From NCBI GenBank assembly GCA_022824365.1, contig JAJEAA010000018.1, positions 1 through 64,000 of the forward strand: 64,000 nt of DNA, read 5' to 3'. Made by a program: the position numbers and the translations under genes. Position 1 is the first letter of the stretch. Each line of letters opens with the position of its first letter. The notes under the pieces were generated by a model. That model worked only from the letters and a program-made list of their open reading frames with translations, was not told the origin of the DNA and searched no databases. Positions 1 through 64,000 of the stretch are shown here, piece after piece. Source of the DNA: Anaerolineae bacterium (GTDB taxonomy: Bacteria > Chloroflexota > Anaerolineae > Aggregatilineales > Phototrophicaceae).

Positions 1-76
1 CACTTTCCCGTTCGACTTGCATGTATTAGGCACGCCGCCAACGTTCATCCTGAGCCAGGATCAAACTCTCCGTATT
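1..76 (-). rRNA. rrs: 16S ribosomal RNA, 5' end (truncated by window edge)
   Basis: Reverse complement reads AGAGTTTGATCCTGGCTCAGGATGAACGTTGGCGGCGTGCCTAATACATGCAAGTCGAACGGG, the universal 16S 5' end. Confidence 0.98.
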
Positions 77-152
77 CACAGGGTTTGTTTCGCTCTGTCT
101 TAACCTGCTATTCTGCTGTTAATCCGCACTCGCTTACCCTAATCGAGGGCGC

Positions 153-177
153 AAAAAAGCGAGAGTCATCCTCTCAC
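153..177 (-). terminator. Terminator-like hairpin in the rRNA leader
   Basis: Minus strand GTGAGAG-GATGA-CTCTCGC followed by TTTTTT, between P2 and 16S. Confidence 0.45.
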
Positions 178-190
178 TTTTAGTATCACA

Positions 191-219
191 AATTTAGCAA
201 TTCACAGAGACATTGTCAA
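191..219 (-). promoter_or_regulatory. Candidate rrn promoter P2 (TTGACA-17-TAAATT)
   Basis: Minus strand TTGACA at 219-214, TAAATT at 196-191, 17-bp spacer, upstream of 16S. Confidence 0.65.
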
Positions 220-264
220 GCTCCAATCCGACAATGCCGCCGATCTTTTGTGAGACCGCGTGAG

Positions 265-292
265 AGTTTAATCGAGAGCAGCATACTGTCAA
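265..292 (-). promoter_or_regulatory. Candidate rrn promoter P1 (TTGACA-16-TAAACT)
   Basis: Minus strand TTGACA at 292-287, TAAACT at 270-265, 16-bp spacer. Confidence 0.55.
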
Positions 293-487
293 GCCCGAAT
301 TCGAAATTCAAACTTCAGTTTAGACTAGGGTGGCGCGCAGCGCGCTTGGCCTCTTAATAGAATTGACGTCTGCGTCAGCGCAGCAAGGAGGCAAGTGTAC
401 TGCCGAGCACGAGTAGAGCAGCAAAACCACCATCGAGGCTGACCAGATGGCAGGCGAAACCCAAACAAGCGATAGGCCGATTCGCAG

Positions 488-964
488 TTAGATGTCGCGT
501 GAGCCTTTGCTTTTCGCAACTGTGTGTGTTGCGTTGTATTCCATTGCCGCGCGCAGCAGAGTCTTGAGCGCGGGGACGTCCAGCTCATCACCTTTGAAGT
601 AATCTATCGCTCGCGACTGTTTCGCAGTCAAGCTGGCGTTGAAGAGTTTCTTCGGGTCGGGGAGTTGGGCTCCGTGGTGAAAGGTGAGCTTGACCTTCTG
701 CTTGAAGATATTGCCGTGAACGAGCATCCCCTCGTGCGACCAAACCGGAGTGCCCATCCACTTCCAATCTTCGACGATGTCGGGATTGACCTGGTGGATG
801 ATCTCGCGAAGCTGAGCCATCATCGCGCTTCTCCAATCGCCGAATTGCGCAATGTATTTATCAATCCGCCGAGCGGCTTCTTCACGGCCTATTGGTTTGG
901 CCGCCTTGGCAGCGCGCGCCGCCGAAATTTTCTTTTCAGCTTTCTTCGACTTGGAAATTGCCAC
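488..964 (-). CDS. DUF1801 domain-containing protein (YdhG-like)
   Basis: 158 aa; VNPDIVEDWKWMGTPVWSHEGMLVHGNIFKQKVKLTFHHGAQL is DUF1801-like. Confidence 0.8.
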   Translation of the reverse strand: MAISKSKKAEKKISAARAAKAAKPIGREEAARRIDKYIAQFGDWRSAMMAQLREIIHQVNPDIVEDWKWMGTPVWSHEGMLVHGNIFKQKVKLTFHHGAQLPDPKKLFNASLTAKQSRAIDYFKGDELDVPALKTLLRAAMEYNATHTVAKSKGSRDI

Positions 965-1076
965 CCGCTTCTTCTTTCTCTATGACGCCAACTCCTTTAG
1001 ACCTCAAAGCCCGTGACACGTAAGTCAGATATTTGTGCAAAGTCGAGCTTGGCAGGAGTCAATCGACGCGAAGGCG

Positions 1077-2231
1077 CTAGGAGGGCTCCGGCGCAAATTC
1101 TTCTTGGCTTGCTTCGGCCTGTGGCGCAACTTCAACTTTAGCTTTAGCGCGATCACCAAGCACATCTTTCACATACATTTCGTCCACCAGCACAGCGACG
1201 CAGGCGCTGAGCGGCACAGCAAGCATCAAACCCAGAAAGCCAAAGAAAAAGCCGAAGATGATCTGCCCCAGCAAGATCAGGATCGCGGGCATATTCATCC
1301 GCTCGCTGGCCAACACCGGGCTCACGACCTGACTCTGCATGAATGAAACGCCATATATAATCACCACTGTCCAAACGACATTCTGCGGGGCTTGCACCAA
1401 GGCAACCGCTACTGACGGCACCAAAGCCACAACGGGACCAAAGTTCGGGATAAAGGAAAGCACGCCGGCCAAGACACCCAAGGCGACCCATTCACGAATG
1501 CCCAGAAGCGCAAGGCCCAGTCCTGTCAATATCGCGACGACAACCATCGACACCGCGGTGACGCTGATCCAGGCGCGGAGCGTCGAATCGATACGCCCCA
1601 ATATCGTCATCATCCGTTCGCGATACCAAAGCGGCGTGAGCTTGATAATGCCGGACACATAACGTTCGGGTTCCGCCAGGAGGTACATGCTAAGAAAAAA
1701 GATGATGAGCGCGCTCAGAATGGTATTGGCGACGCCGCCGACCACCGGCAAGACTGTCCCGCCCAGCCGGCCGACGGCATCGGTCACTTGCGAAACAAAC
1801 TGATTGATCAAGTCGTCACTGATGAGATCAGTGTTATCGTCAGAGAAAATCCCTTCCAACGGCGGAACCAACTCGATCAAAGCTTCACTCGTAATTGAGT
1901 GGCGCGCCTGTTCCAAACCGCGCGGTATCACGTCATTTGCCAGAACATCAAACTGCGTGACTATCGTACGCAAGATTGGCATCCCGAGCAGACCAATAAC
2001 CACAAAAAAGCCGATAACGCTGACGATGATCGCAACCAAGCGATTCATCTCGAAACGGCTCACGAGGACACGAATCGGCATCGTGAAGAGCACGACCAAT
2101 ACTACCGCGGCAAATGTGAGCATCAGTGTGCCGCGTATTTCCCAGACGAAGACCAGTCCCAACACGATGAGTATGGTTGCGACAACATTGCGCAATCCGA
2201 TATTGATGGACCGGGTACCCTTCACGCTCAT
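1077..2231 (-). CDS. AI-2E family transporter (PerM-like)
   Basis: 384 aa multi-TM protein with the GLALLGIREWVALGVLAGVLSFIPNFGP family motif. Confidence 0.9.
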   Translation of the reverse strand: MSVKGTRSINIGLRNVVATILIVLGLVFVWEIRGTLMLTFAAVVLVVLFTMPIRVLVSRFEMNRLVAIIVSVIGFFVVIGLLGMPILRTIVTQFDVLANDVIPRGLEQARHSITSEALIELVPPLEGIFSDDNTDLISDDLINQFVSQVTDAVGRLGGTVLPVVGGVANTILSALIIFFLSMYLLAEPERYVSGIIKLTPLWYRERMMTILGRIDSTLRAWISVTAVSMVVVAILTGLGLALLGIREWVALGVLAGVLSFIPNFGPVVALVPSVAVALVQAPQNVVWTVVIIYGVSFMQSQVVSPVLASERMNMPAILILLGQIIFGFFFGFLGLMLAVPLSACVAVLVDEMYVKDVLGDRAKAKVEVAPQAEASQEEFAPEPS

Positions 2232-2403
2232 CTCAACTCCAAACCAAAGATTATATTGAGGTCCCCGAGAGTATACGGGTAGACTTCTTCTAACTCATCG
2301 ACAACGATTGTAACATCCATAACCCGTTACGCCTAATTTAGTTCTGCGCTCGCGGGCAAAGTTCTGACGCGATACAATTCTTCCGGAACCGCAAGGACAG
2401 CCG

Positions 2404-3423
2404 ATGAAGTTTGATGTCACAGTATTCACGAATGACTTGAATGGCGCTGCATCTTTGGCAAAAGCGGTGGAAGAGCATGGCTTCGATGGTTTATGGGTAG
2501 CGGAAGCGGCGCACAATCCTTTTTTGCCGCTGGCGCATGCGTCGCTGTCGACCAGCCGCATCTCACTCGGCACCGCCATTGCAGTCGCTTTCGCTCGCGA
2601 CCCGCTGATCATGGCGCAGACTGCCTGGGACCTGGCCGAGCAATCGAGCGGGCGCTTCATCCTCGGCTTAGGCACGCAGATCAAGCCGCATATTACCAAG
2701 CGCTTCAGCGCGAGATGGGGCAAACCGGCGCCGCAACTTCGCGAATATATCGAAGTCTTGCGCTTGATTTGGCATAGCTTTCAGACCGGCGATGATTTGG
2801 AGTATCGTGGCGAATTCTATAGTTTCCTACCTTCAGCGGCCACTAGACCGGCCCGGCCGATGCCATACCATCAGATTCCACTCTACATCGCCGGCGTCAA
2901 CACGGGGCTGGCGCGACTCGCCGGGCAATGCTGCGATGGTTTCCACGTCCACTCCTTTCATACGCCGCGATACCTGCGCGAGGTCTTGCTGCCGGCTTTC
3001 CGCGAAGGGCGCGCCAAGAGCGATCGTTTAGACGCGCTCAGGCTTTCTTGCGCCGTATTCGTCGTGACCGGCGCTGACAAAGACGAAATCGAAGAAAGCA
3101 AACTGCTTACAAAATCCCAGATCGCCTTTTACGCCAGCACGCCTAGTTATCGGCGAGTCCTAGAGTTGCACGGCTGGGAGGATCTCATCCCGCGCTTGAA
3201 CGGGCTGCTGCGGCGCAATCGTTGGCGCGAAATGCATATGTTGATCGGCGATGACATGCTCGAGCAGTTTGCTGTCATGGCGCCGCCGGCTGAGCTGCCC
3301 TACAAACTGCGCGAGCGCTATGTGGGCCTGCTTGACCGCGCCGGTTTCTATTTCCCCTTTGAACCATCGGACAAAAGCAAAGGCCTGGTCTGGCAGCACG
3401 CGGCGAAGGCAATGGGACACTGA
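2404..3423 (+). CDS. LLM class F420-dependent oxidoreductase, TIGR03617-like
   Basis: 339 aa; FDGLWVAEAAHNPFLPLAHAS, ISLGTAIAVAFARDPLIMAQTAWDLAEQSSGRFILGLGTQ. Confidence 0.9.
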   Translation: MKFDVTVFTNDLNGAASLAKAVEEHGFDGLWVAEAAHNPFLPLAHASLSTSRISLGTAIAVAFARDPLIMAQTAWDLAEQSSGRFILGLGTQIKPHITKRFSARWGKPAPQLREYIEVLRLIWHSFQTGDDLEYRGEFYSFLPSAATRPARPMPYHQIPLYIAGVNTGLARLAGQCCDGFHVHSFHTPRYLREVLLPAFREGRAKSDRLDALRLSCAVFVVTGADKDEIEESKLLTKSQIAFYASTPSYRRVLELHGWEDLIPRLNGLLRRNRWREMHMLIGDDMLEQFAVMAPPAELPYKLRERYVGLLDRAGFYFPFEPSDKSKGLVWQHAAKAMGH

Positions 3424-4148
3424 TGCCGGTCATAGAACTCGACGGCGAAACAGTCGCCTACGCGGTGCGTCATAGCAGACGGGCAAAACGCGTATTCGTC
3501 AAAGTCAGTTTGGAGAGCGGGCTGGAGGTGGTTTATCCGGCGGGCAGGCAAACTCCGGCGCCAGAGGATTTGTTGCGCGCCAAATCCGACTGGGTAATCG
3601 CAAGCCTGCGCCGTATCCGCCAAGTCAGCGCGAATCACTTCCGCCGAAAATACGAGGATGGCGAAATCTTTCTGGTGCGAGGAGTGTCCTTTCGCCTGAA
3701 GCTTCGTTGCGATGACGTCGGACGCAAAGCCACAACGGAATTACGCGGTGATGCGCTTGAGCTGACGCTACCGCCCGGCGCCTGCTATGACGACTTGGAA
3801 TGGCGGTGGGACGCGATCCTGCGATTCTATCGTCAACTCGCTCAGGACTATTTGCCAACTCGCGTTGCCGAGTTGGCCTTAGAATACGGCTTCCGCTACA
3901 ACAGACTGCGAATCAAACACCAGAAGACGCGCTGGGGAAGCTGTTCCGCCAAGGGCAATATCAACCTGAATTTGCGGCTGATGATGGCGCCGTGCGAAGC
4001 CATTGACTATGTGATCATTCATGAGCTTTGCCATTTGCGCGAACTCAATCATAGCAAGCAATTTTGGACGCAGGTTGAAAGCTGCTGTCCTGAATACCGC
4101 AATTGGATAGCCTGGTTCAAGCAGCACCGGGCGCAGCTTATTCTTTGA
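3423..4148 (+). CDS. YgjP-like (DUF45) zinc metallopeptidase
   Basis: HELCHLRELNHSKQFW zinc site preceded by RWGSCSAKGNINLNLRLMMAP. Confidence 0.92.
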   Translation: MPVIELDGETVAYAVRHSRRAKRVFVKVSLESGLEVVYPAGRQTPAPEDLLRAKSDWVIASLRRIRQVSANHFRRKYEDGEIFLVRGVSFRLKLRCDDVGRKATTELRGDALELTLPPGACYDDLEWRWDAILRFYRQLAQDYLPTRVAELALEYGFRYNRLRIKHQKTRWGSCSAKGNINLNLRLMMAPCEAIDYVIIHELCHLRELNHSKQFWTQVESCCPEYRNWIAWFKQHRAQLIL

Positions 4149-4157
4149 GGTGAATCT

Positions 4158-5174
4158 GTGGTCAATGGATCACTGAAAATCGATATCTTGCTAGACTCGT
4201 CCAAGGACTTCCGCGCTGATGCAGAATTGATTGGGCGAGCCGAAAGCTCGGGCTATGACGCTGCCTGGATCGCGGAAAGCGGCGGAAATCCTTTCTTCGC
4301 GCTCACCATCGCGGCGGTGTGGACTCGGCGAATCAGGCTCGGCACGCGGTCTGCGCTGGCCTTCCCTCGCAGTCCGATGGTCACCGCCCAGATCGCCTGG
4401 GATCTGGCGCGCCAATCGGGCGGACGATTTGTTCTCGGGTTGGACAGCGGCTTGCGCAGCCACAATGATGCTCGCAACGGCGAAGAATCCCCGAGCCGGC
4501 TCGGACGCATGCGCGAATACATCAAAAGCCTGCGCGCTATATGGGATACTTTCCAGACCGACGCGCGGCTGCGTTTTCGCGGCGAGCACTATACCTTCCG
4601 GCTGATGGCGCCATTCTTTAATCCGGGTCCCATCGACCAGCCCGATATTCCGATCTTCCTGACTGGCGCCGATCCAGGCCTTTGCCGATTTGCCGGCGAG
4701 CATTGCCAAGGCTTGTGGGCGCCAGCGCTGAACACGCAATCATACCTCAGCAACGAGTTGCTGCCGGCTTTGGGAAGCGGCTTGATATCAGCGGAACGGG
4801 AGCGACTTGATATCGAATTGGCCGCGCCTGTGTTTGTCGTCAGCGGACAGGATGAGGCGGAATTGCAGCGAGCAAAACATGCGGCCAAAAGACAGATCGC
4901 AACCCTGGCTCGGTCGCCGGCAAATCGCGGCATCATTTCTTATCTCGGTTGGGAAGAGACGGTGGACAACCTCAACGCAATTGCGACATCGAAACGTTGG
5001 GAGATGATGCCCAATACAATCACGGACGATGCCCTGAGCGAAGTCGCTATAGTCGCGGAACCGCAGGATGCCCGCGCCCGAATACAGGAGCGATACGCTG
5101 GCGTCGTGGATCGTGTCTGTGTATGCGTTAGCCGGGAAAACGCCGGGCTGATCGAAACCATCATGAAGGCATGA
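4158..5174 (+). CDS. LLM class F420-dependent oxidoreductase (paralog of 2404..3423)
   Basis: 338 aa; YDAAWIAESGGNPFFALTIAAVWTRRIRLGTRSALAFPRSPMVTAQIAWDLARQSGGRFVLGLDSG. Confidence 0.88.
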   Translation: MVNGSLKIDILLDSSKDFRADAELIGRAESSGYDAAWIAESGGNPFFALTIAAVWTRRIRLGTRSALAFPRSPMVTAQIAWDLARQSGGRFVLGLDSGLRSHNDARNGEESPSRLGRMREYIKSLRAIWDTFQTDARLRFRGEHYTFRLMAPFFNPGPIDQPDIPIFLTGADPGLCRFAGEHCQGLWAPALNTQSYLSNELLPALGSGLISAERERLDIELAAPVFVVSGQDEAELQRAKHAAKRQIATLARSPANRGIISYLGWEETVDNLNAIATSKRWEMMPNTITDDALSEVAIVAEPQDARARIQERYAGVVDRVCVCVSRENAGLIETIMKA

Positions 5175-5196
5175 AGGCGGGCCTAAGACCATACGA

Positions 5197-5754
5197 TCAC
5201 ATGTAAAGCTCCGGCATGGGCTCTTCAACAACTTTGAAAATGCGGAAGCCGCGCTTCTGATAATTCGCCAGAGCATGCGGCCCATCCAGATTGCAGGTAT
5301 GCAGCCAAACTCGCATCGTGTCCATTTCCCAGGCGCGGGCGACCCCGTAGCTCAACAGGTGCTTGCCTAATCCCCGCCCCATATAATCGCGCCGCAAACC
5401 AAAGTAGGCGATTTCGACTGACTCATCATCGTGCTTAAAAAGCTCAACATAGCCGCCCGGCGAGCCGCTCACATACAAGACGTGTACCTGCGTTCGCGGC
5501 GAATTTAATATCTGCCGCAACTCGGCGCTGGGGATTTGCAGGCGGTCGCGCCAAGCCCACTCTTCACCAACCGACTGATACAAGAACTTGTAGAAACCCA
5601 AGTCGGGCATTTCCATCCGAACGATTTCAACATCATTCGCCTTTATATAGGCAGGGGCGAAGTGCGCTGGACTGGTCATTTCCAGGTAGGTGGTAATGAG
5701 GATCTCAGCTTGTCTGGTTGCGATGGCCATCAGTGAGCGCCACCTTCTTGTCAA
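5197..5754 (-). CDS. GNAT family N-acetyltransferase (start may be internal, about 5679)
   Basis: FGLRRDYMGRGLGKHLLSYGVARAWEM acetyl-CoA motif. Confidence 0.85.
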   Translation of the reverse strand: MTRRWRSLMAIATRQAEILITTYLEMTSPAHFAPAYIKANDVEIVRMEMPDLGFYKFLYQSVGEEWAWRDRLQIPSAELRQILNSPRTQVHVLYVSGSPGGYVELFKHDDESVEIAYFGLRRDYMGRGLGKHLLSYGVARAWEMDTMRVWLHTCNLDGPHALANYQKRGFRIFKVVEEPMPELYM

Positions 5755-6037
5755 ACCGCCAACTGTGGTCGCCGAGCGCGCTCGCTATTTTCTGAGATCG
5801 AAGCGGCTCCGTTCGCCGCCGCCGAGCGGCTGATTTACAGATACCTTAACGACAATTGGTAGCATATCCTATCGAGTAAACGGCGCTTATGGCATAAAGG
5901 CACAAAAATCGCCAGGCAGTCCTAATCAATGTCACCAATTCGAAAGGCGGCAACCGCGTCTTGCTGGCGTTATGAGCAGCGGCTACCATGATTCTTGTTC
6001 CTAATATCCAAATGCGGCAGCGCCTGCGGAGCCACCT

Positions 6038-6637
6038 GTGATAAAGCGCCTGAGCCATAAAATCTCGATGCTGCGGTACAAGCCGGTAACAACCAAACGC
6101 TTGGCTGAGCGCATCGCCGAACAAGGCAGATCAGGAGGCGGCCATACCTTGATTGAAGTGCTCAAGGAACGTCTGGCGCACCAGGACGGCAGCCTCGAAG
6201 GCGTTGACTGGTCGGGCGTAGAACTCAATAGCGTGGTTCTATCTTCCAGCCTTTTGGCTGGCGTCAGCTTTCGCGCTGCCGAGCTGCGCGGCGCTTATTT
6301 TGGCTACTCCAATCTGGGCGCGGCGGATTTCACCAAAGCGGACCTCCGCGAGGCGCATTTTCGCGAGGCGCAACTGACGGGGGCAAACTTCGCAGGCGCA
6401 GACTTGCGCGGCGCGAATTTCGCCCGCGCCAACTTGCAAGACGTTTCTTTCGCCGGGGCTGATCTGACTCGCGCGAATTTCTGGGGCGCTGACCTCCGCG
6501 GCGTCGATCTGAAAGACGCGAACTTGGCGGATTGCAGTTTCCAAGCTGCTGTCGTGGATGCGGATAGCGGACGGCAAACGGCGCCGATCGACGAAGTTGC
6601 GCGGCAAATCGAGCATAGTGAGACGTCTGAGGATTAA
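6038..6637 (+). CDS. Pentapeptide repeat protein
   Basis: A(D/N)LxxAxF repeats: GADLRGANFARANLQDVSFAGADLTRANFWGADLRGVDLKDANL. Confidence 0.95.
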   Translation: MIKRLSHKISMLRYKPVTTKRLAERIAEQGRSGGGHTLIEVLKERLAHQDGSLEGVDWSGVELNSVVLSSSLLAGVSFRAAELRGAYFGYSNLGAADFTKADLREAHFREAQLTGANFAGADLRGANFARANLQDVSFAGADLTRANFWGADLRGVDLKDANLADCSFQAAVVDADSGRQTAPIDEVARQIEHSETSED

Positions 6638-6688
6638 GCAAATGGCGTATTGCCTGTAAAATTACTTCAAATAGTCAGGAGGTCTCAA

Positions 6689-7474
6689 TTGACGCACATT
6701 GTCACATTCACGCGAAGCACGCCTGACACAGCCGCGAAAGTCTGGGTCGATAGCGAAGGCGAGGTCACTTGGGGCGATGTGGCCACGGTCGTGAATCCCT
6801 GGGATGAATACTCGCTCGAAGAGACGATCGTTCAGGCGAAAAGCAGCGGCGCAAAATCAACCGTCATCGCTATAGGCTCAGCCTTGCATGACGATGCGCT
6901 GAAGCACAGCATCGCCATGGGCGTCAAAGATGCGCTGCGGGTCGAAGAACCCGGCGCGGATATAAATGACAGCCTGATATGGTCGGCATTGGCGGCCGGC
7001 GCCATACAGAAATTAGGCGATGTCGACTTGGTCATCTTCGGCAAGGAGAGCGTCGATGTGGCTACCGACCAGCATACTTACCAACTGGCGCGCCGCCTCG
7101 GCTGGACCATGCTGAGTTACGTCTCCGCGATCTTGGAAGTAGATTATGCGGCGGGCGTCATTAAAGTCGAGAAGATGCTGGAACAGGGAAAGCAAGTAGT
7201 GGCGGCCAAGTTGCCGGCCGTTATCTCCGTGATGAAGGGGATAAACGAGCCGCGCTATCCCAACTTTCTCGGCATTCGCAAGGCAGCCAAAGCGCAGATA
7301 CCAGTCTGGTCGGCAGAGGAGATTGGACTTGCGCTGCCGCGCCCGGCGACCGGCGCCCTGCGTTATATGAACCCGCCCGAGCGCGCGGTTAGCACCGAGA
7401 TCATTGAAGGAGAGGACACTGCCGCCAAGGCGGCTGCCTTGGTCAAGCGTCTGTTTGAGGAGAAGGTACTTTGA
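6689..7474 (+). CDS. etfB: Electron transfer flavoprotein subunit beta
   Basis: ETF-beta fold; TTG start at 6689 with AGGAGGT SD just upstream (ORF track opens at 6650). Confidence 0.88.
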   Translation: MTHIVTFTRSTPDTAAKVWVDSEGEVTWGDVATVVNPWDEYSLEETIVQAKSSGAKSTVIAIGSALHDDALKHSIAMGVKDALRVEEPGADINDSLIWSALAAGAIQKLGDVDLVIFGKESVDVATDQHTYQLARRLGWTMLSYVSAILEVDYAAGVIKVEKMLEQGKQVVAAKLPAVISVMKGINEPRYPNFLGIRKAAKAQIPVWSAEEIGLALPRPATGALRYMNPPERAVSTEIIEGEDTAAKAAALVKRLFEEKVL

Positions 7475-8508
7475 GCGTTTTCGTCTGGATTGAGACTTTC
7501 ACCGGCCGCGCGCTTCCCAGCAGTTGGGAGGCGCTTGGCGCCGCCAGGAAGATTGCGGCGGGCTTCAATACCGACATCACGGCACTTGTCTTCGGCGAGG
7601 AAGCCGTCTCCATAGCCAATGAAGCCGGACTACGTGGCGCGGCTCGGGCGATAGCCTGCGCCGATGATAGCCTACAAGAGTATCGCCTGGAGGCTTATGC
7701 GGCGCTATTGAGCGCGCTGACGCAGGAGCGGCGTCCGGTCGCTGTCCTTTCAGTCGCGACCAATCGCGGCCGGGAATTGCTGGCCAGCGCCGCCGGCGAC
7801 ACCGAGAGCGGGCTTATCTCCGATGTCATAGATCTGCGCCTGGAAGACGGCAAGATCATCGGCACACGCCCTGCATATGCCGGCAAGGTTTTAATGGAGA
7901 TGGCTTGCAATACCGCGACGACCTTCGTCACGGTCCGAGGCCGCGCCTTTCCGGCGGCAGCGCCCGATGATGAGGCGGCTCTAGCTGTTGAAAAAGTAGC
8001 CTCCATACCTACGCCCCAGTCCATTCAGACAGAAGTCCTCGACTTCGCGTCTGAGGCGGGCAAAGTCAACCTGGCTGACGCAGCCATCATCGTCAGCGGC
8101 GGCCGGGGAATGGCCAACAACCCGGCTGCGCCGCCCGTCGATATCAGCGGCGACGAAGCGAATATATGGAAAGCGCAGGATGGTTACGCCAATACATTGA
8201 CTCCGCTGGCGGAGACGCTCGGAGCGGCCATCGGCGCAAGTCGCGCTGCGGTTGACGCCGGTTACATTCCCTATGAGCATCAGGTCGGGCAAACGGGAAA
8301 GGTCGTCAGTCCCGATCTCTATATCGCTTGTGGCATCAGCGGCGCGATACAGCACCAGGCCGGCATGCGCAACAGCAAAGTCATTGTGGCGATCAACAAA
8401 GACGCGGACGCGCCTATCTTCAAGTTGGCGCGCTATGGCATTGTCGGCGATCTCTACGACGTGGCGCCTGCCTTAACAGCCGCGCTTAAAGAGCGCCTGA
8501 ATAGCTGA
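7471..8508 (+). CDS. etfA: Electron transfer flavoprotein subunit alpha
   Basis: C-terminal VSGGRGM...GAAIGASRAAVDAGYIPYEHQVGQTGKVVSPDLYIACGISGAIQHQAGM. Confidence 0.95.
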   Translation: MSVFVWIETFTGRALPSSWEALGAARKIAAGFNTDITALVFGEEAVSIANEAGLRGAARAIACADDSLQEYRLEAYAALLSALTQERRPVAVLSVATNRGRELLASAAGDTESGLISDVIDLRLEDGKIIGTRPAYAGKVLMEMACNTATTFVTVRGRAFPAAAPDDEAALAVEKVASIPTPQSIQTEVLDFASEAGKVNLADAAIIVSGGRGMANNPAAPPVDISGDEANIWKAQDGYANTLTPLAETLGAAIGASRAAVDAGYIPYEHQVGQTGKVVSPDLYIACGISGAIQHQAGMRNSKVIVAINKDADAPIFKLARYGIVGDLYDVAPALTAALKERLNS

Positions 8509-8678
8509 GGTCCGCCGCTTGTTGGTTGCATTGTACACTGCCGACCAGCATTCGCTTGGAACATTTCACCATTGTTTGGACAGTGCTAGCAGGTAGGCTA
8601 ATGACCGGCGTGGCATTATTTGACGCCACTGCAAACAGCTATCAGATAATGTCATAGTCGGGCGCAATTACTTCAGTC

Positions 8679-11615
8679 ATGGAACTCTTAATTGTCACCG
8701 CGATTCCCTTCCTGCTGGCTGTTTTCCTGGCGTTGCCAGCCGTCAGATCGGCGCTCGACAAATCAGCCCAAACTTTACTCTCGTCTCTGGTTATGGCAGC
8801 GCTCTTTATCTGGTTGCTGGCCTTTGCTCCTCGGCTGCAAGCTGAGCCCACAGTCATTCAGTCATTTGACTGGATCCCCTCGCTCGGGATTACGCTATCC
8901 TTTTATCTCGATGGTCTATCGCTGCTCTTCTCTCTGATTATCACGGGCGTCGGCGCCTTGATCTTCTTTTACGCCGGCGCCTATTTCGACGACGCCAGCG
9001 AGCACAATCGCTTCATGATTTGGCTTTCCAGCTTTGCTGGCGCGATGCTGGCGGTCATTCTATCCGGCAATTTGCTGATGATGTTCGTCGCCTGGGAGAT
9101 GACGAGCATAACATCATTCGCGCTCATCGGCTTCAAAGGCGGAAAAGACGCCGACGCGCGGGAAGGCGCTTTCAAGGCGCTGTTCATCACCAGTTGCGGC
9201 GCGCTTGCCCTCATTGTCGGCATCGTCATGCTGAGCGTTGCGGCTGGCCAGATGCTATACCCTGATCTTGGGATCACGTTGGTCGCCGACATTGAATCTA
9301 TCCTCAAGGCGAAATCGCTGGCGCAACATGAGTGGTACACCCTATTCGCTATCCTGATCATGCTGGGCGGCTTCACCAAGAGCGCGCAATTCCCATTTCA
9401 TTTCTGGTTGCCCGGCGCCATGAGCGCGCCGACGCCGGCCAGCGCCTACCTGCACAGCGCCACAATGGTGAAAGCCGGCATCTATTTGTTCGCGCGTCTT
9501 TCGCCAGTCATGTACCAGAATGATCTATGGACCAGCATGCTGCTTACTGTGGGCCTTTTGACCATGCTCGTCGGAGCCTACTTCGCCGTGAAGCAGAAGG
9601 ATATCAAGGGGCTGTTGGCCTATTCCACGGTGAGCAAGCTGGGCACCATCGTCGCCATGATCGGCTTGCCCGATCAAAATGGACTGAAGGCTGCCTTAGT
9701 CGGCATCATCGCCCACGCCCTCTACAAGTCCGCCTTGTTCCTGGTGGCCGGCGCCATCGACCATGCAACCGGCACCCGTTTCATCAATCGCCTTGGCGGC
9801 TTGCGTCAGCGGCTTCCGGCGCTCTTCTTCGTCACGGTAATCTCGGCGCTATCAATGGCTGGCATGCCCTTCCTGCTCGGCTTCCTGGCAAAGGAGGTCC
9901 TGCTTGACGCCATGCTGCATTACACGGCGCCGTGGACGCAGTTGGTGATGCTCGTGATCGTGTTCAGCGCCGTCTTTACCGCGATGGCGGCCTATATGTT
10001 GATATATGATATCTTCCTGGGCAAGCCGCGCAGCGAGATTCATTTTCACCGCCCGTCCGCCTTGATAAACCTCAGCCCGGTACTGCTTTCGCTCCTTTCG
10101 CTTAGTTTGGGCTTATTGCTCGAACCGCTTCTATTGCCGCTGCTCAGACTGGCTGTGCCTAAAGTTTTTGAGTTGTCTCTTTTTGCCGGATTCAACGACG
10201 TATTCATACTCAGCCTGGCAATCCTGGCCGCGGGCTTTGTTCTTTTTTTGCTGCGAAAACCACTGATCGCGCGGATCACCTTCCCTATTTCCTGTGATAT
10301 GATATATCGTGAGATCCTGGCTTATGTCCGTTGGGCCGGCACGACAGTTCTGCATACACAATCGGGCTTCGTCCGCTACTACCTCGTCATCATTCTTGGC
10401 GCGGTAGCGGCCGTGCTCATTGCCTCGGGAACCTTATCGAACATCGCCGCCGGTCAACGGCTATTGCCAACTGACTTTTCCGTCACCATCACCGACCTGG
10501 CGAAGATATTCATGCTTTTCTTGACGGTGGCGGCCGGCGTCATGACGGTTGTCGTCCGTGAGCATGTCAAGGCGGCGATCGCTTATGGCGTGATAGGATA
10601 CGCGATAGGCGTCATTTTCTTGATCGACCACGCGCCCGATGTCGCCTTGGTGCAACTCCTGGTGGAGACTATGGCGACCGTCCTGATCATCATCATGCTC
10701 GGTCGCATCCGCGCCAGCATTCGTCTCAAAATGATCGAGGGGCTTTGGACCGGCCGCCACGACTACAACCTGGGCATACTCCGGGATCTGGGCATCTCAA
10801 TCGTGATTGGCTTGGCGGTCTTTGTCTTCGCCCTCATCGCCCTGGTGAATCGGCCCGAGCGCGATAGCATCGCGGAGTGGCATCTGGAAAATACACATCT
10901 GGTCAACACAGAAGATGTTGTCGGCGCCATTGTGGCTGATTTCCGCGGTACCGATACATTGCTGGAGATTGCAGTCTTCACGACAGCCGCCTTGGGTGTA
11001 TTGACCTTGCTCGCGCGCGGCCGTCAAACTGGCGGCGCCTTCGTTCCGCAAACATTGCAACCGAGTTCGCTCCGCGAATTTGACGAAGATGTCGTGGAAG
11101 AAATCCAGGATGCGACCAGCCTTTCAACGCCTTTCACGCGTTCTGTTTCCTATGTGGTCTTGCCTGTCGCCATACTCATTGGCATTGAGCAAATACTCTA
11201 CGGCGGACGCGGACCCGGCGACGGTTTCACCGCCGGCGTCACCATTGGCTTGGCGGTTTCGCTCTGGTACATCGTCTTCGGCTACTACGAAGCCAAGCGT
11301 CAACTCCCCTGGTTCCGGCCGGAACTCATCACGCGCCTGGGCTTGGTCCTTGCCATTGCAAACGCTGTTTTCCCGATCGTCATCGGCAAAGGCTTTATGG
11401 GGCACGTGGAATTTGACCGAGCGCTTGGCCTTTACGATCTCATCGGCTCCTTCGGCCTGCATATCACATCATCGCTGATATTTGAGATCGCGATTGCAAT
11501 TACCGTCATGGGCGGCTTGGGCATCATCATCGAGGCAATCGCTTATCCGACCGCCCGTTCAAATGGACGGCAGGAAAACGCGTATGACGAGCATGAGACT
11601 ATGCAGCATGTTTAA
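8679..11615 (+). CDS. mrpA: Na+/H+ antiporter subunit A fused to MnhB-like subunit B domain
   Basis: 978 aa; proton-conducting module plus MrpA C-terminus plus MnhB domain (GGRGPGDGFTAGVTIGLAVSLWYIVFG). Confidence 0.92.
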   Translation: MELLIVTAIPFLLAVFLALPAVRSALDKSAQTLLSSLVMAALFIWLLAFAPRLQAEPTVIQSFDWIPSLGITLSFYLDGLSLLFSLIITGVGALIFFYAGAYFDDASEHNRFMIWLSSFAGAMLAVILSGNLLMMFVAWEMTSITSFALIGFKGGKDADAREGAFKALFITSCGALALIVGIVMLSVAAGQMLYPDLGITLVADIESILKAKSLAQHEWYTLFAILIMLGGFTKSAQFPFHFWLPGAMSAPTPASAYLHSATMVKAGIYLFARLSPVMYQNDLWTSMLLTVGLLTMLVGAYFAVKQKDIKGLLAYSTVSKLGTIVAMIGLPDQNGLKAALVGIIAHALYKSALFLVAGAIDHATGTRFINRLGGLRQRLPALFFVTVISALSMAGMPFLLGFLAKEVLLDAMLHYTAPWTQLVMLVIVFSAVFTAMAAYMLIYDIFLGKPRSEIHFHRPSALINLSPVLLSLLSLSLGLLLEPLLLPLLRLAVPKVFELSLFAGFNDVFILSLAILAAGFVLFLLRKPLIARITFPISCDMIYREILAYVRWAGTTVLHTQSGFVRYYLVIILGAVAAVLIASGTLSNIAAGQRLLPTDFSVTITDLAKIFMLFLTVAAGVMTVVVREHVKAAIAYGVIGYAIGVIFLIDHAPDVALVQLLVETMATVLIIIMLGRIRASIRLKMIEGLWTGRHDYNLGILRDLGISIVIGLAVFVFALIALVNRPERDSIAEWHLENTHLVNTEDVVGAIVADFRGTDTLLEIAVFTTAALGVLTLLARGRQTGGAFVPQTLQPSSLREFDEDVVEEIQDATSLSTPFTRSVSYVVLPVAILIGIEQILYGGRGPGDGFTAGVTIGLAVSLWYIVFGYYEAKRQLPWFRPELITRLGLVLAIANAVFPIVIGKGFMGHVEFDRALGLYDLIGSFGLHITSSLIFEIAIAITVMGGLGIIIEAIAYPTARSNGRQENAYDEHETMQHV

Positions 11616-11662
11616 GGATTCCTTGGTGAAATGCACAAAGACTGTGAGGAGGATTCGAGACA

Positions 11663-12007
11663 ATGATTGAATTTACGTTCGCGTTGGCAATTGGCGCCCT
11701 GTTTGGGATCGGCGTCTTTCAATTGCTGCGCCGCGACCTGATAAAGGCGGCCATCGGCTTCGCCATTTTGTTCTCCGCCATTAATCTGTTTTTTGTCGCG
11801 GCCGGCGCCTTTGAGGGCGATTTCGCGCCTTATGTCAGCAATGTTGAAGCTCAGCGGCAAACCAGCGATCCCTTGGTCCAAGCGCTGATTCTCACCGCGA
11901 TTGTGGTCAGCTTTGGCAGCTTCTCGCTGGTCCTTGGCTTCGTCAACATCATCTCGCGCCGGTACGACACGATCGACTCCAACGAGATAAACAAGCTTAA
12001 ACACTAG
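11663..12007 (+). CDS. mrpC: Na+/H+ antiporter subunit C
   Basis: NuoK-like, 114 aa; DPLVQALILTAIVVSFGSFSLVLGFVN. Confidence 0.92.
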   Translation: MIEFTFALAIGALFGIGVFQLLRRDLIKAAIGFAILFSAINLFFVAAGAFEGDFAPYVSNVEAQRQTSDPLVQALILTAIVVSFGSFSLVLGFVNIISRRYDTIDSNEINKLKH

Positions 12008-12054
12008 GCAGGCAACGTCCATTTGACTAATGGCATTCAGTTGAGAAACACTCG

Positions 12055-13572
12055 TTGACAGAAATGGCAAACAATCCACTCTTGGTCGGCGCCTTGGTAA
12101 CGCCATTGATCGGCGCGGTCGTCGCGCTGATATTCGCCAAATCGAATCGGCTGCAGCGCTCGCTGGCTGTCTTGACTGGATTGGTAGCTTGGGTCTTCAG
12201 CATTGCGCTTTTAGCGCAAGTTCACGATAGCGGAATACAGACATACGCCCTCGGCAACTGGTCCCCCCCTTATGGTATTTTGCTCGTGGCGGATTCTCTT
12301 GGCGCGCTCTTCGCCTTCATGGTTACGACCATTATGATCGGCGGCTTGCTCTACACCTTTCACAGTCATGACAAGTGCATGACCTACCCCGCCTTCGTGC
12401 CGCTATTTCTGTTGATGGAAGTTGGTTTGGTCGGCGCGATGTTCACCGGCGACCTGTTCACATTATTTGTATTCATGGAACTTATGGTGCTGGCTTCGGT
12501 GTCGCTGACAGCCATCTCGGATGATCAATACGGCTTGGAAGCCGCGCTCAAATATATTCTCATCAGTTCGATGGGGACGCTTTTTCTCTTACTCGGGATC
12601 GCGGCCATGTATGCCACCTTCGGCACACTCAACATGGCGCAGATCGCGCAGATTCTACTGACCGGCGATCGCCCCTTCCTGGCGCCTGCTTCAGCTCTTA
12701 TGTTGCTCTGCGCTTTCTTGCTTAAGAGCGCGGTTTTCCCATTCCATTTTTGGCAGCCGGATTTCCACACCACCGCCCCGACGCCCATCAGCGCGATGCT
12801 CTCGTCGATCGTCGTCAAGGTTGGCGTCTATGGCATCTTGCGCCTCGTCACATTGCTATTCGTTGAGGACGCCCCTGTGCTAGAGCCCTGGCTATCCGTG
12901 CTGGGCATCATCGGCATCATCTTCGGCAGCCTCGGCGCGCTGCGAACGTACAACGCAAAGCGCATGCTGGCTTATTCAACCTTCGCCCAGATAGGATTCA
13001 TTCTGGTCGGCATCGGCTGGGGCGGGACCCTGGCGCTGATTGGAGCCATCGTCTATGCCTTCAATCACGCCTTCATCAAATCCTCACTGCTTATGCTGAT
13101 CGGCATAGTCGCGAGTTATACTAAGATCAAGACAGCGAACTTCGCCGACATCAGCGGGATTGGCCGCCGCTTGCCATCAGCTGTCGGCTGGCTGGTGTTG
13201 CTGGGCGGTCTGTCACTCGCCGGCGTTCCGCCATTTAACGGCTTCATCAGCAAGCTCGCGCTCATTCAAGGCGGCGTCGAAAGCGGCGACTGGGGCAATC
13301 TGATCATGATGGTCGGGGCCGGCATCTTGACGCTTATGTACATGATTCGCGCCTGGCAGCGGATATTTCAGCAGAATCCCCTCCCCGGCGCTGCCGAAAC
13401 CAAAAGCGAAGGCGATAGTTACTTCGCCCCTATGCTCATGATTTTTGTCTGTCTGCTCCTAGGCACGATTCTGGCCGAGCCGCTCATTCAACTGGTCAGC
13501 GCGACCGTGGAACAGATCCAGGATCCGAATCTTTACATTGAGGCGGTTTACCCCAGGGGATTGGGTCAATAA
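12055..13572 (+). CDS. mrpD: Na+/H+ antiporter subunit D
   Basis: NuoN/NuoM-like; FLLKSAVFPFHFWQPDFHTTAPTPISAMLSSIVVKVGVYG. Confidence 0.93.
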   Translation: MTEMANNPLLVGALVTPLIGAVVALIFAKSNRLQRSLAVLTGLVAWVFSIALLAQVHDSGIQTYALGNWSPPYGILLVADSLGALFAFMVTTIMIGGLLYTFHSHDKCMTYPAFVPLFLLMEVGLVGAMFTGDLFTLFVFMELMVLASVSLTAISDDQYGLEAALKYILISSMGTLFLLLGIAAMYATFGTLNMAQIAQILLTGDRPFLAPASALMLLCAFLLKSAVFPFHFWQPDFHTTAPTPISAMLSSIVVKVGVYGILRLVTLLFVEDAPVLEPWLSVLGIIGIIFGSLGALRTYNAKRMLAYSTFAQIGFILVGIGWGGTLALIGAIVYAFNHAFIKSSLLMLIGIVASYTKIKTANFADISGIGRRLPSAVGWLVLLGGLSLAGVPPFNGFISKLALIQGGVESGDWGNLIMMVGAGILTLMYMIRAWQRIFQQNPLPGAAETKSEGDSYFAPMLMIFVCLLLGTILAEPLIQLVSATVEQIQDPNLYIEAVYPRGLGQ

Positions 13573-13646
13573 CGTATGGCAATCGGTTTATATTCACCTG
13601 AGGATTGTATGCTTCGGCAAATTGAACAGGAACAGGAGCAGGGGAG

Positions 13647-14174
13647 ATGACCGGGCGAATGCGCAGAATCGGCAAAGCAGCAGTGCTGGCCATGCCGCTG
13701 GCTTTCGGCTGGACCATCTATACGGCGCAGCCGACGCCCGGTAATTTCTTGCTGGGTTATCTTTTCAGCATCGTGGGCGTCCAGGCGACCGGGCTGCGCG
13801 GCGACAGCCTGAAAATACGCAACGCCTTCGGACAAATGTACAACCTGTTCGCCTACATCATGTATATGGCAAAAGAGATACTGGTCGCCGGCTTGAAGGT
13901 GGCGCGCATCGTCCTTTCACCCAGCATGCCGATTGATCCCGGCATGTCTGTCGTTAACACCGGCGACAAAGACCAAGACGAATTGATATCCGCCATAAGC
14001 GCCCACGGGATCACCATCACGCCCGGCGAACTCGTTGTGGACTTTCAAGATACCAGCGACGACGGCGTCCTGATGGTTGTTCACAGCCTGAATATGGCTA
14101 TCTCCAAGAAACACCTTGAACACGACCAAGCGATGCGTCTGAAGCGAATCAAAGGAATCCTGGGACATGATTGA
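13647..14174 (+). CDS. mrpE: Na+/H+ antiporter subunit E
   Basis: 175 aa, MrpE-like, position in mrp operon. Confidence 0.88.
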   Translation: MTGRMRRIGKAAVLAMPLAFGWTIYTAQPTPGNFLLGYLFSIVGVQATGLRGDSLKIRNAFGQMYNLFAYIMYMAKEILVAGLKVARIVLSPSMPIDPGMSVVNTGDKDQDELISAISAHGITITPGELVVDFQDTSDDGVLMVVHSLNMAISKKHLEHDQAMRLKRIKGILGHD

Positions 14175-14448
14175 AAATCCCTTGGCTCAATCCGCCATAC
14201 AACTGATTTTGCTGGCTCTGGTCATCCTCTTGATACCGGCATCCTGGCGGGTGGTGGCCGGTCCTTCTTTGCCCGATAGATTGGCGGCGGTAGATCTGAT
14301 CACTACTCTGTTGATCGGGATTATTGTCATGCTCGCCCTGGTCGAAGGCACGCAAGTATTCGTCGACATGGCTATTGCCTTGGCGGCCTTCGCCTTCGTG
14401 GGCACGATCAGCATCGCGCGCTATATCTCAGAGGGCAGGGTCTACTAA
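14167..14448 (+). CDS. mrpF: Na+/H+ antiporter subunit F
   Basis: RVVAGPSLPDRLAAVDLITTLLIGIIVMLAL. Confidence 0.92.
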   Translation: MIENPLAQSAIQLILLALVILLIPASWRVVAGPSLPDRLAAVDLITTLLIGIIVMLALVEGTQVFVDMAIALAAFAFVGTISIARYISEGRVY

Positions 14449-14450
14449 TC

Positions 14451-14891
14451 ATGCTCGAGTTGCTGGGCGTCGCCGCATTGCTGTTTGGTCTCTTTTTCAG
14501 CGCGGTTGGAGTTATAGGCGTGATACGTCTGCCCGATGTGCTGACGAGGCTGCATGCTTCGGGCAAGGTGGCGATTTTGGGATTGTTCGGCTTGCTGCTT
14601 GGCGCGGCGCTGCTCATGCCATCATCGGCTTTGCGCTTGCTGACACTTGGTCTATTCGTGCTGCTGACCAGCCCGGTGGCCACCCATGCCATCGCCGCCT
14701 CCGTCCACCGCCGACAAGAAATCGCAGACGAGATCGCGCATGAATTGGCGAAAGATTCGACGCCGACAGAAGAAACGCCTTTCGCGGGCGCCAATGTCAC
14801 CGCGGTGCTAACGCGCTCGAGGATACAGGATATCATTGAAGCGCAGGAGCGAGCCTTGCAGCAGCGTTCGCGCGATGGCGGCGCGAAGTAG
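14451..14891 (+). CDS. mrpG: Na+/H+ antiporter subunit G
   Basis: GVIGVIRLPDVLTRLHASGKVAILGLFGLLLG. Confidence 0.92.
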   Translation: MLELLGVAALLFGLFFSAVGVIGVIRLPDVLTRLHASGKVAILGLFGLLLGAALLMPSSALRLLTLGLFVLLTSPVATHAIAASVHRRQEIADEIAHELAKDSTPTEETPFAGANVTAVLTRSRIQDIIEAQERALQQRSRDGGAK

Positions 14892-14903
14892 GCGCGTTAT
14901 CGT

Positions 14904-15873
14904 TCAGGGCAAGATCCGCCGGAAAATGGGATTCTCTTTCGCCTGCAAATGATCCAGCAAATTCACCAGCAGGAAACCCAGGACCAGCAATAGCAGCGCC
15001 GCGCCAAAGATCTCCGAATCCGTGACGGGGGCGGTGTTCTGTTCGACAAGGCAGCGGAAATCGCCATGCCGGTCGAGATCGCTCTCGATACATTCCTTCC
15101 ACGGGTAGATTTTCCACAGCGAGCCGGCCATGAAGCCGACCAGCAAAGCCACTGTCAGGTTGTAATAGCGCGTCAGAAAATAGCTCAACACGCGCGAGAA
15201 GGCGATGATGCCGACGACAGCGCCCAAGCCCACATATATGATCGGCGGCAGATCACGGTTGCTGACAGCGGTCAAAACATAGTCGTATTGACCCAGGATC
15301 AACAGCATGAACGAGCCGGAAATGCCCGGCAAGATCATCGCCGTAATCGCGATCATCCCGCTGACAAAAAGCGCCGGCGCCGTATGCTCCGCTTCGGCCG
15401 GCACGATGTTGACGATGATGAAGGCGGCGGCCGCGCCCAATATCAATGTCGCCGACGACGAGGCGTTCCAGCGGACCTTGCTGCCGACCGTAAGTATCGA
15501 CGCCAGCACCAAGCCAAAGAAGAAGGCGAAGAGCATAATGCGACCATCGGCATCATCCATCGTCGTGCTCAGGAAGCTTGAGAGCAGCAATATCGCCGCC
15601 GCCAATCCAAGCCCCAAAGCCAGCAAGAATCGCATCGAGACATAAGCCAGCAATTCGCCGATTTTCAGACTCAGCGCCAAGCGAATCGCGTCGACATTAA
15701 ATGATTTGATCGCGTCGATTAGATCTTCATATACGCCAAGAATGAAGGCCATCGTGCCGCCGCTGACGCCCGGCACAATATCGGCCGCGCCCATGGCGAA
15801 GCCGGTGAAAAAAAGTCGCAAGTATTGCGCAAGCGTTTTCGGCTCTGATAAATCTGTAGGTTTTCCCTTCACG
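14904..15873 (-). CDS. DUF368 family membrane protein (PopT-type undecaprenyl-phosphate translocase family); ORF opens at 16022 but likely starts at GTG near 15873
   Basis: GFAMGAADIVPGVSGGTMAFILGVYEDLIDAI; AGAGGAGA-type SD before the GTG. Confidence 0.88.
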
Positions 15874-16171
15874 TCATGTCTCCTCTCCTGGACCCGCATG
15901 TCGGCTGCCAAATCACTCGCAGGATCGCCTAGGCAATTGGCGGCTTCACTCATTTTATGCGGATTGCACAGTTCAGCCAGCCAATGCGGCGCGTATGTCG
16001 GCGAGTGACTGCTGGGCATCACTGTTAGCCACTAGCCATCATTACACATTTTCTGCTTTGCTTGCTTTTGATGTTATGCTACTGTCGTTCGCAACCGCAA
16101 TTCCAGCGTGAAGCGGCCGGCAAGGGACGGTCCGCCGGATAGACCGGGAGATCAGTGAGAGGCAACTCAGC

Positions 16172-17551
16172 ATGCCAGGCTACGCAAACTGGAAGGACCT
16201 GTTCGCGCTGGAATACCTGCAACTCTACGAAGAGGGCTACCCAGTCGGCGATGCGATTCAGCCGAGCTACTCGGCCGACTATTTGCCGGAGCGATTGCGC
16301 AGGTCCGCGGACGTCTCGGCGTTCACCGAAGCGGACTGGGAGGAAGCCTACCATTGTCTGTGGAGAACCCGCGAACGAGGCCTTCGCCCGGACTTCCCCT
16401 TCGTCGAGCCGGACGACTTCGAGTCCATAATCGCCGATGCCGCGCGCGCGCCGAATCTGGCTTCGCTGAATGAGGCCGAATACTTCGAGCGAATCAAGGG
16501 CGCGTGGTATGGTCGGATCGCCGCCGTAATTCTGGGCAAGCCTTTCGAAATCCAGGTCGATCGACTGTTCATCAAGCGCTACCTGGAAAGCGTCGACGCC
16601 TATCCTCTGAATGACTGGGCGCCCTACGAATCATCCGCTTTAGGCATGACCTTGCGCTGCCAACCGTCGACGCTGGGCAATGTGCAGTACGCCGAACCGG
16701 ATGACGACATTCACTACACGATTCTCGCTTTAATGCTGCTGGAAGAGCGCGGACTCAGGTTCAGCAAGTTGGATGTGGCGAACAATCACCTGCGTAATAT
16801 CCCGTATCACTGGCTTTGGTCATGCACGCGGCAGTCGTACTACCACATGGTAAACCTCAGCGACGATCGCCCGGTTGAAGAGCAAATCGACGAGTTTCCC
16901 ACCAAGATCAATCCCTGGCGCGAAGGCATAAACACGGCGATTCGGGCAGATTTCTGGGGCTATATCGCGCCGGGCGATCCGCGACGCGCCGCCCGCATCG
17001 CTTATCGCGAAGTGACACTCAACGCCGTCAAGAATGGCATATACAGTTCAATGTTCGTGGCGGGGGCTTTGAGCGCCGCCTTAAGCCGGGAGCCGACTGT
17101 CGATACGATTATCGCAGGGGGGTTGTCGGTCATACCGCGGCGGTCGCGCCTGGCGCATATCGTGCGGGAAGTAAGGGACTGGTACGCCGCAGACGCGGAT
17201 TGGCTGCCGGTCTGCGACCGTATTTACAGCAAGTATGGACATTTGCCCTTCCTCCACGCGCTGCATAATATGGCTTTTGTTGCGCTTGCCCTTGTACACG
17301 GCAAGCTCGACTACAGCAAGACAATTACAACAGCCGTCATGTGCGGCATGGATACGGATTGCAGCAGCGGCACAGCGGGCAGCATCGTCGGCGCCGCCAT
17401 CGGGTACGACAACCTGGATCAGCGCTGGATCGCGCCGCTGAACGATCACGTGAAAACTGTAGTCGCAGGCTATGGGCAGGGCTCAATCTCCGGTCTCGTG
17501 CGGCGGAACTATGACCTGTGGCGCAAACTGCGAGACGAGCCAGCGCCCTGA
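16172..17551 (+). CDS. ADP-ribosylglycohydrolase family protein
   Basis: YGRIAAVILGKPFE... AEPDDDIHYTILAL ... CGMDTDCSSGTAGSIVGAAIG. Confidence 0.88.
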   Translation: MPGYANWKDLFALEYLQLYEEGYPVGDAIQPSYSADYLPERLRRSADVSAFTEADWEEAYHCLWRTRERGLRPDFPFVEPDDFESIIADAARAPNLASLNEAEYFERIKGAWYGRIAAVILGKPFEIQVDRLFIKRYLESVDAYPLNDWAPYESSALGMTLRCQPSTLGNVQYAEPDDDIHYTILALMLLEERGLRFSKLDVANNHLRNIPYHWLWSCTRQSYYHMVNLSDDRPVEEQIDEFPTKINPWREGINTAIRADFWGYIAPGDPRRAARIAYREVTLNAVKNGIYSSMFVAGALSAALSREPTVDTIIAGGLSVIPRRSRLAHIVREVRDWYAADADWLPVCDRIYSKYGHLPFLHALHNMAFVALALVHGKLDYSKTITTAVMCGMDTDCSSGTAGSIVGAAIGYDNLDQRWIAPLNDHVKTVVAGYGQGSISGLVRRNYDLWRKLRDEPAP

Positions 17552-17563
17552 GGCGAAAGCACT

Positions 17564-18331
17564 ATGCCACTTATTGAAACCGCGAGCGGCAAAATATGGG
17601 CGGCGATCCACAGCTGTCATGACCATGCGCCAAGCGCGATCTTCTTACACGGAGCCGGCGGGACTCATCAGAGCTTCCCGGCTTCCCTGCGCCAGCTTCC
17701 CTCCATTCAGCCGATCCTGATGGATCTCCCCGGTCATGGGAACAGCCTCGGCGGGGGGCGGAAGTCCATCGTCGATTACGCGCTAGATGTGGTCGCGCTA
17801 ATGGACGCGCTCGCGATCGACTCGGCAATTGTCCTTGGGCACAGCATGGGCGGAGCAATCGCGCAGCAACTCGCGCTTGATCAGCCGACGCGCGTGAGCG
17901 CTTTGACGCTTGTCGCTACCGGCGCGCGCCTGCCGGTTAATCCCGCGCTGATTAGCGGTATCATCGCCGATACGGAAGGCACGATCAACAGCCTGACCCG
18001 CTGGATGTGGACGAGAAGCGCCCCGGCTGATGTGGTAGCGCGGACGGCGAAGATCATGCGGGCGACGCCGCCAGACATCATACAAGGCGATCTGATCGCC
18101 TGCGCCAAGTTTGGCGTCGTCGATCGTCTACGGAGCATAAGCAGCCCGACGCTCATCCTCGCGGCCGATAAAGACAAGATGACGCCGATCGCGCTTAGCG
18201 AAGAACTAAAGGCTGGCATTGCCGGCGCCGAATTGGCAGTCGTGCCCAAAGCCGGTCACATGCTCCAATTAGAGCAGCCGGACTTCACCTCTGATGTCAT
18301 CGACCGATGGCTGGCGCGTGTCTTGAGGTAA
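17564..18331 (+). CDS. Alpha/beta hydrolase
   Basis: FLHGAGGTHQSF, VLGHSMGGAIAQQLAL nucleophile elbow, terminal PKAGHMLQLEQPD. Confidence 0.93.
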   Translation: MPLIETASGKIWAAIHSCHDHAPSAIFLHGAGGTHQSFPASLRQLPSIQPILMDLPGHGNSLGGGRKSIVDYALDVVALMDALAIDSAIVLGHSMGGAIAQQLALDQPTRVSALTLVATGARLPVNPALISGIIADTEGTINSLTRWMWTRSAPADVVARTAKIMRATPPDIIQGDLIACAKFGVVDRLRSISSPTLILAADKDKMTPIALSEELKAGIAGAELAVVPKAGHMLQLEQPDFTSDVIDRWLARVLR

Positions 18332-18342
18332 GGAGGCAGTAT

Positions 18343-19239
18343 TCAGTTCAAAGGTCTGCGGAAGTCAAATACGCCCTGCTCAATCCCCCATCGCAAACCA
18401 TCTTTGTTGACGAGCGCGTCGCCTTCACGCTCAAGCCGGGAACCCGTCAACGGGCACTTCAAGATGGCTAGCGGGTCGCTGTTCGCGGAGAGGGTCTCGC
18501 GTCCAGACTCCTTTTTGAGGCGCAAATCAAGAAAGACGCTCGGCGAGAGCAGCCAGCCGGCGCCTTGCAGCGCGGCATCGAGGCGTACAAGAAAGCCGGT
18601 CGGCAGCGCGCGCTTCAGCAGGCCAAGCCGCAGCCAGGATACCGGAACCGCGCGCCGAACCTCGAATCCACGTTCATTTACTTGCCGCTGCATATATTGC
18701 GGATGGAAGTTGAAATTCAACTCGACAAACTCTACCGGCGACAAGGTAAAGGGATCCCAGCGATTGCGTCCTATGAGATGGCGCAGCATGGCTTTCAGAT
18801 TGCGTTTGTTGGCATATTCCAAGATGAAACTGCCGCCGCCGCTTAGCGCTTGCTCCACTTGCGCGAGGACAGCCGGCACATCTTCGAAATGATGGATGAC
18901 GCGGATCATCGTGGCGGCATCAAAGACACCCGCTTGGAAGGGCATCCGATAGGCATCCGCCGCGACATAGAGGTAGCCATCATCGCCGAAACGATTGCGC
19001 GCGTATTGCAATTGCTCAAGCGAATAATCGAGCAGGACAACCTGGCGGAACATCCGATACTCATCCGTGACGCGTCCGAAGCCGGCGCCGATTTCCAGGA
19101 GCCGCTCGCCTCTTGGAGGCAACAATTTCGCCAGAACAAGGCGCTCGACCGCGTCTTCGTAATCGCGCCCCTGCCCTTCCCAGAAATCCTGCCGGTAAGA
19201 TGAGTCGCCGTAATCGCAGATGCGCGGTCGCTGCCTCAT
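18343..19239 (-). CDS. Class I SAM-dependent methyltransferase with C-terminal Trm112-like segment
   Basis: LLEIGAGFGRVTDEY ... DAATMIRVIHHFEDVPAVLAQVEQALSGGGSFILEYANKRN; C-term ILKCPLTGSRLEREGDALVNKDG. Confidence 0.82.
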   Translation of the reverse strand: MRQRPRICDYGDSSYRQDFWEGQGRDYEDAVERLVLAKLLPPRGERLLEIGAGFGRVTDEYRMFRQVVLLDYSLEQLQYARNRFGDDGYLYVAADAYRMPFQAGVFDAATMIRVIHHFEDVPAVLAQVEQALSGGGSFILEYANKRNLKAMLRHLIGRNRWDPFTLSPVEFVELNFNFHPQYMQRQVNERGFEVRRAVPVSWLRLGLLKRALPTGFLVRLDAALQGAGWLLSPSVFLDLRLKKESGRETLSANSDPLAILKCPLTGSRLEREGDALVNKDGLRWGIEQGVFDFRRPLN

Positions 19240-19255
19240 TCGCTATCTCCGGCGG

Positions 19256-20470
19256 TCAAGCGAGTTCCGCCTCCCGGCGCAAGAACTCGGCTTTGTCCGT
19301 TTTCTCCCAGGGCACAACAAGATCTTCCCGCCCGAAGTGTCCATAAGCCGCCACTTGGCGGTAGATCGGCCGGCGCAAGTTCAAATCGCGGATTATGGCA
19401 GCCGGGCGCATATCAAAGTGCTTTCGTATCAGCGCTTCAATCTTGTCGTCGCAGATCCGGCCCGTACCGAAGGTCTCAACTGCGAAAGACGTCGGCTCGG
19501 CCTTGCCGATTGCGTAGGATACCTGCAATTCAAAGCGATCGGCCAAGCCCGCTTTGACGACATTCTTGGCGACATAGCGCGCCATATAAGCGGCGCTGCG
19601 ATCGACCTTGGTGGCGTCTTTGCCGGAAAAGGCGCCGCCGCCATGCCGCGCCACGCCGCCGTAGGTATCGACAATTATCTTGCGCCCGGTCAAGCCCGCG
19701 TCGCCCAAGGGACCGCCGGTGACGAAGCGCCCGGTCGGGTTGATGAAGTAGCGCGTTTCGGCATCTATGAGTTCTGATGGAATGACATCGCTGACGATGC
19801 GCGCGACGATTTGCCGGTGGATTTCCTCATTGCTAATCTCAGGCGCATGCTGCGTCGATATCACCACGGTATCGACGCGCCGGGGCTTGCCGCGGCAATA
19901 TTCAACCGTCACTTGGCTCTTGGCATCCGGACGCAGCCAAGGCAGTTCGCCGCTTTTACGCGCCTGCGCCAGGCGGCGAGTCAAGCCATGGGCAAGCGAC
20001 ACCGTGAGCGGCATCAACTCGTCCGTTTCATTGCAAGCGAATCCGATCATCATGCCTTGATCGCCAGCGCCGGTCTCATCGATCGTGGCGTCCGAGACGG
20101 CGGCATCACGCGCCTCCAGCGCCGTATCCACACCCTGCTTGATATCCGCCGACTGTTCCTTGACCGAGATAAGCACACCGCAGGTTTCCGCGTCGAAGCC
20201 GTAATCGGCGCGCGTATATCCAATTTCTTCCACCGTGCGCCGGACGATCTTTTCGATATCAACGTAAGCCGTGGTGGTTATCTCGCCAAAGACGACTACC
20301 AGACCAGTGTTCGTCGCCACCTCGCAGGCCACCCGCGCCATTCTGTCTTCGCTGAGGATCGCATCCAGTATGGCGTCGCTAATCTGGTCGCACATTTTGT
20401 CCGGATGGCCTTCGGAAACCGACTCAGACGTGAACAGGTACTTCGGAGAAGTCATGAAAGTCGTCGACAT
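19256..20470 (-). CDS. metK: S-adenosylmethionine synthetase (likely start near 20470, [25 protein letters not shown])
   Basis: [62 protein letters not shown]. Confidence 0.98.
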
Positions 20471-20602
20471 ATCCCACCTTTCTAAATTGTCAAACCACAA
20501 TTTACGGCAACCGAGCGCGATAGCTATTATCGCTACCATCAGCCTAGACAACAAAAAACGCCATGCGAGGCAGCGGGCGTAGATGCAGTGCAATCTGTAA
20601 CG

Positions 20603-20710
20603 CTCATCTGCCAGAGTCTAAACCCTGCCGGAATTAGCACCGTCCCGAATCTTCCAGGGGTTGCCGCGAGATCGCTGAGCCGGTTCTCTCACTCGCTCTT
20701 GATGAGTGCC
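20603..20710 (-). ncRNA. SAM-I (S-box) riboswitch upstream of metK
   Basis: Minus strand CTCATCAAGAGCGAGTGAGAGAACCGGCTCAGCGATCTCGCGGCAACCCC...GACGGTGCTAATTCCGGCAGGG...GGCAGATGAG; P1 CTCATC/GATGAG closes. Confidence 0.92.
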
Positions 20711-20829
20711 ATGGCACATTAGCGCCACGACAAGAAAATTATAGCACAACTCGAAACCGCCGCAAGCGCGCAATGGAGCAACGGCATTCATCTAAACAGC
20801 CGGCGCTTGAACTGTGACGGGCGCATGAC

Positions 20830-21504
20830 CTACTCTACTTTGGATCTTTGGATATGCATAAGGAATTCGTTGCGGGTAGCTTGCTTGTGCCGGAAGTCCC
20901 CCAGCATGGCGCTGGTGGTCATATTCGAATCATGCTTCATCACGCCGCGAATCATCGAGCACATGTGATGCCCGGTCATGACAACAGCCACGCCTTTGGG
21001 ATCAAGCACCTCAACCATAAAATCGGCGATCTGTCGAGTAAGGCGTTCTTGCACCTGCAAGCGGCGCGAAAACATATCCACGATACGCGGAATCTTACTA
21101 AGGCCGACTACCTTGTGGCGCGGCATATAAGCCACATGCGCGTGACCAACGAAGGGCAGCAAGTGATGCTCGCACAAGCTGTAGAATTCGATATTGCTGA
21201 CAATCACCATATCATCATATTCGATATCAAACACCGCATTGTTCAAGAGCTTAACCGGGTCGGTAGTATAGCCGCTAACCAATTCCCGGTAGGCTTTGGC
21301 AACGCGCCTTGGCGTATCCACAAGCCCTTGACGGCCCGGGTCTTCGCCAATCGCATGCAGAAGCGCTGTAATCGAACGCTTGACCGCTTCGTCATCAACC
21401 GGCGTGGCATTCAGCCCATAGCGCTCGAGGAGATCCTCGGATGCAAGTTGCAACTGCATGCCATTTACGTCCGCGCTTGCGGCTGGTGTTTCTTGTCTGT
21501 CCAT
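20830..21504 (-). CDS. folE: GTP cyclohydrolase I FolE
   Basis: [20 protein letters not shown]...[14 protein letters not shown]. Confidence 0.97.
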
Positions 21505-21735
21505 GATGAGCCAATCTGTTTCCCCAGGACCCGAACTGTCAATACGCCGATGTGTTCAGGGGAAATCTTAACGTAGTCATTATCGAGCTTAACATTATAT
21601 TGAGTTGGAATGCCCAGCGCAATAGAGCGCGCCAGACGAAACTATGACGGAAGCAGTCGCCGTCGCGCGCTAACATGCGGAAATTGTAATCCGTGTTAAA
21701 CTGCCCAGAGAAACAAGCGCATCTCATTTCGGTCC

Positions 21736-22608
21736 ATGGATACGATTGAAATCTCCAACTTGCGGGTGCGCGCCGTGATTGGATTCAGCGCGCATGAGTT
21801 GCAAGAGCCTCAGGATATTGTGATCAACTTGCGAATCGGCACGGAGCGCCGTCTGGCCAGCGAAACCGATGACCCGGCCGATGCCCTGAATTACAGGACC
21901 ATCTGCAAAGCGATTATCGCTCTAGTCGAAGGATCGCAATTCGCGCTGGTGGAAAAGCTGGCCGAAGAAATTGCGCTTCGAATTACTGTCGACTTCGCCG
22001 CGCCTTGGGTCGAGGTCAGCGTCAAAAAGCCCGGCGCCCTTCGGCATTCCGACTCGGCCGGCATTCGTATCGAGCGCCGCCCGGCAGATTACGCGAAAAA
22101 CCTGGCGTACATTTCGCTGGGTTCAAATATCTCCCCTGCAAAAAACATCATTGCCGCCATCGCGCTTCTCCGTCGATATACGACTTTGCTCGCTATCTCA
22201 CCCATCTATCGCACTGCGCCGCAAGGCTATCAGCAGCAGTCGCCCTTCCTGAACATGGCCGCAAAGGCGCATACCTTGCGAACGCTGGAAGACTTCAAGA
22301 TCGCGGTAATCGACCGCATTGAGCGTGAACTCAAGCGAGAGCGGGACCCGGCCAACAAGAACGGGCCGCGGACAATCGATCTCGATATTTCACTTTGGAA
22401 TGACTCGATCATGCAATTCGGCGAGAGGCCTTGGGAAATCCCCGATCCGGATATCTTCCGCTTCGCCCATGTCGCTGTGCCGCTGGCCGCGCTCGCGCCT
22501 GATTATCTTCACCCCGTCACCGGCACTACGCTGAGCCAAATCGCTGGCTCGTTCGAAGCGGATGACCTCGAACTCGTTCAGTTAGGCTTCGGATCGCCGG
22601 GGGACTGA
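21736..22608 (+). CDS. folBK: Bifunctional dihydroneopterin aldolase / HPPK
   Basis: N-term FolB (NLRVRAVIGFSAHELQEPQDIVINL); C-term FolK (YISLGSNISPAKNI...NGPRTIDLDISLW). Confidence 0.93.
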   Translation: MDTIEISNLRVRAVIGFSAHELQEPQDIVINLRIGTERRLASETDDPADALNYRTICKAIIALVEGSQFALVEKLAEEIALRITVDFAAPWVEVSVKKPGALRHSDSAGIRIERRPADYAKNLAYISLGSNISPAKNIIAAIALLRRYTTLLAISPIYRTAPQGYQQQSPFLNMAAKAHTLRTLEDFKIAVIDRIERELKRERDPANKNGPRTIDLDISLWNDSIMQFGERPWEIPDPDIFRFAHVAVPLAALAPDYLHPVTGTTLSQIAGSFEADDLELVQLGFGSPGD

Positions 22609-22725
22609 GGTTTAGCTCGCTATGATGTGTAAACCCAGTCAGATGATGCCATTTCGCTATGACGCCATATTAGCATCTGGGCTAGAATATCAACGAAGGC
22701 CTTCGCGTCATCAAGAGGAGCAGAC

Positions 22726-23379
22726 ATGGCGAACGTCAACCTTATAACGCTCTTGCAACCGCGCTCCGCCGCCGCCGAGGCATATCGCAGCCTGCGCACC
22801 AACCTGATGTTCAGCAGCGTTGAAGACCCGATTCGGACCCTCCTTGTCACCTCGGCCGCCCGCGAAGATCAGAAAAGCGCCACCTTGGCGAATCTCGCGG
22901 TTACCTTCGCCCAAAGCGGAAATAAAACTATCCTGGTTGACGCCGACTTGCGACAGCCGAAACAGCATGAGATTTGGGATATCGGAAACGGTCCCGGGCT
23001 AAGCGCGATGATGCTGGATGACAGCGCAATTACGGACCCGCCGCTGCATGCCACCGATGTCGAAAATCTGCAAGTTGTCACATCCGGCGAGTTGCCGCCC
23101 AACCCAGCCGATCTCTTGAGCGGAAAACGCATGGATGAGATCATCAGCGTCTTGGGGGATCGCGCCGACTATGTGCTCTTTGACAGCCCGCCAATCCTCG
23201 CAGCGACCGACGCCGCCCTGCTCGGCATTAAGCTGGATGGCGCGCTGCTGGCCATCCGAGCCGGCGATACCCGCCGCGATCACACGGCGCAGGCGCGGCA
23301 GGCGCTTGAGCGCGTCCATGTGCGCATTGTTGGCGCCGTCCTCACCAACGCCCCCCGCGAAAACAGAATCGCCTATTGA
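22726..23379 (+). CDS. CpsD/CapB-family BY-kinase-like protein with degenerate Walker A
   Basis: EAYRSLRTNLMFSS; LLVTSAAREDQKSATLANLA; TILVDADLRQP; DYVLFDSPPIL. Confidence 0.88.
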   Translation: MANVNLITLLQPRSAAAEAYRSLRTNLMFSSVEDPIRTLLVTSAAREDQKSATLANLAVTFAQSGNKTILVDADLRQPKQHEIWDIGNGPGLSAMMLDDSAITDPPLHATDVENLQVVTSGELPPNPADLLSGKRMDEIISVLGDRADYVLFDSPPILAATDAALLGIKLDGALLAIRAGDTRRDHTAQARQALERVHVRIVGAVLTNAPRENRIAY

Positions 23380-23503
23380 TTCCGCAACGTGAACATGCGC
23401 CGACATATTTGCAGGCCAATGTTGACTTCTTACGCAAGCGGCGTCGCTTGCTAAGGTCTGTCTTTGTCCTGCGAAGGCAGGCGAAAGGAATTCGAGAGTG
23501 ACT

Positions 23504-24574
23504 ATGAAGGGACTCATTCTCAGCGGCGGCAAGGGGACACGACTTTACCCCTTGACTTACACCCGCGCCAAACAGCTGATCCCGGTCGCGAACAAGCCTG
23601 TTCTCGTCCGCGTCATTGAAGCCATCCGCGAAGCCGGCGTTCGCGAAGTCGGTATCGTGGTGGGACCGACCGCCGCCGAAATCCAGGACGCGCTCGGCGA
23701 TGGCTCGGAATGGGATGTTGCGCTTTCCTACATACATCAAGCCAGTCCGGACGGGCTCGCCCACGCCGTAAAGATTTCTCAAGAGTTTCTTGACGATGAT
23801 CCCTTTGTCATGTTCCTCGGCGACAATGTCATTGAAGGCGGCATCAGCAGCCTGATCAGGGACTTTGCGGATAAGCAATGGAACAGCCAGATCGTCCTCA
23901 AGGAAGTCGAGAATCCCTCCGAGTATGGCGTCGCCAAAATGCGCTCCGACGGCAGCATTGAACAGCTGATCGAAAAGCCGAAGTCGCCACCGAGCAACCT
24001 GGCGCTGGTCGGCATCTATATGTTTGACCATCATATCTTCAAAGCAGTGAACGACATCAAGCCATCGGCGCGCGGCGAATACGAAATCACCGATGCTATC
24101 CAATGGCTGATTGACCAGGGCTACATGGTCTTCCCGCATATTCATCGCGGTTGGTGGATCGACACCGGCAAGCCCACCGACATGCTGGAGGCGAATAGTT
24201 ATGTCCTGGAAGAGATTACCCCCTGTTTGCATGCCACCGCCGCCATCGACAGCGATTCGTCGGTCGATTCCCGCGTTACCTTGCAGGCAGGCGCGCAAAT
24301 TGTGAACAGCATCATTCGCGGACCCACTATCATCGGCAGGGATACGCTGATCGAGAACAGCTATATCGGTCCTTTCACCAGCATCTATAACGGTTGCCAG
24401 ATTCGCGACTGCGAGATTGAGCGTAGCATCATCCTGGAAAACAGCCGCGTCACCAATATTGACAGCACCTTGCGCGACAGCCTCATCGGCAGAAACGCCT
24501 CAGTCAAACGCAGCGGCAGCAAGCCAAGCGGCATCAAGATGAATCTCGGCGACCATAGCACACTTTGGGTATAA
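23504..24574 (+). CDS. rmlA: Glucose-1-phosphate thymidylyltransferase, long form
   Basis: MKGLILSGGKGTRLYPLTYTRAKQLIPVANKPVL plus left-handed beta-helix C-terminus. Confidence 0.93.
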   Translation: MKGLILSGGKGTRLYPLTYTRAKQLIPVANKPVLVRVIEAIREAGVREVGIVVGPTAAEIQDALGDGSEWDVALSYIHQASPDGLAHAVKISQEFLDDDPFVMFLGDNVIEGGISSLIRDFADKQWNSQIVLKEVENPSEYGVAKMRSDGSIEQLIEKPKSPPSNLALVGIYMFDHHIFKAVNDIKPSARGEYEITDAIQWLIDQGYMVFPHIHRGWWIDTGKPTDMLEANSYVLEEITPCLHATAAIDSDSSVDSRVTLQAGAQIVNSIIRGPTIIGRDTLIENSYIGPFTSIYNGCQIRDCEIERSIILENSRVTNIDSTLRDSLIGRNASVKRSGSKPSGIKMNLGDHSTLWV

Positions 24575-24605
24575 GAAAGCGATAAGACCAGATGGTGGAG
24601 ACGCA

Positions 24606-25628
24606 ATGAAGAACATCCTCGTTACCGGCGGCGCAGGCTTTATCGGCAGCGCGTTCGTGCGGCACATGGTCGCCGCCTATCCCGAATACAATATCATCTG
24701 CTATGACAAGCTCACTTACGCTGGCAATGTGGACAACTTGCTGCCGGTCAGCGACGAGGAGAATTACCGCTTCGAACGCGGCGATATTGCTGACCGCCAC
24801 GCATTGCAGCGCGCGTTGGAACACTACGCGATTGACACAATCGTGAATTTCGCCGCCGAAAGCCATGTGGATCGCAGCATCCTTGAGCCCGACGCCTTCA
24901 TTCATACCGATGTCGTCGGCGCCTACATCTTGCTCGACGAAGGCAAAAAGCATGGCATCGAACGCTTCTGCCAAGTCTCAACCGACGAAGTCTACGGTGA
25001 TATCGAAATCGGCTTCTCGGTTGAGGATGACCGCTTCCTGCCCAACAGTCCCTACGCGGCCAGCAAAGCCGGTGGCGAACTGATGGCGCGCGCCTACCAG
25101 GTGACCTACGGCATGGACACCGTAATCACGCGCGGCAGCAATACCTACGGTCCCTATCAGTATCCGGAAAAGCTCGTCCCCTTCTTCACCACCGAAGCCA
25201 TGGACGACCGTCCGCTGCCCCTATACGGCGATGGCAAACAGATCCGCGATTGGCTTTATGTCGATGACCACGCGCGTGGCGTCGATTGCATTCTGCACCT
25301 TGGCAAGACGGGCGAAGCCTACAATCTCGCCGGCGAGAATCAGCGGCACAATATCGATGTCACGCGGCGGATCCTTGAGTTGCTGGGCAAGCCGAACTCA
25401 TTGATTCGTCATGTGCCCGACCGCGAAGGGCACGACCGGCGCTATGCCATGACAGCGGAAAAGGCGCGCGCGTTGGGCTGGCAACGGCAATACGATTTCG
25501 AAGACGGTCTCGAAGCGACCGTACGCTGGTATCAGGAGAATGAATGGTGGTGGCGCAAGATCAAAACTGGCGAATACCTCGAATACTACAAACGGCAGTA
25601 CACCGAGCGACTGGCATCCATACGCTGA
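24606..25628 (+). CDS. rfbB: dTDP-glucose 4,6-dehydratase
   Basis: MKNILVTGGAGFIGSAFVRHM; FAAESHVDRSI; SPYAASKAGGELMARAY. Confidence 0.96.
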   Translation: MKNILVTGGAGFIGSAFVRHMVAAYPEYNIICYDKLTYAGNVDNLLPVSDEENYRFERGDIADRHALQRALEHYAIDTIVNFAAESHVDRSILEPDAFIHTDVVGAYILLDEGKKHGIERFCQVSTDEVYGDIEIGFSVEDDRFLPNSPYAASKAGGELMARAYQVTYGMDTVITRGSNTYGPYQYPEKLVPFFTTEAMDDRPLPLYGDGKQIRDWLYVDDHARGVDCILHLGKTGEAYNLAGENQRHNIDVTRRILELLGKPNSLIRHVPDREGHDRRYAMTAEKARALGWQRQYDFEDGLEATVRWYQENEWWWRKIKTGEYLEYYKRQYTERLASIR

Positions 25629-25692
25629 GTCTCAGCCGCGACCTCGCTCTCGAGTACCTGGAATCGACGTCCGCAGACCTGGCCGGCATCAG

Positions 25693-26553
25693 ATGAGAAT
25701 CTTGCTCACCGGCGCTGCCGGCAAACTTGGCTCGCAACTTCGGCAACAGCTTGCCGGGCGGCATGATGTCATCGACAGCGATATCGTTGGCGATGTCAGG
25801 CACGTTCTCGATTTGACCAACTACGCCGACGCGCGTGATCTCGTCCAGCGACTATCGCCCGAGATCGTCCTGCATCCCGCCGCCTGGACCGATGTCAACG
25901 GCTGCGCGCTTGATCCGAACAAGGCGCTGCTCGTCAACGGCATTGCCACCGCGCACCTGGCCGCGATAACCTCCCAAAAGAATATCCCGATCCTATACGT
26001 CAGCAGCAACGAGGTTTTCGACGGCGCCAAAGACCGCCCTTACACCGAGGTTGACCGGCCAAACCCCATCAATTCCTATGGTTACAGCAAATGGTATGGC
26101 GAGCGCGCCATCACGCAAGTCAATCCGCGGCACTACATTGTCCGTTCCGCCTGGCTCTTCGCCCATGGCGGCGGCAACTTCGTTCAGGCCATCCGGTCCG
26201 CCGCCGCCGCTGGCAAGCCACTGCGCGTCGTCACTAACGAAGTCGCCAACCCCACCTATACGGACGATCTCGCGGCCGCCATCGCGCAACTCATCGAGAC
26301 CGAGCGCTTCGGCAGCTATCACCTGGTGAATCAAGGCGCGATCAGCCGTTGGGGGTTCGCTCGCGCAATTCTGGATGCGTCCGGCTACGCGGACACGCCG
26401 ATCGCGCGCATCAGCCGCCACGAATGGCAACGTCCCTCGCTGCCGCCGGAATATACGCCCCTGGCGAATATCGCCGGCCGCAGCCTCGGCATCGAGTTGC
26501 GCCCCTGGGGGGAAGCCCTGCGCGCTTTCCTGGCCGCCGAGGCATCCGCCTGA
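25693..26553 (+). CDS. rfbD: dTDP-4-dehydrorhamnose reductase-like protein
   Basis: MRILLTGAAGKLGSQLRQQL; HPAAWTDVNGCALDPNKALLVNG; YGYSKWYGE. Confidence 0.88.
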   Translation: MRILLTGAAGKLGSQLRQQLAGRHDVIDSDIVGDVRHVLDLTNYADARDLVQRLSPEIVLHPAAWTDVNGCALDPNKALLVNGIATAHLAAITSQKNIPILYVSSNEVFDGAKDRPYTEVDRPNPINSYGYSKWYGERAITQVNPRHYIVRSAWLFAHGGGNFVQAIRSAAAAGKPLRVVTNEVANPTYTDDLAAAIAQLIETERFGSYHLVNQGAISRWGFARAILDASGYADTPIARISRHEWQRPSLPPEYTPLANIAGRSLGIELRPWGEALRAFLAAEASA

Positions 26554-27503
26554 TGGGGGGAGCGCGCCTTTCCGTTGTCATCCCAAACTGGAACGGCAAA
26601 CACTTCCTCGAGACCTGTCTCGGCGCCCTGCGTCGACAGAAGGCAGCCGATATCGAAGTCATTCTTGTGGACAACGCTTCGGCTGATGGCTCGGGAACCT
26701 ATGTCAAAAGCGAGTATCCCGAAGTCCGGCTGATTGAACTGCCGGAGAACCACGGCTTCACTGGGGCCTGCAATATCGGCATTGAGGCCGCGTCGGCGGA
26801 GTTCATCGCCCTGCTCAATAATGACACCGAGGTCGACGAACACTGGGCAGCCGAAGTCATCGCCGCTTTTGACGCGCGGCCGGACGCTGGCATCGTCGCT
26901 AGCAAGATGCTGCTCTTCGATCAGCGCGATCGCTTCCATACCGCCGGCGACTACTTCACCATTGATGGACGCGCCGGCAATCGCGGCGCCTGGCAAACCG
27001 ACCGCGGGCAATACGATAGCGGCGAATACGTCTTTTCCGCCTGCGGGGGCTCAGCCGCCTACCGACGCGCTATGCTTGACGAGATCGGCTCGCTTGATGA
27101 CGATTTCTTTTTTTTGCTCGAAGATGTCGATATCGCCTGGCGCGCTCAACTGGCCGGCTACAAAGTCTGGTACGCGCCGAGCGCCATCGTCTACCATCAC
27201 TTGTCCGCCACCGGCGGCGGAGCAACCGCCAGCTACTACGATGGCCGCAATGGCATCTGGTTGATCATCAAGAATATGCCCGCCAGCCTACTGCGAAAAT
27301 ATGGCGTTCAGATATTGTCCAGGCAGCTAGCGCTTGCCTTTTCCGCGCTTAAGGCATGGCGCGGTCCCGAAGCGCGGGCCCGCCTGCGCGGCATGATAGA
27401 GGGCCTCGCAAGCATGCCTGGCGCGCTATCAAAACGCCGGGGTATTCAAGCGCGGAAGCGGGTTGACGATGACTACATCGATAGCATGCTGACGCGGCTC
27501 TAA
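26553..27503 (+). CDS. Glycosyltransferase family 2
   Basis: SVVIPNWNGKHFLETCLGALRRQ...LLNNDTEVDEHW; start overlaps rfbD stop (TGATG). Confidence 0.93.
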   Translation: MGGARLSVVIPNWNGKHFLETCLGALRRQKAADIEVILVDNASADGSGTYVKSEYPEVRLIELPENHGFTGACNIGIEAASAEFIALLNNDTEVDEHWAAEVIAAFDARPDAGIVASKMLLFDQRDRFHTAGDYFTIDGRAGNRGAWQTDRGQYDSGEYVFSACGGSAAYRRAMLDEIGSLDDDFFFLLEDVDIAWRAQLAGYKVWYAPSAIVYHHLSATGGGATASYYDGRNGIWLIIKNMPASLLRKYGVQILSRQLALAFSALKAWRGPEARARLRGMIEGLASMPGALSKRRGIQARKRVDDDYIDSMLTRL

Positions 27504-27539
27504 GAGCCGATGCCATGCCGGCGCCGACGCTAATGCCTC

Positions 27540-27565
27540 AATGCGCAAGTGTACAATTGCGCATT
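27540..27565. promoter_or_regulatory. 26-bp near-perfect palindrome (candidate operator)
   Basis: AATGCGCAAGTGTACAATTGCGCATT; 9-bp arms and a central TGTACA palindrome. Confidence 0.6.
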
Positions 27566-27627
27566 ATGGCTTATGATACAGCGTGTAATTGTGACCGGGC
27601 AGTTCGCTCTCGCGCGGAGACCCTATC

Positions 27628-28383
27628 TTGAATTTGCCTTTCCTTAGCATCGTGATACCAGCGCACAATGAGGAAACTCGCCTGCCGCCCAGCCTCGCGC
27701 AGATCAATCGCTTTCTGAGCGCGCAGGATTATTGCGCCGAGGTCATTATTGTCGAAAATGGCAGTCATGATCGCACTTATGAAGTCGCGCTGGAATGCGC
27801 CCGCGACTACAGTTATCTGAATGTGATTCGTTCGCCCGATAATCTGCGCGGCAAAGGCTTGGCCGTAAAGCAAGGGATGCTCGCCGCTAGCGGCCAGTGG
27901 CGCTTCATTTGCGACGCCGACCTGTCGATGCGGATTGACGATCTCGTCCACTTCTTGCCCCCAGCGACGACCGGCTACGATATCGTCATTGCCAGCCGCG
28001 AAGCGCCCGGCGCCACGCGCGTCGGCGAACCGGAATATCGTCACCTTATGGGCAGGATCAATAATTTCATCATCAAGCTCGCCGCAATTAACGATTATGA
28101 GGACACTCAGTGCGGCTTCAAAATGTTCAGCGCGGCGGCTGCGCTCGACCTCTTCAAAGTACAACGTATGAATGGCATCGGTTTTGATGTCGAATTGCTC
28201 TATATTGCCAAGAAACGCGGATACAAGATCAAGGAAGTGCCGATCACCTGGTACTACGACCCGTATTCCACCATGCGGCTTTGGGACGATTCCATCCACA
28301 TGCTGCGCGAAATCGGGGAGATACGCCGCAATTGGCGCAGAGGTTATTATGCCAAGCCCGCCGCGAGCGCCAAAGACAGCTAG
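27628..28383 (+). CDS. Glycosyltransferase family 2, dolichyl-phosphate beta-glucosyltransferase-like
   Basis: LSIVIPAHNEETRLPPSLAQI...DADLSMRIDDL...DTQCGFKMF. Confidence 0.9.
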   Translation: MNLPFLSIVIPAHNEETRLPPSLAQINRFLSAQDYCAEVIIVENGSHDRTYEVALECARDYSYLNVIRSPDNLRGKGLAVKQGMLAASGQWRFICDADLSMRIDDLVHFLPPATTGYDIVIASREAPGATRVGEPEYRHLMGRINNFIIKLAAINDYEDTQCGFKMFSAAAALDLFKVQRMNGIGFDVELLYIAKKRGYKIKEVPITWYYDPYSTMRLWDDSIHMLREIGEIRRNWRRGYYAKPAASAKDS

Positions 28384-29014
28384 CCTGCACCACGAAGGCC
28401 ACTACTACCGCGCTGGCTGCCGCTACATCTTTGGTATGGACGAAGCGGGCCGAGGTCCGCTGGCGGGTCCCGTCGCGGCCGCGGCGGTCGCCCTGCCCCT
28501 GGATAGGAGCGACTTGAGCCAAGCCCTTCGTGGCGTCCGCGACAGCAAAGAGATGACCCCCTTGCAGCGTGAGTCGCTGGACGGAACAATTAAGGATATC
28601 GCCTTGGCTTGGGGCATCGGCAGCAGCAGTTCCGTCGAAATTGACCGCCTCGGCATTGTCAGCGCCACCAAGGCAGCGATGCAAGCGGCGCTGGAACAAG
28701 CGCTTGGGCGAAGCGATATTCGCCCCGATTGCCTCTTTCTCGATTACATGCTCTTACCCGAACGCCGCGACCTTCCACAAGTCAGCATCGTCGCTGGCGA
28801 TAAACACTCGCTCAGCATCGCCTGCGCCAGCGTCATCGCCAAAGTCTGGCGCGACAAACACATGCGGGATCTGGACACGCTTTACCCGCAATATGGTTTC
28901 GCAAAGCACAAAGGCTACGGTACGGCCGCGCATCGCCGCGCCCTCCAACGGCACGGTCCCTGCCCCGAACATCGGCGTACTTTCGCGCCCGTCCATAGCC
29001 TGATCAGCGGCTAA
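28349..29014 (+). CDS. rnhB: Ribonuclease HII
   Basis: YIFGMDEAGRGPLAGPVAAAAV; start internal to ORF 28172..29014, overlapping the upstream GT end. Confidence 0.95.
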   Translation: MPSPPRAPKTASLHHEGHYYRAGCRYIFGMDEAGRGPLAGPVAAAAVALPLDRSDLSQALRGVRDSKEMTPLQRESLDGTIKDIALAWGIGSSSSVEIDRLGIVSATKAAMQAALEQALGRSDIRPDCLFLDYMLLPERRDLPQVSIVAGDKHSLSIACASVIAKVWRDKHMRDLDTLYPQYGFAKHKGYGTAAHRRALQRHGPCPEHRRTFAPVHSLISG

Positions 29015-29029
29015 GCGCCAGGCGCCAAC

Positions 29030-30226
29030 ATGGTAGAGTCGATTGGCGCCTCAGCGCATCCGGTGAAAGAAGGCAGGAATTTGAAGCTCGCGCTCGTACA
29101 CGACTGGCTCAATCAGATCGGCGGCGCTGAAGACGTCCTGGATGTCCTCGCTCGCCAATTTCAAGACAGCCCAATATACACCGCCATCTACGCGCCCGAG
29201 CGCATGCCAGCGCATTACCGTGATTGGGAGATTCACCCACTCTGGCTGAACAAGCTGCCGGCCATACATGAGCGACATCAAGCTTACCTGCCGCTCTATC
29301 CCCTGGCTTGGCATAATCTGCGGCTCTCCGAATTTGACGTGATCCTCAGCAACAAGAGCGGATTCTGCCATGGCTTGCAGTTCGACGAACGCACCTTGCA
29401 TATTTGCTACTGCCTGGCGCCAACACGCTACGTCTGGCAACTGGACACTTACCTCGAAGGCGAAGACCTAAGCGTCAGTGTCCGCTGGTTGTTGAAGCCG
29501 CTTGTCGCGCTGCTGCGCCGCTGGGATTATGCCGCCGCGCAAAGGGTCTCGCACTTCATCGCCATCAGCAGCGCCGTCAAAGAGCGAATCAGCCGGTATT
29601 ACAATCGCGATGCCAGCGTCATCTTCCCGCCAGTCGATACCAGCCGCTTTACGCCGGCGCCGGCCGCTGCGCTTGAGAGTTACTATCTGATCGTCTCGCG
29701 TCTCATCCCCTACAAGCGCATCGACCTGGCGGTGAGAGCAGCGGCGGAATTGCGCCTGCCACTCAAAATCGCCGGGGCGGGGCGGGATCTCGAGCGTCTG
29801 CGCGGCTTGGCCGGCGACACGGTCGAGTTCCTCGGTTTCGTGCCCGATGAAGACCTGCCGGGTCTGATGGCGAAATGCAGAGCGCTGATCTTCCCGGGCT
29901 TGGAGGACTTCGGCATTAGTCCGGTACAGGCTCAAGCGGCGGGCCGGCCTGTCATCGCCTTTGGCGGCGGCGGCGCGCTTGATACCGTCATACCGGCAGT
30001 CACCGGCGAACTCTTTGCCGACGCCACCGTTGGCAGCCTCAAAGAAGTCTGGCGCAACTTTGACCCCGACGCGTACAATTCAGAAGCGATTCGCAGCCAC
30101 GCTCTGCGCTTTGATACGTCTGTTTTTATTGAACGTATTCGCGCTTACATCGAACAGGCTTGGCAAGCGCATCGAGCCAGACGCAGGTTTCAATTCAAGG
30201 ACCCTATCGTAACCGCTGAAGGGTAA
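29030..30226 (+). CDS. Glycosyltransferase (GT4/GT1-like)
   Basis: LKLALVHDWLNQIGGAEDVLDVL...FPGLEDFGISPVQAQAAGRPVIAFGGGGALDTV. Confidence 0.92.
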   Translation: MVESIGASAHPVKEGRNLKLALVHDWLNQIGGAEDVLDVLARQFQDSPIYTAIYAPERMPAHYRDWEIHPLWLNKLPAIHERHQAYLPLYPLAWHNLRLSEFDVILSNKSGFCHGLQFDERTLHICYCLAPTRYVWQLDTYLEGEDLSVSVRWLLKPLVALLRRWDYAAAQRVSHFIAISSAVKERISRYYNRDASVIFPPVDTSRFTPAPAAALESYYLIVSRLIPYKRIDLAVRAAAELRLPLKIAGAGRDLERLRGLAGDTVEFLGFVPDEDLPGLMAKCRALIFPGLEDFGISPVQAQAAGRPVIAFGGGGALDTVIPAVTGELFADATVGSLKEVWRNFDPDAYNSEAIRSHALRFDTSVFIERIRAYIEQAWQAHRARRRFQFKDPIVTAEG

Positions 30227-30230
30227 ACCG

Positions 30231-30908
30231 ATGGAATATATCGAACTGATTCGTATCCTCTTCCGCCGCTGGTGGCTGATTGCGCTGCCCGTAGTCTTGG
30301 GCGGGGTCATTGCCGTCCCCGATCTGCTCAACACCGCGCCAAGCAGCGCCGGCGGCTACACCGCGCAAGTGCGTTACAGCGCCGCGCAGAGGCTTAACCT
30401 GCCCCAACGCGATGGCGATTACACCGATGTCTGGCAAGCATCCGAGTACACGGTGGACGCCTTGACCAAGTGGGCGCGGAGCGCCAGCTTCCGCGAAGAA
30501 ATCCGAGCGCAGTTGGACGATGCCGAGTTGTCGCTAGGGAGCTTGCAGATCGCCGCCGATAACGCCCGTAGTATCGGCGTCATCTATTTCAGCCACAGTA
30601 AAAGCGACGCCTTGCGGACGATAGTTGATGCCGCGCTGATCGTCTTGACCAGCCGCAGCCAGACCTATTTGCCGCAGCTCGGCGGCGAAGCGGCAATTGT
30701 GACTATCCTTGATCCAGCGACAGTCACACCGGCGCCGCCAGCCTTGACTTCTCGCCTGACGCCGCTGATCCAGCTGGGCATCGCGCTTCTGGTCGGCCTG
30801 GCGCTGGCCTTCTTCGCGGAGTATGTCGATCCAACTATTTATCATCAAGATGACCTGCGCCGAATGGGCATGACGCTCGTGGGCAGCATTCCCAGCGAGC
30901 GAGCATGA
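30231..30908 (+). CDS. Wzz/chain-length-determinant-like membrane protein
   Basis: N- and C-terminal TM segments; MEYIELIRILFRRWWLIALPVVLGGVIA; LLVGLALAFFAEYVDPTI. Confidence 0.78.
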   Translation: MEYIELIRILFRRWWLIALPVVLGGVIAVPDLLNTAPSSAGGYTAQVRYSAAQRLNLPQRDGDYTDVWQASEYTVDALTKWARSASFREEIRAQLDDAELSLGSLQIAADNARSIGVIYFSHSKSDALRTIVDAALIVLTSRSQTYLPQLGGEAAIVTILDPATVTPAPPALTSRLTPLIQLGIALLVGLALAFFAEYVDPTIYHQDDLRRMGMTLVGSIPSERA

Positions 30909-31706
30909 TTGGCGCGTGAAAACAGGAAAAACATCGTGACAGACATATTTGATCTCTCGGAGCGGGTCGCTATCGTGACCGGCGCGTCGCGCGGCATCGG
31001 CAAAGCCATCGCGCAGCAGTATGCGCGGGCCGGCGCCAAAGTCGTCCTAGCAAGCCGCAAGCAAGACGCACTGAACATCGCGGTCGACGAAATCCGCAGG
31101 GCCAGCGGCGAGGCGATCGCCATTGCCGCCCACAATGGCGACAAAGCTGCGCTCCAAGCCCTCGTCGAGCAGACCTTGAGCCATTACGGCAGGCTCGACA
31201 TCCTGGTCAATAATGCGGCGACCAATCCGCATTTGGGCGCCATACTCGAGGCGGACGACAGCTATTGGCGGAAGACGCTTGATGTGAATCTTATGGGTAA
31301 CGTTTGGCTTAGCCAAGCGGCGGTCAAAGCCATGCGCGCGGGCGGCGGCGGCAAGATCATCAATGTCGCCTCGATCGTCGGCTTGAACCCGGGCCGCTAC
31401 CAAGGCATCTACAGCATCACCAAGGCAGCCGTCATCAGTCTGACCAAGACGCTGGCGGCCGAATTAGGCGGGGACAACATTCAGGTCAACGCCATCGCGC
31501 CGGGCTTGGCGCAGACGAAGTTCGCCCAGGCGCTATGGGCGAATGAAGACCTGCTGGAACCGATTCTGGTACGGACGCCGGTTGGTCGCATCGGGCAGCC
31601 AGATGATTTCGCCGGCATCGCGCAATTCCTCGCCTCATCCGCTTCCGATTTCACCACCGGCGCGGTATTTGTCCTCGATGGCGGACTGAGCGTAGGCGAC
31701 ATTTAG
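30909..31706 (+). CDS. SDR family oxidoreductase
   Basis: VAIVTGASRGIGKAIAQQYA; NNAATNPHLG; YSITKAAVISLTK. Confidence 0.95.
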   Translation: MARENRKNIVTDIFDLSERVAIVTGASRGIGKAIAQQYARAGAKVVLASRKQDALNIAVDEIRRASGEAIAIAAHNGDKAALQALVEQTLSHYGRLDILVNNAATNPHLGAILEADDSYWRKTLDVNLMGNVWLSQAAVKAMRAGGGGKIINVASIVGLNPGRYQGIYSITKAAVISLTKTLAAELGGDNIQVNAIAPGLAQTKFAQALWANEDLLEPILVRTPVGRIGQPDDFAGIAQFLASSASDFTTGAVFVLDGGLSVGDI

Positions 31707-31717
31707 GCGGGGTCAGG

Positions 31718-32275
31718 CTATTCCCTGGCGCTCTCTTCAAGTTCCTCTTCCGACGCTGGGACCTCATAATCGCCGTCACTGTCTCCGCTACTTTCCAGAG
31801 CGCCACCCATCTGCTCGAGCGCGCTCCGCGGTTCCTGCCCCATCGCTTCGTCTTCTGTTGGCGGGCGGGTCGCGGAATGCCCAACCATGGTGATCTTGCC
31901 ATCGATGAATGCGCCCTCTTCCGTTGTCAAGGCAGACGCGCTGATATCGCCCCAGATGCGGCCGGTCCGGAGCAATTGCACTTTATTGCCGCTGACGTTC
32001 CCGCGCACGGCGCCGGCGATAGAGATGTTCCGCGCGTTGATATCAGCGCGGATCTCGGCCGATTCGCCGACTAGAATATTGCCGGTGATCTCAAGCGATC
32101 CGGTGAACTTCCCGTCCATACGCACATTGCCCGAGCTGGTAAAGGCGCCTTCAAACTGTGTATTGGAGCCGATGACGGTATCGAAGCCGACGGGCCGGCC
32201 GGCCGGCATAACCGTCACCGTCTCCTGTGGTTCGGCATCCGCTTGTCCGCGGCGGTTGGTAAAAAACGCGCTCAT
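31718..32275 (-). CDS. Bactofilin family protein
   Basis: FDTVIGSNTQFEGAFTSSGNVRMDGKFTGSLEITGNILVGESAEIRADINARNISIAGAVRGNV. Confidence 0.93.
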   Translation of the reverse strand: MSAFFTNRRGQADAEPQETVTVMPAGRPVGFDTVIGSNTQFEGAFTSSGNVRMDGKFTGSLEITGNILVGESAEIRADINARNISIAGAVRGNVSGNKVQLLRTGRIWGDISASALTTEEGAFIDGKITMVGHSATRPPTEDEAMGQEPRSALEQMGGALESSGDSDGDYEVPASEEELEESARE

Positions 32276-32355
32276 GCTATTCCCTCTGTTATCCCTTGCA
32301 TCTGCCAGTTCTCGATCGTTCGCTTGGCTGGCTTGTAATTCATCATAGTCGGCGT

Positions 32356-33354
32356 TCAGCCAAGCCTCGCCGCATGACTGCGAAAGCGCTCAAGATCAGA
32401 TAGCGCGCGCACCTGCTCAGCCGCTCGATAACTGCTACGCACCAGGGGCCCGCTCTCCACCCACTTGAAACCCATCGTTAAGCCCCTCTGGCGCAAATCC
32501 TCAAATTCGGCCGGCGTATAATAGCGCTCGATCGGCAAGTGCCGTTTGCTCGGCTGCAGGTACTGCCCCAAGGTCAAAATATCGACGCCGATATCGACCA
32601 AATCCGCCATCGTTTCCAAGACCTCGTCCATGGTTTCACCGAGGCCGAGCATGATTCCGCTCTTGGTCAGCACCAGCGGATCCATCCGCTTGGCGTTGCT
32701 GAGGGTCGCCAGCGCCCACTCATAGCGGTCTTGCGGCTGCACGCGCTTGAACAGCCGCGGCACCGTCTCCACGTTATGATTCAAAATCTCTGGCTGCGCG
32801 TCCATCACGATTTTCAGCGCCAACTCGCTGCCCTTGAAGTCGGGAATCAGCACCTCAATAGAACAACCCGGCTGCAACTGACGAATGCGGCGGATGACCA
32901 TGGCGAAGAGCGGCGCGCCGCCATCAGCGCGATCATCGCGATTGACGCTGGTGATAACAACATGCTGCAAGCCCATCGCCTGCACACTCTCGGCAATGCG
33001 GTTCGGCTCGCGCCAGTCCAGTGGATTCGGCCGCCCGGTCTTGATATCGCAGAAGCCGCAACTGCGCGTGCAGGTATCGCCCATCATCAGAAATGTCGCC
33101 GTGCCCTTGCCCCAGCACTCGCCCAGATTGGGGCACTGCGCCTCTTCGCAGACCGTATGCAAGGTCTTGCCGCGCATCAGCTTGCGCACTTGCTCGTAGG
33201 TCTCGCCGCTGGGCGCGCGAACGCGGATCCAGGGCGGGCGGCGACGCGGCGACTTGGGATCAGGCTGCCAATCCGTCGCGGTGGTGACCGGGATCAATTC
33301 CGGCTCAATCGTCTTTGTCAATGTTTTGCTCCTGGCGGAAGTTGAGTGAATCAC
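32356..33354 (-). CDS. lipA: Lipoyl synthase
   Basis: [27 protein letters not shown] radical-SAM cluster. Confidence 0.97.
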
Positions 33355-33575
33355 CTCGGAATATCACCTTTCAGTATACATCAGCGGCGGCGGACATTTC
33401 CATATCACGGCTGCCACATCAGGGCAATTGGATCAAAACCAATAAGTGTCAAATGTCACACAGACCTGTCAAATGAAGGGTTGACCGACACATAGCGTTG
33501 CGGCAACGTAGCGAGCGAGCGGATGCAAAGAAAGCAAAATAAGAAAAGCTGAATAAGGGCAAAAATACCGAATAA

Positions 33576-33652
33576 GGACAAGCAAAGGACAAGCATATAA
33601 CAAGCAAAGAACAAGCATATGACAAGCGTATGACAAGCGTATGACAAGCCAA
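33576..33652. repeat. Tandem array, seven 11-bp units with invariant ACAAGC core
   Basis: ggACAAGCaaa ggACAAGCata taACAAGCaaa gaACAAGCata tgACAAGCgta tgACAAGCgta tgACAAGCcaa. Confidence 0.9.
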
Positions 33653-33663
33653 GTATGCTCGCT

Positions 33664-33686
33664 ATATCAATACAGTATGGATACAG
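33664..33686. promoter_or_regulatory. Copy 1 of shared 23-bp motif TATATCAATACAGTATGGATACA
   Basis: 20/23 identical to the copy at 63643..63665. Confidence 0.5.
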
Positions 33687-34235
33687 CCACGAAATTGGAA
33701 GAGATATTTGAAAAATCATGTGGATTTGCTTTGATTCTGGATTGTTGGATGCTGGATGCAGGGATAGGGACGGCGCGACGCCCTCGCCGACAAAATGTTT
33801 TTTTGGCAATCTGGCAATCTGACCGGGGCGCGAGGCGGACAAGCGGCGGGCGATCGAGATATGGGCGCGGGTATTCATGGAGCAATTATAGTAGGTTAAG
33901 GAGCGAAAAGATAGACCAAATGTTCGATTAGTCATTTGGGGACCCATCTAGTCACCAATTGCCGCTGCGATTTATGGTTTCGGGCAATATGGTATGTCGC
34001 CGCTACAGATCGTTAATTTTCCTTGCTTTCTTCGTTTTCCTGAGAAGGCAGTGAAAGAGCCAGTCGATGATTCTATGTTTCGGGCGACTCTGTGAGCTGC
34101 CCCTAGGGATCTCGCGTATGAGAGGTCCCACGCGCGTTGACGGATGTCCTCGGTGTAGTCGGCGGCAAGATCAGTTTTGTCCCGCAAGTGTGTTATTCTT
34201 GAGCACAATCCCAAGCCCGGGCGGAAAGCGCTGCT

Positions 34236-35321
34236 ATGCGCACAATCACCCTCAAAGACGTCAACAAGACTTTCTACGACAAGAGTCGGAAGCTGACGCC
34301 GGTTTTGGCGATCAAGGACTTCAACCTGCACGTCGAAGATGGCGAGGCAGTTGTGCTATTGGGACCTTCCGGCTGTGGCAAGACTACCTTGCTGCGTCTC
34401 ATCGCTGGTTTGGAGCAGCCCGATAGCGGCAGCATCTTCTACAATGGCATCCCGCTTGACGACATCAGAATTGAAGACCGCGGCATCGGCATGGTTTTCC
34501 AGAATTATGTGCTAATCCCACACTGGGAGAGCCGCAGAACGGTTGGTTTCTTCTTGCGCCTGCGCGACCGCGAAGATGAAGTGCCGGCGCATGTCAAGAC
34601 GGTCGCCAATATCACCGGCGTCGATATTGAAAGTCTCATGGGGCGCTTCCCGCGGCACCTGTCCGGCGGAGAGAAACAGCGCGTTTCCATCGCGCGCGCC
34701 TTCGCCCGAGATCTGGAACTGCTGCTCTTCGATGAGCCTTTCGCCAACCTCGATGCCAAGTTTCGCGCCCAAGCCCGCGTCGAACTCAAGCGCCTGATTC
34801 AAGAGTTCAACGTGACATTGATTTATGTCACGCACGACCAGGTCGAGGCGATGAGCGTCGCCGACCGCATCGTGGTCATTAACGCCGGGCGCATCATCCA
34901 AGCGGGCGCATACGAGGCGCTGCAAGCTGACCCGGACAGCCTCTTTGTCGCCGAGTTTTTGGGGACGCCCACGATCAACTCTTTCTGGGGACGAGTCAGC
35001 GATGGCGAATGGGATGGCAGTTATATGGGCAGAGCGCCGCTGCCACGCTTTCGCCGCAATGGCGCTGAGGTCATCGTCGGCTTGCGTCCGGAACATATCC
35101 ACTTGTGCGATGCCGAAATCGGCATTCCGGCTGTCATCGAGCGCGCCATTCCTTTCTACGCCGAAAAGTTCACCCTGCTGGAAGTCTGGCTGCGCAAAAG
35201 GCGCTGGCGGATACAGGCGCCGCTGGGCTCGCCCCACGAACCCGGCGACACTATCCACTGTCGGCTTGATTGGTCACGCGCCTTCTTCTTCGACGCCAAC
35301 TCCGGCGCGCGAATTCGTTAG
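34236..35321 (+). CDS. ABC transporter ATP-binding protein (MalK/UgpC-like), no adjacent permease
   Basis: LLGPSGCGKTTLLRLIAGLEQPDSG; LSGGEKQRVSIARAF; C-terminal TOBE-like region. Confidence 0.92.
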   Translation: MRTITLKDVNKTFYDKSRKLTPVLAIKDFNLHVEDGEAVVLLGPSGCGKTTLLRLIAGLEQPDSGSIFYNGIPLDDIRIEDRGIGMVFQNYVLIPHWESRRTVGFFLRLRDREDEVPAHVKTVANITGVDIESLMGRFPRHLSGGEKQRVSIARAFARDLELLLFDEPFANLDAKFRAQARVELKRLIQEFNVTLIYVTHDQVEAMSVADRIVVINAGRIIQAGAYEALQADPDSLFVAEFLGTPTINSFWGRVSDGEWDGSYMGRAPLPRFRRNGAEVIVGLRPEHIHLCDAEIGIPAVIERAIPFYAEKFTLLEVWLRKRRWRIQAPLGSPHEPGDTIHCRLDWSRAFFFDANSGARIR

Positions 35322-35911
35322 TCGAAAGCCACCAGATCTGCCAGCTTTTCCAGGGTTGCGGGACCGATTCCCGACACATTGTCCAGATCACTCAACCTGT
35401 CAAAATCACCGACGAGCTCGCGGTATTCGATGATCCGCAGCGCTGTTTCCGGTCCGATACCGGGCAGCGTTTCCAGCTCCGCCTGCGTAGCGGTGTTCAC
35501 GTATATACGTTGCCCGCCTGATGGCGTCGGCAGGTTCGCGGTTTTTCCTTCGTCGCCGGTAGAAGGCGCGTGCACTTGATCGCCATCGCGCAGGATAGCA
35601 GCCATGTTGACGAGGGCATTGTCCGCGTCGTCGGTCAAGCCGCCGGCCGCTTCGATGGCGTCCGCGACCCGACTACCATGCGGCAGTTGATGGACCTGAT
35701 CGGGCTTGGCAACAGCGCCCGTGACATAAACCTTGATCGGCGCGGGTGTGGGGGTCGGGAGAGGCGTCGATGTGGGCACAGGCGGATGAATTGTGATGAC
35801 GTAGTGATTATCACGTTGTTCAATCAACAGCGCAGCGCCACCAAGGGAGATGGCTATGGTTAAGATAAGGAAGGCAATTACATATAACCGCGAGGTCGTC
35901 GAAGTCGGCAT
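35318..35911 (-). CDS. comEA: ComEA-like SLBB/helix-hairpin-helix DNA-binding protein
   Basis: VYVTGAVAKPDQVHQLPHGSRVADAIEAAGG; NTATQAELETLPGIGPETALRIIEYRE. Confidence 0.92.
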   Translation of the reverse strand: MPTSTTSRLYVIAFLILTIAISLGGAALLIEQRDNHYVITIHPPVPTSTPLPTPTPAPIKVYVTGAVAKPDQVHQLPHGSRVADAIEAAGGLTDDADNALVNMAAILRDGDQVHAPSTGDEGKTANLPTPSGGQRIYVNTATQAELETLPGIGPETALRIIEYRELVGDFDRLSDLDNVSGIGPATLEKLADLVAFD

Positions 35912-35979
35912 ATTGGTAACTTCCTACCCAGGTCGACAATTGTTGCAACAATAGCAGGAGTCTTATTTGCGGTTTAAGG

Positions 35980-36531
35980 TCAGTCTTCCACCCAGACGGG
36001 CAGGTGCCCCAAAGCGACGATGTCGTACCATTGGGCGCGGTCGCCTTCGGTGAATATGGCGGCTTCCGACACGACCTGCGCGCCGGCCTTGTCCATGATG
36101 AGGCGCATGCCTTGCAGGGTGCTGCCGGTGGAAATGACATCGTCGATGATGGCGACGCGTTTGCCCGCCACTAAGCGACGGTCCCTCTCGTCCAGGAACA
36201 GGGTCTGCGGCTTGCCGGTTGTGATGCTCAGCGTCTCGCTTTGCAGAGCATCACCCATGTAGGGCTTATGCGTCTTGCGCAGGACGACGTAGGGCAACTT
36301 CATTGCAGTGCTCAGGGCATGCGCCAGTGGAATCGACTTTGCTTCCGCCGTCACCAGCACGTCGAGGTCGCGTTCGGCGAGCAGAGCCGCCAGTTCCGCG
36401 CTTGCCGCATTGACAAATTCATAATCGCCCAGGATATTGAGGATTGCGATTTTGACGCCGGGTTTAATCTCCATCAGCGGCAGATCGCGCTTGATGCCAG
36501 CAATTTCAACAGAAAAGAATTTGTCAGCCAT
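35980..36531 (-). CDS. apt: Phosphoribosyltransferase (adenine PRT-like)
   Basis: VAIIDDVISTGSTLQGM PRPP motif; LVTAEAKSIPLAHALS. Confidence 0.82.
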   Translation of the reverse strand: MADKFFSVEIAGIKRDLPLMEIKPGVKIAILNILGDYEFVNAASAELAALLAERDLDVLVTAEAKSIPLAHALSTAMKLPYVVLRKTHKPYMGDALQSETLSITTGKPQTLFLDERDRRLVAGKRVAIIDDVISTGSTLQGMRLIMDKAGAQVVSEAAIFTEGDRAQWYDIVALGHLPVWVED

Positions 36532-36654
36532 CTGATCTCCTAAGCGAAGTTGTAGCGTTTTGAGGTCGAGTATAACGCGAGAGAGCGCCTCGCCAAAGAT
36601 GTCAATACAGCATTGAGATGATGCCGATTGATTTCAAGCAGGCGCAACTTGATG

Positions 36655-37383
36655 TCAATAGTCCGCCATTTGGCTGTCACTTGTCGCCGCGTTCTTCAAG
36701 CCGTTTCCCGGCTCGATGCGTCCGTCCACGAGCGTCAGGACCCGGTCCATCCGCTCGGCGAGAGAGGGATCATGCGTGACGAGGACGACGGTCGTGCCAT
36801 TCTCCTCGCGGATATTCGCAAGCGCCTCAAGGACAGTTTCGCCGGAGCGGGAATCCAGGTTGCCGGTTGGTTCATCCGCCAGCAGGATTGGCGGACCATT
36901 GGCGAGAGCGCGGGCGATGGCGACGCGCTGCTGCTGGCCGCCGCTGAGTTCGTTGGGGCGGTGGCGCAAGCGGCCTCCCAGCCCAAGCTGATCCAGCAAT
37001 TGCTCGGCGCGCTCAAAGGGTTTGTGCCGGCGCTCGTGGGCGAATTCGACGGGCAGCGCGACATTTTCGAGCGCGGTCAGGGTGGGGATGAGATTAAAGA
37101 ATTGGAAGACGAAGCCGATCTTCTGGTTACGAATGTCGGTAAGCTGGCCTTCATCCATCCGGGTGATATCGACGCCGTCGATCGCGATTGTGCCATCGGT
37201 TGGGCTATCTAAGCCGCCGATGATGCCGAGCAGCGTGCTTTTGCCGCTGCCCGAAGGACCGATGATGCCGACCATCTCATTTGGATAGATGTCCAGGTTT
37301 ACGCCGCGCAAGGCATGTACGATGTGGCTGCCCAATTTGAGTTCGCGGGTGATATTGCTGGCGTGAATGACTGGCTGTTTCAT
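36655..37383 (-). CDS. ABC transporter ATP-binding protein (LolD/MacB type)
   Basis: IIGPSGSGKSTLLGIIGGLDSPTDG; LSGGQQQRVAIARALANGPPILLADEPTGNLDSRSGE. Confidence 0.94.
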   Translation of the reverse strand: MKQPVIHASNITRELKLGSHIVHALRGVNLDIYPNEMVGIIGPSGSGKSTLLGIIGGLDSPTDGTIAIDGVDITRMDEGQLTDIRNQKIGFVFQFFNLIPTLTALENVALPVEFAHERRHKPFERAEQLLDQLGLGGRLRHRPNELSGGQQQRVAIARALANGPPILLADEPTGNLDSRSGETVLEALANIREENGTTVVLVTHDPSLAERMDRVLTLVDGRIEPGNGLKNAATSDSQMADY

Positions 37384-37410
37384 CGACGAGGATTCCAAAA
37401 GAATCTTTCC

Positions 37411-37448
37411 CCCACCCTACGCTCCCTCCCCCAAAATGAGGGAGGGGC
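37411..37448. repeat. REP-like GC-rich palindromic element, copy 1
   Basis: CCCACCCTACGCTCCCTCCCCCAAAATGAGGGAGGGGC; perfect CTCCCTC/GAGGGAG stem; related copy at 59691..59730. Confidence 0.6.
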
Positions 37449-37486
37449 TTATTCTATCGTGGCATATGAGGCATACAGCAAGGTCA

Positions 37487-39148
37487 TTAGACTTCGTTGA
37501 CGATACTGAAGATCATAGGGCGGCGTTTGGTTTCGCTGTAGATGAGCTTGCCGAGGCTTTCCTCGACCAGGGTTTGACGGCTGCCGTTGAGATTCCGCCC
37601 GTTGCGATTGATGGCTTTCTTGACGGTATCACGAATTTGATCCAGGAAATCTTCGGCGTCCCTGAGGTAGACAAAGCCGCGGGATACGATGCGAGGCTCT
37701 TCAACCAGCTTGCCGCTGCGACGATCGACATTGGCGCTGACGAGGACAAAGCCATCCTGCGCCAAGATTTCGCGGTCGCGAATGACCGCCCGCCCCACAT
37801 CGCCGACGCCGCTGCCATCGACGAAGACGTAGCCGCCGGGCTGCCGTTCCCCGACAGTGACGCCGCGTCCATCGAGCTCGACTGTCGCGCCGTTTCCGAT
37901 CACAGTAACCCTGTCAGCCGGGATGCCGTTATCCACAGCGAGTTTGGCGTGCTGATGCAGATGACGGATTTCGCCGTGAACGGGAATCAGATTTTTCGGC
38001 TGGGTGAGGTTGAGCATGAGACGCATTTCTTCCTGGCAGGCGTGGCCGGAGACATGCACCGCTTCAATGGCGTCGTAGACGACATCGGCGCCGCGTTCGA
38101 TCAAGCGGTTGATGGTGCGGTAGACCATTTCTTCGTTGCCCGGGATAGGATGGGACGAGAGGATGATAGTATCGCCCTCGCGGACATCAAGCTGACGATG
38201 GCGGCCGCTGGCGAGTTTGCCCAAGACGGCGGCCGGTTCGCCTTGCGAGCCTGTGACCATGAAGACGACTTTATGCGGTGGCAGAGCCTGCGCCTGGCCG
38301 ATATTCACGAGCATGCCATCATCGACATCGAGATAGCCGAGCTTGCGCGCGATCTTGGCGTATTCGGACATGGTGTAGCCGGTGATGCAGACCTTGCGCT
38401 TGTGTTGACGGGCGGCGTTAACAACTTGCTGGACGCGGGAAATGAGCGAGGCGAAGGTAGCCACCATGATGCGGCCTTTGGCGCGGCGGAAGACACGGTC
38501 AAGCGCGCCGTCAATGACCGCTTCGGACTCTGTCCAGCCGGCTTTGTCGGAGTTGGTGCTATCGGCGAGAAGGAGGGCAACGCCGCGTTGGGCGAAGCCA
38601 GCCAGCCGAGCGTAGTCGGTCTTGCGCCCGTGGACGGGCGTGTTATCGAATTTGTAGTCGCCGGTGTGCACGACTACGCCGTAGGGTGTATTGATGCCAT
38701 AACCGACGCAATCAGGGATGCTGTGGCAGACGTGGAAACTCTCCAGCTTGAAGGGTCCAATACGAATGACATCGCCGGCGGTGAAGGTGTGAAGGTCGGT
38801 TGACTTGAGCAGGCGGGCGTTTTTGAGTTTGACTTGCAGCAAGCCGGCGGTGAGCGGCGTGGCGTAAAGCGGCAGATCTGGAAAGGATTTAACCAGATGC
38901 GTGACGGCGCCGATATGGTCTTCGTGGCCGTGGGTGAAGCAGATGCCATGCAGCTTGATATCGTCGCGTTCTTCGAGCCAGCGGAAGTCCGGGATGATAT
39001 AGTCGACGCCGTGCATGTCGTTGGCGGGGAACATGATGCCGCAATCGATCAGGAAGCCGTCGCGGCCTAACTCGAAGAGGGTCATATTCTTGCCAATTTC
39101 ACCCAATCCGCCGATGGGCGTGATTTTGAATTTAGATTTTTTTGCCAT
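37487..39148 (-). CDS. rnj: Ribonuclease J
   Basis: 553 aa; ICFTHGHEDHIGAV; MVTGSQGEPAAVLGKLASG; HVSGHACQEEM. Confidence 0.96.
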   Translation of the reverse strand: MAKKSKFKITPIGGLGEIGKNMTLFELGRDGFLIDCGIMFPANDMHGVDYIIPDFRWLEERDDIKLHGICFTHGHEDHIGAVTHLVKSFPDLPLYATPLTAGLLQVKLKNARLLKSTDLHTFTAGDVIRIGPFKLESFHVCHSIPDCVGYGINTPYGVVVHTGDYKFDNTPVHGRKTDYARLAGFAQRGVALLLADSTNSDKAGWTESEAVIDGALDRVFRRAKGRIMVATFASLISRVQQVVNAARQHKRKVCITGYTMSEYAKIARKLGYLDVDDGMLVNIGQAQALPPHKVVFMVTGSQGEPAAVLGKLASGRHRQLDVREGDTIILSSHPIPGNEEMVYRTINRLIERGADVVYDAIEAVHVSGHACQEEMRLMLNLTQPKNLIPVHGEIRHLHQHAKLAVDNGIPADRVTVIGNGATVELDGRGVTVGERQPGGYVFVDGSGVGDVGRAVIRDREILAQDGFVLVSANVDRRSGKLVEEPRIVSRGFVYLRDAEDFLDQIRDTVKKAINRNGRNLNGSRQTLVEESLGKLIYSETKRRPMIFSIVNEV

Positions 39149-39364
39149 TGAGTTTGAACTCCAAACTACAAATGCCCGTTCGCGTTCGCAGCAACGGGCT
39201 TACGTATCTGATATGGTGTTTCGACGAACGATGACGATGTATTTGCTCCGTAGATGATCAATCTGAAACTACTGCAACGCGCCATTGCCCGGCGCGACAA
39301 GGTCAATGTCATGCAATAAATCAGAGCGACAATACCGGCATTGTATCACAAGCAGCGGAATAAG

Positions 39365-40510
39365 TTAATCCCATTCTTCAAAGGCGCGCAATGCGGAGAT
39401 TACCAAGGCTTGTTCGTCCGGCGTCAGATGATAGTGAAAGGGCAAGCGAAGCAGCCGGTCAGCCAGATCTTCGGTTACAGGACAATCGCCGACTTTGCCG
39501 CCATAGCGCTGCCCCATCGCTGACAGGTGCAAGGGCAAATAGTGAAATACGCTGAGGATTCCGTGTTGTTTGAGATGCGCGATTAGCGCGGAGCGGACTT
39601 TCAACGATGGCAGCAGCAGATAGAACATGTGGTAGGACTGCTCCACGTTTGCCGGAACCGTCGGCAAAAGTACATCGCGCTCGGCAGCCCAGGCGCCCAG
39701 GCATTCGAAATAGCGACGCCAGATCTGTTGACGGCGGGCCTGAATCTCGGGCGCCCGCTCAAATTGAGCATAGAGGTAGGCCGCGAGCATGTCCGAGGGC
39801 AAATAGCTGGAGCCCAGATCTACCCAGGTATATTTGTCGATTTGGCCACGGAAGAAGCGGCTGCGATTGGTGCCTTTCTCGCGAATAATTTCGGCGCGTT
39901 CCATCAGGCTCTCGTCATTGATGAGCAGAGCGCCGCCCTCGCCGCAGGTGAAGTTCTTGGTCTCATGAAAGCTGAGTGTGGCAAGCTCGCCAAAGGTCCC
40001 CAGATAGCGTCCTTTGTAACGAGAAAAGAGCGCGTGGGCGGTGTCTTCTACGACGGCGATTCCGTGCTGCTGGGCGAGGGTCATGATGGTGTCCATGTCA
40101 CAAGCGACGCCGGCGTAGTGCACGAGGACGATGGCTCTGGTTTTCTCGGTGATGAGTGCCGGCAATTGGCGCTCGTCGAGGTTCAGCGTATCGGGACGAA
40201 TATCGGCGAAGACGGGTTTGGCGCCGCGCAGGGCAAAGGCGTTAATGCTAGAGACAAACGTAAACGCGGGCACGATGACTTCGTCGCCCGGCTGAATATC
40301 GAGAAGCAGCGCCGCCATTTCCAGCGCGTGAGTGCAAGACGTGGTCAGGAGGGCTTTGCGCACACCGAGGGACTCTTCCAGGAATTGATGGCATTGACGG
40401 GTGTAGCCGCCATCGCCAGAGATGTGAAAATCGGCGATGCTGTCCCGGATGTATTCAGTTTCGTAGCCAAGAAAGGTTGGCTTGTTGAAGGGAATACGAT
40501 ATTGGGTCAT
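39365..40510 (-). CDS. rffA: dTDP-4-amino-4,6-dideoxygalactose transaminase (DegT/DnrJ/EryC1/StrS family)
   Basis: IPFNKPTFLGYETEYI; GDEVIVPAFTFVSSINAFALRGAKPVFADI; SFHETKNFTCGEGGAL. Confidence 0.92.
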   Translation of the reverse strand: MTQYRIPFNKPTFLGYETEYIRDSIADFHISGDGGYTRQCHQFLEESLGVRKALLTTSCTHALEMAALLLDIQPGDEVIVPAFTFVSSINAFALRGAKPVFADIRPDTLNLDERQLPALITEKTRAIVLVHYAGVACDMDTIMTLAQQHGIAVVEDTAHALFSRYKGRYLGTFGELATLSFHETKNFTCGEGGALLINDESLMERAEIIREKGTNRSRFFRGQIDKYTWVDLGSSYLPSDMLAAYLYAQFERAPEIQARRQQIWRRYFECLGAWAAERDVLLPTVPANVEQSYHMFYLLLPSLKVRSALIAHLKQHGILSVFHYLPLHLSAMGQRYGGKVGDCPVTEDLADRLLRLPFHYHLTPDEQALVISALRAFEEWD

Positions 40511-40545
40511 CGTTGTCCTTGCGTAGTTGCGAAGGCCAGTCGCGG

Positions 40546-41289
40546 TTAGTCAGGCGTTGTAAACCACTTATGGAACCACAGCTCTACCGATCGGGTCACA
40601 AAGCCGCAGCGCTGGTAGAGTCTTTGCGCCGGGATGTTGCGCCCTTGGGTGACGACATTGCAGCGGTCAAAGCCTTTCTCCTGGAACCACTCTAGCGCAT
40701 GGAGAACCATGCCACGGGCGCAGCCTTTGCCGCGCGCGGATTCCGACACGCCAACCAAGCCGATATTGCCTTCGCCGGCGGGACTATTCAAGTGGCAAGT
40801 CACGTAACCGGCGGGCAGCCCGTCAAGATCGGCGACCACAACCGCATCCGCGGAACTGGCGACGAGGCTGTTGCGCAACCAGATTTGGTACATCTGCGAG
40901 GCTGCGTCGCTGCCAAAGCGGCGGTCGACATAGAAGCGCGAACCCTGGTAGCCGTCGCGGGCAATTGGGAGCAGAGCCTCCAGGTCGTCTTCACGCCCGA
41001 GCCGGAAAACCAGCTTGTTCGCCTGTGATGGCCGCGTCGGTTCAAGGAAGCGCGCGGCGAAAGTCAGGCGGATATCGACGAAGTCGAAGCGGTTTGCTTG
41101 CAGAACAGCGATCGTATCCCGGTCGGCGGCGTCGGCGAGGAAATAAAGACAGTCCATGGCTTGGTCTTTGCAGGCGGCGAGCAAATCGCAGCAGGCGCCC
41201 GAATCAAGTTGGCGCGGCGCGGCGCGGGCGATACGGAAGCCGAAATGAGCGGAATCCCAAGGCAGGAATGTCAAGAGACGACTGGTCAT
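40546..41289 (-). CDS. GNAT acetyltransferase, possibly RffC/WecD-like
   Basis: LPWDSAHFGFRIAR; VGVSESARGKGCARGMVLHALEWF; 3' of rffA. Confidence 0.78.
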   Translation of the reverse strand: MTSRLLTFLPWDSAHFGFRIARAAPRQLDSGACCDLLAACKDQAMDCLYFLADAADRDTIAVLQANRFDFVDIRLTFAARFLEPTRPSQANKLVFRLGREDDLEALLPIARDGYQGSRFYVDRRFGSDAASQMYQIWLRNSLVASSADAVVVADLDGLPAGYVTCHLNSPAGEGNIGLVGVSESARGKGCARGMVLHALEWFQEKGFDRCNVVTQGRNIPAQRLYQRCGFVTRSVELWFHKWFTTPD

Positions 41290-42230
41290 TCCGGTTCGTC
41301 CTCCGCTTCTTCGGTCGATTCCTTGACTACATAGACAGGGCGATCCATGATGCGCAGGTGCATGCGCGCCAGATACTCACCGATTATGCCCAGGGTAAAC
41401 ATTTGCGCGCCGGCGAAGATGGCAATCAAAGATACGGTGAAGGTGAAGCCGGGCACCTCAAAGCGGAAAGCGAACAATTGGCTCAGGATGATGTATATGA
41501 GTATGACCGACCCAAAGGCTGTCATCAGGAGGCCGAGGGCACTGGCGAAACGCAATGGCAGCGTGCTGAAACCGGTAATCATGTTGAAGGCATGGTTGAG
41601 CAGTTTCCCGAAGGTGTAAGTCGATTTGCCGATCGTGCGGGGGGCGTGCGGCGTAGTGACTGCCGCAAAGCTGATCGTGCCCCAGGTCAGCAAGACGTCA
41701 ATGTTCACTAGGGGGCCGCGAAAGTGCTCGAAAGATTCTCGCAGCTCGGTACGAAAGGCGCGGAAGGCGCTGACCTTGCGGGCGGTCTCCGCGCCCATGG
41801 CGCCCTGCAATGCGAGCTTGGTTGTCCAGGAGGCGATGTTGCGCAGCGGGCCGTGCCGTTCTTTTTCGGGCGTGCCATAGACGACGTCGTAACCTTCGGC
41901 AAGTTTCTTGAGCAGGTCACTGATGGACGTCGTCGGATGCTGCAAATCATCGTCCATCGTCACGGTAATTTCCTGGCGCGCAGCGCGAATGCCGCAGAGC
42001 AGCGCATTATGCTGACCGAAGTTGCGCATGAGTCTAAAACCGCGAACAAAGGCATATTGATCGGACAAAGCCTGAATGACCGTCCAACTGTTGTCGCCGC
42101 CACCGTCTTCTACCAAGAGCACCTCATAGCGGTCGGCCAGCTCGGGCAATTCACGCGCCAATTCTTCGACGACCAGCGTGATGCTATTTTCACTGCGATA
42201 TACCGGAATGACGACAGATACAGAAGGCAT
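41286..42230 (-). CDS. Glycosyltransferase family 2, ArnC/DPM1-like with two C-terminal TM helices
   Basis: MPSVSVVIPVYRSENSITLVVEEL; TMDDDLQHPTTSI; C-terminal YLARMHLRIMDRPVYVV. Confidence 0.92.
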   Translation of the reverse strand: MPSVSVVIPVYRSENSITLVVEELARELPELADRYEVLLVEDGGGDNSWTVIQALSDQYAFVRGFRLMRNFGQHNALLCGIRAARQEITVTMDDDLQHPTTSISDLLKKLAEGYDVVYGTPEKERHGPLRNIASWTTKLALQGAMGAETARKVSAFRAFRTELRESFEHFRGPLVNIDVLLTWGTISFAAVTTPHAPRTIGKSTYTFGKLLNHAFNMITGFSTLPLRFASALGLLMTAFGSVILIYIILSQLFAFRFEVPGFTFTVSLIAIFAGAQMFTLGIIGEYLARMHLRIMDRPVYVVKESTEEAEDEPE

Positions 42231-42652
42231 CGAGATCACCATGTGACATTGACGCGCGCTGCTTAATATTGTCGAATCCGCCACAAGTATTCAGCGAGCG
42301 CGCAAGAATAGCGCCAACCGCGCCATAGAGCGAAATGCATAAAGGTCCCTTGACGGTTGCGGACGGGACCCGCCGCTGGGCTCGGCGGCACACAGAGATT
42401 GTGTTTCAGTTTTACGCAGACTGCAAGCCATGAGTCATATAGGAGTTGTGAATATGGCGGACATGCCGCATTCTTGCCCCCATCCCCCAGCCCTCTCGCC
42501 ATCTTTATGGCAATGTTGTCGTCTCCAAAATCGGGGCAAGTTCAATCACCTTTAGGAAACCCCGCCAGGGAGCGGGAAAACTCCATGCAATTCACCACTC
42601 CCGTCACATAGCTTGGCAGTTTGGGACGCCTTTGATTTGCCCTAACAAGACA

Positions 42653-42681
42653 ATTTAACTGTCGGCGGATTGTGCTATAAT
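42653..42681 (+). promoter_or_regulatory. Candidate extended -10 promoter for icd
   Basis: TGCTATAAT (TATAAT at 42676-42681); weak -35. Confidence 0.5.
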
Positions 42682-42727
42682 TCCGCGGATTGACGCAATT
42701 TGGCGGTGAGAAGGAGACAAGCGAGTA

Positions 42728-43984
42728 ATGGCTTACGACAAGATCAAAGCGCCCGACACTGGAGAGAAGATCAGCTTTAGCCAGGGCAAGATGCAGGCGC
42801 CGGACAACCCGATATTGCTGTTTATCGAGGGTGATGGCATCGGCTACGACATTATGACTGCCAGCAAGCGGATCTGGGACGCGGCAATCGCCAAGGCTTA
42901 CGGCGGCGCGCGTCAGGTCTCCTGGATGGAAGTGTATGCCGGCGAAAAAGCGGCCGGAGTATACGGCGGCGATTATATGCCGGAGGAAACATTTGAGGCC
43001 TTTCGCGAGTACAAAGTCGGGATCAAGGGACCGCTGACCACGCCGGTCGGTGGCGGTTTCCGCAGCTTGAATGTGACCTTGCGGCAGGTGCTTGACTTGT
43101 ATAGCTGCGTGCGGCCGGTGCGCTGGTATCAGGGTGTGCCAAGTCCATTGAAGCAGCCGGAGGATGTGGATGTCGTCATCTTCCGCGAAAATACGGAGGA
43201 CACCTACGCGGGCATCGAATACGAATCGGGCACGGAAGAAAACCGGAAGCTGGCGGCGTTTTTGCGCGAAGAGATGGGCGCGGCCAATTTCTTCGAGGAT
43301 GCCGGCTTGGGCATCAAGCCGATAAGTCCCTTCGGCAGCAAGCGCTTGATACGAGCCGCGATCAATTACGCGATCGAGCGAGGGCGCAAGAGCGTCACGC
43401 TGGTGCACAAGGGCAATATTCAGAAGTTCACCGAAGGCGCGTTTCAGAAATGGGGTTATGAGCTGGCGCGGGAGGAATTCCCTGAGCAGACGATATCCTG
43501 GGATGAGGCGGCGGCGCAGCACAACGGAAATGTGCCGAATGGGAAGATCCTGATCCAAGATACGATCGCCGATATCATGTTCCAGAAGATGCTGCTGCGG
43601 CCGCGCGAGCATGATGTGATCGCCACGACGAATCTCAATGGAGATTATCTCAGCGATGCGCTGGCGGCCGAAGTTGGCGGCGTCGGCATCGCGCCGGGGG
43701 CGAACATTGGCGATGAGATCGCGCTCTTCGAGGCGACCCACGGCACGGCGCCAAAGTATACCAATTTGGACATGGTTAATCCGGGTTCGCTGCTCTTCAG
43801 CGGCGTGATGATGCTGGAACATCTGAATTGGTTCGAGGCGGCTGACTTGATCACGCGGGCTTATGAGAAGACCATCGAGCAGCGCTATGTCACTTACGAT
43901 TTCGCGCGGCAAATGGAGAACGCGACGAAGGTGGCGACGAGCGAGTTCGCCACGCGGATCATCGAGAATATGGACATCGTTTAG
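42728..43984 (+). CDS. icd: NADP-dependent isocitrate dehydrogenase
   Basis: [79 protein letters not shown]. Confidence 0.97.
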
Positions 43985-44011
43985 TCCGATTGAGGATAGG
44001 GTGTTAGCGAA

Positions 44012-44039
44012 AGAGCGGTCCGGCGGATCGCTCTTTTTT
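44012..44039 (+). terminator. Rho-independent terminator downstream of icd
   Basis: AGAGCG-GTCCGGCGGAT-CGCTCT followed by T-run. Confidence 0.85.
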
Positions 44040-44111
44040 GTGACGGGACAAGCGAACCTGCGACTGTCCGTACAGGCTGGCAAAACTGCATGGGGCTTTC
44101 GCGCTAGAAGG

Positions 44112-44534
44112 TCAGCGCAAGCCCGCCAGCCAATCGCTGAGTTTCGCTTCCAGGCCATTGCGCACATCAATGAATGAGCGCAGCACGGCGGCGTCATCGC
44201 CATCGACAGCCGCTGGATCAGGGAAGCTCCAGTGGATGCGCCGGGCGGGACCGGGAAAGACCGGGCAATTCTCGGCGGCATTGTCGCAGACCGTTATGAC
44301 ATAGTCGAAAGCGGCGCTCAGATACTGGTTGATGTGATCCGAACTGTGGCGCGAGATGTCGATGCCGCGCTCGTTCATCGCTTCGATGGCGAAGGGACTG
44401 ACATGAGAGGGCTTGGCGCCGGCGCTGTAGACGTCGACGGCATCGCCGGCAAGGTGACGCAACAAGCCTTCGCCCATTTGAGAGCGGGCGGAATTGGCGG
44501 TGCAGAGTATGAGGACTTTCTTTTTGTCGTTCAG
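44112..44534 (-). CDS. arsC: Arsenate reductase ArsC (LMW-PTPase type), start inferred at CTG 44534
   Basis: Extending the ORF upstream gives LNDKKKVLILCTANSARSQMGEGLLRHL with the CX5R-S P-loop; in-frame TAA 5 codons upstream; AGGAGG 5 nt before CTG. Confidence 0.85.
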   Translation of the reverse strand: MNDKKKVLILCTANSARSQMGEGLLRHLAGDAVDVYSAGAKPSHVSPFAIEAMNERGIDISRHSSDHINQYLSAAFDYVITVCDNAAENCPVFPGPARRIHWSFPDPAAVDGDDAAVLRSFIDVRNGLEAKLSDWLAGLR

Positions 44535-44581
44535 CTTGGCCTCCTCTTACCGGTGGAATTTATGTATCTATCGGCAGCCAG

Positions 44582-45415
44582 TTAGCGAGAAAGCCGGTCT
44601 TGCGCGCGAGCGAAGCCTTGGGAGAGGAAAAGCGCGATCATCGCCAGCACGATGAGAATTAGTCCAGTCCAGATAGCGGCGTCGATATCGCGTTCAAAGA
44701 TACTGTAGACAAGCAGAGGCATCGTCTGCGTTTTGCCTTGCAGGTTGCCGGCGAAGAGGATGGTGGCGCCAAATTCACCCAGAGCGCGTGCCCAGCTGAG
44801 AATCATGCCGGAAATGAGCGCTCGCCAGGCGATGGGCAGAATGATGTACCAGAACATGAGCCAGCCATAGGCGCCATCGACGCGCGCGGCATCTTCGATT
44901 TCCGCCGCGATACTTGCAAAACCCACTTGCGCCGAGCGAATATAAAAGGGCGCGGAAATGAAGAATTGCGCGATGATGACGGCCAGGATAGAAAAAGGCA
45001 CGATGATGCCAGCGTCGGCGAGGAAGGAACCGATGACGCCAGCCCGGCCAAATGTGAGCAGCAGCGCCAAACCAGCGACCGCCGGCGGCATGACAATCGG
45101 CAGTTCGATGAAGAGGCTGACGAAGCGCTTGCCCCTGAAGTTGTAACGGGAGAGGACAAAAGCCAGCGGCGTGCCCAGGGCGGCCGTCAGGCAGACGACA
45201 GCGCCGGTGGAGGCGAAGCTTAGAAGCGTGGCGGATAGGATTGTCCCTGAATCGGGCAGTCCTTCCCAGGCGCGCGAGCTTAAGCCGCGGGCGAGCAGGA
45301 CCAGTACAGGCGCGGCCAGGAGCAGGAAAGCGAAGGCGCTGACGGCAAAGACGAGCAGTCTATCGGCCGACAGACTTTGGCGCTGGGCAGACGTTTTGCG
45401 GTGATTCGGCAGCAT
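44582..45415 (-). CDS. modB: Molybdate ABC transporter permease (likely ATG at 45415)
   Basis: IELPIVMPPAVAGLALLLTFGRAG; RALGEFGATILFAGNLQGKTQTMPLLVYS. Confidence 0.93.
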   Translation of the reverse strand: MLPNHRKTSAQRQSLSADRLLVFAVSAFAFLLLAAPVLVLLARGLSSRAWEGLPDSGTILSATLLSFASTGAVVCLTAALGTPLAFVLSRYNFRGKRFVSLFIELPIVMPPAVAGLALLLTFGRAGVIGSFLADAGIIVPFSILAVIIAQFFISAPFYIRSAQVGFASIAAEIEDAARVDGAYGWLMFWYIILPIAWRALISGMILSWARALGEFGATILFAGNLQGKTQTMPLLVYSIFERDIDAAIWTGLILIVLAMIALFLSQGFARAQDRLSR

Positions 45416-46259
45416 CGTCGGCTTCAAGCGTTGGCTCCGGCGTTGGGTCTTCTGGCAAGGTTTCCGTAAGTATAGCAGGTGAACAGAAGCCGTATTCAGC
45501 GAAAATGGGCTGAGCCGCCGGCGAGAGGACGAAGCTGATGAAGCGTTGGGCAAGCGCCGGGTTTGTCGAAGCGGCAAGGGGGGCAATTGGATAGGATGCG
45601 AGCTGATTGTGCGCCGGATCGATTTCGAAGGCGCGCAATTGTTCGGCGATAGCGCCGATGGCGTCGGACTGATAAACGATGCCGGCATCGGCTTCGCCCA
45701 GGGCGATGCGGGTCACGACCTGGCGGACATTGCTCTCTTCCGAGACGAGGTTTTGCATAACCTGGTCGATGAAGTTTTCGCCGTAGTCATAGCTGTGAGA
45801 AGCGATCATGGCATCGGTGTAGGCGCGGATGGGCGTGCCCTCAGCCGCCAGGACAAGCAGGACAGAGTCCTTGGTCAAGTCCAGGATCGATTCAATGGCA
45901 GCCGGATTATCGGCCGGAGTGATCAGCATAAGTTGATTGTGAGCGAAGATATCAACCGTGTCAGCCGCGATCAAGTTACTGTCGATAACCAAGTCCATCT
46001 GGAGTTCGTTGGCGCTGGCAAAGATGTCGGCGGGAGCGCCCTGGAGCAACTGGGCGGCCAGGGTCGATGAACTGGAGAAGTTCAAGAGGATGTCCGCATC
46101 GCTGTTGACTTCAATAAAGGCCGCGCGCAGACTTTCGAAGACATCGGTTAAGGATGTCGCCGCGAAGACGATGAGAGATTGACGCTCGCTGTCCTGGGCG
46201 GTTATTCCGCCGATTGGCGCGAGCAGGATCAAAAGCGCGATGACAAGCCGGTAGCGCAT
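45360..46259 (-). CDS. modA: Molybdate ABC transporter substrate-binding protein (likely start 46259)
   Basis: SLIVFAATSLTDVFESLRAAF...LLNFSSSSTLAAQLLQGAPADIFASAN. Confidence 0.95.
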   Translation of the reverse strand: MRYRLVIALLILLAPIGGITAQDSERQSLIVFAATSLTDVFESLRAAFIEVNSDADILLNFSSSSTLAAQLLQGAPADIFASANELQMDLVIDSNLIAADTVDIFAHNQLMLITPADNPAAIESILDLTKDSVLLVLAAEGTPIRAYTDAMIASHSYDYGENFIDQVMQNLVSEESNVRQVVTRIALGEADAGIVYQSDAIGAIAEQLRAFEIDPAHNQLASYPIAPLAASTNPALAQRFISFVLSPAAQPIFAEYGFCSPAILTETLPEDPTPEPTLEADDAAESPQNVCPAPKSVGR

Positions 46260-46288
46260 GCGCAGCTCCTCATGACTGAGGCAACATG

Positions 46289-46308
46289 ATATGTCATGAC
46301 CGACATAT
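46289..46308. promoter_or_regulatory. Inverted repeat ATATGTC-N6-GACATAT upstream of modA
   Basis: Perfect 7-bp arms, about 30 nt upstream of the modA start. Confidence 0.5.
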
Positions 46309-46402
46309 TGCAAGCGTCACGCAAGCCTGTCATGTAATACGCTTGCGCTTCGGCTAGCCGACGCTTGTTCAACGTTCGCTTGATTGTGTCCCGACATGCA
46401 TT

Positions 46403-47074
46403 ATGTTTAGTCTAGGGGTATCAGAGGTCGTCATGGGCATAGGCCAGCGGTCGGGTCCGCCTTCTTGGTTCGTCATATTGGTCGGCGTCGCCATCGTTTT
46501 CGGCGTGTACTATATGTGGGTGGGTCTGCGCAATTTTATGGCTTCGGGAGTGAGCGTATCCGAATCCACCCAACAGGCGATCGAACAAAGCACGGCAACT
46601 GCAGCCCGCATACAAGAGATTGTGCTGAATGCGCCGACGCCGCTACCCAGCTTCACGCCGGTTCCGCCTTGCCAGGACTTCATTGTCAGGGTGCCGATAG
46701 CGATAGTCCGCGCGGAACCCAGCTTGAGCGGCCGAATCGTAGAGGGCTTGCGCGAAGGCGAAACCGTCTGCGTCCTCACGATGCTGCCGGATTCCGAATG
46801 GTATATGATTGACCAGAACATGCAGACACGGCGCATCGAACGAGTTTATATGCACCGGGACATCATTCGCGCGTTGAATCCCACGCCCAAGCCGACCGCC
46901 ACAGCGATACCAACCGATACCTCTACTCCTACCATTACGCCGACGGCGACCGACACTCGACCGCCGACGGCAGCGCCGCCGGCCCTCCAGATCACTGCGA
47001 CGGAGCGACCGTTGCTTCCCTCCCCTACCGCGACGGCCAAGGCTACCGTCACCGCCCCAAGCATTAGCCTTTAG
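46403..47074 (+). CDS. Membrane-anchored SH3b-like protein with Thr/Pro-rich C-terminal tail
   Basis: N-terminal TM; VPIAIVRAEPSLSGRIVEGLREGETV; low-complexity PTATAIPTDTSTPTITPTATDTRPPT. Confidence 0.75.
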   Translation: MFSLGVSEVVMGIGQRSGPPSWFVILVGVAIVFGVYYMWVGLRNFMASGVSVSESTQQAIEQSTATAARIQEIVLNAPTPLPSFTPVPPCQDFIVRVPIAIVRAEPSLSGRIVEGLREGETVCVLTMLPDSEWYMIDQNMQTRRIERVYMHRDIIRALNPTPKPTATAIPTDTSTPTITPTATDTRPPTAAPPALQITATERPLLPSPTATAKATVTAPSISL

Positions 47075-47147
47075 CTTGCGGTAACTAGCGCTTCGACTAT
47101 ACTGATTTGCAGTGTATCCAGAGGCCGAATCGCGGCAATGAAAGGGA

Positions 47148-48389
47148 TTGCGCTTGGCTGCAATTTTGCAGGTCATTGCGGGGGTGGTCTTCGTCTTCAT
47201 TTTGCTCAGCATCGTGGTGACGGAAGTCAACTCGCTAATCGCGCGAGCAACCAGGCTGCGCGCGAAGAACTTGCGCAATTCAATCGATGGCATCATCGAG
47301 GACCCGGTGATACGAGCCAAGGTTTATACGCATCCGCTGATTCAACTGGTGAAGGCGGACCCGATCGCGCCGAGCCAGCGCATCTCGCGGGAGGAGGCGG
47401 AAAAGGTCGCCAGCGGCCCAATCGGCGCTGTTGACTGGATTGACCCGCAGATATTTGTTGATGTGGTCCTGAATACGATCAAGGCAGAATCCGACCAGCA
47501 GATCTTCGGCTCGCTGCTGAATGTCATCGACGGCATGCCGGCGGGACCCGAGCGGCGTGGATTGCGCGTGATGGTCAACCGAATTGTCACGACCGGACAA
47601 GGTATGAAAGAGCTGCGCAAGGCTTTGCCTTACGTGCAGGATCGGCGCTATCGGGGCGCGTTAACCGAGATTGTGAACCAGATCGATGAGGAAGTAAGCT
47701 TGCTTGGCGTAGAGCCGTCGAACAATATCGCGCTAATGGCCGGCATCAGACAAATAGAAGATCCGAACCTGCGCAGCGCCTTGGCCACGGTCATGCACAG
47801 CGCCGGGAGCATGGAAGGAGCCCGCGGCAATCTGGAGACCTGGTTCAACAATTCGATGAATCGGGCAAGCGCGACTTACGCTGCGCGAATGAAGTTGCTA
47901 TCGGTCGGCGTCGCGCTGGCATTCGCGCTTACGCTGAATATCGACACGGTGAATATCGCGCGGTCACTTTGGGAAGATCCAGCTCAGCGACAGGCTTTAA
48001 GCAGCGAATTGGCGTACTCAGTGCAGAGTGGCGAATTACAGTCCCAAGTGGATGGAACAGGAAGCCTGGACGACCAATTCAGGGCAAACCAGGCAGACGG
48101 CGCGAGCCCGATAGAGGACGCTGTTGGCACGGGAGCGGAGATCGTCCACCAATTGCAGGACATTGAAGACTTGAGACTGCCCGTGGGCTGGACATTCCAG
48201 AACGTGGCCGATCAAGCTTCGGCGCAAAGCGACCCGAACAACTTGTGGAACTACTTTCCGGAAAATAATCCGGATGGCTGGCTGGGATTGCTGGCGGGCA
48301 AATTCCTTGGCATTGCCGCAACTGTAATCGCCGCGGCTCAAGGAGCGCCATTTTGGTTCGGGATTGTCAACAGGATCTTGCGGCGGTAG
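47148..48389 (+). CDS. Conserved membrane protein of unknown function (TTG start)
   Basis: 413 aa; N-terminal TM, mid TM (LLSVGVALAFALTLNID), C-terminal TM. Confidence 0.7.
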   Translation: MRLAAILQVIAGVVFVFILLSIVVTEVNSLIARATRLRAKNLRNSIDGIIEDPVIRAKVYTHPLIQLVKADPIAPSQRISREEAEKVASGPIGAVDWIDPQIFVDVVLNTIKAESDQQIFGSLLNVIDGMPAGPERRGLRVMVNRIVTTGQGMKELRKALPYVQDRRYRGALTEIVNQIDEEVSLLGVEPSNNIALMAGIRQIEDPNLRSALATVMHSAGSMEGARGNLETWFNNSMNRASATYAARMKLLSVGVALAFALTLNIDTVNIARSLWEDPAQRQALSSELAYSVQSGELQSQVDGTGSLDDQFRANQADGASPIEDAVGTGAEIVHQLQDIEDLRLPVGWTFQNVADQASAQSDPNNLWNYFPENNPDGWLGLLAGKFLGIAATVIAAAQGAPFWFGIVNRILRR

Positions 48390-48634
48390 CAAACTTCGCG
48401 CGCATTTTACAATGTCGCGCCAAATCGATTAAGCAACCATTTAACATGAGGCGCGGTTTTGCTTTCCGCGAAGGCGAATAAAACCAGAATCGGCTAGCGG
48501 AAACAAAGCGTTTTTGTAGATTTTATCGGTTGACAAGGCGACAAAAATCCGAGCAAAATAGAAATCACACCGTTGCACTACGTCGGCGGAAAAGTTCACT
48601 TAGTCTTATTCATCCAAATAAGTAGAGGGACGCC

Positions 48635-49804
48635 GTGATACAAGCACTTGTTGAGCTTGCCGAACAACGTGGTTATGTAACTTATGAACAAATTGTGGAA
48701 GCGCTAGACGATGATGGTGACGACCGCGTCGCGCTTCGCAACCTCCTTTATGAACTGAATGAGCTTGGCATAGAACTGCGCCGGGATACAGACAGTTCGC
48801 GATCAAAAGCGGCCGGCGATATCATTGAGCAAGAGTTCGAAAGCCGTGAATCGATACCGACCAAGATCGTAGCAGATTTAAGCGCCATATCGTCCGACGA
48901 CCCCGTCGGACTTTATTTTCGGCAGATGGCGCAAGAGCCGCTGCTGACAGCGACGGATGAGATTGATTTGGCGAAGCGAATCGAACGCGGCTTCAAGGCG
49001 CGCCGGCGTTTGGAACAGCCCGATGTGATGCAGAAGAGCGCGCGCTGGCGCCGGCATCTGCGGCGGCTGGTATTCGACGGGCAATGCGCGCGGGAGCATC
49101 TCGGACGGGCGAATACGCGGCTGGTCGTCAGTATCGCCAAGCGATATATGGGGCAGGGTTTGCCCTTCCCGGATCTGATACAGGAAGGCAATGTCGGTTT
49201 AATGCGCGCGGTCGACAAGTACGATTATTCGCGCGGGAATCGTTTCAGCACCTACGCCACCTGGTGGATTCGGCAGGCGATAACGCGGGCATTGGCGCAG
49301 AAGACGCGCACGATCCGGATCCCGCTGCATATGACCGAGAGGATCCGCCAGATGTACCGGGCGGCGCAGGATTTGGAGCAAACGCTCGGTCGACGGCCGA
49401 CGGCGGAAGAGATCGCCTCGGCGATGGAAGTGGCGGCTGATGCGGTGCGAGCGATGATGGACGCGAGCCAACACGCGATCGCGCTTGAGCGGCCGGTCGG
49501 CGATGACGGCGACAGCGAATTTGGCGACTTCATCGAGGATCAGGATTCGGTCAGCCCGGTCGAATCGGCGACGCAGAACCTGCTCGAGGAAGCGATCGAA
49601 GAAGTGCTGGCGGAGTTGACGCCGCGGCAGAGTCATATATTGCGTTTGCGCTTTGGTTTGGGCGGTGGCGAGCCGCATACGCTGGAAGAGATCGCGAACA
49701 AGTTTGGCTTGAGTCGGGAGCGGATCCGGCAGTTGGAGAAGGAAGCCTTGCGGCGTTTGCGTCATCCGCAATTGGCGCACAATTTGCGCGACTATCTCGG
49801 ATAG
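48635..49804 (+). CDS. rpoD: RNA polymerase primary-type sigma factor (GTG start)
   Basis: ANTRLVVSIAKRYMGQGLPFPDLIQEGNVGLMRAVDKYDYSRGNRFSTYATWWIRQAITRAL; region 4 TLEEIANKFGLSRERIRQLEKEALRRLR. Confidence 0.95.
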   Translation: MIQALVELAEQRGYVTYEQIVEALDDDGDDRVALRNLLYELNELGIELRRDTDSSRSKAAGDIIEQEFESRESIPTKIVADLSAISSDDPVGLYFRQMAQEPLLTATDEIDLAKRIERGFKARRRLEQPDVMQKSARWRRHLRRLVFDGQCAREHLGRANTRLVVSIAKRYMGQGLPFPDLIQEGNVGLMRAVDKYDYSRGNRFSTYATWWIRQAITRALAQKTRTIRIPLHMTERIRQMYRAAQDLEQTLGRRPTAEEIASAMEVAADAVRAMMDASQHAIALERPVGDDGDSEFGDFIEDQDSVSPVESATQNLLEEAIEEVLAELTPRQSHILRLRFGLGGGEPHTLEEIANKFGLSRERIRQLEKEALRRLRHPQLAHNLRDYLG

Positions 49805-49832
49805 TTTATAATTGTCATTCAATCGATTATGA

Positions 49833-49867
49833 GCGGTCGAAACCGGTATGGTTTCGGCGGCTTTTTT
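49833..49867 (+). terminator. Rho-independent terminator downstream of rpoD
   Basis: CGAAACC-GGTAT-GGTTTCG stem then TTTTTT. Confidence 0.75.
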
Positions 49868-49885
49868 GTATGGGATGGGTGAACC

Positions 49886-51082
49886 TTGAGCGAGCCATTT
49901 GAGCAACTGTTGAGCCAGCGCACGAGAGGCATACAGCGGAATCCGATTCGCGAGATATTGAGGGCTGTGGGACAGCCGGGCATGGTCTCGCTGGCCGGCG
50001 GCATACCGGCGCCGGAGACCTTTCCCATAGAGGAGCTGTATCGCATCAACGAGACGGTATTGGACCGATATGGGGCGGCCGCCCTGCAATATGACTTGAC
50101 CGAGGGATTCGCGCCCTTCCGCGAGGCTTTGGCGGGATACCTGGCGACGAAGGGCATTGACGCCGATCCGGAGCGGCTGTTGGTTTTCAATGGATCGCAG
50201 AGCGTCCTGGACACATTGGGCAAGATCCTGATAAGCCCCGGCGATGTTGTGGCTTTGGAATCGCCGAGTTATCTGGGCGCCATATCGGCCTTCAGCAGTT
50301 ACCTGCCAGAATACGTCAGCATCGAAACGGACGATGACGGCATCATTCCCGAATCGCTAGAGCGAGTATTGGATGAACACAAGGTGAAGTTCGTCTATTT
50401 GGTGACGACCTTCCAGAACCCGACCGGGCGCACGCTCAGCTTGCGGCGGCGGCAAGAGATTGCGGCAATCATAAAAGCGAGGGATGCGCTGGTTGTTGAA
50501 GACGATCCATATAGCGATCTGCGTTATCGCGGTGAGGTCGTTGCGCCGCTGCAAAGTTTCGCTCCGGAAAACACGGTATATGCCAGTACGCTGTCGAAGA
50601 TCTTCGCGCCGGGCTTGCGGCTCGGGTTCTGTCTCGCGCCGCCGTTGATACGGGAGTGGCTTTATACAGCGAAGCAGGGCGCGGATTTGCACAGCAATAC
50701 TTATGCGCAGGCGCTGGCCACGGAGTATATCTGTGGCGGACTCATCGAGCGGCAGGTGCCCAAGATCATCGACCTGTATCGTCCGCGGCAAGAGGCGATG
50801 CTTTCGGCAATGGCGGAGCATTTTCCGCAGGAATACCACTGGATGAAGCCGGAAGGCGGCATGTTCGTCTGGGTCGAGGGACCGGCGGGCGTGGATGCTG
50901 AAGAGGTCTACTGGAAAGCGATTGAACGGAAAGTCGCCTTTGTGCCGGGCAAGTACTTCTATATTGATCCGAGCGATGGACTGGCGACGATGCGCTTGAA
51001 TTTCACGCGCGTGGATGAAGCCGCCATCGAATCGGCTATAGCTGCCTTAGGCGCGGTACTGAAGGAATTTGGGGTCAACTAA
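49886..51082 (+). CDS. PLP-dependent aminotransferase (2-aminoadipate/MocR-type class I)
   Basis: MVSLAGGIPAPETFP; TTFQNPTGRTLSLRRRQEI; YASTLSKIFAPGLRLGF. Confidence 0.93.
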   Translation: MSEPFEQLLSQRTRGIQRNPIREILRAVGQPGMVSLAGGIPAPETFPIEELYRINETVLDRYGAAALQYDLTEGFAPFREALAGYLATKGIDADPERLLVFNGSQSVLDTLGKILISPGDVVALESPSYLGAISAFSSYLPEYVSIETDDDGIIPESLERVLDEHKVKFVYLVTTFQNPTGRTLSLRRRQEIAAIIKARDALVVEDDPYSDLRYRGEVVAPLQSFAPENTVYASTLSKIFAPGLRLGFCLAPPLIREWLYTAKQGADLHSNTYAQALATEYICGGLIERQVPKIIDLYRPRQEAMLSAMAEHFPQEYHWMKPEGGMFVWVEGPAGVDAEEVYWKAIERKVAFVPGKYFYIDPSDGLATMRLNFTRVDEAAIESAIAALGAVLKEFGVN

Positions 51083-51120
51083 GCTCTTCTCAAGAGGGCC
51101 TAAGCCGCTAGACTGGAACA

Positions 51121-52362
51121 ATGGCGAAGTCGAAAGCGCAGCAAAACCCTAGCAATGCAGCGACAGGATTGCGCAAGTTGATCCTGTCGTTTTATTTGCC
51201 CGCGCTGATGGTGACGGTGGGGCAAGGCTTGCTCGTGCCGATTCTGCCGCTCTACGCGGCCGATTTTGAGATCGGGTACGCGCTCATTGGTTTGGTATTG
51301 GCGGGCGAGGGCTTCGGTACCTTGATCGCGGATGTGCCGACCGGTATGCTTCAGCGGCGCTTCGGCAACAAGCAGGTGATGATGATGGGCTTGTTGGTGA
51401 AGACGCTTTCGATTCTCCTGCTGTTTTTCGCCGGGACGATTTGGATGGCGCTGCTTCTGCGCTTGATCGCCGGCTTTGGGCGATCCATGTATACGGTGTC
51501 GGCGCATGTTTACGTGACCAATCAGGTTGATTTGGGTCAGCGAGGCAAGGCGATCTCGATGTTCGGCGGCACGTATCGGCTGGGCGGTTTTATTGGACCG
51601 GCGATTGGCGGAATCGTCGCCGGCTTGCTGGGTCTGCGGGCGGTGTTTATCGGCGTGGCGCTGGTAACCGCAATTGGTCTGCTGCTGGTTGTGATGTTCA
51701 CGCGCAAGAGCGGCGGAGGCGAATCGGAAAGCAAGCTGGCCGAACGGCATTCGCTGCATCTGCTATCGGTGCTGAAGTCGAATTATCGGGTGTTGGCTTC
51801 GGCTGGCATGGCGCAGGTTTTTGGCCAGACGATACGCGCCGGGCGGACGGTGGTGATTCCTTTATTCGCGGCCGATGTGCTGGGATTGAGCGTCGATCAG
51901 ATCGGCTACATTGTGAGCATCTCGATGGCGGTAGATTTCAGTCTGTTCATGGTGGCCGGCTGGCTGATGGATCGCTTCGGGCGGAAGTTCGCGATTGTGC
52001 CTTGTTTTGGGATTCAGGCGCTGGGCATGGCGCTGGTGCCCTTCGCGGCGAGCTTCACCGGCTTGCTGTTGGCGACGGTGTTGATCGGCTTGGGCAATGG
52101 CTTGGGCGCTGGCAGCATGATGACGCTGGGCGCGGATCTGTCACCGGCGCGGTCCCGGGGGGAATTTTTGGGCGTCTGGCGCTTGATTGGGGATATGGGG
52201 CACACCGGGGCGCCGCTGATTGTGGGCGCGGTGGCTGATCTCCTGGTGCTTAGTTCGGCGATTTGGGTGATCGCAGGAGCAGGTCTCGTATCCGCGAGCA
52301 TATTCCTGTTTCTGGTGCCGGAGACGTTGAAGCGGCGACCTGCTCTGGCGCCGGCGACTTGA
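51121..52362 (+). CDS. MFS transporter
   Basis: 12-TM-like; GTLIADVPTGMLQRRFGNKQVM; GWLMDRFGRKFAIV. Confidence 0.93.
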   Translation: MAKSKAQQNPSNAATGLRKLILSFYLPALMVTVGQGLLVPILPLYAADFEIGYALIGLVLAGEGFGTLIADVPTGMLQRRFGNKQVMMMGLLVKTLSILLLFFAGTIWMALLLRLIAGFGRSMYTVSAHVYVTNQVDLGQRGKAISMFGGTYRLGGFIGPAIGGIVAGLLGLRAVFIGVALVTAIGLLLVVMFTRKSGGGESESKLAERHSLHLLSVLKSNYRVLASAGMAQVFGQTIRAGRTVVIPLFAADVLGLSVDQIGYIVSISMAVDFSLFMVAGWLMDRFGRKFAIVPCFGIQALGMALVPFAASFTGLLLATVLIGLGNGLGAGSMMTLGADLSPARSRGEFLGVWRLIGDMGHTGAPLIVGAVADLLVLSSAIWVIAGAGLVSASIFLFLVPETLKRRPALAPAT

Positions 52363-52387
52363 CCCGCCCTATTGCAGTTGCAGGCAA

Positions 52388-53371
52388 ATGTTGCAGAAGC
52401 TCAACTACCTGACGGTTGATTGGCCGCTGCGGCAGGAGCGGCTGTTTACGCGCGTCGCTCCGCTGATCGTCGAAATCGGCTTTGGCAATGGCGACTTTCT
52501 GGTCCATCTGGCGGAGACGAACCCCGACTGCAACATCCTCGGGCTTGAGATTTCCAGCCAGTCGATGGACAAGGCAGAAGCCAAGATCGACAAGCGTGGG
52601 CTGAACAATGCCCGTGCCATACACGCGCGGGCGGAGACGGCTCTGTCGCATCTGCTGGCGCCCGAGACAGTACAAGCCTTTCACATCAACAATCCCGATC
52701 CTTGGTTCAAGAAGAAGCATCATCGACGGCGGTTGATAAAGCGGGCGACGGTTGACCTGCTGACAAGCCGATTGGCGCCGGGCGGCCAATTGCATCTGGC
52801 GACGGATATACTGGACTACGCCGAAATGGCGCATGAGCTCTTGTCGGGGACGCCGGGTTTGTCTAATCGATTTGGGACACCCTGGGTCAAGGAGATCGCC
52901 GGGCGCATTCAAACCAAGTATGAAATCAAGGGCTATCGTGAGGGCCGCAGCGCGCACTTTTTCTGCTATGAGCGCAACAGCGCGCCGGTTCAGCATCCGC
53001 CGGTGGTCAAGGAGTTGGACATGCCGCATCTGTTCTTGCAGTCGCCATTGGACGCGGGGGAGATTGTCAAGCGCTTTGAGGCGACGCGTGCACACGCGGA
53101 TGGCGTCCATATTGCGATACTAAATGCTTACGCCAATCCGAGTCGGAACACGGCGGTCTTTGAGGTTGTGGTGGAGGAGCCGACGATCGAGCAGCATGTC
53201 TTGCTGTCGCTGTCGCCGCGAGAGGAAGCGGGGCAGTACATCGTCAAGCTGACAGCGGTGGGCTATGCGCGGCCGACTTATGGGATGCACCAGGCAGTAG
53301 CGGCGGTCGGCGAGTGGGTGGCGAGTTTGGATGAGGGGTCGAGGGTGTTGGAGCGGAAGATAAGGGGGTGA
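52388..53371 (+). CDS. trmB: tRNA (guanine-N7-)-methyltransferase with C-terminal extension
   Basis: LIVEIGFGNGDFLVHLAETNPDCNILGLEI; NNPDPWFKKKHHRRRLI; about 100 extra residues. Confidence 0.92.
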   Translation: MLQKLNYLTVDWPLRQERLFTRVAPLIVEIGFGNGDFLVHLAETNPDCNILGLEISSQSMDKAEAKIDKRGLNNARAIHARAETALSHLLAPETVQAFHINNPDPWFKKKHHRRRLIKRATVDLLTSRLAPGGQLHLATDILDYAEMAHELLSGTPGLSNRFGTPWVKEIAGRIQTKYEIKGYREGRSAHFFCYERNSAPVQHPPVVKELDMPHLFLQSPLDAGEIVKRFEATRAHADGVHIAILNAYANPSRNTAVFEVVVEEPTIEQHVLLSLSPREEAGQYIVKLTAVGYARPTYGMHQAVAAVGEWVASLDEGSRVLERKIRG

Positions 53372-53373
53372 GA

Positions 53374-55431
53374 TTATTCGTATTCTACGTGCCAGTCGGT
53401 TGAGTCAAGGCCTGCAGAAGTCATAAGATCCTTACAGAATTGTACATGGCTGGCGGCGTAGCGATTAACGTAAACGTACCAACCGTTGTCCATTTTCTTG
53501 TAGTACTTCCCGCCCGAGCGATTGAAGTAGGAAACATATTCACCCACGTGTTGAGCTACGAGTGATTCAATGCTGTCGCAAAGAGAAAAAACTGTCTCAG
53601 CGGTCCTTATTGTTACATCCTGCCAAGTAGAGACGTAGAGCTTCATTCCAAGTATGTACAGAGCTATCGGTGTTTTCCCTTTTACTTCCTCTGTTATAGG
53701 CGGCTCGCCAAAAGCAGGCCAAACTTCAAAGATAAGGTCAGTAAGCCATGCAGTGCGGGCTCGGATAGCATCGGCATCCCACCGAGATATGTCATTGGAA
53801 AAGTAATCGTGATTTAGCAACAGCGCATGCTTCGCCAATAGGTCCCGCTTATCTTTAAAAGGTCCATCAGAAGCTTCGCTGTTCTTGCCTTGCGTGACCA
53901 GCGTCAAGTTGCCTATCGTGTTCAAATAGTCGCGATGGGTGGAATCTGCAGAAGATCCCAAATGCCTGCGCCATTCATCATTCAAGTTTTGAGGCATAAT
54001 GTGCTCTATAGTTGCCTCGTCTTTCAAAATGGTAAAACCGTCCGTCCCTTGGGATAAGTGTCGATTGAGTGTATCCATCACGAATACTAGTCTCGCCCTG
54101 CGATTGCCATCGTATAACGCATTCGTGAGCAAATTCTGGCGAATTCTATTGTCCGAGGGATAGAGCCGCTTACTCCCCATAGCAGTCTTAAGCGAGTGTA
54201 GAATGTTGGACGGTTCTAGCTCTGCAATTAAAGACGGAAACAGCCGATTCAATCCAGTCGTTGAGCCTCCATTCAGAAATACTCGAATGATGAAGTTCTC
54301 AATGAGAACCAACGCTCCGACAAATTCGGTCGTCTGAAGTGTCTGCTGACTATGCAACTCATAGAGATGCATCACTAAGGGAAAGGCAGTAACCGATTCA
54401 GCTTTCTGCATGCGAGTCAAACCTTCCCGAATCGGTGCATCATGCTCGTTCTCTGGTCGCAGCAGTCTATCGTAGTGTATTGAATGCTTGTGCAAATCCT
54501 TGATTTCGCCAATAAATGCGCTATCTGAGTCGAAGCTCTCGATCATTCTGCTTCGAAACGTTTCGTAAACTCGATTCATGTTCGGTACTCTAGAGGTCTT
54601 CATCGAGAGATAATGACGAATGTACGCTGTCAATTCTCCAGGACCTCTGCGACCTGTGCTTCGCTTTTCCTGCAGCTTCTTTTCGATGGGCAGCCAATGA
54701 TTATTGAAGATCGTCTCTTGCCTATCTGTGGGCAAGCGCATAGCAATATAATTTCGCACGAGGTCGGCCTGAGTTAGCGGCTTTCCTTTCGCATTGAGGC
54801 TCTCGAAAATCTTGTACGGAGATTCGCCCTTGTTTAAATCGACATACACGATTTCCATACAACTGACGACGCAATTTACCATTCGCTCGACGTCGAGTGG
54901 ATTACGTTTCTGCTCGATATTTACAAGTGTTAGAAAACGCTCGAATGCAGTTGAGATCTGTGACTCCGACTTTGCGCCGTTGCGATTGCCGCGAACGATC
55001 GCAGAGTACGCCTGCCGGTCACCGTACATTAGCGACGGTACAACCTTGAAGTAGAGGTCGCCAACCTGTCCATCATTAACCAAGAATCCATTTATCTCAG
55101 TGTAGAGACTGGTATTTGAATCCACACTGTCACGAAGCGCGCATAATAGCAACGATGCCGTGACCAATCGCTGCTGACCGTCAACAAGCTTGTAGTAGTT
55201 TAGGGTTAGCCCCTGCTTACCCTCATACTGCACCACGATGGTTCCAAGAAAGTGCTTCGGTGCATTATCTGGATTTACCCATTCCGCATTATACAGCGCC
55301 AAAACATCATCAAAGAACATGTCCCAGTTGCGCTTATCCCACGCGTATTCGCGCTGAAAGTGGGGTAACCTGTATTGAATTTTCCCACCACTACTGAATG
55401 CGTCTAGGATTGTCGAGTCTTGGACTTCCAT
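53374..55431 (-). CDS. DUF262 + DUF1524 (HNH-like) protein, GmrSD-type restriction family
   Basis: FQREYAWDKRNWDMFFDDVLAL; YKLVDGQQRLVTASLLLCAL; TIEHIMPQNLNDEWRRHLG; NTIGNLTLVTQGKNSEASDGPFKDKR. Confidence 0.92.
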   Translation of the reverse strand: MEVQDSTILDAFSSGGKIQYRLPHFQREYAWDKRNWDMFFDDVLALYNAEWVNPDNAPKHFLGTIVVQYEGKQGLTLNYYKLVDGQQRLVTASLLLCALRDSVDSNTSLYTEINGFLVNDGQVGDLYFKVVPSLMYGDRQAYSAIVRGNRNGAKSESQISTAFERFLTLVNIEQKRNPLDVERMVNCVVSCMEIVYVDLNKGESPYKIFESLNAKGKPLTQADLVRNYIAMRLPTDRQETIFNNHWLPIEKKLQEKRSTGRRGPGELTAYIRHYLSMKTSRVPNMNRVYETFRSRMIESFDSDSAFIGEIKDLHKHSIHYDRLLRPENEHDAPIREGLTRMQKAESVTAFPLVMHLYELHSQQTLQTTEFVGALVLIENFIIRVFLNGGSTTGLNRLFPSLIAELEPSNILHSLKTAMGSKRLYPSDNRIRQNLLTNALYDGNRRARLVFVMDTLNRHLSQGTDGFTILKDEATIEHIMPQNLNDEWRRHLGSSADSTHRDYLNTIGNLTLVTQGKNSEASDGPFKDKRDLLAKHALLLNHDYFSNDISRWDADAIRARTAWLTDLIFEVWPAFGEPPITEEVKGKTPIALYILGMKLYVSTWQDVTIRTAETVFSLCDSIESLVAQHVGEYVSYFNRSGGKYYKKMDNGWYVYVNRYAASHVQFCKDLMTSAGLDSTDWHVEYE

Positions 55432-55495
55432 GGTCGAACCTCGTATTTTGAACTAGCAATTGCCTTAAGCGCCGCATAATTCTATCATTGCACAA

Positions 55496-56800
55496 TTGAC
55501 AGTTCAAGCGGATGCCCCACCTATGCCAAGCCTCACCCACCACACCCTCCCCAACGGACTCACCGTGCTGCTCAAAGAAGCGCACAGCGCGCCGGTGATT
55601 AGCTGGTGGCTGGCTTACCGCGTGGGCAGCCGCAATGAACCGACGGGCAAGACCGGCATTTCGCATTGGGTGGAGCATATGATGTTCAAGGGTACGGAGC
55701 GCTTTCCTATGGGCATGCTCGACCGCGAGATCGACCGCGCCGGCGGACAATGGAACGCCTTCACCTCGATGGACGCGACGAAATATTTCGAGACCTTGCC
55801 GGCGGACAAGATCGCTATCGCCATGCAGGCCGAAGCCGACCGCATGGTCAACGCGCAATTTGACCCGGACGAGACTGAATCCGAGCGGACGGTCATCATT
55901 TCCGAGCGTCAGGGCGCGGAGAATCAGCCGACATTCTGGCTGCAAGAGGGGGTGCGCGGCAGCGCTTTTCGGGTGCATGGCTATCACCATGAAATCATCG
56001 GCGATGAGACGGACTTGAGGACGATGACGCGCGCTGATCTGTATGAGCATTATCGCGCGCATTATTGCCCGGCGAACGCAGCCGCTATTGCCGTCGGCGC
56101 ATTTGACACAGGCGAAATGCTGGCGGAAATCGAGCGGCTATACGGCTCAATACCGGCGACCGGCGCGCCTGAGTTGTTCGCACGGCAGGAACCGGCGCAG
56201 ACAGGCGAGCGGCGCATCGTCGTTGAACGGCCGGGAAAGACGGCATTTCTGGAAGTGTGCTTTCGCGCGCCCGCGGCGACGCACGAGGACTGGATGACGC
56301 TGAACGTGCTGGACGCGGTCTTGAGCGGCTCAAGCGGCGCTTCTGACAATAAGACCAGCCGCCTGTATCAAGCCTTGGTCAAGACGGAGATCGCGGCGGG
56401 GGTCGGCGCCTGGCTGAGACCCACGATCGATCCTTATCTGTACAGCATCCTGGTAACACTGCGAGAAGGACGGACGCCAGCGGAAGCGGAAGCGGTTTTG
56501 CTCGGCGAGATCGAGCGCTTAAAAGCGGATGGCATCAGCGAGGAAGAATTAAATCGAGCGCGGAAGCAAAGCAAAGCCGCTTTTGCCTACAACACAGAGA
56601 GCGTTACCGAGCAGGCTTTTTGGCTGGCGCAATCGTTTATCCTGGGTGATGTCAACTGGTTCGATAATTACGCCGAGCGCTTGATGGGCGTGACGGCGGA
56701 TAATGTGCTGGATGCCGCGCGGACTTATCTCGTGAGCCGGCAGCGTGTGGTCGGCGTTTTGCGGCCCGTCGAGGCGGAAGAGGAGCAAACACAGGCATGA
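55496..56800 (+). CDS. M16 family peptidase, catalytic-type subunit (likely start 55523)
   Basis: ISHWVEHMMFKGTERFP (HxxEH). Confidence 0.93.
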   Translation: MTVQADAPPMPSLTHHTLPNGLTVLLKEAHSAPVISWWLAYRVGSRNEPTGKTGISHWVEHMMFKGTERFPMGMLDREIDRAGGQWNAFTSMDATKYFETLPADKIAIAMQAEADRMVNAQFDPDETESERTVIISERQGAENQPTFWLQEGVRGSAFRVHGYHHEIIGDETDLRTMTRADLYEHYRAHYCPANAAAIAVGAFDTGEMLAEIERLYGSIPATGAPELFARQEPAQTGERRIVVERPGKTAFLEVCFRAPAATHEDWMTLNVLDAVLSGSSGASDNKTSRLYQALVKTEIAAGVGAWLRPTIDPYLYSILVTLREGRTPAEAEAVLLGEIERLKADGISEEELNRARKQSKAAFAYNTESVTEQAFWLAQSFILGDVNWFDNYAERLMGVTADNVLDAARTYLVSRQRVVGVLRPVEAEEEQTQA

Positions 56801-58074
56801 GCAAGAGCCAGGCGAGCATTCCCCATTCGGGAAATATTGAGCAGGCCGAGCTACCGAACGGCATCAAGATTCTCGTATATGAAAACCCGGCGGTGCAGTC
56901 CGTCAATGTTATGGGTTCGCTTCATGGCGGCAGCATCTACGAAGCGTCCGAGCAGAGCGGCTTAGCCTCCATCGTGGCGGGCGCATCCATGACGGGCACG
57001 GGGAACCGCGATTTCGATGCGATTCATGGCGCGCTGGAAGATATCGGCGCTGCTCTTAATTTCAGCGGGCATAAGCACAAGGTCGGCTTTTCCGGCAAGG
57101 CGCTGGCGGAAGACCTTTCGACCCTGGTAGATGTAGCCAACGATGTTCTGCGCAATCCGGTTTTCCCGGCCGAGCATGTCGAACGGCTGCGTGGCGAGCG
57201 CTTGACCTGGCTGCAATACAGCCAGTTTGACACGCGTTATCGAGCGTCCAAAGCCATGCGGGAGGCGCTTTATCCGGAAGACCATCCTTATCACTACGGG
57301 ACATACGGCAACGAAGAGAGCATCGCTGGCATCAGCGTCGACGACTTGAGAGCATTTCACAGCCGGCAATATGGTCCAGCCGGCATGATTCTGGTGATCG
57401 TTGGCGCGGTGAAAAGTGATGAGGCGCTGGCTTTAGTCGGCGATGCTTTTGGCGATTGGCGGCAGGAGAGTCCATCGGCAGCGCAATGCGTCGACGCCCC
57501 GGCGGCGCAAGCGGCAGGCGGGCGACGAACTGTGTTTGTGCCAGGCAAGACACAATCGGATATCAGCATGGGCATTATTGGTCCTTCACGCAAGGCGGAC
57601 GACTTTCTGGCGGCGCAGCTGGCCAACAGTGTGCTGGGCGTATTTGGCATGATGGGCCGCATCGGCAAGAGTGTGCGCGAGGAAAAGGGCTTGGCCTACT
57701 ATGCCTACAGCAGCGTCGGCGGCGGGCACGGACCCGAGCCCTGGTCGGTGAGCGCGGGCGTCAACCCTGAGAATGTCGATTTGGCGATCGAGTCGATATT
57801 GGCGGAGATTGAGCGGCTTAGTACCGAGTTGGCGACGGAAGGCGATCTTGCCGACAATCAGAGTTATTTCACCGGGCGGATGCCGCTGCGCCTGGAAAGC
57901 AACGAAGGCATCGCATCGAATATTCACAGCATGGAAAGCTACGGGCTGGGGCTGGATTACCTTCTGAATTATGAAGAAATGATCGGGCGGATTACTCGCG
58001 AGGATTTGCTGGCGGCGGCGCAGACTTACTTGAGCGCGGAAGATATGACAATCGCGGTGGCAGGACCCGAATAA
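56797..58074 (+). CDS. M16 family peptidase-like, HxxEH-lacking partner subunit
   Basis: QSGLASIVAGASMTGTGNRDFDAIHGALEDIGAAL occupies the HxxEH position. Confidence 0.92.
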   Translation: MSKSQASIPHSGNIEQAELPNGIKILVYENPAVQSVNVMGSLHGGSIYEASEQSGLASIVAGASMTGTGNRDFDAIHGALEDIGAALNFSGHKHKVGFSGKALAEDLSTLVDVANDVLRNPVFPAEHVERLRGERLTWLQYSQFDTRYRASKAMREALYPEDHPYHYGTYGNEESIAGISVDDLRAFHSRQYGPAGMILVIVGAVKSDEALALVGDAFGDWRQESPSAAQCVDAPAAQAAGGRRTVFVPGKTQSDISMGIIGPSRKADDFLAAQLANSVLGVFGMMGRIGKSVREEKGLAYYAYSSVGGGHGPEPWSVSAGVNPENVDLAIESILAEIERLSTELATEGDLADNQSYFTGRMPLRLESNEGIASNIHSMESYGLGLDYLLNYEEMIGRITREDLLAAAQTYLSAEDMTIAVAGPE

Positions 58075-58098
58075 CAAGGCGCGCGGACGGAGAATAGT

Positions 58099-58365
58099 AT
58101 GGCGGATTCCGGCGCCGAACTGGTTAAGCTCAAGAACATCGGCGAGACATCCGCGGAAAAGCTTGTCGGCATCGGCATTTCGTCGCGGGAGCAAATTGAG
58201 GAGTTGGGCGCGGTCACTGTTTTCAAGCGACTGCGAGAGCGCTATCCGGTGAGCATGACCATGCTTTGGGCGCTGCAAGGCGCTTTGCTGAATCTACCCT
58301 ACTATCATATCCCCATTGACATAAGAACCGCATTGCTGGAGGAACTGGCCGGCGATGACGTTTAG
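58099..58365 (+). CDS. TfoX/Sxy C-terminal domain protein
   Basis: LVKLKNIGETSAEKLVGIGISSREQIEELGAVTVFKRLRERYP. Confidence 0.88.
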   Translation: MADSGAELVKLKNIGETSAEKLVGIGISSREQIEELGAVTVFKRLRERYPVSMTMLWALQGALLNLPYYHIPIDIRTALLEELAGDDV

Positions 58366-58452
58366 GGCGACGCACAATTCAAATCTGACAAGGCGCGGAG
58401 TATAATCAGAAGCATTGTTGAGCCTAGGAGCAAGTTTCACGAAAGCACGGAT

Positions 58453-59703
58453 ATGGCGGATAAGCGCGTAGTCATCACTGGTATGGGCTTGGTCAGCCCA
58501 GTCGGCAATAACGTCGAGGAATCCTGGGCGAATATCCGCGCCGGCAAGTCCGGCATCGACTGGATCAGCCTGTTTGACGCAGACCTGGTCGAAAATCGGG
58601 TAGCGGGCGAGGTAAAGGACCTCGATCTGGAGGACATCTTCGGTCGGCGAGAGATGCGGCGGATGGACCGGGCGCAAATGTTGGCGCTGGTAGCGGCCGA
58701 CGAAGCGCTGAAGGATGCCGGTATCGAGATTACCGATGACAACAAGTATGACGTCGGCGTCGTCGTGGGTTCGGGGATTGGCGGCATCGTCACGGTCGTG
58801 CAGGCGCTTCAAGGCTTTCAAGCGCGCGGGCACCGCGGAGTAAGCCCGGTGATCGTGCCGGCTCTGCTGCACGATGGCATTAGCTCGCGCGTGTCCATGC
58901 ACTTCGGATTAAAAGGACCTAATTACAACATCACGGCGGCTTGCGCGACCAGCAACAATTCCTTGGGCGACGCGGCCGATTTAATACGCATGGGGCGGGC
59001 AAAGGTGATGGTCGCCGGCGGCAGTGAAGCATGCATTATGCCGATGGTCATCAGCGGCTTCAACAACATGAAAGTGCTGACAAACACCGAGGATGTCCCA
59101 GAGAAAGCATCGCGGCCCTTTGACGCCAATCGCGATGGTTTTGTGGCGGCGGAAGGCGCGGCTCTGCTCATCCTGGAAGACCTCGACCACGCCTTGGCGC
59201 GCGGAGTGAGAATCTATGCGGAGCTAACCGGCTATGGGCATACGTCAGACGCCTTCCACGTGACTGCGCCGAATCCGGATGGCGTAGACGCGGCCGAAGC
59301 CATGCGGCGCGCCTTGAAGGAAGCGGGCATAGCCACAAAGGAAATCAGTTATATCAATGCGCATGGCACGGCGACGCAACTCAATGACAAGAGCGAAACG
59401 CTAGCCATCAAGCAGGCGCTGGGCAAAGAAGCTTACAATATACCCATCAGTTCAACAAAATCTATGACCGGTCATATCCTGGGGGCGACAGCGGCAGCCG
59501 AAGCCATCTTCTCGGTGAAGGCGCTGCTGGACAATTACATTCCGCCGACGATCAACCTGGAGACGCCGGACCCCGAGTGCGATCTCAATTACACGCCGAA
59601 TGTCGGAGTGGCGACGCCGATGCAGCACGTGCTCAGCAACTCATTTGGTTTTGGCGGCCACAATACGGCTGTGGTTATCAGCCGCTACACTCCCATCCCC
59701 TAG
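58453..59703 (+). CDS. fabF: Beta-ketoacyl-ACP synthase II
   Basis: RVVITGMGLVSPVGNNVEESW; ITAACATSNNSLGDA; NAHGTATQLNDKSE; SFGFGGHNTAVV. Confidence 0.97.
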   Translation: MADKRVVITGMGLVSPVGNNVEESWANIRAGKSGIDWISLFDADLVENRVAGEVKDLDLEDIFGRREMRRMDRAQMLALVAADEALKDAGIEITDDNKYDVGVVVGSGIGGIVTVVQALQGFQARGHRGVSPVIVPALLHDGISSRVSMHFGLKGPNYNITAACATSNNSLGDAADLIRMGRAKVMVAGGSEACIMPMVISGFNNMKVLTNTEDVPEKASRPFDANRDGFVAAEGAALLILEDLDHALARGVRIYAELTGYGHTSDAFHVTAPNPDGVDAAEAMRRALKEAGIATKEISYINAHGTATQLNDKSETLAIKQALGKEAYNIPISSTKSMTGHILGATAAAEAIFSVKALLDNYIPPTINLETPDPECDLNYTPNVGVATPMQHVLSNSFGFGGHNTAVVISRYTPIP

Positions 59704-59730
59704 CTCCTTCCCCCAGATGAGGGAAATGGA
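59691..59730. repeat. REP-like GC-rich element, copy 2 (contains the fabF stop)
   Basis: TCCCATCCCCTAGCTCCTTCCCCCAGATGAGGGAAATGGA aligns with 37411..37448. Confidence 0.55.
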
Positions 59731-59732
59731 AC

Positions 59733-60245
59733 TTAACCTGCGACGATTTGCGACAGAATGCCCTCAAAGGCGGCATCGGCCAAGGCGCGGATTTCCTCGT
59801 CGCTGCGGTCCTGTATCGGATGAGGCACGTAGCAGACAGCGGGATTGAAGCCCAGCGCGGCGCCTTGCGCCTCGGCTGCTTCTACAAACTCGTCTGAAGC
59901 AATGAACATGCCGGGAATCCCGCGGGATTCGAGGTCGGTGATGTCGTGCACACTGCACGACGTGCATGAGCCTCAATCGGCTAAAGCTTCGACTACCAGG
60001 TCGCATTCACTCGCGATCTGATGCTTCAAGTCAACCGGGGCGACGCGGGTGAAGGTTGGCTTCTGATAGCGCCTCGCTTCAATGCCCATGCTGTCCAACC
60101 GAATTGCCAGTCGATCAAGAAAGATATCGCCTTTGGGCTTCGAGATATCGAGCAGCGCGATGCGCTTGTTGATCAGGGAATGCGGACGCGGAAGGCGTTC
60201 TCGCTGGGCTGGCGCGTTTTCTGATGTCGGGTCTAACAAAGGCAT
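59733..60245 (-). CDS. UGSC family selenoprotein, TGA (59975-59973) read as Sec
   Basis: One frame across the TGA: ...CDLVVEALAD-U-GSCTSCSVHDITDLESRGIPGMFIASDEFVEAAEAQ...; ATG 60245 with AAGGAG SD; the two halves are separate ORFs in the track. Confidence 0.9.
59943..59961 (-). promoter_or_regulatory. Bacterial SECIS-like hairpin
   Basis: GTCGTGC-AGTGT-GCACGAC starting 12 nt after the TGA; perfect 7-bp stem with GU in the loop. Confidence 0.82.
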
Positions 60246-60259
60246 GTCGGCACTCTCCT

Positions 60260-61738
60260 TCATAGTCCATACGATTTGATGGGCACAGTCACAGGGATAC
60301 TGCCATGGAGCCCGCTGGCGGCCCAGCCGGTGATTATCGCCGACCACATGCCGGCCGCGCCACCGGCGTGAACGATCAACAATCCGCTCGGGCGAAATTT
60401 GTTCACGCGTTTTCCAGCGAAACGCTTGGGCATTCCCTCGGCAATCCCGTCCTCGCCGGCCAAAACATCCCGACCGTCGATGGTCAGATGCTTGGCGAGC
60501 TCATCACGAAAGCGCGTCTTGCTCCAGCCGGCGCCGCGAAAAACCCGCATGTGCTCCGGCGAGATAACCAAGAGGGCATCGGCGGCGCCATAGATTTTCG
60601 CGTGATGAACCGTGCGCAAACTAAGCGCGAGGCTGCGGGTCAAAGATTCGGACGCGCGCGACTTCTGATCGGCGATGGGATGGACGCCGCCGCCGGCGAA
60701 GAGGGTCACGGTCGAATCGTCGCGACTGAATCCGCGTTCGACCGCCAGGGACTCCCAATATGAATCATGCTCGCGTTCGGCTATGCAGAAGCCGAGCTTG
60801 CCGGGTTGGCCCAGAGCGGCGCGGTCTACACCGCCCGGACGCCCGCCGCCGACATTACGGACGACCAGTTGCAGCGCCCGTCCAATTGTCGAGTTTGCTC
60901 GGTCGCCCTGCCCCAGCGCATTGTTGCCCGAGTTCATGCCGATTTTGTCGCGAATTGGACCATTGACGATGAGAATCGGACCGGCGAAGTAGGTGGTGGC
61001 GAGGACGCCGTGCATGCAGAATTCGTCGCGACAGGCGGCTTCGACCGCCGCCAGAACGACCGACAGATATTCCGGCTTGCAGCCAGCCATCACCGCGTTG
61101 ATGGCGATTTTTTCAACGGTGCAGGGAACATTATCCGGCGGGATGATGCCGATGATCTCGGCGGGCGAACGGGTCGTGCCTGTGAGCATTTTGAGCACGC
61201 GCTCTTCTGTCGGCGGGATGACGGGCAGGCCATCGGACCAGCCGCGCTCGAAAACGAGTTCGTGCTCGTCTTGTTGGGCAGCCACGTCAATGCGCCGGGC
61301 CTGCAAAGGCGTGTCGCCGAATTTGTATGCCAGTTTTTCGGGCATGCCGGGATCGACCGATTTCGAGCCGCAACCGGGACTGAAGCCCGGCAAGCTTTCG
61401 CCAAGCTCAGCCAATTGCGTCAGCCGACGCCAGTCATCTCTTTGCCAGCCCGCCAGTCTGCGCGTTTCGCGGCCGGCGTCCATCTGGATTAACGTTGGCA
61501 CGACTTCGATTTCGAGACGATAAGATAGCTCAAGCTCGGTGTCGTCGCGGACGCTCGTGATACTCTCCGGGAAGGCCGGGTCATCTTGCGAATAGAGCAG
61601 AAAACTGAGGCTGTCGTTGAGTTCGCGCAGCGCGGGTTCAATCAGCCGACAAGTCGCGCAGTCTCGTTTCACCACGGCTACGAAGCCGGTGAAGTCGGCC
61701 GGGAGCAAAGATTGAATTCGAGCCGTATTCTGCAACAT
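60260..61738 (-). CDS. Thioredoxin-like (CATC) domain fused to large UGSC-neighbour domain
   Basis: N-term FVAVVKRDCATCRLIEPALREL...EVVPTLIQMD; C-term ERGWSDGLPVIPPTEERVLKMLTGT...; likely start 61738. Confidence 0.8.
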   Translation of the reverse strand: MLQNTARIQSLLPADFTGFVAVVKRDCATCRLIEPALRELNDSLSFLLYSQDDPAFPESITSVRDDTELELSYRLEIEVVPTLIQMDAGRETRRLAGWQRDDWRRLTQLAELGESLPGFSPGCGSKSVDPGMPEKLAYKFGDTPLQARRIDVAAQQDEHELVFERGWSDGLPVIPPTEERVLKMLTGTTRSPAEIIGIIPPDNVPCTVEKIAINAVMAGCKPEYLSVVLAAVEAACRDEFCMHGVLATTYFAGPILIVNGPIRDKIGMNSGNNALGQGDRANSTIGRALQLVVRNVGGGRPGGVDRAALGQPGKLGFCIAEREHDSYWESLAVERGFSRDDSTVTLFAGGGVHPIADQKSRASESLTRSLALSLRTVHHAKIYGAADALLVISPEHMRVFRGAGWSKTRFRDELAKHLTIDGRDVLAGEDGIAEGMPKRFAGKRVNKFRPSGLLIVHAGGAAGMWSAIITGWAASGLHGSIPVTVPIKSYGL

Positions 61739-61815
61739 CTTCTTATTGTAGCGTTTGCCGGCAGAAATTGCAGGCGCTTGGCAGCGCAAGCCAATCGCAT
61801 TATGCTATGGGCAGA

Positions 61816-61977
61816 ATGACAGTCGGCAAAACAAGAGTAATAGCATTGAAACTGTCTGACATTTTCCGGGAAGGCTCTGACGCGCGAAAGCTGTTTGGGA
61901 AGTTTTACGCGGTGGCGGCGATCGGCATCATTCTGTTTGTGCTTGTCCTGCTCGCCTTGGCGACGCGCGGCGGCTAG
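61816..61977 (+). CDS. Small single-TM protein (53 aa)
   Basis: MTVGKTRVIALKLSDIFREGSDARKLFGKFYAVAAIGIILFVLVLLALATRGG. Confidence 0.5.
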   Translation: MTVGKTRVIALKLSDIFREGSDARKLFGKFYAVAAIGIILFVLVLLALATRGG

Positions 61978-62561
61978 TCGTAGTCTTCTTTTCCTTCAGA
62001 CCAGTAGGGCTCGAGCGCAACCCCCAAGCCATCGGCGATACGATTGACGTAGGCATAGTAGGCGACGACTTGCGCGATATCCAGAATGGCGCGGTCGTCA
62101 AAGCCGGCAGCCCGCAGGCTTTCGATGTCGGCCTCGGCAATATCCCAGGGCGTACGAGTCAATTTCGCTGAGTAATCCAGCATTGCCTTATCCGCCTCGG
62201 AAAGTTTGGCCTCCCGATAATCCGATTCGATATCGGCGGTGAAGTCCTTGTCTCCAGTCAACTGACGGAGGTTGCGCGCGTGGTGGCGCAGTCAGTATTC
62301 GCAGCGGTTAATGGCAGAGACGACCACACCAATCATTTCGCGCTGGGCGCGGGACAGTGGAGACTCGCCATACATCAGAGTTTTGTAGAGATGCTGATGG
62401 TCGACCAGGGAAGCCGGGTTGAGGCTATGGATTTTCATGATGTGGTCGACATTGCCCGTCTTCGGATCGGCGGCGCGACGATAAGCGCGCTGCAATGCGC
62501 CGCTTGCCTGTGCTTCGGGCACGGTTTCAATAAAGGCGATGCGAGGCTTGCTCGGTTTCAT
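61974..62561 (-). CDS. AhpD/carboxymuconolactone-decarboxylase-like peroxidase-related selenoprotein, TGA (62294-62292) read as Sec
   Basis: One frame across the TGA: ...VVSAINRCEY-U-LRHHARNLRQLTGDKD...; U replaces the second Cys of the CxxC...HH motif. Confidence 0.9.
62252..62270 (-). promoter_or_regulatory. Candidate SECIS-like hairpin for the AhpD-like selenoprotein
   Basis: CTCC-G-TC-AGTT-GA-CT-GGAG, +22 to +40 after the TGA; imperfect stem. Confidence 0.5.
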
Positions 62562-62590
62562 CTGATGTTCTGCTCCATAAAACAGTTCAT

Positions 62591-63412
62591 TCAGGCGTCG
62601 ACATAAAGGGGAATATTAAGTTTCCAGGCGATGTAGAGCGCATGGAAGAAAGCGACGAAGTCTTTCATGCAGGTATCGTATTCGGCAGGCAAAGTCATAT
62701 CAAAGGCAGTCGTTTCGCGGACGGCAGCGCCAAAAGATGAAATGTCCTGTATCGCCTCCACTTCGAGATCGCGTTCAATCGCATTAAAGAATAGCAGAAG
62801 AATACCGGCGTGATTGGGAATGATGAGATTGCCGACGCCGAAGATCATCTCGAGGACTTGATCGGAAGACAGGCGAAGCTCGCCCAGCCGGCGTTGCGGC
62901 GCGTTGGGCAATTCGAAATACCTGCGTAGATTTGTTTCATCGACTCGATCAACCTCGCGCAAAGCCTTGACCGACGCGCCATCGTAACCGAGCTTTTGGA
63001 TGCCCTGTTTCAATAGCAGCCAAACCAGCGGCTCGTCGGGCAGCGGCAGGAGTTCCAGGAGCCAGGTCTCAGCGAGCGCGGTGATTGGGTAGCTGATCGA
63101 GCCGATGCAACCGTAGGCATTACCTGTGCGGTTGGCCGGGCAATGGCGGCAATGCCAGGCGTGGTCGTCCAGCGCGGCGGCATGTTCGAGTAAATCTTGC
63201 ACGACTATGAGTTGCTTCTCGCCCGTCTGCCCCGGTGTGCTTTGGCTGAATTCAAAACCCATCTGGTCCGGCGGCCGATTATCGCCGGCGGAGCGAAACC
63301 AGTCGACGACTTCCTCGGCGCGCTCGCGCTCTTTGAGACGTTCCAGTATGCCGGGGGCGGTCAAAGCCTGCTTGGGCTTACAGTCAAATTCAATGATGTA
63401 ATCTATCGCCAC
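62591..63412 (-). CDS. Hypothetical protein with WHCRHCPANRTGNAYGCIGS Cys motif
   Basis: 273 aa, 30 bp upstream of the AhpD-like selenoprotein gene, same strand. Confidence 0.72.
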   Translation of the reverse strand: MAIDYIIEFDCKPKQALTAPGILERLKERERAEEVVDWFRSAGDNRPPDQMGFEFSQSTPGQTGEKQLIVVQDLLEHAAALDDHAWHCRHCPANRTGNAYGCIGSISYPITALAETWLLELLPLPDEPLVWLLLKQGIQKLGYDGASVKALREVDRVDETNLRRYFELPNAPQRRLGELRLSSDQVLEMIFGVGNLIIPNHAGILLLFFNAIERDLEVEAIQDISSFGAAVRETTAFDMTLPAEYDTCMKDFVAFFHALYIAWKLNIPLYVDA

Positions 63413-63639
63413 AGCCTATGCTCCTCAGGCAACTACTAAGACTCAACCGCTGCGAGTATACGGCTTGTTCGGCACTCGGTCAAAGCCATCGTTCCTGTCA
63501 CTCGTCGACTCCCGTCCGGCAGTTTGACGCCCTTCGACTTCGCAATAATGGCGGAAACAGTCCGCAGTCATCCAGCCTAAAGCGCCTCTAAAACCCCTGA
63601 AAACGGCTAAAACCGCCTGAAAATGCAGGAAAATTCCGG

Positions 63640-63665
63640 CTGTATATTGATACAGTATGTATACA
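63640..63665. promoter_or_regulatory. SOS-box-like CTGTATATTGATACAG; copy 2 of the shared 23-bp motif
   Basis: CTGT-N8-ACAG matches the E. coli-type LexA consensus; overlaps a second inverted repeat. Confidence 0.45.
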
Positions 63666-63909
63666 CCGGCGTAGCATCTGGGGGGAGGGGTATGGTGGCA
63701 TAGCGCTTGTACGTGAGCGATATGGCATGCTTGGGGAATAGATGCTCTATTGGCGAAATGTTGTTCATGACAGTCAGTGTAGCATAAACAGGCATGGCAC
63801 AGACGACCAAATGTTCGCGTATTGAAGCGAGACTGTAGGTTGGACTTGACACGGGATTTCCAGCAGCGGACAAGCATTATAGCGCAGCGTCAAAGACATG
63901 GAGGCAATA

Positions 63910-64000
63910 TTAGAGCCGGCCGTAGCGACGAAGCGCCAGCAAAACATTGATCGTTGTCATGGGATACCACTGAGGCAGGTCGTGTTGATCGAGCCAGTGG
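63910..64000 (-). CDS. C-terminal end of an unidentified CDS (truncated by window)
   Basis: Minus strand open frame ...HWLDQHDLPQWYPMTTINVLLALRRYGRL-stop. Confidence 0.55.
   Translation of the reverse strand, partial: HWLDQHDLPQWYPMTTINVLLALRRYGRL

Follow-up and report, generated by a model that had tools for sequence, protein, structure and literature searches.

Among the closest described systems are the glycine, sarcosine, betaine and D-proline reductases with their selenoprotein B (GrdB, GrdF, GrdH and PrdB). The selenocysteine (Sec) of GrdB and PrdB takes part in reductive cleavage (PMC3091704; PMC13188914), and oxidised GrdB is reduced by way of NADPH, thioredoxin reductase, thioredoxin (Trx) and GrdA (PMC3091704). 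For the fluoroacetate reductase FarBE, C-F cleavage by Sec attack has been proposed (PMC10838667). The small selenoproteins of the UGSC family were described separately: a 2008 survey records 255 UGSC sequences in the Global Ocean Sampling set, ranks the family first in non-marine samples and reports a fusion of UGSC to a domain called 'Unknown_1' (PMC2398784). Both UGSC and this fusion have been on record since 2008, and UGSC ranks with the most abundant selenoproteins of the environment. A 2026 review places UGSC among the selenoproteins whose functions are largely uncharacterised (PMC13188914).

The window, meaning the whole 64,000-nucleotide stretch of DNA analysed here, carries a UGSC gene on the same strand as a gene for a Trx-large domain fusion protein, starting 14 bp past its stop (Table 1). 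The fusion protein had been proposed in an earlier note on this DNA, and it corresponds to a real ORF on the minus strand with relatives in many genomes; the peptides quoted there (VKRDCATCRLIEPAL, VVPTLIQ, RGWSDGLPVIPPTEERVLKML, NSGNNALGQGDRANSTIGRALQLVVRNVGGGRPGGVDRA and GGAAGMWSAIITGW) were all found in its translation. A chance ORF is excluded because 103 relatives of the full-length protein were confirmed in genome contigs, of which 80 were kept, and because 33 of the 301 genomes from its phylum gave matches. The AlphaFold model of the protein had a pLDDT of 89.7 and a pTM of 0.81.

Table 1. Features of the UGSC/large-domain locus in the window
Feature	Position	Strand	Basis
Trx-large domain fusion protein P0001, 492 aa (ATG at 61738, stop ending at 60260)	60260..61738	-	Relatives; AlphaFold
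Thioredoxin-like domain, residues 1-118	61385..61738	-	Weak sequence scores and Foldseek
CATC redox motif, C27 and C30	61649..61660	-	CxxC invariant in 73 aligned relatives
PGCGS linker motif, P121-S125 (C123 = 61372-61370)	61364..61378	-	Alignment of relatives
Large domain without a named family, residues ~148-484	60287..61297	-	Motifs; Pfam/NCBIfam/PDB searches
UGSC family selenoprotein, 170 aa (PF24696/NF041046)	59733..60245	-	E 7.7e-40 and 5.9e-44
TGA read as selenocysteine (LADUGSCTSC)	59973..59975	-	Sole in-frame TGA; relatives
SECIS-like hairpin GTCGTGCA-GTG-TGCACGAC	59943..59961	-	Downstream of UGA
AhpD-like selenoprotein, peroxidase-related, CEYU (TGA 62294-62292)	61974..62561	-	TIGR01926, 5.2e-46

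The N-terminal domain of the fusion protein is Trx-like and not a canonical thioredoxin. Its sequence matched thioredoxin models weakly (TIGR01068, E=0.0095; PF13098, E=0.02), and its scores stayed below the curated cut-offs (16.1 vs 96.8 bits for TIGR01068; 12.8 vs 23.5 for PF00085). Foldseek analysis of the AlphaFold model returned thioredoxins as the top PDB matches with a probability of 1.00, and C27, C30 and P81 (the cis-Pro of VPT) were invariant among aligned relatives, with CPTC, CATC, CETC and other variants of CxxC; the thioredoxin-like fold proposed earlier for this end of the protein is therefore borne out. The domain is followed by a linker (residues 119-130, containing PGCGSKSVDPG) in which the position of C123 was occupied by Cys or Sec in all 87 of the 87 fused proteins examined. 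In one relative (L081, 6316-6318) this codon is TGA (FKPGUGSLTVDPG), so that the Trx fusion may there be a second selenoprotein of the pair, or the TGA could be a sequencing error, because the source is a low-coverage MAG (cov 3.5). Exchange of Cys for Sec is usually the mark of a redox-active Cys.

The downstream gene exceeded both curated cut-offs of the UGSC family (149.6 vs 125 bits and 137.3 vs 25) and encodes the motif LADUGSC. The hairpin has a perfect 8-bp stem located 11 nt past the UGA, at the position expected of a bacterial SECIS, and the hairpin segment folds at -18.5 kcal/mol; over 105 UGSC genes, the fold downstream of the UGA had a mean z of -1.9 relative to mononucleotide shuffles. 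Recoding of the UGA is plausible because the source genome encodes tRNA-Sec and SelB, both above curated cut-offs. Sec was present in 101 of 101 relatives in which the motif was matched. On haloarchaeal plasmids the UGSC/large-domain pair is kept, with Cys replacing Sec, and Roseovarius likewise has a natural Cys form of UGSC. The thioredoxin-like fold guessed for UGSC in the 2008 survey (PMC2398784) was rejected, since the structure predicted in a joint AlphaFold model matched flavodoxins in Foldseek (E 8e-5), which suggests a flavodoxin-like fold.

The occurrence of the two genes is tightly coupled. Both UGSC and the large domain were present in 31 of the 301 genomes, with one genome carrying the domain only and one carrying UGSC only (Fisher p ~6e-40; genome G226, matched via the Trx part alone, was left out of these counts), and UGSC adjoined the large-domain gene in almost every locus with sufficient flank. 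Of 79 gene pairs, 13 share a 4-nt overlap of their ends, and most others lay <100 nt apart. Chloroflexota, Actinomycetota, Alpha-, Beta- and Gammaproteobacteria and Myxococcota show the order Trx-domain then UGSC; in other lineages UGSC preceded a large domain that lacked Trx. Natural fusions of UGSC to the large domain, for which a search had been recommended, were detected at L026-L030, L023 and L021, and further fusions form ORFs of ~560-575 aa in Vibrio europaeus and Sporomusa. Linkage to UGSC is thus near-obligate beyond the window, and the two behave as one unit. The suggestion in the earlier note that the fusion protein may be the redox partner of UGSC stood as far as the partnership itself is concerned; the true pair is UGSC and the large domain, to which the Trx part is an optional, electron-feeding addition. 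Because they are almost always adjacent and sometimes fused, UGSC and the Trx-domain protein probably constitute one selenium-dependent reducing enzyme.

Several loci departed from this layout. The UGSC part of the L023 fusion is degraded and reads GFGDTRSG, with neither Cys nor Sec at the site, and the UGSC parts of two other fusions (L129 and L130) scored weakly and had aconitase X/DUF126 genes nearby; these three fusions probably represent a derived branch. Large-domain genes without an adjacent UGSC were rare (L112:12735-16857 and L123:8125-9087). On plasmid pFER4 of Paracoccus ferrooxidans (L132), selA and selB flank the pair, as though the machinery for selenocysteine travelled with it. 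The 'Unknown_1' domain of the 2008 survey is probably the same large domain.

Comparison of 55 UGSC members with selenoprotein B models gave matches for 37 to TIGR01917, 33 to GrdF, 16 to TIGR01918, 10 to GrdH and 5 to PrdB, and no other function recurred among these 55 members to a comparable extent. The best match had an E of 1.8e-5, with the Sec motif inside the alignment; the UGSC protein of the window, taken alone, matched GrdB models weakly (E=0.005-0.01). The curated GrdB/GrdF models were used because an hhalign comparison of UGSC with four GrdB sequences carried little information (few sequences, N_eff 2) and did not confirm homology. At the sequence level, these matches indicate homology between UGSC and the Sec domain of selenoprotein B from the glycine, sarcosine and proline reductases, with a similarity that is weak for any single sequence. 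UGSC comprises 170 aa compared to ~430 aa for full-length GrdB. By analogy, the pair probably resembles the glycine/proline reductase B complex in how it works; it is not a member of that complex, because it lacks a full-length GrdB and has a partner other than GrdE/PrdA.

A supply of Trx or thioredoxin reductase (TrxB), as in a protein B complex, was found in terms of genomic linkage, either as the fused Trx or as trxB/trxA neighbours. Cultured carriers of the pair include Roseovarius sp. THAF8 and Arthrobacter sp. ERGS1:01. At loci devoid of fused Trx, trxB occurred close to the pair in at least seven cases (L008, L028, L127, L128, L131, L133 and L157, from Roseovarius, Variovorax and others), including a trxB-trxA-domain-UGSC operon in Arthrobacter; trxB was near the pair in 0 of about 85 fused loci, with denominators counted by hand over loci that are not phylogenetically independent. 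A joint AlphaFold model of the Trx-domain protein and UGSC of L033 (670 residues) had a pTM of 0.82, vs 0.81 for the first protein alone. It is compatible with a defined interface and is no proof of one, because an artificial read-through linker joins the chains.

Free Trx-like proteins homologous to the fused Trx end in FKPGU-G/T, with Sec. At L159-L162, L164 and L165, mostly away from Grd genes, such tails read FRPGUTS, FKPGUGS, FKPGUTP, FKPGUGP and QPAUVS, and no description of this recurring C-terminal Sec tail was found here. These proteins were not adopted as markers for Grd-like loci at large, since among the genomes with inspected flanks grdB adjoined only in G065. That Chloroflexota stretch (L153, G065:C216, 386-11111) holds three GrdB/GrdE pairs, with UGTC/UGSC in GrdB, a GrdA-like selenoprotein frame (QTHCFVUTSAG) and, immediately upstream of one grdB, a ResA/Prx-like selenoprotein ending in FKPGUGSRH.

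The gene neighbourhood bears on the likely substrate class. The AhpD-like selenoprotein was found directly upstream of the Trx fusion at 23 of 24 Anaerolineae/Chloroflexota loci (L031-L054) and was absent at loci of other phyla. Neighbours elsewhere encode CoA-transferase III, SDR, 2-hydroxyacid dehydrogenases and enoyl-CoA hydratase, along with TRAP and tripartite tricarboxylate transporters and LysR/IclR regulators, and suggest organic-acid catabolism. Together with the UGSC paralogues, of which a genome can hold up to 11, they suggest substrate-specific catabolic copies. The AhpD-like neighbour of the window fusion fits peroxide or thiol defence as well, and it keeps open the main rival reading, in which the pair is an antioxidant system, a Sec-dependent peroxidase or a hydroperoxide/protein-disulfide reductase, that is fed by the fused Trx and acts with the AhpD-like selenoprotein. 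The Trx fusion with its CxxC would suit such a role, and many Trx-like selenoproteins are peroxiredoxin-like, according to the 2008 survey (PMC2398784). However, the AhpD-like gene is confined to one phylum while the neighbours in others are catabolic, UGSC has relatives of the GrdB type and none among peroxidases, a peroxidase gives little reason for so many paralogues in one genome, and peroxide reduction needs no 340-aa partner domain. An antioxidant function is therefore considered unlikely.

The large domain carries the conserved motifs DGLPxxPPT, NAVMAG (NAVMAGC in the window), NGP, ANxTIGRA and AExE, and is confidently predicted by AlphaFold to be alpha/beta; D169, R287 and E321 of the fusion protein mark its conserved pocket. 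No sequence relative was detected in Pfam, NCBIfam or the PDB using the protein alone, 54 diverse members or their profile, so that the earlier statement that this remainder matches no named enzyme family held even with the 54-member profile. It is a widespread family of bacteria and haloarchaea without a Pfam or NCBIfam model. In Foldseek searches of the models against the PDB and viral models, most of the signal came from the Trx and UGSC domains, and nothing convincing emerged for the large domain; the weak matches to class I fumarases (7xky and 6uqn; E ~0.01, probability 0.33-0.51) were judged insufficient for a fumarase-like fold. These matches, and the aconitase X/DUF126 genes near two distant members, would accord with the large domain being an independent, ordinary enzyme, e.g., a class I fumarase-like hydratase, and UGSC a redox protein for regulation or repair. 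Yet the three Fe-S Cys ligands of class I fumarases are absent, none of the Cys is invariant among the 54 members, which leaves no ligand set for an Fe-S cluster, and there is no sequence relation to any Pfam or NCBIfam hydratase. As UGSC and the domain are also almost never apart and are fused in several lineages, this explanation appears improbable. The outcome named beforehand as contrary to the proposal, a well-known unrelated enzyme in the C-terminal domain and no UGSC linkage elsewhere, was seen in neither respect. Redox chemistry is unlikely within the large domain itself because it has no invariant Cys. That the pair is a true member of the glycine/D-proline reductase family, its large domain a diverged GrdE/PrdA still forming a pyruvoyl group, is very improbable despite the UGSC-GrdB homology and a Trx supply as in Grd systems, since the comparison with GrdE by hhalign (E 0.19, probability 0.3%) and the lack of an invariant, pyruvoyl-forming Cys speak against GrdE/PrdA as the identity of the large domain, and the source genome has no match to PF07355 (GrdB).

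The explanation favoured here, and held to be fairly probable, is that both genes contribute to a single selenoenzyme, a Trx-dependent Sec reductase of Grd/Prd-like type with the large domain in place of GrdE/PrdA. Its catalytic subunit would be UGSC, the Sec of which lies in a flavodoxin-like domain sharing ancestry with the Sec domain of selenoprotein B. This Sec would attack a small substrate and so cleave or reduce it; organic acids and amine derivatives are the probable candidates. The large domain would act as the obligate partner that binds and presents the substrate, a role equivalent to that of GrdE/PrdA without relatedness to them. The selenenyl-sulfide left by turnover would then be reduced by thioredoxin. 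In the form found in the window, the fused Trx may pass electrons via CATC and then via Cys123 of the linker (PGCGS, with Sec in some relatives), giving a putative relay from NADPH through TrxB, CxxC and PG(C/U)GS to UGSC; loci without the fusion can instead encode free TrxA/TrxB nearby. With an obligate partner, a Sec domain of GrdB type and a likely electron donor, the uncharacterised UGSC becomes a testable enzyme. More tentatively, and with somewhat less than even confidence, these systems may be another class of Grd/Prd-type selenoenzymes that was put together independently of the first and is common beyond the classical fermentative anaerobes. In it the unnamed domain would replace GrdE/PrdA, a Trx with a redox-active PG(U/C)GS tail would replace the GrdA/PrdC shuttle, and radiation would have produced many substrate-specific paralogues for the reductive opening of C-X bonds in organic acids.

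Compared with the known UGSC entries (PF24696 and NF041046), the UGSC protein of the window is a full member; those entries cover the small Sec protein only, and its obligate large partner has neither model nor name. The fusion protein shares the fold, CxxC and cis-Pro with thioredoxin and TlpA/ResA-like proteins, but adds the C-terminal PG(C/U)GS redox motif and a second domain. With GrdB, GrdF, GrdH and PrdB the system has in common a homologous Sec domain with UxxC (UGSC vs UGTC/UGSC), a partner subunit, a thioredoxin supply and substrate-specific paralogues. It differs from them in that UGSC comprises the Sec domain only, that the partner is not GrdE/PrdA and lacks the pyruvoyl Cys, that Trx is fused in the window form, and that the pair occurs mostly in lineages other than the amino-acid-fermenting anaerobes used for work on Grd/Prd, including haloarchaea with Cys for Sec. 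FarBE (PMC10838667) provides a precedent for the adaptation of Grd-type Sec proteins to other small organic acids; it uses GrdB/GrdE homologues, whereas the system of the window is built from UGSC and the large domain.
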